This document shows positions 1 through 64,000 of a DNA stretch of 64,000 bases, piece by piece. The translations under genes were made by a program, and so were the position numbers. The stretch is from the NCBI RefSeq assembly GCF_958298935.1, contig NC_084942.1:8997501-9061500 (forward strand), read 5' to 3'. This DNA comes from Phragmites australis (lineage: Eukaryota; Streptophyta; Magnoliopsida; Poales; Poaceae). Under the pieces are notes generated by a model that was not told where the DNA came from, did no database searches, and was given only the letters and a program-made list of their open reading frames with translations. Each line of letters begins with the position of its first letter. Within the stretch, counting starts at the first letter, position 1.

Positions 1-111
1 TTTGGTGTCCGTGTAGGAACTCGACTTGAAGTCCGACAAGCTCCCAATAAGCTCCGACAAACTCTAACAAGATCACGACAAGCTCCGATAATCCCCAACA
101 ATGGTTCGACT

Positions 112-260
112 CGAGCTATCTTCTCTTATATTTCTGAGTAACAAGACATCACAAGAATTATTTAGTAGTATCTCATCCTCATAAATATGGTTATGAACAC
201 TGAGGAACGAGCTCACCTCATGATTTAATTGACGTGTATGAGCTCGTGTCATAGGACTTT
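112..260. repeat. Dispersed repeat, copy 1
   Basis: This stretch matches 39995-40130 in the same orientation. Both share TATTTCT-AG-AACAA, an AGTA-CATCTCATC block, AAGGAACGAG-TCAC and TTTAATTG in the same order. An open frame overlaps it on the minus strand, but its start is not conserved and it resembles no protein family. It is probably an LTR-retrotransposon fragment; the family is unknown. Confidence 0.5.
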
Positions 261-412
261 GCAATGATGCAACAACAACCGATTCTGGATGATTACTTGT
301 TGTGCGCACATCTGCAGCAGTGATGTCCTTATCACAGGGGATATAGGACAAGGAATAGTACTGTTGAGAAGCATCAGAAGTGTAAGGTGCGTGGTGCATG
401 GTGAGATAAGAT

Positions 413-668
413 TTATTGGGTCCCTTTCTAACGTTGTGACTGCATTATTAACAACATCATGTATTTTCTGTGTCTACAATGTTGCAATCCTGATCTCTTA
501 TATGCTTGATTTTTTTTTTTCTTTTGCAACATATTTTTAGTTAGGAAACATCACTCCACAGTTAGGAAACACGGTGCGATACGATTTGTTGGATCCCTTT
601 CTAACCTTGTGACTGCCTTGTTAATTGCATCATGTATTTTCTGTGTTTGCAATGTCGCATTCCTGGTC
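413..668. repeat. Imperfect direct duplication, two ~80-bp units
   Basis: The units at about 413-493 and 587-668 share CCCTTTCTAAC-TTGTGACTG, CATCATGTATTTTCTGTGT and AATGT-GCAAT/ATTCCTG with scattered substitutions. The unit is too diverged for a recent duplication and has no conserved reading frame. It lies upstream of the carboxylesterase exon, in what should be an intron or an inserted element. I see no exon in 1-1240. Confidence 0.55.
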
Positions 669-1241
669 GGAGAAAGAATCAAACTAGTTCATTACGGTTG
701 GCAACCCAAATCTGTTAGTAGTCACAATTTAATCACATTATGTTCTACTAATATATGATATTTTTTGTTTTGCTCATGACTTTAACTATCAAGGGTTGAC
801 ATGAACCCTAAACTTTTTAGAAGAAAAAATCACTAATACAATCTAAAGAAAAGGCCTCAACAAATCATTCCCTACATTTATTTAGCAATCTATATAGTTG
901 CATCAAGACAAATTATATACGTTAGATTCAGTTTTCTTGTTTATTTTGCCTGATTGCGTGTAAGATGAATTCTGTTTGCAATTATTCATAGAAATGTTCA
1001 TCATGTATTCATATGTAATCCCCGTGATCTAATGCATCCATCCCTCATCCAATGATCCGCATCAATAGCTTGCATGTTGCAGTCAGACACACACGAGCTT
1101 CCACTTTCCACTTGTATATGTCCCCATTAACAGATGCAGCTGTGACTTCCTGATGTCCTTGTATTTCTTTTCATTTTACTATACTTAGCAGCTGATGCTA
1201 CTATGCTAGTACCTGACATGGATCTCCTTTTATGGTAACAG

Positions 1242-1779
1242 GTGTGTTCTCCTTGGCGTCAGTTGTGGAGCGAATATTGCTGACTATGTGACACGAAAAG
1301 CTGTTGAGGCTGGGAAACTCCTCGACCCTGTGAGAATTGTTGCGCAAGTTCTGATGTATCCGTTCTTCATGGGAAGTGCACCCACTCAATCAGAACTGAA
1401 ATTGGCAAACTCATACTTCTATGACAAGTCAATCTGTTTACTCGCCTGGAAACTCTTTTTGCCTGAGGGTGAATTCAGTTTGGACCATCCAGCTGTGAAC
1501 CCTCTTGTACCTCGAAGAGGCCCTCCGTTGAACCTTATGCCTCCAACCCTGACAGTCGTTGCAGAGCTAGACTGGATGAAGGATCGTGCAATAGCATACT
1601 CGGAGGAGCTCCGCAAGGTAAACGTGGATGCCCCTGTTCTCGAGTACAAGGATTCAGTCCATGAGTTTGCCACGCTAGACGTCCTGCTGCAAACGCCGCA
1701 GGCTCAGGCTTGTGCTGAAGATATAGCCATCTGGGTTAAGAAGTACATATCACTGCGTGGCCATGAATTGTCGTATTGA
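1242..1779 (+). CDS. Carboxylesterase (CXE family, alpha/beta hydrolase), last exon
   Basis: The encoded 178 residues are the C-terminal half of a plant class-I carboxylesterase. The exon follows a clear acceptor (AG at 1240-1241) and opens with one base completing a split codon, then CVLLGVSCG. GVSCG is the GxSxG nucleophile elbow. The acid follows in AELDWMKDRA and the catalytic histidine in SVHEFATL, so the Ser-Asp-His triad is present. The frame is open to a TGA at 1777-1779. The oxyanion-hole HGGG and the N-terminal half must lie on an upstream exon. None is visible in the 1.24 kb to the window edge, which contains repeats, so the intron is long. CXE enzymes hydrolyse small esters; the substrate cannot be read from sequence. 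The gamma-turn wording around the elbow resembles the Arabidopsis CXE11/CXE16 branch more than GID1. That subfamily assignment is from memory and less certain. Confidence 0.85.
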
Positions 1780-2313
1780 CCCGTCTCGATGAAATTGTAA
1801 CCTCAGTTGCCCACCTACATCAAGTCATGCATCAAACCAGGTTCGACATTACTTCATTCTCGCTGCACTGTCGTGGTAACCATATGATGGGGAAGGGAGA
1901 GTCTATCGGCTGAGTGTAACATAGCGCTCTCATCAGAGATGTTGGGTGATTGTTTCATGGTAATTCAAACTGCCCAGGGTAATCTGAGGTAATCCGTGAC
2001 CGGTCTGAGATTGTACATTTCCACGTTCTAATGGCATTTGAAGCTTTCATGTATTCAATTCCCCAGTTTTGTGTCCACTGATCTTGATTGCTTTGGCAAT
2101 GAGCTGACTCAGCAGAGTGCTACTATGTGAATTGATGTTTGCTGCTTGGCGCTGCACTGCTGGTAAACTTATTAAGTGATGATGATGTTTCAGGCCCTAA
2201 ACTTCGAAAATAGAGTTTCAGGCCCCTAAAATTGTTCTGGTGTGTCGCCTATTGAAAATGCAAATTCACGCTCTAAACTTATTAAGTAATTCATCGGAGA
2301 GCACCCAAGATTC
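1780..2313 (+). other. Carboxylesterase 3' UTR and intergenic sequence
   Basis: There is no open frame of note. The first 350 bases or so are probably the 3' UTR of the preceding exon. I see no further gene before the LTR that starts at 2314. Confidence 0.5.
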
Positions 2314-3074
2314 TGTTAGAATACAGGAGCTTATATAATTTTAATAATTCTTAATTAATTTTAAAAGCCCATCTCGTGAGGAGACGGTTCATTACGAAGT
2401 CTTTTATCTATCAGTATCATATTGCTAATAAAGATGGATGTGAGAGTTTTCTTTCTATATATATCTAATAATCCCATCTCGTTGGAGATAATAATATAGG
2501 CTATTAATTAGAGAGTAATTTTTAATTTGAGAACACTATCATTACGTAAGTCTATATAAAATTAGAGTTTTTATCTCTTCCTCTCTATGTTGCGCTGCTG
2601 CTATAGTCTACTACATCCTAGCGTCGGTATGCACCAGCGAACGGGAGCGTAGGTCTCTGAAACCCTCGCTTTTGAGATCTTGCACCGGGAGAGGGCGAAT
2701 AAGGTTTTTGAAAGCGTTTCACGCAACTGATTAAGTTTTTCACCACGGCTCATCTTTCTGATCGCATGGATGCCATCTGCTGTCATCGTCAACAAATCTG
2801 ACACGTCGTCAACGGGATTGATTGTGCCGTGAACATGGCGCAACCCGCATCTTCAGCAACCTCCACAATGCAGGACCAGCACATAAAAACTATGTTACTC
2901 GTACTTTATTTCCTACGGTTTCTAATTTCAAATAAAATAGATCTAGTCATATGTAGCTCTATCATATATATGTCTAGATTATGTTCTAATAATATAAACA
3001 TGTTAGTTTAACGGTTTACGCTCATGAATAATTTATAGATTAAATTAAACCTAAAAGTTCTTATATTTTCAACA
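2314..3074 (+). repeat. 5' LTR of the decayed Copia element
   Basis: This 761-bp LTR has TG...CA ends. Bases 2508-2725 match 3427-3645, and 2720-3074 match 8428-8765, which shows that the second LTR is one unit interrupted at 3640/8432. No typical tRNA-Met primer site follows; the sequence after it starts ATCCAAAAACC. Confidence 0.8.
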
Positions 3075-3131
3075 ATCCAAAAACCTTATTATAGACACTT
3101 AGGATTTACTATGCCTGGATTTGCCAATACA

Positions 3132-3393
3132 CTGAGGTCGGGCAAGTTTTCCAGTATGCACTTAAAGAGATGGCAAGTGAAGGTCACACTATGGCTCACT
3201 GCGATGAATGTATACTAAGTTGTTAATGGTAAACCGGAAGAAACCCTTACTCCTGTACGGGAAAAGGTGTTTATACATGCCACAACAATCTTTGTGGGAT
3301 GCATTTTGAGTGTTCTTGTTGATCGTCTGTGTAATGTGTATATACACATCAAAGACGTGAAGGAGCTATGGGATATAGTGAATACTAAATAGG
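3132..3393 (+). pseudogene. Copia gag fragment (UBN2-type)
   Basis: One frame reads SGKFSSMHLKRWQVKV, then WLTAMNVY, a stop, then KPEETL, FVGCILSVLVDRLCNVY and KELWDIVNTK before a stop. This is the N-terminal signature of Copia-type gag (the UBN2/DUF4219 region), with the W-Q, LTAM and LWD-L-NTK anchors. It is broken by at least one in-frame stop and has no protease, integrase or reverse transcriptase behind it. It belongs to the decayed Copia element. Confidence 0.75.
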
Positions 3394-3640
3394 TGCATCC
3401 GATACAGTGAATATAAACTACTAATTAGAGAGTAGTCCTTAATTTGAGAACACTCTTATTACTTGAGTCTATATAAGAATTAGGATTTTTGCCTCTTCCT
3501 CTCTTTGTTGCGCCACGTTGTAGTCTACTCCATTCCGACATCGGCGTGCACCGGCGAACGGAAGAGCAGGTCTCTGAAACCCTCGCTCTTAAGATCTTGC
3601 ACTAGGGGAGGGCGAATAAGGTGTTTGAGAAGCGCTCCGC

Positions 3641-5317
3641 TGTAGCAAAAATGACCCTATTAGGCCATGATTGTGATTTTAGTGATTAATGACAATATAG
3701 TCATTGGGACTAACATGTTTGTCAAGAATATATGGTAGTAAGTCTCATGGGTGCAATACATGAAGAAGCCACCGAAACCGGGACAAAGTTTGGTTGAATT
3801 GGAAAAAGTCCCGTGAGAAATGACTTCACCGGATGGTTCGGTGTTCATATGGTTGAACACACTGAAGCATTGTGTCCAGAGGCATTTAACCTCACCAGAT
3901 GAGCCGGTGCTCATAGGAGGATAACACCAGAGCATTTCCACCAGAGAAGGTTACAGCTGTTGAAGATCAAAGGTCAACACGCCGGAAGGTCCAGTGATGA
4001 AGAGAAGTGCATCAGACAATACACCGGATAATGAACAATATAAAGATGAAGAAGAAAAAGACCCCACCAGATGATCCGGTGATTGATTTGAACTCACCGG
4101 AGGAATGCACCGGAGCATTGTTGACAAAGGAGAGAATGTAGTGACCTCACCAGAAGGTCCGGTGCTTTGAAGATTTGTACACCGGAGCATATTTTCCAGA
4201 GAGGGTTGCATTGGCTCGACTGGCTGATGATAACACATCGGATAGTTCGGTGATAAAGTGATGTGCACCAGAGAATACACCGGAGCGATTTACACAGAGA
4301 AGATGTTGGCTCAGATGGCTAAGGTATACTCACCGGAAAGTCCGGTGATGAAGATGGAGTATACACCAGAGTATCCGGTGTTCACAGAGGTTTGAGTGGG
4401 GTTCTAACGGCTAGTTTGTGAGAGTACTCACCGGATAATCTAGTGTTGGTACTACTGTTCTCACCAGATCATCCGGTGTTAACAGCTTTTTAGAGCCATT
4501 GGGTTAACGGCTAATGCGCGAGTTTGAGGCTATAAATACCCCTCCACTTAGTCATTTGAGAATGCTGGAGTCCAAAGAAGTTCATATACACCTGAGAAGA
4601 CATCCAAGCTACCAAAGTGTTTAAAGTGATCATCCAAGACGATTACGCACAAGATTAGTGAGTGATTAATGCTTATAGGCCTAGAGAGTGAGTTGCTAGG
4701 TGATTGCTACCTAGAGAGTTGATCAAGGAGTGATCCAACAGTGTACCTCTTGGTATGCCGACACCTTGGAGTTTTGTTGACTCGCCAGCAAGCTTGTTGA
4801 CCTTCCGACTTGGTGTGGAGCGGCGACAAGACGATTATGCGAGGACGCAGAGGCCCTTGTCTTTGTAGCTCAAGCTCGAAAGTGATCACGGTGGTGAGGA
4901 ACCGGAAGAGAGGCTAGTGGTGAGACCTTACCTTGGTGGCTTGGCGGCTCATCCGGGTGGAGGCCTTATCTTTGTGACTTGGTGGCTCAAAGGCCGTGAC
5001 CGGGTGCTGATCGGGAGCATATCCTTTGTGGAGCTCCAATGTGGACTAGGGGTGACATTCATGCCATCGATACCATAGGAAGAATCCTTGTGCCGAGTTT
5101 GCTCTATCTACCTTATTTACGTTTCCGCATTTACTTACTTGTAATTTACCTTCTTAGATTACAAGCGCTTTGATCGGTATAGTAGATATACTAGATAAAC
5201 TTAGAGCACATTTAGATAGAATTTGATATAGGTTTATCTTGTGTTATTTTTTAGGAGCCGAAATAGTTTTAAGTGTCCTTATTCACCCCTCCACTTAGGA
5301 CGTCACCGATCCCTACA
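3641..5317 (+). repeat. 5' LTR (1677 bp) with many CACCGGA/TCCGGTG motifs
   Basis: The first ~870 bp carries about a dozen short, mostly palindrome-like sites that pair CACCGGA with TCCGGTG, separated by a few bases and themselves spaced 30-80 bp apart. The motif is partly decayed by C/T and G/A changes. The right part is ordinary unique LTR sequence ending CCTACA. Confidence 0.9.
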
Positions 5318-5319
5318 AT

Positions 5320-5331
5320 TGGTATCAACGC
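5320..5331 (+). promoter_or_regulatory. Primer-binding site (tRNA-Met type)
   Basis: TGGTATCAACGC lies two bases after the 5' LTR. It matches the usual plant retrotransposon site TGGTATCAGAGC, complementary to initiator tRNA-Met, at all but two positions. Confidence 0.8.
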
Positions 5332-5383
5332 CTCGTGCTATTGATAGGCTTAAAATACTAGAGTTGTGACATCCGGGGTTGGG

Positions 5384-6700
5384 ATGGATTCTCATAGTGC
5401 TCCACTTTTCGATGCAACAAATTTTCCACATTGAAAAATTCTAATGTCTTGTTATTTTCAAGCTAGATGCTTAGATGTTTGAAGATTCACCGAGGGAAGG
5501 AAGAAACCTCTCATCACCAACAAGGAGACGCAATTAGATGCATTGGCAAAGAGTATCATTTTATCATCTACATGTGTTGATGCATTCAGTCGTATTTATT
5601 CTCTCACCAATTCACATGATATTTGGAATAGTCTCATTGAAATATATGAAGTCACAAAGGATGTACGCAATGAGAAATATCATGTGCTTGTTACTAAGCT
5701 TAATGGCATCAAGCAACTACCCCACGAAAGTGCTAATGATATGTATTTACGTTTGAATATTCTTGTCAATGAGATCAATGGGTTCGGTTTAACGCCAATT
5801 GAAGATGATCAAGTGGTGAGAAGAATACTTCAAGCTTTCCTTCCAAGTCAAGTGCTTGGCAAGATCATCGCCCATGAGATAACAATGAACATGGGGGTGG
5901 AAGCTTCTTCCTCATCCGACACCAAGAACTTTGCTCTCACAAGCAAACAAGCTAAATGTCAACACATGAAGGCAAGGATGAAGAGACAAGAGCAAGAGTC
6001 AAGCTCAAATGAAGATGATGAAGATGAAGATGAAGAGAGCTATAAAGAAGATGAGCAAAACACCTCAAGCGGTGAAGAGATGGATCCCGAAGTCGCCAAG
6101 CTCATCTCACAAGTGGAGAAGAACATGAAGAAGATCAATGCCAAGATTGATCATCCAATCTTCATGAAGGACTTAATCAAAACAATTGATCATATTAAGA
6201 AGGAAAAAAAAGGACCAAGAATAAGAGGGAGACAAGGGAAAGAGCCAAAGCATTCACAAGCATATAAAGATGGGTGAGTGATGATGAAGATTCAAGCTCA
6301 AATGATGAAAGCATCACCATCCACTCCTCCAAGAGAAACTCTTCCTCAAGCTCATCATCACACAAGTCGTCTCGCAAGCCATCTCATAAGTGCCTTATGG
6401 CCAAAGATATGGATAGTGATGTAAGTGATGATGAATCCGATGAGGATTTTTTTTTCCTATGATGAACTCCTTCATTTGATCAATGAGCAACAAAGGGTCC
6501 TTAAGAAACAATAAAAAAGCTTAAAAAATTTAATGCACTTGATTACATTCATGTTACCTTTGTTTCTAATTATGAACAATTATTGTGCAAATTCAATTTA
6601 CTAAATAAGAAGGATGAAGAGCTTAAGGATAAATTTGAGTGCATTGAATCTCAAACTAAGATCCCTTTGAAGCAATCTACATTTAGAATCATTTGTTATT
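5384..6700 (+). pseudogene. Copia gag of the nested element, broken
   Basis: The likely gag start is the ATG at 5384 (MDSHSAPLFDATNFPH), which hits a stop after 16 codons. The longest surviving frame is 5543-6277 (244 codons). It has the UBN2 pattern: SHDIWNSLIEIYE, KYHVLVTKLNGIK, NDMYLRLNILVNEI and LPSQVLGKI. Acidic, serine-rich and lysine-rich stretches follow. Another frame (6274-6462) and a short piece near 6583-6700 look like the continuing gag C-terminus, so there are also frameshifts. No zinc knuckle, protease or pol is present. Confidence 0.75.
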
Positions 6701-6735
6701 TACCACTTGCTTTGGTTGTGTTGTCATCAATCACC

Positions 6736-6749
6736 AAAAAGGGAGAGAT
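6736..6749 (+). promoter_or_regulatory. Polypurine tract
   Basis: AAAAAGGGAGAGAT sits directly against the start of the 3' LTR at 6750, where plus-strand priming of an LTR retrotransposon is expected. Confidence 0.8.
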
Positions 6750-8426
6750 TGTAGCGAACATGACCTTATTAGACCATGATTGTGATTTTGGTGATTAATG
6801 ACAACATAATTATTGGGAATAACATGTTTGTCAAGAATATATGTTAGTAAGTCTAATAGATACAATACATGAGGAAGCCACTGAAGTCAGGACAAAGTTT
6901 GGTTGAATTGGAAAAAGTCCCAGAAGAAATGACTTCACCGGATGGTCTGGTGTTCACATGGTTAAACACACCGGAGCATTGTGTCCAGAGGCATTTGACC
7001 TCACTGGATGATCCGGTGCTCAGAGGAGGATACACACCGGAGCATTTCCACCAGAGAAGGTTGTAGCTATTGAAGATTGAAGGTCAACACGTCGGAAGGT
7101 CTGGTGAAGAAGAGAAGTGTATCGGACAATACACCGGATAATGAACAGTGCAAGGACGAAGAAGAAGACCCCGCCGGATAGTCCGATGATTGATTTGAAC
7201 TCACTGGAGGAATGCACCAGAGCATTATTGACAAATGGGAGAATACAATGATCTCACCGAAAGGTCTGATGCTTCTGAAAATTTGTACACCGGAGCATAT
7301 TTTTCAGAGAGGGTTGCATTGGCTCGGCTGGCTGAGGATAATGCACCGGATAGTCCGGTGATGAAGTGATATGCACCGGAGAATACACCGGAGTGATTTA
7401 CACAGAGGAGATATTGGCTCGGATAGCTATGGTATACTCACCGGAAAGTCCGATGATAAAGATGGAGTATACACCAGAGCATCCGGTGTTCAGGCTTGAG
7501 TGGGGTTCCAACGGCTAGTTTGTGAGAGTGTATTCATCGGATGATCCAGTGTTAGTACTACTATTCTCACCGGATCATCCGGTGTTAACAACTTTTTATA
7601 GCCGTTGGGTTAACAGCTAGTGTGCGAGTTTGAGGCTATAAATGCCCCTCCACTCAGTTATTTGAGAATGCTGGAGTCCAGAGAAGTTCATATACACCTG
7701 AGAAGACATTCAAGCCACCAAAATGCTTAAAGTGATTATCCAAGACGATTAAGCATAAGATTAGTGAGTGGTTAGTGCTTATAGGCCTAGAGAGTGAGTT
7801 GCTAGGTGATTGCTGCCTAAAGAGTTGATCAAGAAGTGATTCAACAGTGTAACTCTTGGTACGGCGGCACCTTGGAGTCTTGGTGACTCGCTGGCAAGCT
7901 TGTTGACTCTCTGACTTGGTGTGAAACATTGTGCAAGGCGATTGCGAGAGGATGTTGAGGCCCTTGCCTTTGTGGCTCAAGCTCCAAAGTGATCACGGCG
8001 GCGAGGAACCGAAAGAGAGGCTAGTGGTGAGACCTTACCTTGGTGGCTTGGTGGCTCATCTAGGTGGAGGTCTTGTCTTTGTTACTTGGTGGCTCAAAGG
8101 CCGTGACCGGGTGCCGACTGGGAGCATATCCTTTGTGGAGCTCCAACGTGGACTAGGGGTGGCATTCATGTCATCGATACCACGGGAAAAATCATTATGC
8201 CGAGTTTGCTCTCTCTACCTTATTTACGTTTTCGCATTTACTTACTTACAATTTACCTTTTTAAATAGATTGCAAGCGCTTTGATCGGTAGAGTAGACAC
8301 ACTAGATAAACCTAGAGTATATTTAGATAGAATTTTATATAGATTTATCTTGTGTTATTTTTTGGGAGCCAAAATAGTTTTATGTCCTAATTCACCCCCC
8401 CTCTTAGGACGTCACCGATCCCTACA
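6750..8426 (+). repeat. 3' LTR (1677 bp) of the nested Copia element
   Basis: It has the same length as the 5' LTR, the same ends and the same CACCGGA/TCCGGTG sites. It is followed at once by the TCCGC target duplication and then the remainder of the interrupted host LTR. Confidence 0.92.
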
Positions 8427-8765
8427 TCCGCGTGACTGCTCAAGTTCTTCACTACGACTTATCTTCCTGGTCACTTAAGCGCCACCCACTGTCATCGTCA
8501 ACAAATATGACGTGTTGTCAACATGATCGATCATGCCGTGAACACGGCGCAACTTGCATCTTCAGCAACCTCCATACCTCTATCATATACTCGTATTTTA
8601 TTTTTTGTGGTTCCTAATTTCGAATATAGTAGTCTAATCATATGTAGCTCTATCATATACATATCTAGATTATGCTATGATAATATGAACATGTTAGTTT
8701 ATCAATTTACGCTCATGAATAATTTATAGATTAAATTAAACCTAAAAGTGCTTATATTTCCAATA

Positions 8766-10593
8766 GATCCCATCGAGATCCCCTCTAGTTGATGTCATGG
8801 CATGCTGGCTAGATGCTTGTGTGGAAAAACAACTCTAACAATACCCCTCCTACATCTACCAACTTCTAAACACTAGTCGAGACAAGGACGATGAAGCGAA
8901 CATCGTCAGCGGTAGCAAGAGCCTACGGCTGTCCGAGAGCCATGTAAAAGGATCAAAATGCTCAAAAGGGGTGAATTGGGTTCTAAAACTTTTTCTAAGT
9001 CTTTAAACTAGTAATGAGGAAATTAAACAATCTTAGCCAAAATGTGCTCTAATTTCTAACGTGACTATCTAAGGCACAAAGTTTTGCAACCTAGCTCCAA
9101 CCCTAATCTAGCATGGAAATTCTTCAAATATAAATAGCGGAAGAGTAAATTGCCAAATTTAAATACTAGAATGGAAATGCTCAAATGTAAAGAGAGGGAC
9201 TAGGATATCTTTTTTTCCTGAGGTATCGGAGAGTTGGCGCTCTCCACTAGTTCTCGTTGGAGCACCTGCGCAAGGGTGTAGCTCCCTCTTGATCTGCACA
9301 AGGATCAAGTGCTCTCTAACTGGTAGTCCTTCTCCACTCAAGATCGATGGACTCCAACCTGGCACATCATCCTCTAGGGGCTTCCACAAGTCTGCTCAAA
9401 GGAAGCTCACCAAGACCTCACCACCAAGCCGTCTAGGTGATGTCAATCACCAAGAGTAATAAGCTAAGAACCTCATTTGACCTAATATAAGTCATAAAGG
9501 TGGATGGATGCACACTAGCTATTCTCCTAACACTAATAATGTACTTAATCTTCAATTAAGGAACTTACAAATCACTTGAGTGCTTTTTCTTCCTCTTGAC
9601 TCTCCAAAAAAGGGTATGAGCTCAACCAATAGCCAAGAGGACCGAAATGAATCAACCAAGGGGGTATTTGTAGCCATCAACTAGAAACTAGTGGTTACAC
9701 CCTTTGGCTCCAAAATTTTGGGTCATTGAACGGTCAGGTGGGATCAGTGAACTATACGGTGGCTTAAAATTCCAACTACTAAGAAACTAGCTGTTACTAT
9801 TCCATACACATCATCGGATGGTCAGGTGGTTCACTGGACCGTTCGGTGACCTTCATTTCACTTGAAAGTGGCCTCCCTGGATAAATTGGTCTCATAGCCA
9901 ATAAACCAACCAACCAAACCATTCGGTGCTCCTTCAGAAGAATTGGTCTAGTGGCCAATGGACCAAACCATCAAATCGTCCGGTGATCATCGAAATTAGG
10001 TGGACCCATTGGACCATCCGGTGGTTCTTCGTCTCCTAGATTCTAGACCTACAGAAGAATTGGTCTAGTGGCCAATGGACCAAACCATCGAATCATCCGG
10101 TGATCACTGAAATTAGGTGGACCCATTGGACCATCTGGTGGTTCTTTGTCTCCTAGATTCTAGACCCTCAGGAGAATTGGTCTGGTGGCCAATGGACCAA
10201 ATTAACCACCAGATCATCTTGTGGTCACAAGAATCAGGTGGACCCACCAGACCGTTAGGTGGTCACCGAAATCAGGTGGCCAATCGGACCGTCTGGTGGT
10301 CCTTGATCTTCGACTCAGAAGTGCCTCTGGATAATTTGTCTAATGGCCAATAGACCAACCCACTTGACTATTCGATGGTCACCGAATGTTCAGGTGACAC
10401 CATCTTACCATCCAGTACCTTCTAAAAACATGGGACTTGTCTATTTTTGTCCATTCTTTGTCCCGTCTCCTTAACTATATTAAGTCACTACTCTTAACCC
10501 CCTTTGATAGTACAACCAAAGAAAAAAAAAAGATAAGAGTCCTATCTACTCCTAAGTGCCAACCTTAACTCCCTGTGATACTTAGAGCTAAAT
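8766..10593 (-). repeat. LTR-retrotransposon fragment, probably Copia, antisense
   Basis: There is no protein-coding gene here. Sequence from about 8946 (CTCAAAAGGGGTGAATTGG) to 10590 resembles a Copia-type LTR read backwards. The middle is rich in TCCGGTGG/CCACC-type short motifs and contains the 117-bp tandem repeats listed separately. Ends and target duplication were not found. Confidence 0.45.
9935..10270. repeat. Tandem repeat, 117-bp period, ~2.8 copies
   Basis: Units start at 9935, 10052 and 10169 with CAG-AGAATTGGTCT-GTGGC. The first two are nearly identical through CTCCTAGATTCTAGACC. The third diverges after about 95 bp. Each unit contains two imperfect GGTGG/CCACC or TCCGGTG sites. 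Confidence 0.8.
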
Positions 10594-11150
10594 TGTGAGA
10601 ACCGTCTAAATCGCACTCGATTTAATTGATGGTGCCAGCCATCCATAGAGTAGCACACTCCCGTCATTCAACATGCCGTGTGCTAACACACATCTAAAAG
10701 ATGTCCTTCACAACCACTGTTTGATTAAAACGAGAACAATTCTGGTAGTCCTGATACATGCTCAACATGCCCAAGATCACATCACGTATCTTTAAAACAA
10801 GCATATTGTCTCAAGATATAATAGATTTTAAGTATTTAACTTAAATTACATGCCTTAGATAATATTACAACTCCACAATTTAAGTACTACAATCTGAAAT
10901 TTAAAGGTTGAGAGCTAAATTAACAAGTTTAAGCTCTCAGCTAGATATTAAACAAGCTAGAGAATTATATTACAAGCCAAGTTATTTATCTAGCAATTAA
11001 ACATCTATGCACGGTGGAATATAGCCAAAACAACAAAAGACGGTGGCACGATTGCCTTAGGCACCACCGGGTTAGCTCAAGAAGATAAAAGCTACTCTGA
11101 GCCATCACCGGAATTGGCGGGGACAAAATAGCCATACACAAGCTCGCAAG

Positions 11151-11410
11151 TATGAAGGTACTCGCAAGTACACAATACGGTATTGATATGGGGTTGCCTG
11201 ATCCTCACGAAATAGGATCCATGCGATGAGTATAATGGTTGTGAGCAACCAAGGTAATAGTGCAACTAGATGATCTTGAGTACGAAGGTCCTCGCAAGTA
11301 CACAATAGGGTATTGATATGGGGTTGCTTGATCCTCACGAAATAGGATCTATGCAATGAGTATAATGGTTGTGAGCACCCAAGGTAACAGTGCAACCAGA
11401 TGATCTTGAG
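11151..11410. repeat. Tandem duplication, 130-bp period
   Basis: Two nearly identical units start TATGAAGGTA (11151) and TACGAAGGTC (11281) and share CTCGCAAGTACACAATA and GATCCTCACGAAATAGGATC. The related LTR at 34870-37845 has only one short counterpart, so the duplication is specific to this copy. Confidence 0.85.
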
Positions 11411-12219
11411 GCCAACCACTGCCGATCCAATGACCTGCAACAAGTATTCGCCTAACCACACTCTAAGTTTCCAATCCATACAACCATGCATGAAGTTGGA
11501 AGCACAGAAAAACTATCATGGAACGACTGTTATTAATATCTCACAAGGTAAGTTTGCAAGAGCAAAGGGGTAGAGAACTCCCAAACAAGGTCTTGGTAGC
11601 AGCTTGGCCATCCTATAGGGTATTGTCAAAGAGTTGTGAAGAAGGGTGGGGTTGGTATACTAATACTAGGAACAAACCTCTTAGCTGGGTGTGAACACAC
11701 ACCAAAAATAGGTTCTATTTTCTTGCCCACCAGATTGGAGAGGAGGCAAAAGAGTGGAGTCTCGCGTAACAATAAATGTTCTAGTCAGCCTGTCTTGAAA
11801 CTTGCATATCTTTTCACTCAAGCCTCCAAATGATGCACCGTTTGTTGTGATGGAAAGATTACTTGATTTCCCTTCTATTATTTCCCTCTATATATGCTCG
11901 ATACTTACAAAATGAATTGGGTTTATATGGAAAGTGGGAAAATGAAAATCTAGAGTTGTGGATGTCACATTTGATGGCTTCGGTTGTTTGCTGGTCTCCT
12001 TGGCATTAAGATCCTTGCAATGTGCACCCTTGCCTTGAATTATCTACATAGGTGTGAAGCTGAGCACAAGAAGCACAATAGACTTAAACAATATATAATT
12101 CTTATTGATAGTAATATTAGACTAAGTTAGGAGCATGTCAACCTCTTGTTCTATTTGTTTGGCACGACTCCTTGTGATTGGTCCCAAGTAAGCCTCTTTT
12201 ATGGAAGGTGCAACTTGTA

Positions 12220-12665
12220 ATCATGTGGATCATCTTGTGGAGGAGATGATTAATGAGGTGAACTAGGGATGTCCTCATCATCCTCCTTCTCTTCAAAAAG
12301 AGTCATCCTCGACTCTTAATCCTCTTGACCAAAACACAGTGGTAGATCAGCAATGTTAAACATGGAACTCACTCCACAATCTTCTAGAATATCGATCTTG
12401 TAAGCATTGTCATTTATCTTGGCCAGCACTTTGAATGGTCCATTCCGCGAGGTATTAACTTAGACTTATGCTCTTAGGAAAGTGATCTTTGTATAGATGT
12501 ACCCAAACCATATCTCCTGGCTCTAAGGTCACCTTCTTGCGATTCTTGTTTGCCTTTGCTACATAGTACTTTGACTTCTTCTCGACTTCTTCTCTTATCT
12601 TCTCATGAATTTTCTTCAGATATATACTTGGTTCTTGTGGATGGCGTGTGGAATCATCTTGTGGA
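12220..12665 (-). pseudogene. Ty3/Gypsy pol C-terminus remnant
   Basis: Read on the minus strand, the segment gives HEKIREEVEKKSKYYV, then KVTLEPGDMVWVHLYKDHFP, then GP/DHSK-W-R and a degraded acidic end. This is the conserved tail of Ty3/Gypsy pol just after integrase, with the GDMVWVHL-K-RFP signature. The reading frame is interrupted downstream, and no integrase core, RT or gag is adjacent. It sits inside the insertion within LTR family G copy 1. Confidence 0.75.
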
Positions 12666-15255
12666 GGAGTTGATGAATGGGTTGAACTAGGGATGTCCTC
12701 ATTAGGTATATACTATCCCAACTCTAAGGGTAATGTATTTGGATGAATTAGCAAGGAATATGCCACAATGTTAATTTGATTTAGCGAAAAAACAATTTAA
12801 TCGACAAGTGACATGAACACCTAACATTAATCAACAATATACTATATCAACATGACAACAAGTGCATAAACATAGACAACATAACATGACCATTACAACA
12901 TAAGCCCCATCGATCCATCTCATAACATCCCACATACCCTTCATACCACAATAACCATGAAAACTTTATGATGATGTCCAATGAATATTAAGAATGGTTA
13001 TGACCGAGAGCGCAACTATTCGAATAGTTCTTACACTCTGCAGGGGAGTATTTCTTTACCCACACGATATGAGATCATGTGGCTCATGTAACCAATCATG
13101 TTGCATAGGGGTTACTCATGAAAACCTTTCCCAAATAAGCCGTGACCATTTGAACATGTCTCTTGGTGTGGAGGTCACATAGGTCTACTCTCGGAGCAAC
13201 CTCAAGTGTCTCTACAAGCCCTTCTACTTACACCGTAGACCAGCAAGCCAAAGAATCATAGTAACTAAGGTATTTAACTTATCTTTACCATTATTGGATA
13301 TATGGTAGCACGGAAAAGTGCTTAAGCCAACGACACTAATGGTCGATGCTTAATTGATTCAAGCGGGTCTATGGTATTCAGATTCCTCTGCCAAACTACC
13401 CCTAACACCCACCCAAATCTTGCTCATCTCAATACTCATCATCCACAACCAATCATTCTCATGAAACAATAATTAAAGTCCTATAGATCATGAACGATAG
13501 GACAATCCACCGCTCGACTTCTACTTGTGACCTATGCATTGCCAAGCAAGTTCGCATTGATTTTAAGTTGGACATTAGCCAAGTATACCTAGGTTACAAG
13601 GATCAAGATCATCAATGATAACAAGGTGGGTACCATGCAACAAATAGGGTATACCCAAATCCCGACATTGACTCGTTAACACATGCATATACGACATATA
13701 GCGATAACTAACAAAATTTACTATCATCATTGAACCAAAATAAAGAAAAAATATGCATAGATACTTGCCTTGGTGCTCAGGTGCCTTACAAACTAGTTCA
13801 CACTCATGTTCAACTTCAACAAAGCCCCCTTGTCACTATCTGTCTCATCGATCGCTAAAAGAACGAATAATGCATCGTAATTACCATGATGAAAATGCTA
13901 TGAGATATGCTCCAAATAATATCAAAATTTAATGAGACAGAGTTTACAAGTTATGAACACAATGCAATAAGAATAATTGAATTTGTAGTTCATTAGCTCA
14001 TGGTATAAAAAATTTAGTGCATTGCTGTAAAAAGAACAGATTTAATGAGTTTATGCTTGAAAAAGCATACATTCAACTCAAAACTCATTTTAGGGAAGGA
14101 CTTGACAGGCTAACTAATATTTTTCCTGGGTAGAGCTTAACTAAAGATGATCTTTAGGAGTGGATTCATAACAATGCTTAAAAAACTTAGGCTAGAACAG
14201 TGGGTTAAACAAGTATATCATGTGTTCAATTATTTTTATAGCATAGTACTGAAAATAAAAAGAATAAAATTGGTTTTCACCAATTTTGGGCATTACATGA
14301 ATTTATGGTGAATTAAACAAATTTAAGCACAATTAATCCATTATATAAATTAAATTACATATTTCATGATGATTAGCATTTTTATACTATAGATTAGGAT
14401 AATATAAAGCTAAACAAAAGTGGTTTCACATTTTTAGGAGCCATATTCAATTTACAAACTTTCAACCAATTTACTAGTTGTACAATAAATCCATTTTTCA
14501 GTTTTTGATTTAACTGAATTAAATAACAATACTAGACCTTTTCCACCGAGAGCTAGCCTCAGAGATTGATGAAGGGCCCGGGGCCCAGCTAATCGATCAA
14601 AATAATTTGACCCAGCCAGCCTTATTGGCGCTCACACGGGTGTGGCGGTGAATCCAACGATGTCTTGGAACGGGGTCGACAACTAGAGATTCAACACGTG
14701 GATGTGAACTCATCTTGGGGGTGCTCAATGGATGGGCCCAGCTAGAAGGAGGTCGACAAAAAACATCTGAAGGTAGCGGCGCAAGGCTAATGCGAGCGAC
14801 CGTGCTGGCATTGGGCCAAAGAGGAAAGAACGCATCCTGCAGCATCTAGGAATCCTAGGGGTGCTCACCGTGCTGCTAGCTAGCACAGAGAGGCTCGGGT
14901 TGCGCCAGTTGATGACAAAGCGGCGGAGGAGTTGCTAGTGTTGGGGAAGAATTCGGGCTGGAAGATGATGGATTTGCATGGGATTTGGTCGGAGGAGCTT
15001 CGCTTGACGTCCTGCCTTGCATCTCTCAGCTCGGGTTCATCGAATTTGGGCTCATGCTCGGCAGATTTGGTGATAGAATGTTAGATTTGCTCAATGGTGC
15101 TCAGTGTAGAGGTGGAGAGAGTTCGGCCGAGAGAGAAAGGAGTGGGAAGGAGAGACATGGGGGAGAGTGGGGAGGGGATAAGGCTGCTCAGCCTCCCACT
15201 TTGAGCCCATGATCATGGTGACAGGACAACAACAAGTGCCAGCAGCCGTGTGGTG

Positions 15256-16655
15256 CCTGTCGAGGATTTGATACTTGATCGTATATAATTTTGTGATATA
15301 GAAAATAGGGATACCTGTGTAGCCATAGAAGTATATCGTGCACAGAGATACAAAGTTTATATAGGTTCAGACCCCTAAGTTGGGTAAAATTCTTATGTCC
15401 TGTCTTGATTATTCTTAGATCATAGAGTATAATGATGAAATACGGGGTGTTTAACCCTAAGAAGTAGACGAATTTGGTTGTGTCTAGGGCTTAAGATCTA
15501 ATTAATTAGGGGATTGCTTCTACCATGGATCTTCAATGGATGTTAGTCTTCTGCTTGACTAGTCTTGAGGGGTTTCACGACTTTAGCGATATCAAAGCGC
15601 GACTTGCTTGTGCTTCAATTGGTTCAATGTGGGATGAGATATCTCTCCCTATCGTATATAGCTAGAGGTACTCGGGCGTAACCTACACGGACTCCTTTAG
15701 ACGTAATCTACTCGAATTATTGGACTCCCGAATATCTAGAATTTTTTACCGAATAAGAGATAGTGGGCCCAGCTGGAAACATTGCACATAACCCTATTAT
15801 TGCTCTCCTCTCTCAGCTCAAACAGAGGGGTTTTGGGCCTCCAAAAATTCTGAAATTTTCTGAGTTACTCCTATAATTCATAACAAATCCATTTGAGTTG
15901 GTTTGCCTAAAGCCCATGTAGATTTTGAATTAATTTCCTCAAAGTTGCTTACTATCATAGCTTGTAGCAATTTTTAAGCCATCAATTTAATTCCCTAAAA
16001 TCTAGAAAAACTCACTGATATTCATAATAAATCATGGACTAATTTCTAAAATTATATTTAGCCCTAAGTTGTATGGTGAATTTGTGAGTTCCTTTATAAT
16101 GCATCATTTCACATTTGTATTTTCATAGCGTAGGGAGGTAGGTGACATAGCATAGTAAATTTAAGGACTAAACTTACTTAGAAAAACTTTATAGTTACTA
16201 AGTTATTGGTAATGAAAATCGAATTTATGAGGTTTAAATTTTAATACAACAATTTAAACTAAGAAAATGGTGTTGTTGGTCCAAATTAGGCCTCTACTTT
16301 AGAACACGATATTTAGATCCCTCAAGTTTGGGAACCAGTACAGGTCTTCTTCAACCTAGTCCTAAGGTTGTTTTGTAGTAGCTGGTAACCTTGGCGGAGA
16401 TATTTTGCTTTCTATAAAGGAGCGCCTTTGTTCTATAATGTGTGGTAACTTCTCAACATTCTAAAATTTGTGACGTTGACCCGTAATTATCTCTAACATA
16501 TTTTTTAAAAAATTATCCTATTTAACACATATATCGGGAAATACGAAGGATTCCCTATCAATAAATAGAATAAAAAATATAAATAAAAAACTTGACCAGT
16601 CTGGGAGGAACTAGGTAACATTATAAATAAGAAATAAATACCTAAATTAATATCG
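15256..16655. repeat. Degenerate retrotransposon sequence, no gene
   Basis: The left part (about 15290-15780) has the GATACAAAGTTTATA-AGGTTCAGACCCC sequence typical of Gypsy LTRs near the promoter end. The AT-rich part around 16000-16120 shares a recognisable block, including GTTATATGGTGAA/GTTGTATGGTGAA and GTGAGTTCCTTT, with the loop of the fold-back element at 54080-54250. No boundaries were found. Confidence 0.4.
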
Positions 16656-16659
16656 GAGA

Positions 16660-16730
16660 TAATTCGAACCTGAGTGGTATAGATACATCCATACTCTTAA
16701 CCAACTGAAATATACACCGTTCCTTAAAAG
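16660..16730 (-). other. tRNA-like segment, possible SINE remnant
   Basis: On the minus strand the segment has an A-box-like TTCAGTTGGTTAAGAG and, about 40 bases on, a B-box-like AGGTTCGAATT. I could not fold a credible acceptor stem or anticodon arm, so this is not called as a tRNA gene. It may be the head of an old tRNA-derived SINE. Confidence 0.35.
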
Positions 16731-16870
16731 AATTTGAATTTCCTCTCATATATTACTAGTTAATTTCTCAGTCCTCAGGCGAATAAATATGACTTCAACG
16801 TTCATGTTCCTATACAAATAAGAAATTTGCGAATCAAATTTGAATTTTGCAGAATTCAAACCTGACTTAA

Positions 16871-17146
16871 GCTCTGTTTGTTTTCTGCTTGCTTCTGGCT
16901 TATCTGCTACCAGAAAACAGAAATCAGAACAAACGGAGTTACTGAGAAATGGCTTTTGGAGAAACAAAAACCTGTATCTGAGAAAAATAAACTAAAAACT
17001 AAGAAATTTAATTTTTTTAAAGTTATGTGCTGAGAAATCAAAAATTTATTGTAAAACCAACAATTTATTTTTAAAAACAGCTTTTAAAAAACTAAAAGAA
17101 CAATTTAATAAAAAACCAAAACAAAAACAGCAAACAAAACAGACCC
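16871..17146. mobile_element. MITE-like element upstream of CWC22
   Basis: The ends GCTCTGTTTGTTTTCTG and the reverse complement of CAAACAAAACAGACCC form imperfect terminal inverted repeats of the GG(G/C)TCTGTTTGTTT type. The inside is AT-rich and partly self-complementary (CAGAAAACAG and CTGTTTTC). A clean target duplication is not visible. It ends about 165 bp before the CWC22 start codon, inside the likely promoter or 5' UTR. Confidence 0.45.
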
Positions 17147-17311
17147 TCAAGCCGCCGAAACTCCTGAACATCGATTACAATCCAATATTAACTGAATTCA
17201 AATTTTGTAAATCAGACCAAGCTCTTCGTTCCTTTTTTTTTCTCCCGGAGACGACCCCGCCTTTTGCCCGTATCTCTCCGCAAACCCACAAAGCCCCCTA
17301 CTCCTCGCTCG

Positions 17312-20300
17312 ATGGCCGCCTCCGCCTCGCCCGCCGCCTCCCCGCCGCGCCACCGCCGCCACAACCACCGCGACGAAGACTCCCCGCGCCGCCGCAAGCT
17401 CCGCTCGTCCCCATCCCCACCCCGCTCGCCATCCCCCGACGCCGACCGCCGTCGCAGATCTAGGGCTTCCCCGCCCGACCCCAACCGCCGCCGCGGACGC
17501 GACGCCAATCCCTCTGAGAACAACGGCCACGCCAACCCCGGCAGGGACGCCGACGACGACGGCCCGCCCCGGCGCGCTAGGGTCTCGGATGGGGAGGAGG
17601 ATGGCGACCGTGGGAGGAGGCGCGCTAGGGTTTCCGACGACGAGAACGAGGACGGCCGCCGGCGGAGGCGGGCTAGGGCATCGGATGATGATAGAGACGA
17701 CCGCCGCGGCAAGCGCGACCGGGAGAGGGACAGCCGTCGCCACCGCCGCCGGAGTCCCAGCTCCGAGTCGGGATCCTCCCCTGACGACCGCCGCAGCCGT
17801 CGCCACCGCCGTGATGAGAGCTCGAGGCGGCGGGATGACCGCAGGCGCCGGGAGGACGGCCGAGACGAGCGCCAGAGGAGAAGCCGTGAGAAGAGGGAGC
17901 CCACGCCGCTGCCCCCGCCGCCACCATTGCTGCCGGAGATGATCCCTGGGCGCACGGGTGGGATCTACATCCCGCCCTTCCGCATGGCGCAGATGATGCG
18001 GGAGGTGGAGGACAAGGCGAGCCCCGAGTACCAGCGGCTCAGCTGGGATGCTCTCAAGAAGAGCATCAACGGGCTGGTAAACAAGGTGAATGCGACCAAT
18101 ATCAAGAATATAGTGCCGGAACTCTTCGCTGAGAACCTTGTTCGTGGGCGGGGGCTCTTCTGCCAATCGTGCATCAAATCACAGATGGCCTCACCTGGGT
18201 TCACTGATGTGTTTGCTGCACTTGTTGCGGTTGTGAATACCAAGTTCCCTGAGATTGGACGCATGCTTCTTGTTCGTGTTGTGCTCCAGCTGAAGAGGGC
18301 ATATAAGCGAAATGACAAGGTGATCTTCTCTTCACTCCCCACTCAACATGTATTGGCACTTGTTGGGTCAAGTATGAATCGTTTAGAAATTAGAAATGCT
18401 TGATGTTAGTTGGCATGTCACGGTAATTTAACAGAACTATCTTAGAGTAATGTATGCTAGTTTACCTACTCCCTAATCCCTGACAAGATTTCTGCTATTG
18501 TTTCAACTTCAACCATTTGCAAAATGGGTTACTCCATTTACGTTGGTCAAATAAAATTGGCTACCACAGCTGCAGAAGAACCCAAGAATGAAATGATAGC
18601 GTAAACCCATAGTTATGTTGTTTCAGAATTACTACTTTGTGTTCACCATTCGTGTATAATGTTAACAACATTAACTGCATTTTATAGTGGGCTTGAACTC
18701 TAATATATGCTTGTTCGGTAAGTAATTACATAGGGATAGGATCAACTTTTACTTGCCATTCAAGACTTAAGTATAAAACAGTGATGAAAAAAATCGGCCG
18801 ATCAGCCGATTAATCGGTGATCGGCAAGGCAACGAGTAGATTAGTCTGTTATCGGTTCTAAAATCGGCCGGCCGATTAATCGGTCTGACAACCCGGGTTG
18901 ACCACCGATTAATTGGGTTGACTGGCCCTCGTCGCCTAGGCGATTAGGCATGCAGAAATTCTGGGCGTCGCCGTCGCCTTGCCAGAAGCAGTGAAAAAGA
19001 GAGGGAGAGAAGAAGGGAGAAGAGAGGAAGAGTGGGAGGATGAAGCACGAGCTAACCATTGCCGCTTGCCATCGCCCGCCATGGGGGATGCTCTGCTGCT
19101 GTAGAGGGAGGGAGGGAGGGAGGCAGCAAGGGAGATGGCTGGTGGAGGTGCCCTGTTGCTTGTTGCTCATGGAGAGAGAGGGGGAGAGAGAAGAGAGAGG
19201 TGGCTGGTGCCTTTGCTGCTCGTGGAGAGGATGAGGGTACCATTCTAGGGTAAGTGGAGTGGGCTGGTGGGCCTGGGGTAGATAAGGGAAGGGGTAGGTG
19301 GGCTAGTTGGTGGGCTGGGCCAGTCCAGTCCCTTCTCCTTTTCCATTTCTCCCTTTCCTCTTGTCGTTTTCCTTTTTCTTTCCTCCTCTCCTTGCTTCTG
19401 TTCTGCTGTTTACATAAGTACTTTATACCAACCGATTAATTCAGTTAATCCCTGATTAATCAATTAATCCCTACTCCCCGGCCGGCCGAGCAGCTACCGA
19501 TCACCGATTTTTTGAACAATGGTATAAAAGCTAACATAAATTTCTGTTTGGAGCTGGGGCTTATCTACCTAGACTTTGGCTGTTTATGTACATAGTGAAA
19601 GCTTTACTTCACATTCAGGATCCAATTATAAGACCTAGTATAAATCATTATTTCAATATGGGGACCTTATGAGACTGCTTATATTTTGAGTGGAAGAATT
19701 ACATGTGCACTTAATTTTGAGTTTCTGCATAAATTTCTCACAGCAGCTCTTGTTGATTGCAGCCCCAATTGCTTGCAGCTACCAAGTTCATTGCACACTT
19801 AGTTAATCAGGTGGTGGCGCATGAGCTCGTAGCGTTGGAGCTTCTTACAGTACTTCTTGAGAATCCAACTGATGATAGTGTTGAGGTGCATAGTTCGGTT
19901 CTTATGTACTTTCTACATGTTTAAGAACTTGTTCATGTCATTTCTGAAGTATGTGCATATGGTTTGTCATCTGGCAGGTGGCAGTCGGATTCGTTAAAGA
20001 ATGTGGGGCAATGCTGCAGGACTTGTCTCCACAAGGGCTTCATGGTAAACTCTTCGAGGCAACCTTTATGTCAAGTGCTTATTTGAGTCCATGGCTTGCT
20101 GAACCTGTTAGCTCATAGTACCATTGTATTAAACATATATTTATTGTCTAAGACATAATATAATTTTATTTACGGATAATAAAATTATTTTATATAGGAG
20201 GAATGTATTTTACATCAGGTCCAAAATATTTGGATACCATGAAGACATTTAGTTTAATGATTTGATGCTTCATATTTTAGCTGACCTGGAAGTTGTAGGC

Positions 20301-23300
20301 TTATGATGTATTGCTCCTAATTTTGGTTGTTCTGCAAACAACGCAAATTCTAATTTGGTTATGGTGGATACCAAGATTTTTATCTTTAAACTATGTTCTT
20401 GATTTTGGATGCTCTGGAGAACATAATTTGTAATGTCGAGAATAAATTGATTGATTAGTATGAATTAAAATGATCCCTGCTGCCCCTCCATATTGTGTGC
20501 TAGTTTGTTTAGTTAAACGACAAATGCATTGTAGAACGTAGGTTAGCTATGTGACATCCTTGAGGTACAACCAGAATGTAATATTTCTTTATCGGATTAC
20601 TATGATACAAACAACATTTAGCTGCAGAAAGTCAAAAAGCTTCCAATTCTTTTCTTCCACATTGTCACTCTTCGAGGTTTTATAAAAAAAAAATATTTCC
20701 TGGTAGTGCCTATGCAATTTGTTTGTGAGAAGTGCAACAATTAATACCATGGGTTGTAATACTTACAGCTAAAGCATTTACTGTTTCGGACTTTCCATTA
20801 TAAATTAAGTGTTACTTTAGAATGCATGCAGGCAAACTATTTTAACTCTGATGGATAAGATCTTCAATTCTTCATTAATATTTAGATTGGCTACACAAAA
20901 TTGGTGAGTAGATTCATTTTGAAGAATGCTTTAAAAACATTGTTATTTCTTTGTGTTTGACAAATGTACGGCAATAGAAATTGGTGGCCAATTTTATGGT
21001 TTTGAACTTTGGATATCATCCAGTACAAGACTTATCTGTGACTTGATGAAAAATTTGTTATTAAATGTGATCATTTTTTTGTCTGAAAACTTAACAACTT
21101 AATCCAAATAATTGGTGATAATAGTTTATTTGATCTCCTTGATGAATTATATTGATCTTTCCACCTTTTTCTGTTGTTTTTAATGGGTTTACCAATTTAT
21201 CTATCTATGCAGCTATTTTTGAAAGATTTCGAGGCATACTTCATGAAGGTGAAATAGACAAGCGTGTGCAGTTCCTAATAGAAGGCCTTTTTGCAATTAG
21301 AAAGGCTAAATTTCAGGTAAATTCTTAGTTGTCCTAACCTGGCGCTTCCTTGTTGCATGCCCTTAAAAATTCTGATACTATGATTTTGTTGTCATATATG
21401 TACAGGGATTCCCAGCCATCCGTCCAGAGTTGGATCTTGTGGAGCAGGAAGACCAATTTACTCACGAGATATCCCTTGAAGATGAGCTAGATCCTGAGAC
21501 CAATCTAAGTACGTTCTTGTTTTCTTCATTGGTATTTTTCTCTGTTACGTTTGTGGGATGAATTTTCTGAGTGAAGGAACTTACTCTTTTGTGTAGTATA
21601 ATGCTGACCTTTTTCAACCGCAGATGTTTTCAGGGCGAACCCAAATTTCATTGAAGATGAGAAGGCCTACGAGAACCTGAAGAGTAGCATTCTGGGAGCA
21701 GAATCTTCTAATGAAGAAGAAGGATCTGATGCTGCATCTGATGATGAGGACGACGAAGAATCTGATGAAGAAGAGGATGAAGAACAGATGGAGATAAGGG
21801 ATAGAACTGAGACCAATCTCGTGAATCTTAGAAGAACAATATATTTGACTATTATGTCTAGTGTTGATTTTGAAGAAGCCGGTCACAAGCTTATGAAAAT
21901 TAAACTTGAGCCTGGTCAAGAGGTAAGCACAGTAGTTTATGTTATTTCAGTATTTGATATTAGTTTCAGTTTTGCTTTTTCAAGTTGTTTCTTGATTGCC
22001 TTGTTTGTCTAGTTTCTTTTGTTCCCTTTGATACAAATCCTTCATAGTTAAGACTTCATAAACATACATTCTGTATTTGCTACTAGTACTAGCTAAGTCA
22101 TTGTTTGTTTATACCGATTTTGTCTTTTCATCAAACTAGTTTATTTGACTTATATGCCAATATTATGGCTTAAGTTGTTTTTTGAAGCCTACATTCTGAT
22201 GAAACCTAATATTTCAATCCCCACCTTTTGCAGAGGTTGGATACCTCTAGTCATGTTGTATATTCCTATATTCATTTGTGATGTTTTTATATTGAATAGC
22301 ATATTCTGGAAAAGCGACCGGTGCTTGTTCATTGTATACAAAGTACTGTTTAATAGTTAAGCATGATAGTACAAACTGTTATGATTGCATGAAGTCAGAG
22401 GGTCTCCACATGCCACTATGGTTTGTTGCAGTACCTATTGCTGGACTTGTTGCTGTATATTTGTCAACAGACATGGTAACAGGAATTAAAGATTGCAATG
22501 GGTGGCTAATGCTTCCATTTACTGATATTTCGTTGTTACAACCTTTCACCTTCATGAATAGTTTTAGAACTTTATTGTTTTCATTGACCTGGTTTTAATG
22601 GTTTCACCAAAAAATGATTTTCTGATAGATGTTGGGCTACATCCGGTTTTTGAGCAAGTTCATTACTAGGCTATGATGTTTTGAACTTCAGGATGAGATG
22701 AGATTAATTTATTTTGACTGACCTGTCCGAAAGAGTAGAAGGCTACTTTGAAAGTTCGTTAAGGCTAAATGTAGATGTACTCAAATGTAGTCTGCATTGA
22801 CATGACTTATAAGTTTATGTATGCTAATTGGCAGAAGTGATGTAAGAAATGCTAATATTGGCACATCAGTGCATGATAACCTACATTAAGACTGATCTTC
22901 AGGTTCAGTTATTTTGACCTCATTTCTTGTTCTTCAGATTGTTTGGTTTCTCCAAAGTCTCTGATATTACTGAAATTGTTTCAATTATTTGTGAACTTCC
23001 AGAAATTCCTTAAATAAATCAAAAGTCAAGTATATTGGTTGTCTATGGCGACTTAATGCTTGATCCCACAAATAGCACGCACAAGAACAAACAATGTTGA
23101 AGAGGCTTCTGTATGCCAGTTGCTTAAGTTTTAAAAAATCCTTTTTTGTTATACATGTAATGTAATCACATGCTGGGTTTAATTCCTTTTCACATGGGTA
23201 TTAAATATGGTCCGAATCGTAATTTCTTTAGAAGCCTTTTGCTTTCCTTATGTTTGTCTTACTCTAATTGATTTATGTGTTCCATTGATGGCTTGACACC

Positions 23301-24128
23301 CAGTCTGTAATTTATGCTTTTTTAAGGAGAAATCTGCAATTTTGGTATTCTGCTGATCGGAATTGTTTTTTTCATGTGAAAGATGGAGCTGTGTATTATG
23401 CTTCTTGAATGTTGCAGTCAAGAGAGAACATACCTTCGGTATTATGGGTTGCTAGGGCAGCGGTTTTGCATGATCAATAAAGTGTACCAAGAGAACTTTG
23501 AAAAGTGTTTTGTGCAACAGTATTCGATGATTCATCGTCTTGAAACAAATAAGTTGAGGAATGTTGCCAAGTTTTTTGCGCATTTGTTGGGGACTGATGC
23601 ACTCCCTTGGCATGTTTTGGCTTACATCCGGTTGACAGAGGAAGATACGACGTCATCTTCTCGAATTTTTATAAAAATTCTATTTCAGGTATGTTACAGA
23701 TATGTCGATTTATGACAACAGCTATTTACCTTTCCTCATATCAGAATATTGAAGCACCTTTTGTTATGCAGGAATTATCGGAACATCTTGGCATACGCTT
23801 ACTCAACGAGAGACTGAATGATCCTAGTATGCAAGGTTCCTTCGAGTCAATCTTCCCAAGGGATCATCCGAAGAATACTAGGTTCTCTATCAATTTCTTC
23901 ACATCCATCGGTCTTGGGGGTATCACAGAGAGCCTGAGGGAGTACTTGAAGAACATGCCACGCCTCATAATGCAGCAGCAGAAGCCTGCATCATCTGAGT
24001 CAGAATCTGGTGGATCTGAATCTGGTTCAGAAAGCTCTGGCGGGTCTAGTTCTGAGTCTGAGTCCGAGTCAGAATCAAGCTATGATGAGAGTGACAAGAG
24101 ACGGAGTAAGAGAAGGAAGAGGACTTGA
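17312..24128 (+). CDS. CWC22: Pre-mRNA-splicing factor CWC22 homologue, eight exons, 788 aa
   Basis: CWC22 is a spliceosome component that binds eIF4A3 and helps deposit the exon-junction complex in the nucleus. Coding exons are 17312-18319, 19763-19885, 19978-20044, 21213-21316, 21406-21508, 21624-21922, 23383-23688 and 23772-24128. All introns are GT-AG, and the sum is 789 codons with stop. Residues 1-210 are an Arg/Asp/Ser-rich tail. The MIF4G domain follows ([35 protein letters not shown]) and runs through exon 5. An acidic linker opens in exon 6. The MA3 domain spans exons 6-8 ([22 protein letters not shown]). The protein ends in an acidic Ser/Glu tract and [11 protein letters not shown] chose ATG 17312 (GCTCGATGGCC) because the upstream in-frame codon at 17264 is TTG. 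The 1.44-kb first intron holds a hAT element. The protein appears intact. Confidence 0.93.
18779..19521. mobile_element. Non-autonomous hAT element in CWC22 intron 1
   Basis: The 743-bp element starts CAGTGATGAAAAAAATCGG and ends CCGATTTTTTGAACAATG, imperfect hAT-type inverted repeats. It is flanked by a perfect 8-bp duplication GTATAAAA at 18771-18778 and 19522-19529, the hAT target length. Both subterminal regions repeat CCGATTAAT and GATCGG. The interior has a purine-rich GGGAGGGA/GAGAGAGG stretch and no transposase. Open frames of 60-110 codons inside are compositional. Confidence 0.88.
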
Positions 24129-25299
24129 GTGAACATCCAACTGTTCTTATTGAGTTGTCGTTTTCGTTTTTGTTCAGATTAGCTGCTTTACTTGGACCGA
24201 CCTATATTGTGTATGCATGTGCAATATGAGGAAGCTGCTGATGTGTTCAGTCATAATCAGAAAGCTGTACTGTGTAAAAATACTAGCCAAACTTGTACCA
24301 GCTGGTACCTTGTACTGTAATCGTGTGGTGACGAGTCAAAGCAACAAAAGGCTACCAGAAAATTCTTTGTTCTTTTCCACAATTTTTTAGACAGAAAGTT
24401 TTGTACGTCGAGAATTTGTTATCCTGAGCAGAGTGAAATATTTTTCATGTTCTGAAGTGTGATAAGCACAATCAAGTCAACTAGGGAAGGGGGTCCTCTG
24501 TCGGTGAAGTCAGTGACCTTAAATCGTTGTGGATTACAGATGGATGGATTAGATTTATGCTATAACATACCGTAACAGTAAAATTGGTACAATAAACCAG
24601 TGAAGTTGCTACAGTACCATTCTATAGTGCTAGGTCCCGAAGTGCTCTATTAATTTTTGGAATGTAGTACAGTGCATATACACCTTTTGACAGACAATCC
24701 TGAAGAAGACAAATTACAAGCACACCCTTCGGAGCTTTTGGATCTGCTTCTGTCTTCGGAGCACGGCGTCGCCATCTTCTCTAGCGCCAGATACCACCAA
24801 ACATGTTCCAAAAGCTTGAATTTGAATATTTAAAAATAGAAAAACTGGGCGAATACTGGTCAAGGTGTATTTCTGCTGGAAGCTTCTATTTTAATGCGCA
24901 AGCAATAATAACAGCACCTCCTGGTTTGTTTTTTTAGCTTATCACCAATTGTCGAGCCATTTAATTTTTTATCACCCTAAAGAAACACTCTTTCTCCCGA
25001 GTTACTGACCATAGGGTTGTTTTAGTCACTGACATATAGGTCAGGGTGGCAAACAATTTGCCACCTACCCATAAGGGTGGCAAATCCTAAATTTTCCCCC
25101 TAATTATCGATGTTAGCAAACGTGTGCATCTGCTTGTACTAGACCTAGTCTGTAGGCACTTGGCTTGTTTATAGCTGACCTAGTCTTAGGTAGTCATGGC
25201 CAATGGCCTCTCCGACGTAGTACATCGACCAATTCGTTGTGTGCTGCATCTCTCTTGTTCTCTAGTTCTGTTCATGGTATTAGCCTTCCCTAGATTCAT
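24129..25299 (+). other. CWC22 3' UTR and gene-free sequence
   Basis: The first ~300 bases are probably the 3' UTR. Beyond, at about 25040-25090, is a short hairpin-like TTTGCCACC...GGGTGGCAAA sequence. I see no gene and no clear element boundary. Confidence 0.4.
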
Positions 25300-27250
25300 G
25301 GCAAACCTCTAATAATAGCAATTTTCAAGTGGGATGTCTATGCTCGGTCTTTACATGTTGGCAAACCTCTCATAAAGCCACGTACTTCGCTATATTCACT
25401 TTCATCCATTTCAACCAATAGATTTTCTTTAGATCATGGTACATCTTATTCTCACCAGGATGTACAGTTATGGAGTGTGATGTTCCTCAAGAAAAATATC
25501 TTCTTTGAGTTGGCCTTTTTGTGACATACATAGATGATCACGAAACATAACAGCTCCTAAAGCATCCAAAGTGAAAGCTCTAACTTTCCCTTCTTAATAC
25601 ACGTCTTATTTTGTTGCAATAATCAATCATGCTGTGCTTTCGAGACGCACTCAAGTATGGCAGACTCAAGAATAACCTTTGTCTCTGTTTGTGCATAACA
25701 ATAAAGAATATACATCTGCTCAAAATAAGTTGTCAAACAGCTCAAAGTAGGGGAACAACATTGCAATTCAAAGCATCTGCATCCACTTTTCCTTTACCTA
25801 ATGTGTAATGGATATTAAGGTCGTAATCCTATATCAAATCTAACCATCTCCTCTGTCTCAGATTCAGATACTTCTAGATGAAAATATACTTAAAATCTTA
25901 TGATATGTGAATATATCACAAGTCGCTCCATGTAGATAATGCCTCCAAATCTTAAAAGCAAAGACCATGGTAGGAAGCTACAAATCATGAGTGGTATAAT
26001 TTTGCTTATGATTGTTTAAACATCTTGACACAAATGTAATCACCTTGCCATTTTACATAAGGACACATCCTAGAGCCACTAGAGAAGAATCAAAGTAAAC
26101 GGTGAAACATTCATCGGGCTCAGGAAGTGTGAGGAAAGACAATTACTAATCTATACATCAACAACTGAAAGTTGTGCTCACAATCATTAGTCCATCAGAA
26201 CGTCACACCCTTATGTATCAGCATGGGCATTGGTTTGACAATAATAGAGAAATCATTCACAAACCAATGGAAATATCCTAATAAGCCCGAAAAACTATGC
26301 ACCTCCTTCATATTAGTCCATCTCTTCCATTCTACTAGAATGGAGGCTTTATATAGACCAACCGAGATTCAATGCTCATTAATCACATGCCGTCCTAGAA
26401 AACCAACTTCTAGAAGCCAAAACTCATACTTCTTTAACTTTGGATAAAATTGATTCGTCCATGGAGTCTCCATCATGGTTCTCAAATACTACTCATGCTC
26501 TTCAATCTTAGAGTAGATGAGTATATCCTCAATGAACATCACCACAAACTTATACATATGCTCATGTAGCATGTTATTCATCATTTTGATGAAATAAGTA
26601 GGTGCGCTCATGAGTCTAGAAGACATAACCTTAAACTCATAATGACCACACCGAGTGCAAAATGCAGTCTTCTCTGATTATACTCAGGCTACAAATAAAT
26701 CTTTGAAAATACCTTAGCTCCGTTCAGTTGATTGAATAAATCCTCAATATGGGGCAATATGTACTTATTCTTAATACTCGATACATTCAGAGCATAATAA
26801 TCCACACACATATGCCTACTTCCATCTTTTTTCTCAATGAACAGAATTGGAGTTCCCCATGATGATATTTCACCTTATCAACTTCCTAGATAATGCGTCA
26901 TCCAATTGTTTCTTCAACTCTTCTTCAAAAGGGCAAGACAAATGGTATGGTGCTATAGAAATAGGTCTGAGTATATGGAACAAGATCAATATAGAGTTCC
27001 AAAACATGCTTTAGCGGCGTCCCTGACAACTACATGAATCTCCACAACCAACAATGACTTGACTAGCTTTTCAGCTAAAATCCAAGGTAATTGAATCTTC
27101 ATGGAATACTATCCAGTATGCAATCTTTCTGCACAAATGATGAACACAAAGGTACACTCCCTTGAAAGACAAACTTCTTACCCCAACAGAGGCTCCAGAT
27201 TAGGTTACAATTTTCTAGAAGAAGATATCACAACCCGATCTACATAATTT
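25300..27250 (-). pseudogene. Decayed Ty3/Gypsy pol (reverse transcriptase and RNase H)
   Basis: Minus-strand reading gives the Gypsy RT signatures in order: [16 protein letters not shown] and CVDYYALN near 26860-26800, [12 protein letters not shown] near 26760, then MSFRLTNAPTYFIKMMN and VMFIEDILIYSK near 26620-26520. That last segment is the YVDDIL region, here degraded. RNase H follows with YLNLRQRRWLDLI, YDLNIHYTLGK and DADAL near 25860-25770. Stops and frameshifts are frequent throughout. It could continue from the LTR and primer site at 29535, with the GH17-carrying element inserted between, but the continuity is inferred from orientation only. Confidence 0.8.
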
Positions 27251-27804
27251 GTTCATGTGTGACCAACTCAAGAAAATATGCATTATTGACCATGGTGTGC
27301 TTCCCCCTTCGAGGTACCCAAAATCTATTGGCAAAAGAGCACATAATCACTAGACCACAAAGTATATTTTGCTTAGAGAAAAGCATGGAAAGCTATAAAG
27401 TCCACTAAAAGACAACACCAATAATGCCTTACATAAGTCAGCACCACTTGTATTCTTTCTCTATTCAACGTAGTGAACATCTACTCACAAGAGACATATA
27501 AAGGGAAATATCTGGATCCATTACTCCACTGTAGCTATGGTGAAAACTATGGGCAAGTGACATGGTTGATCAGGCTATCCTTTGCACATACTATTCACAC
27601 GCTATGTTAGGTAGATGGATCTCAAACTACTTGGGTAGCAACCATCCAATGCTCATCTAATACTCATAGAGAGAACATGTCAAAAAATATAGATGATGGA
27701 ATAGGTCGAGCACAAGGAGAGGGGGCAAAATCACTACGGAACTCCACATCTTGATTTGCAACTCACAAAAGGATAGAATTAGGCACCACGCCATGGAATA
27801 CTAA

Positions 27805-28974
27805 GGGTATGTTTGTTTCTTATTGTGATTCTAACAATACATATTTTGGTTCTCACAATCTAGAATCTGGATTGTATTATCTAAAACAAACAGCACTAGA
27901 TTATTAGAATCTCTCCCCTCTCCCCTCTCCCCTACAGACTCGCTCTCTCCCTCCCAAAGCCTTTGCCTTGTGTACTGCGACCTCAAGCTGGAGACGGAGC
28001 TGGCGAGCCGATGTTACTAAATCGAGTTAACACTGACTGCGCTCGCCCTTGGCCTTCTTTTGTTGCTCGTTCCTTTCCCCATTCCCTCTCTTTCTGGGCT
28101 CTGACAAGTGATGAATCCGAGTGTGAGATTGACCATGGAAGAAGCGGCATCCAGGAAGCTCGTCAATGTTCTGCAGGGGAAGTTGGCGGATTGGGAAATC
28201 CAGGCTTTCTGAGCCGGAAAGATCAGGAATTTTATGCCTTTTCTGGGTTGATTGAGTTGGGGATTTTAGGGTGCGGCTTTATCAGGTGCTTTTTTCATTG
28301 GTTGATGGACGGGTTGGTCGGTTGTGTGTAGGGGCGCATCCATACATCGGTGTCAACTACAGTGAGGTGGCGGGCAACCTGTTGTCGCCCAACGAGATGG
28401 TGAAGCTGCTCAAGTCCACGGTGATCTCGAAGGTCTGCCTCTACGGCATCAACGTGGAGCTCATCCGTGCACTCGCCGGCTCAAGCATCTCCATAGTGGT
28501 CGGCGTGGACAACGGGGAAATCCCTAGGCTCGCCGTCGATCCCACCATCGCATCCCACTAGCTCACCGCCAACGTGCCGCCCTTCGTCCCGACGACCACC
28601 ATCTTCGTCATCATCGTTGGCAATGAGGTGCTCGAGTCCGGGGATGCCTCCTTGGCCACCGCGCTCCTCTTAATGATGCAAAACCTCGGTGCCACTGCCG
28701 TCGTGGCCATCGACGGGGTCACGGGGATCAAGTTCTCCACCGTCAACACCATGGTCGTGCTTGCGCAGTCGGACCCGTCATCCACCTTCGCGTTCCACCC
28801 ACACAAACCCGGAGACTGAACCATTATTTTGTAATGGCATGGTGGGTAAATATGTGTCACAATCTACTAGAAGCAACCTTTTTTGAGATTATGGATTGTA
28901 GAATTGTCCTATTTATTTTAGATTCTGATTTTAGAAATTAGAACCCACAATCATAATAAAAAACAAACAGACCC
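27805..28974. mobile_element. Tourist/PIF-like element carrying a captured gene fragment (Pack-type)
   Basis: Terminal repeats are GGGTATGTTTGTTTC at the left and the reverse complement GGGTCTGTTTGTTTTTT at the right. A TAA flanks both sides (27802-27804 and 28975-28977), the 3-bp target of Tourist/PIF-Harbinger elements. Just inside the ends are AT-rich sequences with repeated ATTGTGATTCTAA and ACAATC. The GC-rich middle contains a GH17 gene piece and other unidentified sequence. No transposase is encoded, so it would have to be mobilised in trans. Confidence 0.75.
28333..28819 (+). pseudogene. Captured beta-1,3-glucanase (GH17) fragment
   Basis: The frame reads IGVNYSEVAGNLLSP, VKLLKSTVISKVCLYG, LIRALAGSSISIVVGVDNG, then after a TAG at 28559-28561 ANVPPFVPTTTI, IVGNEVLESGDA and GIKFSTVNTMVV. 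This is the N-terminal half of glucan endo-1,3-beta-glucosidase. It keeps the VGNEVL motif with the catalytic acid Glu but lacks the downstream nucleophile region. The sequence just before, GTGTGTAG|GGGCGC, looks like an intron acceptor, so genomic DNA rather than cDNA was captured. The frame is otherwise open, and the TAG replaces what is usually Trp. It is not expected to make an enzyme. Confidence 0.85.
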
Positions 28975-29534
28975 TAATAAACATTCAACAACACTTGGTC
29001 TCACTACTAGAACCACAATCAACCTGGACTTAAAGAAACAAGAATAGTTGGCTAGACAAGATCAAAGGATGCACATCAGCGATCCACGACCTGACTTTGA
29101 GGTACTCGACTGTGATCAAGAACAACAAGGCTCCATATCCCATGTTATAGTCAATGAGGAGTAGAAGTCACAATGTAATTCTTCACTATCTCAAACTTCC
29201 GTTTACCAACAACGGAACTTACTTGCACCTAGGACAAGGCAATAATAAGCCTCCCGTGGCAATGGTATGCTCATAGGCACAACAATACAAGGCAACAAAA
29301 ATTAACAAATAAAGGATATTGCAATGAATGACCTAAAATCCATCTTGCTGTGCATTAGTGTGTGAAGTTTTAAATTATTTTAGCCTCAGTAAAATTTTAA
29401 TTATTTATCAACCGATAAGAACAAGTTCCAAGTTTTAGTAGGTTAGATAATCCAAAGTCAAGGTTTAAGTTTAAAATATACCTCAGTCAGCAATTAACTG
29501 CACCAATAATCTACTTCTTGGTAGTGATACCAAT
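28975..29534 (-). other. Leader of a minus-strand Gypsy element, with primer-binding site
   Basis: No gene is present. On the minus strand, the bases directly after the LTR at 29535 read ATTGGTATCACTACC, a tRNA-Met-type primer site, which sets the element's direction. The rest, down to the GH17-carrying element, would be leader and early gag but shows no recognisable protein. Confidence 0.5.
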
Positions 29535-31612
29535 TGTAGCACCCCAGGTTTTCACACACCCAGAGGTTACCAAAAATCATCTAAAAACCAACTAAGTCTA
29601 GAAATTATTAAAAATTTCATCATAGCCTACCTTGTAAATAACATAACCACAATAATTTCATATAACTAGTAATAACCATCACAACCTAGCAAAATAACCA
29701 AGTAATCCTGACCACATCTAACAATAAGAACATGTTGAACAGAGTAAGTTCTCAACTGAATAAGTTTAACAAAGATTAAATTCTAATGATTTAATATGAT
29801 AAACTAAATATGTGAGTGCTCAAATTAAGATGCTAATCCCAACCCCATGCATGTCGCAATGATTGTTACATAAAATCCAAATAAACATAACAATGAGTAA
29901 AAACACTGAACAAGTACAATTTAGAACTTGAATAACAAATACAACATCTTTGAGCCATGAAGCATGATAAAAAGATTTTTTTCTTTTCTATAAAATAACT
30001 AATGAACGGTAGTTTCCTTCATAAATGGACAATACTTGAACTTCTTTGAAACCAATAACGAAATGGTAGTTTCTGTTTGAATCGGACAATGCTTGAATAC
30101 ATCCGTAGAAATTACCACTAATGCCGAGCAAGTGAGGTCAGCACTTACTCACTGGAACATGAATATAAGAACCAACCTACACATCCGGTTCCACAGGAAT
30201 ATTAATGATATGTAAAAGAGCAACTTGAAATTTGATCTCTTGACATGAACATAATCATGAAACTTGATCACATAAACACAAAAAATACGAATATTGAAAA
30301 AACACAATTGTAAGGATCAATATAACATCCAACAAGCAAATCATGCCATATCATGAGTTCGTCTTGCACTTGTCTTAACCTTGACAAGATCCCGACGTCA
30401 CACCCTCGGCACCAGATTTCTCTAAATCCGTGGAGCAGAACTACACTTAAGAACTATCCCAACATGACCTCAAACCTATTCAATGAATACCCGAACCAAA
30501 CTCTAAAACTCCGATCCACATGTTTTCTGAACATGTGACTAAACTTCCAAATTGCTCATTGTTTAACCCATATCTTTCAATCCTCTTAACCAATTATAAA
30601 AAATAAATACATCTCAGATATCCATAGAAAAATTCCTACAATGTTTCTATTACGCTTTTGCATGAAATTTGGTTCTAAATCGGTCAAAAATGTGCATATT
30701 AAAATTAACTTGATAGTTACACTATTTTGACTCATAAAACGCTTATCAGAATTGAAGAAGATCGGTGCCAATGATATCAATGAGGCCTACACCTATCATA
30801 TTATGCTTATGGAAACATTCAACACCAATTAATACCGATTTTTAAAAAAGAATCAACTGTGCACAAGTCAAACTACAATTCACGAATTCTGGCATTGATT
30901 TCACCCATCCAAATTCATCTAAAACCGTCTAGGTACTAATTAGAAGTTACCCTCGCAGCAAACACAAATTTGTGGAGAATTTAGGTGAAATCCACAAAAT
31001 CCCATCTCCTTTCCCCTCTTTCTCCTTCTCTTCCGTGTCTTCTTCCTTGGATTGATACTGTAGCAATCAGCTATTGTAGTGTTGCACAACACAACAAAAC
31101 AGCAGCAATCTTTTCTCCTCCCTCTTCTTTCTTGCTTCCTAGTGCACCGCAGCACCAGTTAAGCCATAGTACAGCATCAACACAGTTGCATCAGCACATC
31201 CACAATAGTAGCCAACACATAGTAGCAGCCGTATGGTGGGTGGTGGAGGCAATGGTTAATGAGTATGGTTGGCGTTGGAGGTGGTGGGTGGTGGCGTCAT
31301 GGCAGAATGGAGACAATTGTGGCAGGAGAGGCAGGCGACAGCATAGGGCACTGCACGGGTGGTGATGTGAACAGGGAGTTGGGATGGGTCAAGCCTGGGA
31401 GAGTCAATCCATCCCTGCCCTTTTATTTATTTTTTATTCAATTACATTGTAATAGGAAACTATCTTAACATTCAATGGTCCAGATTTATTGAGCTCGCCA
31501 TGTAGTCATTTGATGTTCAAATAGGACGTATGAATAGTCAAATGGATTCGTTTTGACATGCTCTACACATCTACGCTGTAAGTTTTATTGTTGCAAAATT
31601 CAGGGCATTGCA
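29535..31612 (-). repeat. Ty3/Gypsy 5' LTR (about 2.1 kb)
   Basis: On the plus strand it runs from TGTAGCACCCCAGG to GGGCATTGCA. The low-coordinate end is fixed by the adjacent primer-binding site; the high-coordinate end is less certain. No second copy of this LTR is visible, so the 3' end of the element is lost or outside. Flanking 5-mers (CCAAT, AATAG) do not match, as expected if this is one LTR of a longer element. Open frames near 31000-31400 lie inside the LTR and are not conserved genes. Confidence 0.5.
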
Positions 31613-32129
31613 AATAGTCATGTGGCCGGCCTAACAAAAATGAACATGCTTGCATAGGCACTACATCAAAATCAGCAAAATCATAGTATGAGCCAATGGA
31701 AAAATGCACTCTAGCTGTTTGTATTACCTTCAACTCACCGTTGTTGTTGAACTATTGAATATGGTATGGGTGTTGATGTGTTCTTGTCATCAAGATAAGT
31801 TTCTTGATCAAATCTGAACTTACTAAGTTGTTCCAGCTCACTCCATCAATTATATCATTGCACATAGCAATCATTTACTGTGAGGAACATCTAAAATAGA
31901 TTATGGCATTGTAGCTTTTACGCTTGCTCTATTTGAGTGTTTAGCACTCGCTGCACAATGATGGCCCTACAAATTATCCGTGATAGTGGCACCCAATATT
32001 TCCTCGCTATCGCTATCCATCTCATGCTCATCCTCATAACCTGCAACGTTAGCTGCAAGAGCATAATCATTCTCAATATCACTAGCAATTACAAAATCAC
32101 CATCTTGTATTGCAATGTACACTTGCTAA
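31613..32129. other. Gypsy-derived sequence between LTR and gag remnant
   Basis: I see no gene. It lies downstream of the minus-strand gag remnant and may be decayed protease-region sequence of that element, cut by the LTR next door. Confidence 0.35.
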
Positions 32130-33490
32130 CTTGGGCAGTCCTTTATGATATGACACATACCTTTGCAACTATGGCAAACAATCTCCCTTGCACGGCCCGT
32201 GGCAGCAACCGAAGAAGAACTCTGAACTGGGGCCTGTACACTAGTAGATTTGCTTACCTCGGAGCTGCTGAACGCGTCTTACTTGAGGAGAGGGAAGCAA
32301 ACCGTGTAGCGAAGGTGGGACTATTTTAACTTGCCCCGACATTGATCTTGGTGTGGAAATGATTTCAAAATTATTCCTTGGCCTCTGCTGTCATCCTTGC
32401 AATTCCTTTTTCACCAAACATGCATGTTGAAAACTTCTAGTAACACTATCATATTATTTGTAATCAACTATGTCCTGAATTTCATGTCTTAAACCTCCAT
32501 AAAAATGTGACATAGCAACCTCTTCATCCTCAATAATATCATAATGCTACATACTAATTTGTAGCTCCTGATAATATTCTTCTACGGATCTATTAGATTG
32601 GCTTAAGCATTGCAATTTCTTACATAAGTCTCATCTAAAAGAAGGTGAAATAAATCTGTTACGCATAGCAACCTTTAAAGTATCCCATATAGTAGACGCT
32701 AACCCATCGTTGCATACCCTATTCCATCAATGATGGTAAAGTTTTCAACTTCACTAGTGGCTTGAGTAACTTTATGCACTTCAGGAACTAAATGAGCATT
32801 ACATTTGTGTTCTATCATCATCGCCCAATCTATATATATTTCAGCATCATAAGCACCTACAAAAGATGGTATGGTAAACTTAACTTTAGCATATGGATCA
32901 TCATTAACACATGCATTATGTTGCTAAAAGTTATTACCTTTCATACCTTAACAATTGAAGTTAAGTCAGTTACTTTGGCATTCATCTTGCATAGCAAAGG
33001 CAAAATTGGCATCACGTTTTTGTGTCACAATATCATCATCTGCGACGGACTCCTCATGTTTAGCAAAAACATCAACTTGTGACACTGCATTCCGATGTCC
33101 ATTGGCACCATTGGGAGGGACATTGGTGCAATGAACAATATGTTGTACTGAGGATTGCTCTGAAATGCGAGGCTTCATCTTATTCATCCCATCAGTGAGA
33201 TTAATAATGATGCGGTTAGTGGCACCTAGGGCATCATCCACATGATGAAGTCAGGTATCATGGTGCTAAAGTGTTTCTTGCATCTCATCCATCTCTTCGG
33301 TTTGAACCTTCATGCTCCGAACCAAGTCATCCATCTTCTGTCCTTTAGTCATCATGAAATCCCATAGCACCTCATCAAGCATTCTTCCTACCATGGTTAG
33401 TAGCAAACAAGAGACAACAAAAATATTATCCATATCTATTACTAGGTGATGGAAGAAACACTTCAGCACCATGATAGCATTCATATCACA
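32130..33490 (-). pseudogene. Ty3/Gypsy gag remnant with CCHC zinc knuckle
   Basis: Minus-strand reading from about 33490 shows, across several frames and stops, a Gypsy gag. It includes FVGAYDAEIYIDWAMMIEH, LQCLSQSNRSVEEYYQELQ and EEVAMSHFYGGLRHEIQDIV. A complete zinc knuckle, CHSCKGMCHIIKDC (C-x2-C-x4-H-x4-C), follows at about 32138-32180. Surviving open pieces are 33266-33496 and 32966-33241. It belongs to a different element from the LTR at 29535-31612, because in minus-strand order gag would have to follow that LTR, not precede it. Confidence 0.8.
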
Positions 33491-34869
33491 TCTCATTGTA
33501 TTTCATTCATTCTCATCATATTGCACGCACTCTTTCTTTAGAGAACGAAGAGCCGGAGAGCGACGCAGACGTGATTGAGGATGATCTAGAGGTTGTTGCT
33601 ATTGATTGTGAAGCTGAGAAGAAAAGCAAGCATCTGTGTATATTTCTCCCTTACTTTGGATCATTGTGTTGGTTAATATTGATAAGTTATCACTATATGT
33701 CTTATATGCATATCTTAGCTAGTCGATGTCGGGATTATGGGTAAAACCTATCTTGTTACATTTGTCTCTACCTTGACATCATGGTTATCTTGATCCTTGT
33801 AACCCGGACATCACCATGTAATTGACTAACTTAAAATGGACATGACATGCTTAACGATGCTTAGGTCGCCGGTAGAAGTCAGGCGGTGGATTGTCCATCA
33901 TTTGTGAGCTTTAGGGCTTAACAATATTTCACCAAAATAATTTTGTTGCGATGATGAGTCGTGAGAATGAGGCGAGATGTGGGTGGTGTTAGTGGCAGGT
34001 CGAGAGAGGGACCAAGGTGTTATATACCACTTGTATCGTTTAAGCACTAATCATTAGTATCTTTAGCTTAAGCACTTGCTCGTACACTCCACATATTTGA
34101 ATATGGTAAAGATGACCTTAATGCCTTTTGTAGATGTGACCCTTTGATGTGAATGTCTGCGGTGTGAGTGGGAGGGCTTGTAGAGACACTTGAGGTTACT
34201 CTGGGAGTGGATCTAAGCGGCCTCCACACTGAGAGACGCATGCTCTAAACAGTTGAGGCTTACTTGGGAAAGTTTATCATGGGTACCTCCTCTTGCAATT
34301 TGATCGGTTGCTTGAGTCGCATGGTCTCATGTCGCTCGGGTAAAGAAGTACCCCTGCAGGGTGTAAAATCAATTTGAATTGCTGCGCTTTCAGTTATGAG
34401 CATGCTTAATGTACATCCGCATCAATCGTAGAGTCTCTGATATTTTTGGGTGAATGTGGTTATGAGTGGGATGAAATGAGGTGGATCCTCATGTCTTATG
34501 TTAAGAAGAGCATATGTAGTCGTATGTGGGTTAATATGAGTGGTTTCTTTATGTTCTATGTTGAGATGATCATGTTCATATATGGTCTAGGGTTATGTTC
34601 TTGTGGTCACGTTGGGATAGCATAAGTGTTTGAGTCATGTAGATGCTCATATTTTTATGTTGTCAATTGCTTTTTGCTTAATCCAACTTAACCTTGTGGT
34701 CTACCCCTTGCTATTCATCCAAATATATTATCTTTGTAGTCAGGAATATATATACTCATATTTTTAAGTCTTGCGAATACTTTTATACTCATGGTTCTAT
34801 TGTTGAGTTTTTGCATGTGAGGATGAATTTGTTTATGGCTACTTCATGCTTGCCGATGTCGGTGACATG

Positions 34870-37845
34870 TGTGAGGAACCGTCCAAATAATATTCTAATT
34901 AATCACCAGGAGGATCATTATTCATAATCACAACCTCGATGATTAACCAGAATATCATCCCGGTAGTCCCGGCACGTGTTTTGTGCCCAAGGATTGGAAC
35001 ACATGCCTTCCAACATGTACATCACAACATAGCTTAATAAAGAGCGAGTAATAAACATTTATATTACAAGTATTAAACATGCAAGTGATTTTAACAATTT
35101 ACAACAAAAGCGAGCTAGGAGGAGACAAAACCCCTCAACTCCTAACCACAAAAGAACTACGCAGCGGAAAGTTAAACTTATAAACAACAAAAGAGAACCG
35201 CCGCATGCCCTTAAGCATCGTCTCAAATACGCCACCTTCAGAGTATGATGCACTACTCTTACCCGCCACCTCGATCGGCAGGTACGAAGTAGCAAAAATA
35301 ACCTCTTCTCCAGCAACCGGAGTACCTGAAGGCGCAGGCATGAGTACGAAGGTACTCGCAAGACTTAAACCATATAGAGCACATATACATAGCTCAACTC
35401 CAAGGATTATGCATTGGTCATTAGCAAGGATGAACCACATGTTAAGTAATACATAAGCACTAAGCATTCTAGACATATGTGTGAGCGACTGAAACTTTAC
35501 CAAAACATATGAAAATTACCCTACAACTAACAACTAAACAAAAGTAACTGTAAACAACATGTATATCAATAAGTAACAAAAATCAATATCACCATCTCCC
35601 ACATACTGAACCACAAACCATACTCGAAACTCTACGACCGATGCAGATGGATAGAAGTATGCTCATGATCAAGAGCGCGGCAGTTCGAACTGTTTATACA
35701 CCCTGCAGGGGGTACTCTGGACCCACACGACACGAGAACCATTCAGCTTGTGCCACCGGCCAAAGTGCACACAAGGGGGTACTCGTGATAACCTTTCCCA
35801 ACCAGCCCTAACCGTTTGGATCATGCATCGCTCGGTGCGGTGGTACTAGAATTACTCCCGGAGCAAACTAGTACCGCTACAAGCCCGCCCGCTCACACTG
35901 TCGATGTCCAAGCCCAAAAAGCCACAACTGCGAAGGTATTTAGCTCGCCTTACCATTAGATCAACATGTGGTGAGTAAGGTAAGTGCTAAAGCCAACAAC
36001 ACCGACGATCGGTGCTTAACCGGCGCAAAGGCGATCTACGGTATCCGATTTTCCTCTACCGACCTACCCAGGGGAACTCCACATCCAGGCAAGACAAAAC
36101 ACCATCCTAACACCACCCACACCTCGTCTCATACTCACCACTCATACAACCTTCTCAACCTCAATAAGTGCATGTAATCATAAGAATGACCTATGCTCGC
36201 GAACAACGGGATGCGCTGTCGTTCGACTTCTACCGAATGACCTAAGCATGTCTAAGTATATAAATCGAACTCATACTTAGACATTGACAATATCTCAAGG
36301 CTATAAGGAATGTAAATACACAAGTATTCAAGGAAAAAGAATGCAATCAGCATAGGTCCTACCGATTGGTACTCGACACTGACTCACTAAACATGCATAC
36401 ATACATAAGCATATTTCATCAATTTTAGACTTATCCAATTACACAAGAGGGATCAATATACCTAGTTGATTGCCTTGATGCACTGGCTCAAATAGGTGGG
36501 CGCGTCGGGATTGCCCTCCGCCTCCGGGATCGATGGATTGGCGTTCTATAAAATGATCAACACGTGCAATGCAATGAGTATGAATGAACTGCAAATATAT
36601 GCCACAATATGCATATAATGGCTGAAAACATTTTTTTTAGATAGAAAAATTCATAGGGAAACTAGCAAAATTGGATTCACTCATTTTGGACTTGTAAAGA
36701 ATTAGTGGCGAATTAAAGAAGTCTTAACCTAATTAATTCATCTCAGAAATTTAATTAAATATTTCATGGAAAGGTATATTTTTAATGGGTAGAGTATGTT
36801 ATTATGAAACCAACAAAATTTGTTTCATAATTTTTGGAGCTACATAGAATTTACTACGAATTTTACAAGTTTCAACCAACATTAAACTGTGCTGAAACAG
36901 CTAACAGCGGTCAGACCGCAGGCATATGGGCGGTCAGACTGTCAAGAGTCACGGTTAGACTACCAGAAACACGGTTAGACCGCCTGTGTACAGAGAGTTT
37001 TGGCCCCTGGCGGTCTGACCGGCCTGAGTTGGCGGTCAGACTGCTGTATACAGCCGGGGAAACTTGGCGAGCTCGTCGGCGATGATTCCGGTGACCTTTG
37101 GGGTGGGGCTTTGGACCTAGAGCATCACCTTAACCTCTTTTACCGCATAGGATCACAGTTATACGCCGAAATTGATCAAAACTCGACTATTGCTACCAAA
37201 ACATCAAGAACTCATGAACTTCAACCCTAACTCCAAATTCTTGGATTTCGACCAACCAATTCGTGCATCCATGCCATGGGAGCCTAGGAGACTCACCCAA
37301 GATATTTTGCCGAGCTTGAGGACCGTTGGTTGAAGAAGGAAACGGAGAAAATCGCTCGGAAGACGAAGAAATTCGGTGTTCTTCGCGTTTCGACCCTAAA
37401 CACCAAAAGACATCAAATCAAGCCCAAATCCTTCGGGAAAGAGCAAACAAATTGGAGGGATGAGAAGCTTATTAGCTAAGGATCGTGTGCGTACCACATG
37501 CATACCTCAAATCCTTCTCTTGAGCTCGGATTTTGGAAGAAATGGAGAGAGGGCTTGAGAGGGAGGAGCAATAGCTCCTGTTGCATGGGTGGGAGTGGGA
37601 GCAGGTGGCTGCACGTGAGGGAGAGGGAGGGGTGGTTGGCCCACATGTGGGGCACACATTTTAGAGAAAAGGGTCCGTTTTGACTACGAATTTCATTCTT
37701 TTTCCTCCCGTATTTCTTTTCTCTCATCCAATTAACTTTTAATAAAGTGCATTAGTATTTCGAATTATAATTACGCAAAATTAAATATAATTCTTAAAAA
37801 GTATGATTATGCTTGATTGCGTGATTAAGGATTTGGGATGTGACA
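34870..37845 (-). repeat. Inner LTR of family G (2976 bp), inserted in reverse into the outer LTR
   Basis: It runs from TGTGAGGAACCGTCC to TTTGGGATGTGACA and is flanked by ACATG (34865-34869) and ACAGG (37846-37850), a likely 5-bp duplication with one change. No primer site or coding interior is attached, so it is a solo LTR. Open frames at 35059-35503 are within the LTR and are not supported as genes. Confidence 0.75.
36898..37060. repeat. Cluster of GCGGTCAGAC/GGTTAGACCGC motifs
   Basis: Seven or so copies of a GCGGTCAGAC-like motif, some paired as short palindromes, lie within about 160 bp of the inner LTR. They are analogous in arrangement to the CACCGGA/TCCGGTG clusters of the Copia LTRs but differ in sequence. 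Function is unknown. Confidence 0.65.
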
Positions 37846-38395
37846 ACAGGTAAGAGTAGTTGAGTGCTACTTGAGATGACTCTGGTGGTGCCTTAGGTCA
37901 ATGGCACCACCTCTTTTGTTGTTTCTAGATGTATTTTCCACTGTGTAGTAATGATCATTTGCTAGGATATGAACTTATTGTATTTTGTTGATTCTAGCTC
38001 TTGATCGATGTTATGTTGAGAGCCCAAACATGTGTATTTTGCTCTCATCCTTTAATTTCAGCATGTAATACTCTTAAATTGTGGAGCTCGTAATAACTTT
38101 AAAGATTTGTAATGTATTTAAAGTGCTGCTCTTTATTATATCTTGATGTGATGAAACTTGTTGTAAAGGTGTGTGTTTCGATCTTGGGCATAAAACACAT
38201 ACTTGGACTACTGGGATTCGATTCGCTTTAATCATTTAGTGGTTGCGATTATTGCTTTAAGATGTGGGTTAGCTCATAGCATATTGAGAGACGGGCATGT
38301 ACTAGCTCTCATCTTATCAGATGGTCGGCTGATTTAATTAATTCGACTGTCGTTTGAACTGTTCTCAGAAACATGTAATTTGAATCGTTCTCACA

Positions 38396-39994
38396 AACAT
38401 GCTCCTAGAACTAGCTCAAACAACCCATAAATATGACACAAGCACAATAAAACAAAAAGATGCAATGAAAATTGAATTTTCTTTCATTTTTTGCTTCTTC
38501 TCTTTTCTGAATTTTTTACTCTTTCTTTTGGCACTCTTTGCTTCTTTTTTTGTACCTTTTCTTTTGGCACTCTTTGCTTCTTCTTTTTTTGCGAATGTGT
38601 AACAAGTTCAAATCTCTTCTACTACCTTTTCTAGGTACAGGGAGGTGAGTGGGTCACAAACTTTTTCTGTAGGGTGGGGTATCAAGGTAATTAAAAGATA
38701 CTTAGGCTTTATTTGATTTCATATATTGGAGTTCTTCTCAGACTCAGATGATAAGGTGAGTGCATGGGATGTCCGAGAGCAACAAGAAAAAGAAATCCAA
38801 TTCGGTTTTGGCTATGGGGTCAAATCCGAGTTGGAGGTCGATGTTGTATTCAACATAGTTTCAGACTATTGGGAATGTCTAGGGAATAAAATGTGGGGAT
38901 ATCAAGAAACCGGTGGATCATGGTTGGTGGGACAAACTCGGCTATAGCACACAATGCCCTAATTGCAACCGACGCAAAGAAAATATTGGCGGCCCAAAGC
39001 ATTAGCAATTTCACAAGCTAGGGCAAGCAGAGAGAAATCCTAAGCAAGGACTTGACGCTAGATACTAGAACACGATGACCAGACCAATAACAAAAACACC
39101 GACGTGGAATCAAACTCAACAACACGAAACCAAAAATGAAAATTGCAATATGCACAAAGTGGTTTGGATAGCAGAAGGACGAAGAACACAATCTTTTTAT
39201 CCGGCATTTTTCTAGACTCTAGGTGATGGAACGCAACTAAACGAAGGGAAAAACTAAGATTACCTAATGGGAAACCAAAGTTTTGATGCCACTTGATGGA
39301 AGTATGACCTGATATTCCGAAAGGTGTTAAGATAAGTCGATTTGTGGAGCTTTAACGTTGATGATTCAAATACGCCAACCAAAATAGATCAAAACCCTCG
39401 CAATCACTATACCACTACTATGTAGTTTTCAACCATACTGAACATTGTTAACCTCACCAAGAAGGCTTATCCCTGCATGCAAATCGAGAGTACAACCAAA
39501 AGAATAGAAGATGCAATCTGAAATTCTGTTGTAAATACAGATAAGGTTCACAAGGTGGGGTTGCTCAAACCAAACAAGCGATGAAACTGCAAAGTGGCAG
39601 AGAAAAACCTGAAGATTCTAAAGTGGTGGCTACGGAATATATATGTGGGGTCGAGCTAAGGTTTTGGGTGGCCAAGGATGACCTACATAACCCACGCTTA
39701 GGCCCCAACACACTAACAAGGCATGACACGACGTAAAACAGTGACGTAGAATCTTGTTTTATTGATTATGATTGATTTACAATGAATCTAGGGGTGGGAC
39801 TAGATCCATTAGAAATAGATCATCATAAGATTTCTAGCGAGTACAAGAACTTTTCGTTGGACTCTGTATGAGAGAGATAAGCCTGTTTTATTGAAGTGGT
39901 ATCCGCAGACTCCGAACCAAACTTGGAGCCCGAATTGAGAACGGCTTGGACTCCAATTTAACTTGGCCTTCGAGGGGTGACTTACAAGTGAAAT
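38396..39994. other. Gene-free, retrotransposon-like sequence
   Basis: The stretch includes a T-rich direct repeat, TCTTTTGGCACTCTTTGCTTCTT, with two units near 38530 and 38565 (the motif is shown in part). On the minus strand near 39280 is TGGCATCAAAAC, reminiscent of a primer-binding site. No complete element or gene could be delimited. Confidence 0.35.
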
Positions 39995-40130
39995 TGTGGT
40001 GCTTCTCTCATATTTCTAAGCAACAAAACATCATAATAAGTTAGTAGCATCTCATCTTTTACCAAGGAAACATAAACAATAAGGAACGAGTTCACTTATA
40101 GTTTAATTGTTATTTACATGTTTTTGTAAT
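39995..40130. repeat. Dispersed repeat, copy 2
   Basis: This is the counterpart of 112-260 in the same orientation, with the same order of blocks (CATATTTCTAAGCAACAA, GTAGCATCTCATC, AAGGAACGAGTTCAC, GTTTAATTG). The flanks differ between the copies. Confidence 0.5.
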
Positions 40131-41054
40131 TAGTCCTTATATATCTTGAAAAGGAATATTAGTGTTGAATGTATCCGAACTAGTGATATTCTCGTCAAGT
40201 CCTGGTATGACTTGCACAACTCAGTGTGTGTTATGTAAGAGAATCCCGGAATCGGCTCTTCGTCTATTCGCCGAATGCAGATTCTCGATCCAAGTGTGGC
40301 GCATGATCGTGGTTTGGATTTCACAACCATAAGTGGACCTGGCAATGTGGCAACATGCATCCTCCGCCCATGAATGGGTGGACTTCTCTGGCCAATAGCC
40401 CCAGCACGCGACGAAAAGGCATGAAGTCACTCATCAAGTAAATAAATATACTATCGACTCAAGAATCTGTGGCCTTTCAGACCATCTACTACTGTAGTGT
40501 ACTGTAGTAGTGAGTTATACTATTGGTTATGCATATGTATATATGTACGTATAGGTATATGTATATGTAATTTTTATTTTTTAGAAAATTATAGGAAAAT
40601 ATCGAAATGAATATTAGTTATATTGATAAATCGACTGAAAAAAAATCTAAAATGCAAAGAAAAATATCTAGAACTCAAAAAAATATGAAACAATTTTTTT
40701 TAGGTTAGTATTACTTTCATCTACATGTTAAAACTATATGCATACACAAAAGTACTATTGTTTTCTCTATAATTAATTAAATGTGTTAAACATTGATAAA
40801 TTCATAGATAAATATTGAAATGCACATTTGTGAACCTAATTTTTTTAATCTTCTTTTGTTATACTCTATACAGCAAAATAAAAACGGACACGACATAGAC
40901 GCATCAATCAGACTAGTTATTCTGATTTGCTAGGAAACCTGGAAAGAGATAAATCAGAGGATTTTCAATCACAGAGATCAGCAACCTTCCTAGATAGTTC
41001 TAATGATCACGGACCAAGCCTCAGTCTGGGCGTTTACAAGATCGTGCGACCTTA
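40131..41054. other. Gene-free AT-rich sequence
   Basis: It contains an ATATGTATATGTACGTATAGG simple-repeat patch near 40530-40570 (partly shown) and long A/T runs. Small open frames at 40130-40430 have no recognisable similarity. No element boundary was found. Confidence 0.35.
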
Positions 41055-41327
41055 GGCCCTGTTTATTTCGGATTGTAAAAGCTAGATTGTGATCAAAATC
41101 GAAAAGCTGAAACAAACAGTTGGATTGTGATCACAATCCAAAAGCTGAAACAAACAGCTGGTTAGAAAAGCTGAATTGTTACAATCCAACATCCAGATTG
41201 TAATAATCCAGCAATATGTCTTCCACCAGATTGTAACAATCCACAATCCAGATTTTACAATCCAGCTTCTTACAATCTATAATCTACAAGTTGGTTTTCA
41301 CAATCACCAGTTGAAACAAACAGGCCC
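41055..41327. mobile_element. Tourist-like MITE, copy A
   Basis: The 273-bp element has ends GGCCCTGTTTATTTC and GGGCCTGTTTGTTTC (reverse complement) and a TTA on both sides (41052-41054, 41328-41330). The interior is made of repeated GATTGTGATCACAATCC-type palindromes and AGCTGAAACAAACAG units. Confidence 0.85.
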
Positions 41328-41459
41328 TTAGGCAACTAATATTACGAGAATAGGCTTTGGTTTTCCGTATTAAGAAACCATCAAAACTAAGCAGGCTATG
41401 TGAGCTCCTCGCTTGTAATTTTGTCATAACTCATCAGCCCGTCAAGCTCTTTCTTCTTA

Positions 41460-41760
41460 GGCCCTGTTTGTTTCAGCTGTAGATTGTGAAAAGCAGCTTA
41501 TAGATTGTGGATTGTAAGAAGCTAAATTGTAAAATCTGAATTATAAAAGCTGCATTGTGGATTGTTACAATCTGGTGGAAGGCAGATTGCTAGATTGTTA
41601 CAATCTGTGTGTTGGATTGTAACAATCCAGCTTTTCCAACCAACTGTTTGTTTCAGCTTTTGGATTGTGATCACAATCCAACTTTTACAATCCAGCTGTT
41701 TGTTTCAGCTTTTAGATTTTGATCAGAATCTAGCTTTTACCATCCGAAACAAAAAGAGCC
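41460..41760. mobile_element. Tourist-like MITE, copy B, inverted relative to copy A
   Basis: The 301-bp element is the reverse complement of copy A with point changes. It starts GGCCCTGTTTGTTTCAGC, ends GAAACAAAAAGAGCC and is flanked by TTA at 41457-41459 and 41761-41763. The open frame at 41562-41852 crosses its edge and is not a gene. Confidence 0.85.
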
Positions 41761-41825
41761 TTATTAATATATTAGGTAGTTCTCCAGCCGATTCTTTCAA
41801 AAAATACATAATACGTCATGGCTAT

Positions 41826-42075
41826 GTTTTTTTTTTTATTTTTTTGAGTTAAAATTTAAATAAATAGATTCTCGGTGAAAAAATTTACAAAACTAGGCGC
41901 CCGCAGCCCTCTCAGGGGGCTGCAGCCCTCTGAGAGGGCGGCTACGGGTCCTAACCACCCCCTGAGAGGGCGGTAGGTCTAACCGCCCCCTCAGAGGGAG
42001 GCAAGAGGTGCTAACCGGTTAGGCCCTGAGGGGGCGGTTAGCCCTAGCCGCCCTCTCAGAGGGCGGTTAGGGCCA
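41826..42075 (+). repeat. MULE left terminal inverted repeat
   Basis: An AT-rich outer part (GAGTTAAAATTTAAATAAAT, then GGTGAAAAAATTTACAAA) is followed by GGCGCCCG. Several modules of the palindrome CCGCCCTCTGAGAGGGCGG and variants then follow, separated by GGTTAGG/CCTAACC spacers. It matches the reverse complement of 49595-49844. Confidence 0.9.
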
Positions 42076-42447
42076 TTTTCTCCTGTAAAATTAATTTTTT
42101 TCCATTTTATCCTCTAAAAATGTATAATTTTTGTAATTAAAGAAATAAAAAAGGAAAGGGTGTAAGGAAATTAAGAAATTAAATTTGGAGTAGGTTATGT
42201 AATAATGAGAGAAAAAAATCAGTAGTTAGTAGTTGCAGTATTTTACGTGGGTATGGGGGTGGGAACGAGGACAAACATAGTATTGAACACATGGTGAAAA
42301 TATTACAATACACTGTAACCGCGACGACACGATAAGAAAATAAAGGTGGCATGTACAGTTCGCACTAAGATCTACTTATTAGTGCGCCGGTCCTAATCAT
42401 AACATGCCTTAGGGAAGGAAAGTATTTCGGGTTACATTAGTTACTCT

Positions 42448-43044
42448 CTACTGCGTGCATCTAGGATACTTTCCCTTTCGGAGGGCATCGGGACCTGCCG
42501 CCTTAGCATGGCGGGCTCTCTCCCGCTTCCTTTCCCTCTCAACCTCTCGAGCCTGAGCCACGGTACGGTCGTGCGCCGCCTTCCTCATACGCTCTTCTTC
42601 CTCCCGCTTGAGGCGAAGTTCCTCTTGCTGTTGTTCGTACTCCCGACGTGCGTAGGCTTCCCTTCTCCACCTCATGTTCATGTCGACCCACAGCTTCTAT
42701 GAGTCATTTTGCTCATTGTCAAGCCACTGAATAAAATCACAGAGCGGTGGAGGGGACTGAACAAATGGAACAAGATGAGCGGTTAGTAAAAGAGGGTGCA
42801 TAATCAGAAGAGATGAGGCGGATATCTGTTACCGTACCAGTCGATGACCAGTTGTTGCATGGCGATGCTTGTCATACTCGTAGTTGGCACACATGAAGAA
42901 GCGCAGTCCATAGGTGTATGAGATGTCCTGCGACTCACGGAGCTTACAAAGGTCACCACAGAAGCACATTGGTGGTTCGAGACCTTCAGGTATGGTAGTC
43001 CCCCAATGTTTCTTTGGTGGGCTCGATGGAGCTGAGGAAGACAT
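42448..43044 (-). pseudogene. MULE-encoded GRF-type zinc-finger protein, two exons, one premature TAG
   Basis: Exon 1 (43044-42838) starts MSSSAPSSPPKKHWG. It has the finger motif CFCGDLCKL and YGLRFFMCANY. The intron is GT-AG. Exon 2 (42756-42448) completes the finger with PPPLCDFIQWLDNEQ and continues as a highly charged coiled-coil-like tail (EQQQEELRLKREEEERMRK) to a normal stop. The C-x-C...GxRFFxC...C-FxxWxD arrangement matches the GRF zinc finger, a nucleic-acid-binding module. The total is 172 codons. The frame is interrupted by one in-frame TAG at 42697-42699, between NDS and KLWVDM, where a CAG would restore an ordinary sequence. The product is likely an accessory nucleic-acid-binding factor of the element; that role is inferred. 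Confidence 0.75.
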
Positions 43045-43504
43045 TGCACTTGAGAGATATGAGAAATGAGCGATACTTCATCGTAAGGAGGTTCGGCTAT
43101 TTATAGTTGGGGGAGGCAGGAGCATTGGATTCGCTCTTGAAGAAAGGAGTGAGGGCATGTGCGTAGCTGGTGGGAGGAGCATCGGATTCCATCTTGAAGA
43201 ATGGGAAAGTTTTGTCATTGTCCATGGTAAGAGATTTCACGTTTATTGGTACCCGTGTTGTCATTTACTGATTTGAAAAAGCTGGGTAGTGTTGTCACAT
43301 CTTGTTTAAAGCCTGCGGCAAGAGGCATGTGTTGTCAAGTCATGGTTAAAGTTTAGTGCTGTGGTCACTTCTCCATTGAACGTGTCAAAATATGGAATGC
43401 ATTTACGAAATGCTAAGTCGACCATACAAAGTGAACGTGTCTTAATATATAGGAGTACATCACGAAGCGAATATGCATATGTTAGTTACATAAAATGTAA
43501 AATG

Positions 43505-46409
43505 CTACTCATGCCTCCCTCGTTGCCGTCGCCCGTGCACCCCATCGTGGTCCCAATGCCGCTGGTTAACCATCACGTGACCCCTGGAGTAGGTGAGGGG
43601 GTCGGGTGGGCCGACGTGTCTGGTAGGCCTAGGAGGGACCACCGGTGTTGAGGTCTCGTCGTGCGTGGGCTGTGTCCAAAGCGGTGCACTGGAAACCTAG
43701 GACCGCTGAAGGACGTCGTAGTCAGGTGTGCCCCCGAAGAAGTCACGGACGATGTCGTATGCGGTGTCGGGGCCAGCCTCATCCTCCTGACTAAGGTAGG
43801 AGGACTGTGAAGGCTCGGCAGACGTCCATGTGTACTGGCTGGAGGGGCCTGTGAACAAATAATCACGTTAGGTACGAACAATATGGTTTTGAAAGTAGTA
43901 GTAAAAAATGTATAATTGTACCTGCGTGGTACGACAGTGCAGCAGAAAAAGGCCACGCTGACGTGCCGTAGTACGTTGCGGGGGGGGGGGGGGTAGGGCG
44001 TGGGGCCGCCGAAGACGGACCGGCCTCATCACCGAAGTAACCTGAGCATAGTACTAACTTATTTTGCTGAAAGTATTAGAAATTAGGAAGAAGAGTTCCC
44101 GGAGTACCTGACTGTGGACGCACAGGGCTCGATCTGCGAGGCTGCATCGAGACTTGTGCAGACGGACCTAATGAATGTTTAATAACAATAAGTAAAGGAT
44201 ATTGGTCAATATTATTGAAAAGTATAATTCGTACCATGTTGCTCGGACCCTCCAAGACGTGATAGAAGGGGTCGTGTGGGAGCCGACACTGAAGAACGTC
44301 GGTGCACGTCTGACGACCGAGACGACTCGACGTGTACACCACTCATCCTGGGAGGCGGCCCTGCTACATCTGTGGTAGATCGGTAGGAGGTGAGCTCCAA
44401 GGCGCGCGTCGTCTTGTCGAAAACCCGTCTAATGAAGCTCGCAACATCCGACGCACTTAGGTGAGGCCCTTGCCGGACGTGGTCCATGGCATCAGCTGCA
44501 TCCCTATTTACGTCATAAATGATATCTGTCTGCGGGTACGAACAAAAGTGAACAATTAAAGTATACGGTTATGTTCATTCAATATGGAGTACGGACTTCA
44601 AAAAGTTACTTACTGCTAAAGCGGCGTCCTCGTCCCAATGCACCGGGTATGTCTCCGCTGTCGATGCGACGTGGGCCCGGACATCCTCAGGGGTGGGTGA
44701 CACGTGTCCGCGTATGTGGTACGTACCACCGTAGGTACTCCCTGAAGTTCCCCTCGGTGTGGGGACGCACCTCATCAACGACGTCCTGTAGCGCTTGGGC
44801 CCATGTTGCCACGTAAGGGGCCAAGCGGTCCGCCCAGAGGTTGCCAGCTGGCTGGCCTTTTCGCGTGTACCTGCATTCATACCACGGTAAATGTAAGTCA
44901 AACTGAAACAAAGGTTGCTCAAACTATAATTTTGCAAGTGTACCTGTGGACTTGCAAGGGGACGGTACGGATGGGGATGAGCGGGAATGCCTGGTGACGG
45001 CCAAACTGCCGCATGACGCGGTGCGGTGAGTACTCTTCGACATAGATGTCGAAGACAAGGGGCGCCTTGGTGAGCCAGTACTCCTCGTCACAGGTGCACA
45101 AGGGGGACAAACCCAACCCTGCCCGTGTATGCACGGACCGAACGCTGTATGGCTCCCATCCCACATCGTTCGGACGTAGCCTGTCGAACTGGGTACGAAA
45201 ATGCTCATACGCGCTGCGAGGCTGCTCGTGGGTCCAGTGTGGCTGAGTGACAAACATCGATACAAATATTCAGAGACTAACATAGTACGAATGAAACTGT
45301 TAATGTAAAATACATGCCCGTCGACGACACCACAGCGAGGCCATTGTGGGCGCGTCCTCGTCCGTCTCGCCGTACCATTCCTCTGGGTACGGGGAGCGAT
45401 CCACCACTTCCTGCCTATGGCGAAATGCTCGTACGACCATAGCTGAAGAAGAAGTGGACACCCGGCGAAAGTGGCTAGTGCCTCCTTCTTCGTGCATGCG
45501 TCGCAGAGCGCCCGATATGTCGCAGCAAGAACAACGGATGCCCAGCTGAACTGCGGTACATCCTCCGCATCAGCGTCCACTATCGACCGGGCGTACAGCA
45601 CAAGTGTCCTCGTTACCAGGTGGCCTTGGCCACTAGTGAACATCACCCACCCAAAAAACCAAAGGAGGTAGGCCTCCAAATGTCTCGAGACCGCGTATGC
45701 GTTGGCGTGTGGGTGGGTGTACACCGGCTGCACATATGAATGATGTCAGAAAGGATCATTACGACATACTTTGTTAGTATTCGATAGGTTCCCTGTTACC
45801 GTACCTGGAACTGTAGGATCCACTTCTTCGTTGGCCCTCGTGCATCGGATAAGAACTCAGGCACGTAGGGGGGTGCGTCCGCCTTTCGCTCCACCAGCCC
45901 AAATCGCTGATGCATGTCGTTCATCCAGTCAATCTGCATATCGATGACCCCAACCGCAGCTCCTGCGCAAGGAAGGCCTAAGAGGTAGGAGACGTCCTGC
46001 AGGGTCGGAGTCATCTCTCCGCACGGTAGGTGGAACGTATGTGTCTCCGGCCTCCAACGGTCGACCAGTGCTGCTATCAGCGACCGATCGAAGTAGAAAC
46101 GACGGGCTGCAACCTCGGGGTTTTCCGTCGATCGGGCCTCGACCAACCGGCAAAGCGGTAGGAGTCCGGCCGCTGCCAACCTATAAGTATTGCAATACGT
46201 CAATAATATGTAACAACAGCAGTAATATGATAATTTTGTATCAAATTTTCTTAGTACATGTGGGTCCATCGCTCGTCTACCGTCAGCAGCTCTCCAGGGC
46301 CTCGTGGGCAAAACACTCCTAGCTCCGTCTGGTGCTCGGCGGATAAGAACATGCGATGCTTCTTGTCCACGGCAGGGTCCAAAAGCTCCGGGGTCGAAGG
46401 GTGAGCCAT
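43505..46409 (-). pseudogene. MULE-encoded plant mobile domain (PMD) protein, nine exons, disabled
   Basis: Exons on the minus strand are 46409-46258, 46180-45805, 45727-45318, 45242-44944, 44870-44614, 44529-44235, 44167-44108, 44041-43922 and 43848-43505. They total 2313 nt. The protein starts MAHPSTPELLDPAVDKKHR. The PMD core has FHLPCGEMTPTLQDVSYLLG, HLEAYLLWFFGWVMF, WASVVLAATYRALC and CPLLLQLWSYEHFAIG, then PNDVGWEPY. Exon 9 has RPTRHVGPPDPLTYSRGH near the end. Damage: one missing base near 45430 in exon 3, one extra C near 44697 in exon 5, and a TAG at 43697-43699. The intron after exon 3 would use a GC donor (CGG|GCATGT). A run of C residues in exon 8 may be length-variable. PMD proteins of host plants (MAIL1 group) act in gene silencing and development; the role in transposons is unknown. 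Confidence 0.8.
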
Positions 46410-46593
46410 CTCTGCATTTGAAAGACATGTACATTAATACATTGATAAATAAATACAACAACAATATACTTTGAATGGAAATTAACACATATTAAAATGG
46501 TACAAAACTAGCTGAACACACATGAAGCTCACCTAGACAACAGGTGCATCACCACCTGCAATTTTGGTACAATATTTGTAAGTGTGACCTACT

Positions 46594-49062
46594 TCATTGC
46601 TTCTTCATCTTTCCCAAATCAGGCACATATATTCTTGCAGGCCCTGGGTTACTTGTAAAAGTGTCAACAATGCTGTAACCATACAGCTCCTGGTTCCAGG
46701 TGTTCAATACTTGATCTTTCATGAAATATTGTGACACATATTGCCTTGGAAGCATATGGTGCTCCGCGCACGCAGCTATGATGTGTGTACAAGGTTTGTG
46801 GAGTAATTGTGGCTTCTGACAACTACATATGCATGTCCCACTCCTTAGCACACACTCTTGAACATGCTGCTCACGTCTACCCCCCCCCCTTCGACCCTTA
46901 TCCCGACACAGGACACTGAACCTGTGCTCTGCAGTGCTCTCTTGATTTGCGCGATGCATGTGGGCCTTCCTATTTGCCTTCTCCATGTACTCACATAGCA
47001 TCCGGCCGTAAAGCATACGATTGTCCTCCATTACAACCTTAGCAGCTGCATACCGATCAATAAAGTACTTGCAGGTCCCATGCAAAATGCCTTCTACAAT
47101 TCCAACTAGTGGTAGGGACCTCATTCCTCGCATGACCCAGTTATAAACCTTTGCAAGGTTTGTAGTCATTACTCCATACCTGGCACCACCACTGTCGTAC
47201 AGCAGAGCCCATTTTTCATTCGGCTCATTGCGTATCCACTGTGAAAAGATCCTAATAGATGAGCCTGATCTCCTTACAATCTACGGAGTATCGGTTGGGA
47301 GAGGACCGAGAGCCATTGGTTCCTCACCGTTAGGTGCAGCCTCCGCAGTTTGTTTAAGAGTCAGTTCATCAAGTCTTGCCCATAATGCGTTGAACTTACG
47401 TTGCTGGTTCTGACTGCACAACTTCTTGAAGAGCTTCATTAATTCTTTGTGTTTAAACTGTCTATAGAAGTTCGCACCCATATGGCGCATGCACCACCTG
47501 CTTTTGAGATCTAGCCACTGTACTGGTACACCCCGTCGCACGCTACCGTGTTGCATATCCAGCAAAGCCTGCAACAATCCTGCATATCTATCATGAATGA
47601 GACACACATCTGGTCGGTCAAGAACAATTGCATGCTTCACCTGCTCTAGGAACTAATACCAGCTGTCTCCGTTCTCACTCTCCACGAACGCAAACCCTAG
47701 TGGCAGGACTTGGTTGTTACCGTCGACCCCTATTGCAGACAAAATTTGCCCTTTGTACTTCCCAGTCAGGAATGTTCCATCTAGGCATATGATGGGTCGG
47801 CAATATCTAAATGCTTTGATAGTTGCACCGAATACAAAGAAAGCACGCTGCAACACTCTTTTTCCGCTGTACTCCACATCAATAGAGGGGTAATGCTTGA
47901 TATCATAGTAGCTGCCTGGATTTCTTGCACAAATTGTGGCTAATTGACGAGGTAGATTGTGATACGAATCTTCATATGTACCGAACCTCATCTCAATAGC
48001 CTTTTGTTTCGCCCTCCATGCTTTCGCATAGTTTATTGTGTACTGGAACATTTGCTCAATAGCACGGATTATTGATCGTGGCTCATACCTTAGGTTGTCC
48101 ACAATCTCTCCGTACATAACATTTGCAATGAAAGCAGAAGACAGGTTCCGGTGGGCGAACTCTATTTCCTCAATGTGACAAGTATGTTCCTTAACTATTG
48201 AGCATTGCCAGTAGTCTGCCCATTTCCCTCTGAATGCGTGCACCCGCCAAGGGCACTGAGGAACCAAGCATTTCACATCATACTCTCTTTTACTTGATTT
48301 AACAACCTTGAATTGCCTACGAAGAGACAATGACCAGAATTTCACTGCATCAATAACTGCCTCTTTTGTAGGGTACACAACACCCTGTGACACCTCATTC
48401 TCATGGTACTGCTACGGTGTCTGGTCAGCCTCGCTAACCACCAACTTCAAAAATTCTTGATCCCGCCACTCTGCAGAAACTGGAGCATTAACCTCCTCAT
48501 CAGACGAATCCCCATCGGTAAGGCCTTCCTCCAACTCTTCAGCCTCCAAATCCATATCTTCAATGATGCTAGGGATGTGCTCCCCTTCATCAGCTACACC
48601 CATCGACTGCAGCTCTGGAACATCACCAACCTCCTCCCTGGACCCTACATTAGCCGCCTCTAACTCATCTTCCACTGCCTCACTTGGTCCTGCTACTGCT
48701 TCTGCAGAGTTCACCTCATTTTGATCTTTCAAGTACGCCTCAGCTAATAAAATAAGCAGCAGGCCATGTTCACAGCATATATCTATATACTGCCTCTAAG
48801 TTGATGTGGCTTCGATGGGAACAAGCTCACCAAAGTATCCCTGACTAGCACGGCTCAGAACAGCTTTCAACTTCAGCTCATATTGCTGCAGATCCAGTTG
48901 GAAAAACCGCATGAGCCATTTGCATACACCCACAATAGTCCTCTCATTAGCCTTACTAAGTCCCTTCATGACATGACGAAATCCAGAGAGATCTACACCG
49001 TTGGGATTGTACCTAATTTCACCCTCACCATAATATATCTGAAAAATTAATTTATCTGCCAT
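46594..49062 (-). pseudogene. MuDR-type MULE transposase, one frame with four TAG stops
   Basis: From ATG 49062 to TGA 46594-46596 there is one uninterrupted frame of 823 codons apart from TAG at 48796-48798, 48412-48414, 47653-47655 and 47281-47283. Domain order: an N-terminal region (MADKLIFQIYYGEGEIRYNP), an acidic linker (48732-48415), and a MuDR-type DNA-binding domain (YPTKEAVIDAVKFWSL, CPWRVHAF, HTC). The DDE transposase core follows with ICLDGTFLTGKYKGQILSAI and CLIHDRYAGLLQAL. A SWIM zinc finger (CSCQKPQLLHKPCTH) lies near 46830-46780. Two stops sit where Trp is expected (STS-RQY; SWY-FLEQ). The other two (DQTP-QYH; TDTP-IVRR) are compatible with CAG. No frameshift was found, which is unusual for so many stops. 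It starts inside a possible acceptor (CCAGGGATG), so an untranslated 5' exon is possible. Confidence 0.85.
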
Positions 49063-49594
49063 CCCTGGAAACACCCGCAAATATAACCCATGTTAAGACA
49101 ACAAACTATATTTCTGATTATCGGATAAAATAGTTTCTAAATGCTGCCCTTTGTTCGCAAATTATTATCTAATGTTGCCTCATACGTCCGCAGGTACAAA
49201 TAATATACTAAAAACTATATACTACAAGTAACATATTGAAAATAATATACTAAAAATAATATTCTATATTTAACTGCTATCGTACCATTTTCTAACTAAA
49301 TTTGACAATTTTCTAAATCCTAGGTCATAAATGTCTAAAATCTATGTCATATACTACTACTGAACTAATTAACAAAAATAAAAAGGAAAAAAAATTACCT
49401 GAACTTTTTCTTCAAATCCACAGCCCAAATGCAGCAGGGCTTCGCCGACCTCTCTTCCTCCCCTCTCCTCTCCTCTCTACTTCCCTCTCTTCTCAAATTT
49501 CACTTTTTTCCGAATTTTATGAGTTTTTTCCCATTTTTTGGGCTATTTATGGCCGAGAGGGCGCGGGGGGCTGGTGCGGCCCGGCAGGGTGGGC

Positions 49595-49844
49595 GGAGCC
49601 CTTACCGCCCCCTGAGAGGGTGGTAAGGAGCTCTACCCGCCCCCTCAGGGGGCGGTAAGCTCGTGGGCCGGGCGGCAAGGCCCCAGCCGCCCTCTGAGGG
49701 GGCGGTTAGACCTACCGCCCTCTCAGGGGGCGGTTAGGACCCGTAACCGCCCTCTCAGAGGACTACGGGCGCCTAATTTTGTAAATATTTTCACCAAAAA
49801 TCTATTTATTTAAATTTTAACTAAAAAATATTAAAAAAAAACTC
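49595..49844 (-). repeat. MULE right terminal inverted repeat
   Basis: This is the reverse complement of the left repeat, with GGCGGTTAGGACCCGTAACCG and GGGCGCCTAATTTTGTAAA landmarks (each part shown) and an AAAAAAACTC end. The GC-rich modules are better preserved here than at the left end. The transposase starts about 530 bp inside; the sequence between (49080-49590) is AT-rich, then T/C-rich, and probably holds the transposase promoter. Confidence 0.9.
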
Positions 49845-49868
49845 CCTTATAGATGGCCAACTGGGCTG

Positions 49869-50360
49869 ATGTGAGACCCATCATTGTAGGCTTAGCATGG
49901 CTAGATTTGTGTCAAGCCAGTCCGACACGATGCATCGGGCCGTGGTTTGTCCACCACCCTAGCACGGTGCGTCAGCATAGCACGGCTCAGAATAATTTCG
50001 TGTCTAACAAACAACACGATTAGCCTGCGTAGCCCATTTCGCCCATTTAGCCTGTTTAGCTCATTTAGCCTGTCTATTTTGAAAATATAGCCATTTTTTA
50101 CCATTTGAGCTATAAAAAATACGTTTCACAAATCACCAAATTTCGCCTATAAATTACTTGCATAAGACCTTTCAATTTTTCGTGCATGTTGGGCTAGCCG
50201 TGCCAGATGGGCCTATCGTGATGTGGGTCGACCTAGCACTACATGAAAGCTAGTCAGCATGGTACGACCCACCAACAGTGTCTATTGGGTCGTGCCTAAT
50301 GGGTCAGGTTGTTTTTATGCCCGTGTTAGGCTAGCCTATCATACCCATTTAGCCATCTTT
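49869..50360. repeat. Unclassified repeat rich in AGCCCATTT/AGCCTGTTTAG units
   Basis: Between 50030 and 50085 the sequence repeats AGCC(C/T)-TTTAGC at 9-12-base spacing. The flanks contain related words for GGGTCGTGCC and GCCCGTGTTAGGC. Similar GGCTAAACGGGC-type sequence is common in grass repeats. Ends were not defined and there is no gene. Confidence 0.4.
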
Positions 50361-50605
50361 AGAACACCTGATCAATGCTCGGTCGATTGTGATAAACCAA
50401 TATTAACACTATCAGATGTAGAATTAGTAGTGATATCTCTTATCTCTGTCGATTTATGATATAAATTGGCAGTAACGCCGATTCAAGGCTAAAACAAATC
50501 GTGGTAGTTATGATATTACTGCCAGTTTTAGTCTTAAATCAGCAATAATAATTCTGCACCCTAGGTGCAAAACCTGCATTTCTGACTAGCATAAGGTATT
50601 GCTAG

Positions 50606-52063
50606 TGTCGGTGAATCAGGAACCAGAGGTCCCCGAATCCCGAGGCCAGGCCAGCAGTTTGCCACATGGCACCTTCCTGCGAGGATCGTCCCCGCGAGGT
50701 ACGAGAAGACTAAGTCCCGGGAGAAGGCGCTCGGGGACATGAACAGTGGTCTCCGAGTACCCAGGTTCCCCGATGATCTGCGAAGACCAAGTGACCGGGA
50801 AGAGAATGCTCGGGGTCATGAACAGTGGCCCCCGAGCATCCAAGTCCCCCGATGACCAGAGAAGTCGAGTACCGGGAAGGGTGTGCTCGGGGCCGCGAAC
50901 AGTGGCCCCTGAGCACCCGAGTACCCCAAGGACCCAAGGAAGGTAGTTCCGGGAGAGAGTGCTCGGGGCTGCGAACAGCGGCCTCCGAGCACTCGGTTCC
51001 TCGAGGATCCGAACGGTTGATTCCGGGAGAGAGTGCTCGGGGCCGTGAACAGTGGCCCCCGAGCACTCGGTTCCCCGAGGACCAAGAGAGGGTGTTTCCG
51101 GGAGAGAGTGCTCGGGGAGGTGAACAGTGACTCCCGAGTACTCGGTTCCCCGACAGCCCAAGAAGTCCTTCATCGGTGGCCCCCACAGGGGTCCAGCGGT
51201 GAGGTGTCAGCCTGTGAAAGTCCCGATGCCGCATTTAAGAGGGCGTGTGGTCTGTCACCTCCAACTGCTCCTGCCATGCTCGGTGTCAGTTCCTGCCACA
51301 TCCTGGCAGAAGGGCGTGGGGACATTTAATGTACGGGTCCCATCCCGCGTCATCTGGTACGCCTCGAGATAGCATCGCAAGGCCCGAGGTGCCCCGCCTG
51401 CCGCCCTGCGGTGTCAGACGAATAAGACCAGGCGGGCACGCCGGGCTGCTCTGCGGCTGCCTGGTGGGCCCTCTCCATGGCCCCCGTTGCTAGCGTCATC
51501 ATGACGACCGAAGACAGGGCGGGGGCGCGTTTTCAACCCCCCGTCACTTCACGCTAGCGCCCATGATGACTGCCTTTCCATTTATAGCATCTTGGAACTC
51601 GTGCCGTCCCTTTCGAGGCATGCTACCGCCGGCGAGTATTTAAGGGAGCCGGCGGGCACGGACAAAGACAACTGAAGAACTCTTTCAGAGGTTCAGAGAG
51701 AGCACAGACGTCAAGACCGAAGAACATCTTCGTACAAGCATAGAAGCTGAGACCACCGAAGAACAAGGAGCTCGAAGCTCTAGGATAGACAAACACTCTT
51801 GTAACCAGCAACATTCCTGAGATACATTCTCAAGGTATTTATAGCATCCACACAGGAGTAGGGTGTTACGCTCAGCGCGGCCCGAACCTGTCTAAAAATC
51901 CCTCCAGTGCATTTACTGCGTTCTGTATTAGATCATTCCATCCCACCTGCCATTACATTTACACCCATTTATTTCTCCCGCAAACATATTCAGAATCATC
52001 TCCGGGCCGAATCTCAAAAAAGGGTCCCTCTGGATCCCTGCGACAGGAGTTCACCCTCCGACA
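50606..52063 (-). mobile_element. Solo LTR (1458 bp), probably Gypsy, perfect GCTAG target duplication
   Basis: It runs from TGTCGGTGAATCAGG to CACCCTCCGACA; the TGTCGG and CCGACA ends are inverted repeats. It is flanked by GCTAG at 50601-50605 and 52064-52068. It contains a GC-rich tandem array and a TATTTAAG TATA-like site near 51638 on the plus strand followed by an AGAG-rich leader, so transcription may actually run on the plus strand. Orientation is therefore uncertain. No primer site or coding sequence is attached. The many open frames on both strands between 50616 and 51493 come from its GC-rich repeats. Confidence 0.9.
50705..51160. repeat. Six ~75-bp GC-rich tandem units inside the solo LTR
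   Basis: Each unit carries CCGGGAGAGAGTGCTCGGGG, then GAACAGTGGCCCCCGAGCAC and GTTCCCCGA in order. Together the words GCTCGGGG and CCCCGAGC make an imperfect palindrome around GAACAGTGG. The first two units are the most diverged. Confidence 0.8.
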
Positions 52064-52068
52064 GCTAG

Positions 52069-53700
52069 TCACGCCCTTTGAAATAGAACATGCACGCATG
52101 CGCACACACAACATACGTGCACACACATATATGTACATATCCCTTATTAGTCGTGCAATATGTTAAATGCCAATTCAACGTGTTTTGTGTGCGTGCACAC
52201 ATATGTGCACACATCCCTTAGAGCATCTCTAGCAAGGTGTCTTTCCGGCTCGCCATCGCCAAATATAGCTATCTCTTGCAAAAAAACAAGCTCCAGCAGA
52301 GTAACCAACCGAGTGGCTATCACTGTAGACATGTTATCCACGAGGAAAGAGTTGCCAAATTTGACTGCCCTGTGTAGCTCGCTATCCTTGTCCACCTCTG
52401 TTCCACACACCTTCACACGTAGCTTTTCCTATGCTTTTCCATTCATGAACTCCCACGTGCCTACGTTGCCGAACGCTCACCTCCATGGTTGCCATCCCCG
52501 TTGAATCTCCCCCGAGTACTGCGCGCCCTCGGTCGCGAAGAGCGTGCCTTCCCGTGTGCCCGTAAAGCTGCGCCACCCCGTAGCTGCCCCTTCACCAGCG
52601 GCTGGGAGCCGACGCATCCCTCCGCCAGAGCCTGGAGACTCGAGCATCGTGGTTTCCCTGTCGGCGTCCCGAATTTTCTGGCCACAACATGCGATCACAA
52701 TGTTTTTCCGGTTGTGGTGTCAATTTTCTGGACACGAGGAGCGCCCATTTTGTTTTTCATGTCAAAGAGACGTGACCATCATGTTTTCCGGTCACGGCAA
52801 TTTCTCAGCAACTATTCCAGCCATCAAACGCTCCTAACAACCTTTCTAGTCGCAGATACTATTTTCCGGTCAAATGATGGATGCATCTAGTTTTTCTATT
52901 AGACCCAATCGGCTTGCGAGCCATCCAACGACTGGCACATCCCAACCAAACGGCCAACCACAACCGGAAAATTATCACCCTGTTGCCGGAAAATGACACC
53001 CGAGCGGAAACTTCTGAATTGTATACCGGAAATTTGACAAAATATTTTCAGGCAATCTTGGCACCAACCATCCCTTTTAACTGTAATAATCGTGTAGCAC
53101 AACTGGAAAAATATTGGTGTTTTCCCATCATTTTGAAATTTTCAGAAACCACGTCAATCGGTATGGTTTTGTGGGTCCTGGTTGAGGGGTGGTTCTTATT
53201 TCGGCGCAATCACTGTCACGGAGCCGCTAGCCTTCCATTCCTTGGAGATGGTGGTCCGTTGCAGCCGCGGCGAGCCAATTCCCTGTGAGCCACGGCCTTG
53301 CAGCCCTCGGCGATCCACGGCGCAAAATCCGTCACTCGGCCGCTCGCCTCCCCTTCCTCGACACCGACAGATTGCAGTCACGCGCGAGCTTTTCTTTTAT
53401 CTTCCAGAATATTTATTTATTTATGCAGATAATGTTATCAACGAAATGGATCACTGAGCCAATCATAACAATAGCTTATGTTATTCTAGTCCAATGGACA
53501 GTCAAGCGATAAGAAATGACTACTCCTTGCTAGTCTCATTGGCTATTGTATTACGTAGAGCAGCCCAAACATTCTATCATTCGGCCTTGTTAGACTACCC
53601 ATACACAGTAGTAGTTTGGATCAATCAGGCAGTTATGTCTAAGTGAAATGGTACATCACGTTTGAGAGTCATTATCAAACAGTTACTTCGTTTCGTCGCA
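52069..53700. other. Gene-free region with CA-rich patches
   Basis: 52085-52215 is rich in GTGCACACACATATGTGCAC-like sequence (part shown). From 52219 GAGCATCTCTAGCA resembles the edge of many grass DNA transposons, but I could not find the matching end. Several overlapping open frames of 60-135 codons at 52380-53512 lie on both strands, have proline/arginine-rich composition and match nothing I know. No gene is supported. Confidence 0.4.
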
Positions 53701-53709
53701 GGTTTCCTC

Positions 53710-54819
53710 GAGGTTTTTTTTTTTACATTTTCTAACTTAAAAAATTAAATAAATAGATTTTGAATGAAAAATTTACAAAAATAGACGCCTACCGTCCTCT
53801 GAAATGACTGCAACAGCCCTTTCAGAGGGCGGTAAGGATGGCCCTTGCAGCCACTGAAATGACGGTTAGGCTACCGTTTCCGCAGCAAATAATACTCAGC
53901 CGCTAAATTTTCTCTTTATGTCTCCTCTATTTAAAACAGTGATCTTCTATTACTTCAAGAATCCTAAAAATTTTTGTACATGTTTCATAATCTATGTGCA
54001 ACCCATTTTAATTGAATTCAGCTAAAAAGCATGTGTAAAATTTAAACTAAAATTTTATATAAAAAAAGATACTTTTATAACTTCTAGAAATTGTTAGGGC
54101 ATCAAATAAATTCCCAAAAATCTGAAAAAATTCACTAATATTCTTCTTATATGATGGAGTATTTTTTAAAAAAATTATTTTTAACCATATGTTATATGGT
54201 GAAAAAGTGAGTTCCTTTCTAATACTCCATTTATATGTATTTTTATAATTTCATGTGATATTCTTCTTTTAACTCTATTTGAATTCAAACATATACAAAC
54301 CTAGGGCTGAAAATAATTTTATAAATTATTCCATCATATAAGAAGAATATTAGTTAACTTTTTCAGATTTTTAGGAATTTATTTGATGCCCTAACAATTT
54401 CTAGAAGTTATAAAAGTACCCTTTTCTAGAGAATTTTAGTTTAAATTCTACACATATTTTTAGGTGAATCTAATTAAAATAGGTTGTACATGGATTATGA
54501 AATATATAAAAAGGTTTTAGAATTTTTGGAGTAACAGAAAATCACTGTTTCAAATAGAGGAGACAGAAAGAGAAAATTTAGCGACTGAGTACTGTTCACT
54601 GTAGGAAAAGTAGAGTAAACACCTCTTATGTGGCTGTTGAGAGGGCTTACCGCCCTCTAAGAGTGCGATAAGGCCTATTTTTGCTACCATTCTTACCGTT
54701 CTCTGAAAGAACTGCAGTCTTTTGAAAGAGTGATAGGCGTGTATTTTTATAAATTTTTTCATCCAAAATATATTTATTTAATTTTTTAAGTTAAAAAATG
54801 TAAAAATAAAAAAAAACTC
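53710..54819. mobile_element. Fold-back MULE derivative (1110 bp), 9-bp target duplication
   Basis: It starts GAGGTTTTTTTT and ends AAAAAAACTC. Flanks are GGTTTCCTC (53701-53709) and GATTTCCTC (54820-54828), a 9-bp duplication with one change, as MULEs make. The arms (about 53710-54162 and 54332-54819) are inverted copies of each other almost end to end, leaving a loop of about 170 bp. The outer arms share AATAAATAGATTTTG-ATGAAAAATTTACAAA and TCAGAGGGCGGTAAGG words with the 8-kb MULE. It encodes nothing and could only move with an enzyme supplied elsewhere. A transcript across it would form a long hairpin. Confidence 0.9.
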
Positions 54820-54828
54820 GATTTCCTC

Positions 54829-55339
54829 TGTAAAAGAATCACTTAAATTACAAACCTCGGGCCCAACCAACCCATCCGCACCTTCATGGGCTGTAGTCTG
54901 AATGGGCCAGAGATGAGGTCCGTGAATGACAAGCCACAGTCCACCCGGGGACACAATATAGTTTAGACAATTCTATCTGCTAGACGTTGTTGTACATACA
55001 ACGAATCTGTCGAACAGTTATACGTATAGTGACTCGCTTATAGTACACTACAAATTCACTTGCAACTTCTATGTGCGTCTATCCGATTTGCATGTGTGCA
55101 TTAATGAACTTGTACTTACAAGTGATTCAGATGCAAGTACAACTTAGATTATATTTGCAAGGCAGTCATGTACTTACAAATTGCATCAATTGTAAGTTAC
55201 CATACACACATATTTGTAAGTTTAAAAGTGCAGTGCACACGCTTATTTACAAATCCATTTTACACTACTTTTTAGTGAATCAGAATTACACCTACAAACT
55301 CGCATATATTCTTGGTTTGAGGGCGAATCATGCCCTACA
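54829..55339. other. Gene-free spacer
   Basis: The stretch has repeated ACTTACAA/TTGTAAGT-type words around 55110-55310 but no defined repeat and no gene. Confidence 0.35.
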
Positions 55340-56434
55340 TAGGGCTGAATAAAAAGCTCGAGACTCACGAACTAGCTCGGACTCATGAAGGCTTAGCACG
55401 GTTTGTTATCCAAATGAGTCGAGCCCGAACCATCTTGCTGGCTTGTTTTTGAATCGAGTCAAACCGAGCTAGCTCACGAGCCAAACGAGCCTATACCCTT
55501 GCCTAGGTCTTCTAAGTCATCGTCTCCCTCCCCCGTCCCTACTCCCTAGTCCCCACTCCTCATCCCCAACCCCACGCCAGTACACCACACTGCCATAGCT
55601 CGTATCGTGCAGGCCGCCGTCACCCACGCCGTGGAGGTTGCTGTTGTCCGCGTCATGCAGGCTGTCGTCGCTCGCGCCATGGAGGTCATTGCCCCATGTT
55701 GTGCCGACCGTCATCGCCCGCACGTGCAGGCGGTGGTGTGGATCTCCAACAGCGGATGGCGACGAGATCCGACCGACAAAGAACAACATGACCGCCAGCA
55801 TGACACGAGGAACCTATGGCGGTGGTTGCCAGATGGTAAGCTCAGCCAGAGCATGGCCGACGTGATAGGGGCGGCATGACGGCACTTGGTTGTTGGGGAA
55901 GATCGGGCCAGCGGCATGCCAATAGGGGGAACGAGCGCACAAAAGGAGGGTGACCCCGTGAGGCTCACCGTGAGTCCAGAACGGAAAAGGAGGCTAAGAC
56001 GTGGTGGCTCGTTGGTGAAGGGGCAGAGCAAGTAGCCAGAGCCAGAGAAGAAGATGTTGTCAGGCTTGATTCGAACAAAATCCGACAGAATCCGGTTGGG
56101 GAAACATCGTGCGCACTCCTTCCTTGCTTCCTTCCGCTCGAGCTTGATGGATCTGGTGGCAGCACGTCGAAATCAGGTGGTGGCATGTTGGATCTGACGG
56201 TGGCTCTCTGCTCTATGCAATGATCCTCTCTGTGTATGGCACATGCCAAAGGAAAAAGGGAGGGGAGGGAGCGAGAGCAGAGGGGAAGGGAGGGGGCAAG
56301 CTCGAGAGCTGGCTAGAGTCAGCAACCGGGCCGAGCTAGCATTTTAGCTTGCTTTGCAAACTGAGCTGAGTCGAGCCATTATTCCACCGAACTTTCACGA
56401 GCTGGACCACCGGCTGAGCTCATTTCCAGCCCTA
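55340..56434. mobile_element. Non-autonomous hAT-like element (1095 bp)
   Basis: The ends TAGGGCTGAATAAAAAGCTCG and GAGCTCATTTCCAGCCCTA are imperfect inverted repeats. Flanks GCCCTACA (55332-55339) and GCCCTACG (56435-56442) form an 8-bp duplication with one change. Subterminal regions repeat words such as GAGCCGAGCTAG and CGAGCC on both sides. The GC-rich interior (55550-56290) has overlapping open frames on both strands and a local GTCATGCAGGCTGTCGTCG-like direct repeat, but no transposase or recognisable gene. Confidence 0.7.
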
Positions 56435-56785
56435 GCCCTACGTCTGAGATGAATTTGTCGCCTTTCTAAGGCACTAGGCTTTGGTTTATCATGTTCAAAT
56501 TGTCCGGTCCTGATCACCACGAGCTCTAGCTTCAGCTTTCCGAAACCTTTCTTGATGTTCCGTTCCAGAAGCAGCAAGAAGATGAGCACCTACACTCAAT
56601 CGAGCGGCCAGAAACAAACGAGGTGTTCACACATACCTCACCGGAATGTGGTCCTGCTGACCTCTATACACGTATGTTCTGGGTGTGTTTGAGCAATGCC
56701 GTGGCATCAAAACATTGCCAGCAAATCCAACGGAGTATTCTGGATGAACGAGGATTAAGCAAAACTTAGTTACAATTTGCTAATT

Positions 56786-56859
56786 ATTGCAGGTAACTGA
56801 ACGTACATATTTAAATTCCTTTATTGCAGGTAACTGAACGTACATATTTAAATTCCTTA
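56786..56859. repeat. Exact 37-bp tandem duplication
   Basis: Two units (56786-56822, 56823-56859) begin ATTGCAGGTAACTGAACGTA. They are identical as far as I can read, so the event is recent. Each contains TTGCAG|GTAACT, which resembles a splice junction, but no exon is evident. Confidence 0.9.
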
Positions 56860-56966
56860 TATGCCAGCGAATGGTTGTCCCATCCGTTACATGCCACTTT
56901 TTGTCTCGCTGGCATGTGAGCTCGGACCCACCTTGTCCATGACACTACAACGGACTTTGCAAATTA

Positions 56967-57219
56967 CTCCCTCTGGTTACAAATATAGGTTGTTTTAGTT
57001 TTCTCAACTATTTTCTAAATATAAGTTATTCTCGAACTTCTATGCATTTTTTCTCTTTTATTCCCATCTTGCCCTTGTTTAATAAATGTTACCACTCTCA
57101 CAAATGAATGAGTTATCTTTACCAATACAGAATAAATAAAGGGTAATAAAGTCATTTGATCTACTTTCTTAATCCTTGTATATAAGTTTGAAACAACCTA
57201 TATTTGTAATCGGAGGAAG
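56967..57219. mobile_element. Stowaway MITE
   Basis: The 253-bp element starts CTCCCTCTGGTTACAAATA and ends TATTTGTAATCGGAGGAAG, the standard CTCCCTC-GT Stowaway ends. TA lies on both sides (56965-56966 and 57220-57221), the Tc1/mariner target. The interior is AT-rich with no coding sequence. Confidence 0.93.
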
Positions 57220-57368
57220 TATATAAGAAATAAATTCATTGAGTAATGGGGGACAGCTACATGCATAAATACACATTGGAAAAGTATGAACAGGGAGATG
57301 GCTCGCTGGAAGAGCTCAGCTTTGCTGGACTACACTTGTATCATATGTGAATGTTGGCCGAAGGGGCA

Positions 57369-58179
57369 TGTTGGGATATTTATCGTAACGCAGTGAATAG
57401 TAGACTCGTAACAATCAGTGTAATAATTGTTCTGTCTTATTATTATAACGGCTAGATAGGGTTATTTATAGTCATACACCTCAACTGTCATGATCATTAT
57501 AACATTTGTATCCTTTATCTACAAGAATATTTCTTTTAACACTAGAAACTAATAATTGTTCTGTCTTATTATTATAACGGCTAGATAGGGTTATTTATAG
57601 TCATACACCTCAACTGTCATGATCATTATAACATTTGTATCCTTTATCTACAAGAATATTTCTTTTAACACTAGAAAATATTCTAAGATATTCTAGGTAT
57701 TACTGTCAATGTACATTTGCAGAGCACTATCCTAACCGAACATGACACGTGTCCCAGGGGCCTGCATCAGGTCCCCCTTTGGGGCTACTGGCGGATTCTC
57801 TTTGGTCATCTTCCTGCTAGATTCTTGTTAACCCGTAGGCTACTCTTAGGGTAGGTCTTCGTTCTCTTACCGAAGGTCCTTGTGTCGCACCCCTTCATCC
57901 TCAGGGTATCGTTCTACCTTTCGTCATCTAGGCTTCATCGCATCCCTTCGTCCTTTGGTCCTCACTTTCGAGCTTTGCTCCACTTCCGCCCTTTGGCATT
58001 CCCTTTTTCATGTGCACCCTTCGGGAGAGATTATCACTTGTATCCTCGAACCTCCAATCCTTCGTTGTCCGTCCTTCGGCCTGATCTCTACAGACCATAG
58101 GGAAAACAAAAAGGGATTGGCTGATATAGTCTAAGTCAACGAGTGGGGGCCAATATGGTACCCCCCCCCCCCCCCAACA
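57369..58179 (+). mobile_element. Copia-type solo LTR (811 bp)
   Basis: It runs from TGTTGGGATATTT to CCCCCCAACA, with perfect 7-bp inverted ends TGTTGGG/CCCAACA. Flanks GGGCA (57364-57368) and GGGTA (58180-58184) form a 5-bp duplication with one change. It contains a tandem 129-bp duplication and near its end a run of 17 C. No coding interior is present. Small open frames at 57880-58134 lie inside it. Confidence 0.8.
57422..57678. repeat. Near-perfect 129-bp tandem duplication in the solo LTR
   Basis: Units start at 57422 and 57551 with AATAATTGTTCTGTC and run to ACACTAGAAA. I see no difference over the length except at the last few bases. Each holds TTATTTATAG, a TATA-like site, so the LTR may have a doubled promoter. 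Confidence 0.9.
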
Positions 58180-58816
58180 GGGTATTACATTGAGAGTTAT
58201 ATTGAGGATTAACTATTTACTGGTAGTCATCGGTTAAAACGTATCAGCATTCAGCTGTATAGTTTATTCTGTGCATCAATCAATTGTAAAATTACTGAAA
58301 AACAGGTAGCCACCAGTGGATGTTGTAAAATTCTAGAGCTATATAAGTTGTTGATCAGATTTAAGAAGAGCATTATCAGGTTTCAGGTCCAAACAATTCA
58401 AGCAATATTAAGCGACGAACATTAACCTAGTGCTCTTGCTCTTACTAAGGAAGGAATCTACAGCATAAAGTGCTCACAACGTAATAACCTTTTACATATG
58501 ATTTCATGGTTTGTGAACCATGTTAGAGTACTTGGTTCGCAAAACCATGTTAAAACTAATCTACAGCTAGAAAACCAACCCTGGTACATGTGGAAACCAG
58601 ACAGTAAGCGGGCAGCGTATAACCCTCCTTAGAGTTATTCCAGAAGCAATATTTTTTTTCAGTAAGCGCAATGACTACTGTTGGACAAGACGATCATGTG
58701 TGCAAGTACTATGAAAAGCACATCATCCACATAACTTAGCTATTAGAGTCCTGGGATATATATTTATGAACATATTCATAAAATCTGAGGACAAATGTCA
58801 TAAGCCTGCACTCACA
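58180..58816. other. Gene-free sequence downstream of the unidentified exons
   Basis: No repeat or gene was recognised. It may include the 3' UTR of the minus-strand exon-like segments that follow. Confidence 0.3.
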
Positions 58817-59605
58817 TCATTTTGTAATGGTGCAGATGCTTTCCTCTTCCTGCCACATCATCTTGTACAGGCAACGCTTCAGCTCAAGTCTTGACAAGTT
58901 TCCTGCTTGAGTAAATGCCATCACCATCATCAATTAAGAACAGAAAATAACTGCTAAGAACTAATGACATCCTGAGAAACCTAAAATCACACGAGACGCA
59001 CATACATTTGTGATTTCCTCCATTTCTCAAGCAGGGTGCCCAAAAGAGCTTCCTGTGCATCAACAGTTCAGTCAACATGAAAAATATCTCATGACTCAGG
59101 ATCAAAAGCTTGTCTTGTCGCTTCTTCCCTCCTGGCATTTTCTTTCTCTATGTTAATTTGTTGTCCTGTAGGGTCTAGCTTATTTTTATCCATCAATGCC
59201 TGTGACGAGATATGTATCACCTTTCTGAATATCAACTGAAATATGAAGAGATGAACTTGCACCTGTGGTTTCTTCTCCTCTATGGAATTCAAACGTTGTT
59301 CTTCCTCTTGCTTATATTGCCTTCAGACAAGGCAGGCATCATGACTTTATGAATTATCTAATTTGTATGAAAAAAATTCACGCAAAGGAACTTATGATCA
59401 GGCCAGAGAAACAAAATCACCGAAAACTTCAGCAAGCAAACTACTAGCATCACTAAAGTTTTCTAAGAGACAAGTCAAAATAGATGGGGCCTACTGTAGT
59501 TCCTCTAAAATCAAATACAAGCTCATATGGTACTTGACACCATCATCCACTAAGATCAATTTTACCATTTAACAGAGCATAGCAACAGAGCAGTATATGC
59601 TTACC
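58817..59605 (-). pseudogene. Exon-like segments of an unidentified gene (possibly intact, possibly a remnant)
   Basis: Minus-strand segments look coding. 59320-59263 reads QYKQEEEQRLNSIEEKKPQ and ends at CAG|GTGCAAG. 59199-59096 reads ALMDKNKLDPTGQQINIEKE and then ARREEATRQAFDPE; it joins the previous one in phase 0. 59052 to about 59005 reads EALLGTLLEKWRKSQ and ends before GTATGTG. 58902-58817 can read LSRLELKRCLYKMMWQEEES to a TGA. A further possible exon ends at 59605. Against a working gene: the gap between the second and third segments is only 43 nt, and the phase into the last segment does not fit. The charged, helical composition suggests a coiled coil. I do not recognise the family. 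It lies 350 bp downstream of the PPR stop on the same strand, so it is not simply PPR sequence. Confidence 0.4.
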
Positions 59606-59954
59606 ATCAGTCCACCACTTCTGTTTCTTGGTGAGAACACATGAGCATAGATATGTAATTAACTCGATAGCATCAATAATATCCAGAGATTCTAACGTAA
59701 TTCCTTTCATGCCAAGCAGTATGTTTTCTTAGTTGCAGTCATTGACAGCTAAGTGAATTATGATCTTCTGCAAGTGACTGCCAATCCCTAATCTGCAATA
59801 TTGCTAGATTTTGTTATTACAGTCACAAAAATGTTGCACATGGTGTTTTCTGTATCCAGTTAATTCCTGGTGAAAGATTTCCTGCCACCATACCAGTGCA
59901 CCATGCCACATTACAGTGCACTGTCACTCAATTCGAATTATCTCAGCACCATCA

Positions 59955-62300
59955 TTATCCATCCCCAACAAGAAAAGCTTGTAGCTTGTTGCCACTCTGT
60001 ACCCAGCTAGAGGCAGGATTTTTCTGTACCTTCCTTGATTTCATTAGTGTTCTGATCTCATTTGCTTCACTCCACATCCCCGCCTCAGAATACATGTTCA
60101 TCAGTAGAGTGTAGTAGCCTGAGTGCTCTGGCTTCAACTCAAACAAATGCTCTGCTGCCCATCGTGCTAATTCAATGTGTCCATGTATACGGCAAGCCCC
60201 AAGTAATGCTCCCCAAACATCAGAATTAGCATGAAAAGGCATGTTTCTGATTATTTCAGCAGATTCAGTCAGTTGTCCAGCACGCCCAAGAAGATCTACC
60301 ATGCAAGCATAGTGCATCTGTTGCGGTTTAATATTTTGGGCAAGCATTTGACTGAAGTACTTCTTACCTCTCTCTACAAGCCCACCATGGCTACATGCTG
60401 ACAACACTGCAATGTAAGATACATGATCATAGTCGATACCATCATCCTTCATCAAATCAAACAATTCAAATGCAACATCAATTTGGCCATGCATCCCATA
60501 TCCCAAGATCATAGTGTTCCATGAAGCAACATCCTTTCCTGTAATCCTACTGAAGATCTTTGAGGCAGTATCAAGCATTCCACCTTTAGTGTACAAGTCC
60601 AGCAGTGAATTAGCCAGAAATGGGTGAGTACTTAACAATCTCCTCACTAAAACACCATGAATCTCTTTGCCTTGCTTAAATGCAGATAAATTAGCACATG
60701 CAGACAGACAACCCATGAAGGAAACAGCATCATACTCAACTCCGGAAGACCTCATCTGCTCAAAGAGATGCAGAGATTCAAAACAACATGGACTCTGCGA
60801 GTAACCCAAAATCAAAGTGTTGTATGATACGTCGTCTTTCTCTGACCTGTCAAAAATAATTCTTGCCAAGCTCAGATGCCCACACTTGGCATACACATCA
60901 ATCAAAGCATTTGATACGAACAAATCAGATATTAATCTTCTACGGATTGACCATGCATGGATCTGCTTCCCCATCTTTATAGAGGCCATCCTTGCACAGG
61001 CTGGAAGCAGATTCACAAGTGTGAATGAATTTGGGCATTCGCCATTCTTTTGCATTTCAATGACAAGCCTGAACGCCTCAGTCTCAGCTCCGTTTTGCAC
61101 AAGATTTGCAATCATTGCATTCCAGGAGACCACATTGCGTGCCTCAATTTTTTCAAAGACAGCAGACGCTTTCTCCAAACAACCAAATTTGGCATACATA
61201 TCCATTAGTGAGTTGGCAATGAAAATATCTGATTCCATCGCTCTCTTTATACTATACCCGTGCACCTCCTTCCCCAAATGAAAATAACCAAGATCAACCA
61301 AAGCAGGCAGCAAACTTGACAGCGTTATAGACCCTGGCATGACTCCACACTCTGGCATTGCCCTAAACAGTTCCAGCACATCTTCATAAAGCCCTGCATG
61401 AACAAAGCAACCTATTGCAGAATTCCAAGAAACCTCATTCATCTCCAGTGTTCCGTTAAACACTCGCATTGATGCCTCCAAGTCTCCAAATTTCCCGTAC
61501 ATATCAACCAATGCATTCCCGAGATTCACCACAGAGTCAAGTCCAGCTTTCAACGCCAACCCATGGACACCCAACCCAAACCCCTCCTCCCGCTCCACAC
61601 CACAGGCAGGCACCACCGACACCAAACTCGCCACATTTACCGGAACCCCGCTCCGCATCATCCCCACCACTACCCTCTTCGCGTCATCCAATATCCCGCT
61701 TGCCAAAAATGCCGAGACGAGAGAGTTCCACGAGACGACGTCCCGCGCGGGCATTTCATCAAACACCCTGCGCGCGTCGCTCGCGCGGCCGCAGGCTGCG
61801 TAGAACGCAACGAGCGTGTTTCCGGCGAAGACGTCCGCAAGGTGGCCGCGCCGGAGAGCAGCCGCATGGAGCTCGAGGCCCTTGGCGTAGTGGGCCTCTG
61901 CTGCTGCTGCTGCGGCGGCGGCGGCGTGGAGGGCGAAGGGGAAGGTGCGGTCGTCTGGGCGCACGCCAGAGCGGACCATGCGGTTGTAGACTTGCAGGGC
62001 CTCGGCAGGGAAGGCGGCGGAGGAGAGCGCGCGGGAGAGAGAGTTCCAGAGGAAGGCAGAGCGGAGGCGGAGCGGGTGGCAACGGAGGACGAGGCGCGCC
62101 GAGGGGATGTCGGCGAGCGCGGAGTAGGATAGGAGCAGGGCACCCGCGAGGGGGAGGGACGCGGAGAGGGCGCCGGATACGAGGGCGGCCGCGTGGGCGC
62201 GGTGGAGGAGGAGGTGGCCGCCGCCGCATTGGTGGAGGCGGAGGACGTGCTCGTGGAGGGACGCGGCCGTGAAGACGGTGGCGGGAGCGCGCTGCTGCAT
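59955..62300 (-). CDS. Pentatricopeptide repeat protein, PLS class with E-type C-terminus, 781 aa
   Basis: This single-exon gene starts at ATG 62300 (MQQRAPATVFTAASLHEHV). Repeated P, L and S motifs run through the protein, with the usual anchors: GNTLVAFYAACGRASDARRVF, then DVVSWNSLVSAFL, GNALVDMYGKFGDLEASMRVF, NVVSWNAMIANLVQ, NALIDVYAKCGHLSLARIIF and DVASWNTMILGYGMHGQ (parts shown). The end has E-motif sequence (VWGALLGACRIHGHIELA, YYTLLMNMYSEAGMWSEANE, NPASSWVQ) and then stops. No DYW deaminase domain is attached. PLS-class proteins of this type usually bind organellar RNA and take part in C-to-U editing with a DYW partner. The target is unknown. The N-terminus shows no strong mitochondrial or plastid presequence by eye. 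The first 230 codons are GC-rich with strong open frames on other strands, which are shadows. The gene appears intact. Confidence 0.92.
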   Translation of the reverse strand: MQQRAPATVFTAASLHEHVLRLHQCGGGHLLLHRAHAAALVSGALSASLPLAGALLLSYSALADIPSARLVLRCHPLRLRSAFLWNSLSRALSSAAFPAEALQVYNRMVRSGVRPDDRTFPFALHAAAAAAAAAEAHYAKGLELHAAALRRGHLADVFAGNTLVAFYAACGRASDARRVFDEMPARDVVSWNSLVSAFLASGILDDAKRVVVGMMRSGVPVNVASLVSVVPACGVEREEGFGLGVHGLALKAGLDSVVNLGNALVDMYGKFGDLEASMRVFNGTLEMNEVSWNSAIGCFVHAGLYEDVLELFRAMPECGVMPGSITLSSLLPALVDLGYFHLGKEVHGYSIKRAMESDIFIANSLMDMYAKFGCLEKASAVFEKIEARNVVSWNAMIANLVQNGAETEAFRLVIEMQKNGECPNSFTLVNLLPACARMASIKMGKQIHAWSIRRRLISDLFVSNALIDVYAKCGHLSLARIIFDRSEKDDVSYNTLILGYSQSPCCFESLHLFEQMRSSGVEYDAVSFMGCLSACANLSAFKQGKEIHGVLVRRLLSTHPFLANSLLDLYTKGGMLDTASKIFSRITGKDVASWNTMILGYGMHGQIDVAFELFDLMKDDGIDYDHVSYIAVLSACSHGGLVERGKKYFSQMLAQNIKPQQMHYACMVDLLGRAGQLTESAEIIRNMPFHANSDVWGALLGACRIHGHIELARWAAEHLFELKPEHSGYYTLLMNMYSEAGMWSEANEIRTLMKSRKVQKNPASSWVQSGNKLQAFLVGDG

Positions 62301-64000
62301 GAAATTGTTTGCAGGTGGAAAGGAAAACGCGAGTTGTGGCTAATTACGCGGTGAGTCCTGTAATCATTCGCATTCTTTTTCTCTTATTCATCAGAAAATA
62401 AGACGTGTTATTTAGCCACGTCATCAAAAAATACAAAAATAATTGGTACTCCAAAATAAAAATAGAAATTGAATTTAGTGTCGTTCGTAGATTACATGAA
62501 TCTAAGGATGTCTAATAAGGAAGACGATGCTGTGAGAATCCGGAGATAACAAAGGTGTTGTTGGCCAGTGATAAGACAATGGAGATCGAAAAGCAAAGAG
62601 TAGTTATGGTATTTGTTGCATGGATGGGTGGAGTCGTCATGTGCATGTGGGCTGTGGCAGCAACGACAGGGTGATTAGAGAAGAATGGAAATTTGGGTTT
62701 GTAGAGAACTAGTGTTGCCAAGGTGATGGTGTACGCTCCGTGCTACTGTCGAGTACAATAGAGGTCTTAGCGCTCATGTGCTTGTGGTTCTGAAAAGTGA
62801 ATGTTGATGAGAAGATAGGTGACATTAATTTGATTGGTCCATAAAAGTTTGTCTTTTTTCAGAAAAAATAAGTGAAACTATATAAAAATGATAATGTACC
62901 AACATCTTCCCTTCCTTATGACCCCTATTTTATCAGACTTCTCCTTCGTTCGCACGAGATATAGTGGTTGTGCAATTCCTCTCTGCACTTACACTACTCC
63001 CTGTGGTCTTCAGCGTGCCCAACCTCTATTCCCTTATGCTCTCTCATTTTTTATGAGACTCCCACCTCCCCTTAACGCTTTATTTCATCGCTAGGAAAAT
63101 ACACTAGACCATACGCACTCACCCATCAATACCTAAGCTCGTCATTGACCACATTTACGTGTAGATCTACAATGGTGCGCCAAATCTGAGGTAGGGCATA
63201 GAGAGATGGCTCATGCAAACAAAAAATCTAGGCCCCTTGGGACAACTTTTGGTAAAAAAAATTGAACCGAGGCCTCAAACGGCATGCTTCCCCCGCTTCT
63301 CACGAACACCATTTTAGGAGACCCCTCCTCGTTACACCTGCGATGCAGAAGCGGCCGAACACCCGTGCATATGTTAAATAGAGCCACTGAAGTTTGGAAA
63401 TAATTATCCACAAACGACACTCTCCTTATGAGATCCTAATTATTTGTTTAAGGTTCATTCAAATTTGTTCATAGATCTAGTAAAGATTTTTTTCAGAGAA
63501 CTTAACTGAATTTGTATACTCCTTTACTAAGTAATGATTCAGTTTGCACCAAATGCATGGCATTTTTCTTTTCAGGTATGTATTGAAGCTTGTGCAGTTT
63601 GCTCATGTGTGATGCTTGGAGTTGGTCTTTGGAGAGTTCAGTGATGGCTGAAGTAGTTGTGGTTTTGCCAATGTTATAGATTCTTCTTCAGAGTATGTCC
63701 AATGTAATAAACTTTTCTATTGTCATACTTTACACTTATATACGAAATTATTAATACTAGAAAAATTCCACTAAAATGTAAAAGATTAATGAAAGTAATG
63801 ACATCAACATTTATTCAGCAATTAAACTAAGTGTTCATTCTGTTCAGAGGGATATTGGTCATTATACACTCAAGACAGATAATCTCCAAAAACAAAACTA
63901 GGGTTGCCAAAGGGCCAGCTTCTCCAGCTAATGGATTCTTCTTACAGGATTTTTCGAGGACAACAAACTTATCGGAAATGCTCCTTAGAAAAAAGTTTTT
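62301..64000. other. PPR upstream region and gene-free right edge
   Basis: The first few hundred bases should hold the PPR promoter; no clear TATA box stands out. The T-rich stretch at 62890-63100 and the block at 63200-63420 match nothing I recognise. AG|GTATGTATTG near 63577 resembles a splice junction, but no flanking exon is convincing. Confidence 0.35.

Follow-up and report, generated by a model that had tools for sequence, protein, structure and literature searches.

A stretch of 64,000 nucleotides from Phragmites australis (the window) contains a Mutator-like element (MULE), and the question it raises is whether a transposase, a plant mobile domain (PMD) gene and a GRF zinc-finger gene form a true cassette, and what the two accessory genes might do. 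The element spans 41826-49846, within 2 bases of the bounds given in the initial annotation (41826-49844), and its three genes, all on the minus strand, are enclosed by long terminal inverted repeats (TIRs) of GC palindromes (Table 1). The description of the locus as a three-gene MULE, with a MuDR-type transposase, a nine-exon PMD gene and a two-exon GRF gene on one strand between matching inverted repeats, is confirmed by the repeat arms, the Pfam matches and the exons found in other copies.

Table 1. Coordinates of the element's features and of a small relative in the window
Feature	Position	Strand	Remarks
TIR, 3' side of genes	41826..42075	+	Some six modules of GC palindromes; degenerate at the outermost bases
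GRF zinc-finger gene, two exons	42448..43044 (exons 43044-42838, 42756-42448)	-	Zinc ribbon, then long charged helix and KGKYPRCTQ terminus; exon 2 interrupted by one in-frame TAG
PMD gene, nine exons	43505..46409	-	Two frameshifts (near 45410 and 44691), one TAG (43697)
PMD exons 1-5	46409-46258, 46180-45805, 45727-45318, 45257-44944, 44870-44614	-	
PMD exons 6-9	44529-44235, 44167-44108, 44041-43922, 43848-43505	-	
MuDR-type transposase	46594..49062	-	DUF1979, DBD_Tnp_Mut, MULE/DDE, SWIM-like CxC..CxH; four in-frame TAGs
TIR, 5' side of genes	49598..49846	-	Five modules; tip GAGTTTT, common to most other copies
Small non-autonomous relative, same TIR family	53710..54822	.	Ends 77-81% identical; no genes seen; flanking 9-bp repeat with one mismatch

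The TIRs are about 250 bp long, a feature of MULEs, and pair in two blocks, 41828-41920 with 49749-49841 (88% complementarity) and 41914-42002 with 49686-49774 (91%). The palindromic module CCGCCCYCTSAGRGGG occurs 23 times in the window when two mismatches are allowed, against 0.06 expected in shuffles, and 20 of these occurrences fall inside the two TIRs. No target-site duplication (TSD) was found beside the window copy. The 8-mer CATGGCTA occurs without mismatch at both 41817 and 49896; it was left open and not counted as a TSD because its second occurrence lies about 50 bp outside the element end. Elsewhere in the family, TSD-like repeats flank 12 of the 13 other two-ended copies tested (nine exact, three with one mismatch), in keeping with duplications of 8-11 bp; copies L030-L033 were left out of this test, and the sole candidate in copy L026 is an exact 9-mer away from the tips. 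Rfam at gathering scores gave no match.

The transposase is of the MULE-family DDE type, as both the MULE domain (PF10551, 40.4 bits against a Pfam cut-off of 27.6) and DBD_Tnp_Mut (PF03108, 32.2 against 25) score above cut-off; DUF1979 does so as well (66.8 against 28.3). The DNA-binding domain and DDE core first annotated here are thus upheld, but the SWIM finger reaches 13.9 bits, under its cut-off of 19.6. The C-terminal zinc-knuckle part is shortened relative to homologues. Two exon stretches of the PMD gene match PF10536 at 70.8 and 49.6 bits, above the cut-off of 34.9. The exon 3/4 splice sites are non-canonical in the window copy, and other copies contain eight of the nine exons, the 60-base seventh exon being outside the query set. 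In a midpoint-rooted PMD tree, the window sequence falls on one side of a branch with support of 97; the same side contains 41 MULE-fused rows and 52 that are unfused. The tree has no clean host row, because on the opposite side P0231, named MAIN-LIKE 1-like, adjoins P0235, and PF03108 is listed for P0235 itself; with the host control spoiled in this way, the tree was dropped as proof of a single capture.

The window GRF exon scores 14.7 bits against PF06839, below the cut-off of 25.9; its identity as a GRF zinc finger is supported despite this score by its related copies and by a predicted fold. Eight of 21 family members match PF06839 at E values up to 0.1 (best 9.1e-5), and rice P0227 scores 36.8 bits, above the cut-off. 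Across the 21 members C27, C29 and C75 are invariant and C52 nearly so, and all four cysteines are present in the window. The top six fold matches of a predicted model of relative P0003 are to NEIL3, ZCCHC4 and APE2, with a best E value of 4.9e-3 and none below 0.001. Both window GRF exons recur in other copies. Sequence searches of the PDB returned nothing useful for the transposase or the PMD, and no GRF chain among the 29 matches to the GRF profile.

The window copy is a dead, decayed member of its family, broken in all three genes by six in-frame TAGs and two PMD frameshifts (Table 1). A transposase glutamate, which we take to be the catalytic residue, is invariant in 16 homologues and kept in 19 of the 21 other copies covering the position, and is replaced by lysine in the window. 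On the strength of the stops, the frameshifts and the loss of this putative catalytic residue, readings of the copy as a functional element or as a host gene derived by domestication were rejected. All six stops in the window are TAG, but only 46 of 81 in the other copies are; the excess of TAG is suggestive of methylation decay and was dropped as proof of it.

At least 76 copies of the transposase are present in the genome. Among 24 other copies fetched, 17 have both PMD and GRF, four PMD only, two GRF only and one neither, and the order transposase-PMD-GRF on one strand holds throughout. A GRF exon lies downstream on the same strand at 45 of 76 transposases genome-wide, and at none upstream or on the opposite strand (0.08 expected). 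The test proposed in the initial annotation, whether elements with a matching TIR carry all three genes in one order, has a positive outcome: the full set recurs in 17 of the 24 fetched copies with order and strand constant. Of the open frames also asked for there, none of the 24 has all three by the criteria of this analysis. All three genes are under purifying selection, with dN/dS of 0.32 for the transposase, 0.39 for PMD and 0.30 for GRF. Chance capture, named at the outset as the alternative, is refuted because the values for the two accessory genes compare with that of the transposase. The transposase-PMD-GRF set is a real cassette, and the family of high-copy MULEs is common in grasses. 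Outside this genome, GRF stretches lie toward the C-terminal end of 11 of 218 transposase/PMD homologues, all from Oryza (two full domains, nine partial), and some rice gene models fuse these domains in unchanged order. Scans of viral contigs found no relative, and a scan of genome contigs yielded one contig (L001) with the transposase only, seemingly plant contamination.

As to function, the predicted model of a PMD relative matches the fold of VANC21, an anti-silencing protein, in its DNA-bound structure. Because of this match, anti-silencing, one of three functions suggested earlier for the accessory proteins, gains support, and DNA binding by the PMD as in VANC21 is predicted. By sequence, the window PMD exons match PF10536 only in Pfam and do not form a DUF1985-type VANC gene; DUF1985 appears in one of 35 PMD relatives (E 0.006). 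The window copy probably descends from an autonomous three-gene MULE family encoding a transposase, a VANC-like anti-silencing PMD and a GRF partner. The DDE transposase would cut and join the element ends. The PMD, through its VANC-like fold, may bind a motif that recurs in the non-coding DNA at the element's own ends, the GC palindromes of the TIRs being the best candidate target, and would relieve family copies of silencing by the host. A putative nucleic-acid binder with a zinc ribbon carried on a long helix, the GRF protein may assist the transposase or the PMD where the end DNA is single-stranded or extruded; its gene is a second factor under selection in the family. Family members presumably are, or once were, autonomous.

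PMD and GRF might instead be transposition helpers in end binding, hairpin or gap handling, or insertion, like the role proposed for mudrB in MuDR, and unrelated to silencing. The APE2 GRF domain is described as binding single-stranded DNA (PMC6122073), mudrB as apparently required for integration (PMC6446971), and the palindromic modules are confined to the TIRs; however, the sole strong structural match of the PMD is an anti-silencing protein. The account is unlikely for the pair as a whole, a helper role being likely for GRF and less so for PMD. Somewhat less likely again is a protein decoy, in which the PMD, by its likeness to host MAIN/MAIL1, would obstruct or take over their silencing complex with PP7L and would not bind the DNA of the element. 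MAIN and MAIL1 are reported to act in silencing with PP7L (PMC7156037), and an anti-silencing use of captured PMDs was among the speculations of Ikeda et al. (PMC5418596), but the structure that the fold matches contains bound DNA. That the two are passenger genes, host fragments captured by chance as in Pack-MULEs, is highly improbable and was rejected: gene capture by MULEs is documented (PMC13317346) and one of the 24 copies lacks both accessory genes, but fixed order and strand, dN/dS, recurrence among rice gene models and an exon structure that is the same across copies refute it for the family.

The anti-silencing account admits a broader and more tentative extension: PMD and VANC could belong to a single ancient fold family, whose members are carried by transposons and bind DNA by reading its sequence; grass MULEs would use PMD and GRF for VANC-type anti-silencing at TIR palindromes, and plants would use the fold (MAIN, MAIL1) for silencing. 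If true, the enigmatic PMD would be a DNA-binding domain, and one protein fold would connect a silencing pathway of the host with an anti-silencing system of transposons. In a 2021 review the function of PMD is given as unknown, and contact of the MAIN/MAIL1 complex with chromatin is posed as a question (PMC8616336). No description of a PMD-VANC21 likeness was found in the literature searched, which included portions of PMC5735166, PMC8756742, PMC6419827 and PMC8616336, took in PMC9289625 and PMC6317226 by listing, and did not cover the paper of structure 9lnj. The search likewise found no description of a MULE combined with GRF, in agreement with the initial annotation, which named no earlier description of it as a conserved cassette.

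Carriage of PMD by MULEs, given there as established knowledge, is indeed known: Ikeda et al. (2017) describe grass MULEs that bear PMD as PMD-transposase fusion proteins (PMC5418596). The pairing of a MULE transposase with a PMD in grasses is common to both, and the element probably belongs with theirs to one broad lineage. In contrast to those fusions, the PMD here is a separate gene with a start and exons of its own, and GRF makes a third; the relevant passages of PMC5418596 name no GRF gene, TIR modules or selection test. Abermu of barley resembles the element in being a high-copy grass MULE of about 8 kb that has three ORFs and is flanked mostly by 9-bp TSDs, but one of its ORFs lies on the opposite strand, whereas all three genes share a strand here, and the Abermu passages name no PMD or GRF domain in the extra ORFs (PMC9168764). 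MuDR of maize (mudrA, mudrB) likewise has a MuDR-type transposase, long TIRs and an accessory gene, but its two genes are transcribed in opposite directions (PMC6446971, PMC9168764). VANDALs are classed as non-TIR MULEs in PMC13317346 and TIRs are mentioned for VANDAL21 in PMC10398659, so a contrast in TIRs is unsure. VANDAL21/Hiun of Arabidopsis (VANA, VANB, VANC) differs in sequence family, with DUF1985 in VANC against PF10536 here; as described in PMC5735166 and PMC10398659, it is also a three-gene MULE with a transposase and accessory genes, has motif arrays in its non-coding parts and shares the VANC21 fold with the PMD model. If the anti-silencing account is true, grasses, like Arabidopsis, would have multi-gene anti-silencing MULEs.

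The transposase, PMD and GRF genes of this MULE family, where present, keep a single order and strand in all 24 other copies fetched from the same genome, a check that the initial annotation had suggested for full-length elements with the same TIRs; it also asked about open frames, and all three genes are open in 0 of the 24 copies by the criteria used here. The search covered the 848-Mb assembly in 28 contigs (window on C22:8997501-9061500) with a 571-aa transposase query and matched at least 76 transposase places, scored out of 7355 candidates. Identity to the query is 100% in the window copy and 91-94% in the other scored places, and 14 of the 76 have no stop within the matched part. The fetched copies are the 20 that rank directly below the window copy and four of the lowest-ranked. 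Both PMD and GRF are present in 17 of them, PMD without GRF in four (L010, L014, L021, L026), GRF without PMD in two (L031, L033), and neither in one (L018). All three genes and both TIRs are in view in 12 of the 20 best-ranked copies and in L032 among the four lowest-ranked; the remaining copies look truncated, internally deleted, or extended beyond the fetched stretch. Both ends are present in 13 of the 20 best-ranked copies, and 12 of these 13 are flanked by repeats of 8-10 bp (nine exact, three with one mismatch); a match of at least 8/9 occurs in 8.8% of random 40 x 40 base flank pairs. The sole flanking repeat of L026 is an exact 9-mer that is not at the tips. Most copies have the tips 5'-GAGTTTT..AAAACTC-3', with L022 and L027 deviating at one end.

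The neighbourhood extends across the scored lists, which are capped and comprise 76 transposases, 150 GRF places and the first 83 listed PMD places, so that all counts are lower bounds. At least 45 of the 76 transposases are followed within 12 kb by a GRF exon on their own strand (0.08 expected under uniform placing), and no scored GRF match lies upstream or on the opposite strand within that distance. Among the PMD places listed, at least 28 of the 76 transposases have a downstream PMD; of the 150 GRF places, at least 39 lie downstream of a PMD and none lies upstream of one. At least 30 of 40 scored TIR matches are within 10 kb of one or more gene matches, and at least eight are near both PMD and GRF.

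The window copy is dead. Each of its TIRs (~250 bp) combines an AT-rich tip with five or six GC palindromes. The transposase contains the Pfam domains DUF1979, DBD_Tnp_Mut and MULE, and after it on the minus strand come the PMD gene (PF10536) and the GRF gene, which encodes a protein with KGKYPRCTQ at its C-terminal end. Four in-frame TAGs interrupt the transposase, and three of these fall on residues shared by 15 or more of 16 aligned homologues; the C-terminal zinc-knuckle part is truncated, and a lysine stands in place of a glutamate found in 16 of 16 aligned homologues, which we take to be the catalytic one. The PMD gene has one TAG and two frameshifts, the GRF gene one TAG, and the inspected flanks show no TSD. 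All six stops of the window copy are TAG, as are 46 of 81 in other copies. Several copies (e.g. L014, L015, L019, L025, L027) share stop codon positions and the glutamate-to-lysine change, reflecting either sites prone to methylated-C decay or common descent.

Features of the window (window coordinates)
Feature	Position	Strand	Details
MULE, window copy	41826-49846	minus (genes)	genes read from 49062
Nested inverted repeats of GATTGTGATCACAATC-like units	41054-41761		adjoins left end of window copy
Small element of the same TIR family	53710-54822		no genes seen; large internal inverted repeats
794-aa ORF with PPR repeats and E motif	59955-62339	minus	
Copia-type gag ORF	5483-6277		Retrotran_gag_2, 33.1 bits

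The small element, which lies 4 kb from the window copy and is flanked by a 9-bp repeat with one mismatch, is a non-autonomous relative. The nested repeats are another fold-back or MITE-like element, and the PPR ORF is a host gene ~10 kb away.

Selection on the genes was estimated as Nei-Gojobori dN/dS over all pairs, including the window copy and excluding matches below 75% identity. The values (bootstrap intervals over copies) are 0.32 for transposase (25 copies; 0.29-0.36), 0.39 for PMD (22 copies, exons 1-6 and 9; 0.34-0.43) and 0.30 for GRF (20 copies; 0.25-0.37). In neutral simulations the mean is 0.80-0.85 at kappa 2 and 0.62-0.70 at kappa 6, with a lowest single value of 0.50, and intron divergence averages 0.079 over seven introns (0.036-0.128). 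Together, these comparisons argue that PMD and GRF are kept at about the level of the transposase; the case is weaker for GRF because its intron is slow (0.037).

Protein searches identified 124 GRF, at least 179 PMD and at least 110 transposase relatives, of which the best 120 of 124, 120 of 179 and 110 of 110 were studied; scored candidates in the PMD and transposase searches were those sharing most words with the query. Named homologues are nearly all from grasses, with two distant transposase rows from Catharanthus and Prunus. Transposase and PMD are joined in 63 of 217 proteins with either stretch, transposase first in all 63. A GRF profile that included the domains of the rice protein P0227 matches 11 of 218 proteins (iE <0.05; best iE among 436 decoys 0.73), all from Oryza and with the GRF stretch towards the C-terminal end; seven combine transposase, PMD and GRF, and four transposase and GRF. 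The domain is whole in P0227 (OSJNBa0067G20.20) and P0321, which a rice-free profile matches at 3.7e-9 and 3.7e-7, and partial in the other nine (iE 7e-5 to 0.016). These proteins come from automatic gene prediction, which may merge neighbouring genes, and rice copies from a single family do not count as independent cases; such fusion itself shows the transposase/PMD/GRF neighbourhood in rice. Paspalum P0126 and P0181 are weak GRF matches (iE 0.018 and 0.016 in one profile search, 0.9 and 0.09 in another), and P0296 and P0130 are GRF-like by eye only. A low-coverage 3290-bp contig of Dechloromonas sp. H13 (L001) encodes a grass-type MULE transposase (54%, best segment), probably plant contamination of the bacterial assembly.

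A quick tree of 117 PMDs, rooted at the midpoint, contains a branch (support 97) with the window PMD, all 41 rows marked MULE-fused and 52 unmarked rows on one side. The other 23 rows include P0231, named MAIN-LIKE 1-like, and its near twin P0235. P0235, which the MULE-fused marking of the tree had missed, is annotated with PF03108, a MuDR domain; this makes a second lineage of MULE-linked PMDs likely and leaves the tree without a clean host row. These near-identical rice PMDs perhaps represent such a lineage or a mislabelled host gene. The tree is compatible with the PMD captures proposed by Ikeda et al. (PMC5418596), and is no test of them. Transposase and PMD distances correlate at r 0.87 (46 rows) and 0.76 (14 rows, thinned), and at 0.26, not significant, with eight rows. 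The searched genome also contains many further PMD places, apparently a separate PMD family, that share a 525-aa frame and a nearly identical stop set.

VANC21, the anti-silencing protein of Arabidopsis VANDAL21, is reported to bind a 9-base motif arrayed in VANDAL21 non-coding parts, and its expression to strip methylation from that family (PMC5735166). By analogy, the PMD protein would recognise an arrayed motif in copies of its own family. The TIR palindromes, numbering one to six per TIR and found nowhere else in the element (16 copies), are the best candidate for such a motif; they may instead be transposase sites. Since APE2 binds single-stranded DNA through its GRF domain (PMC6122073), the GRF protein may likewise act at element ends or extruded palindromes. 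In the literature searched, which left out most subscription journals, no description of GRF in MULEs and no report of the PMD-VANC21 likeness was found. Already known are PMD genes in MULEs (PMC5418596, where Ikeda et al. cite an earlier first description in a rice MULE), three-gene MULEs such as VANDAL21 and Abermu, and accessory ORFs generally.
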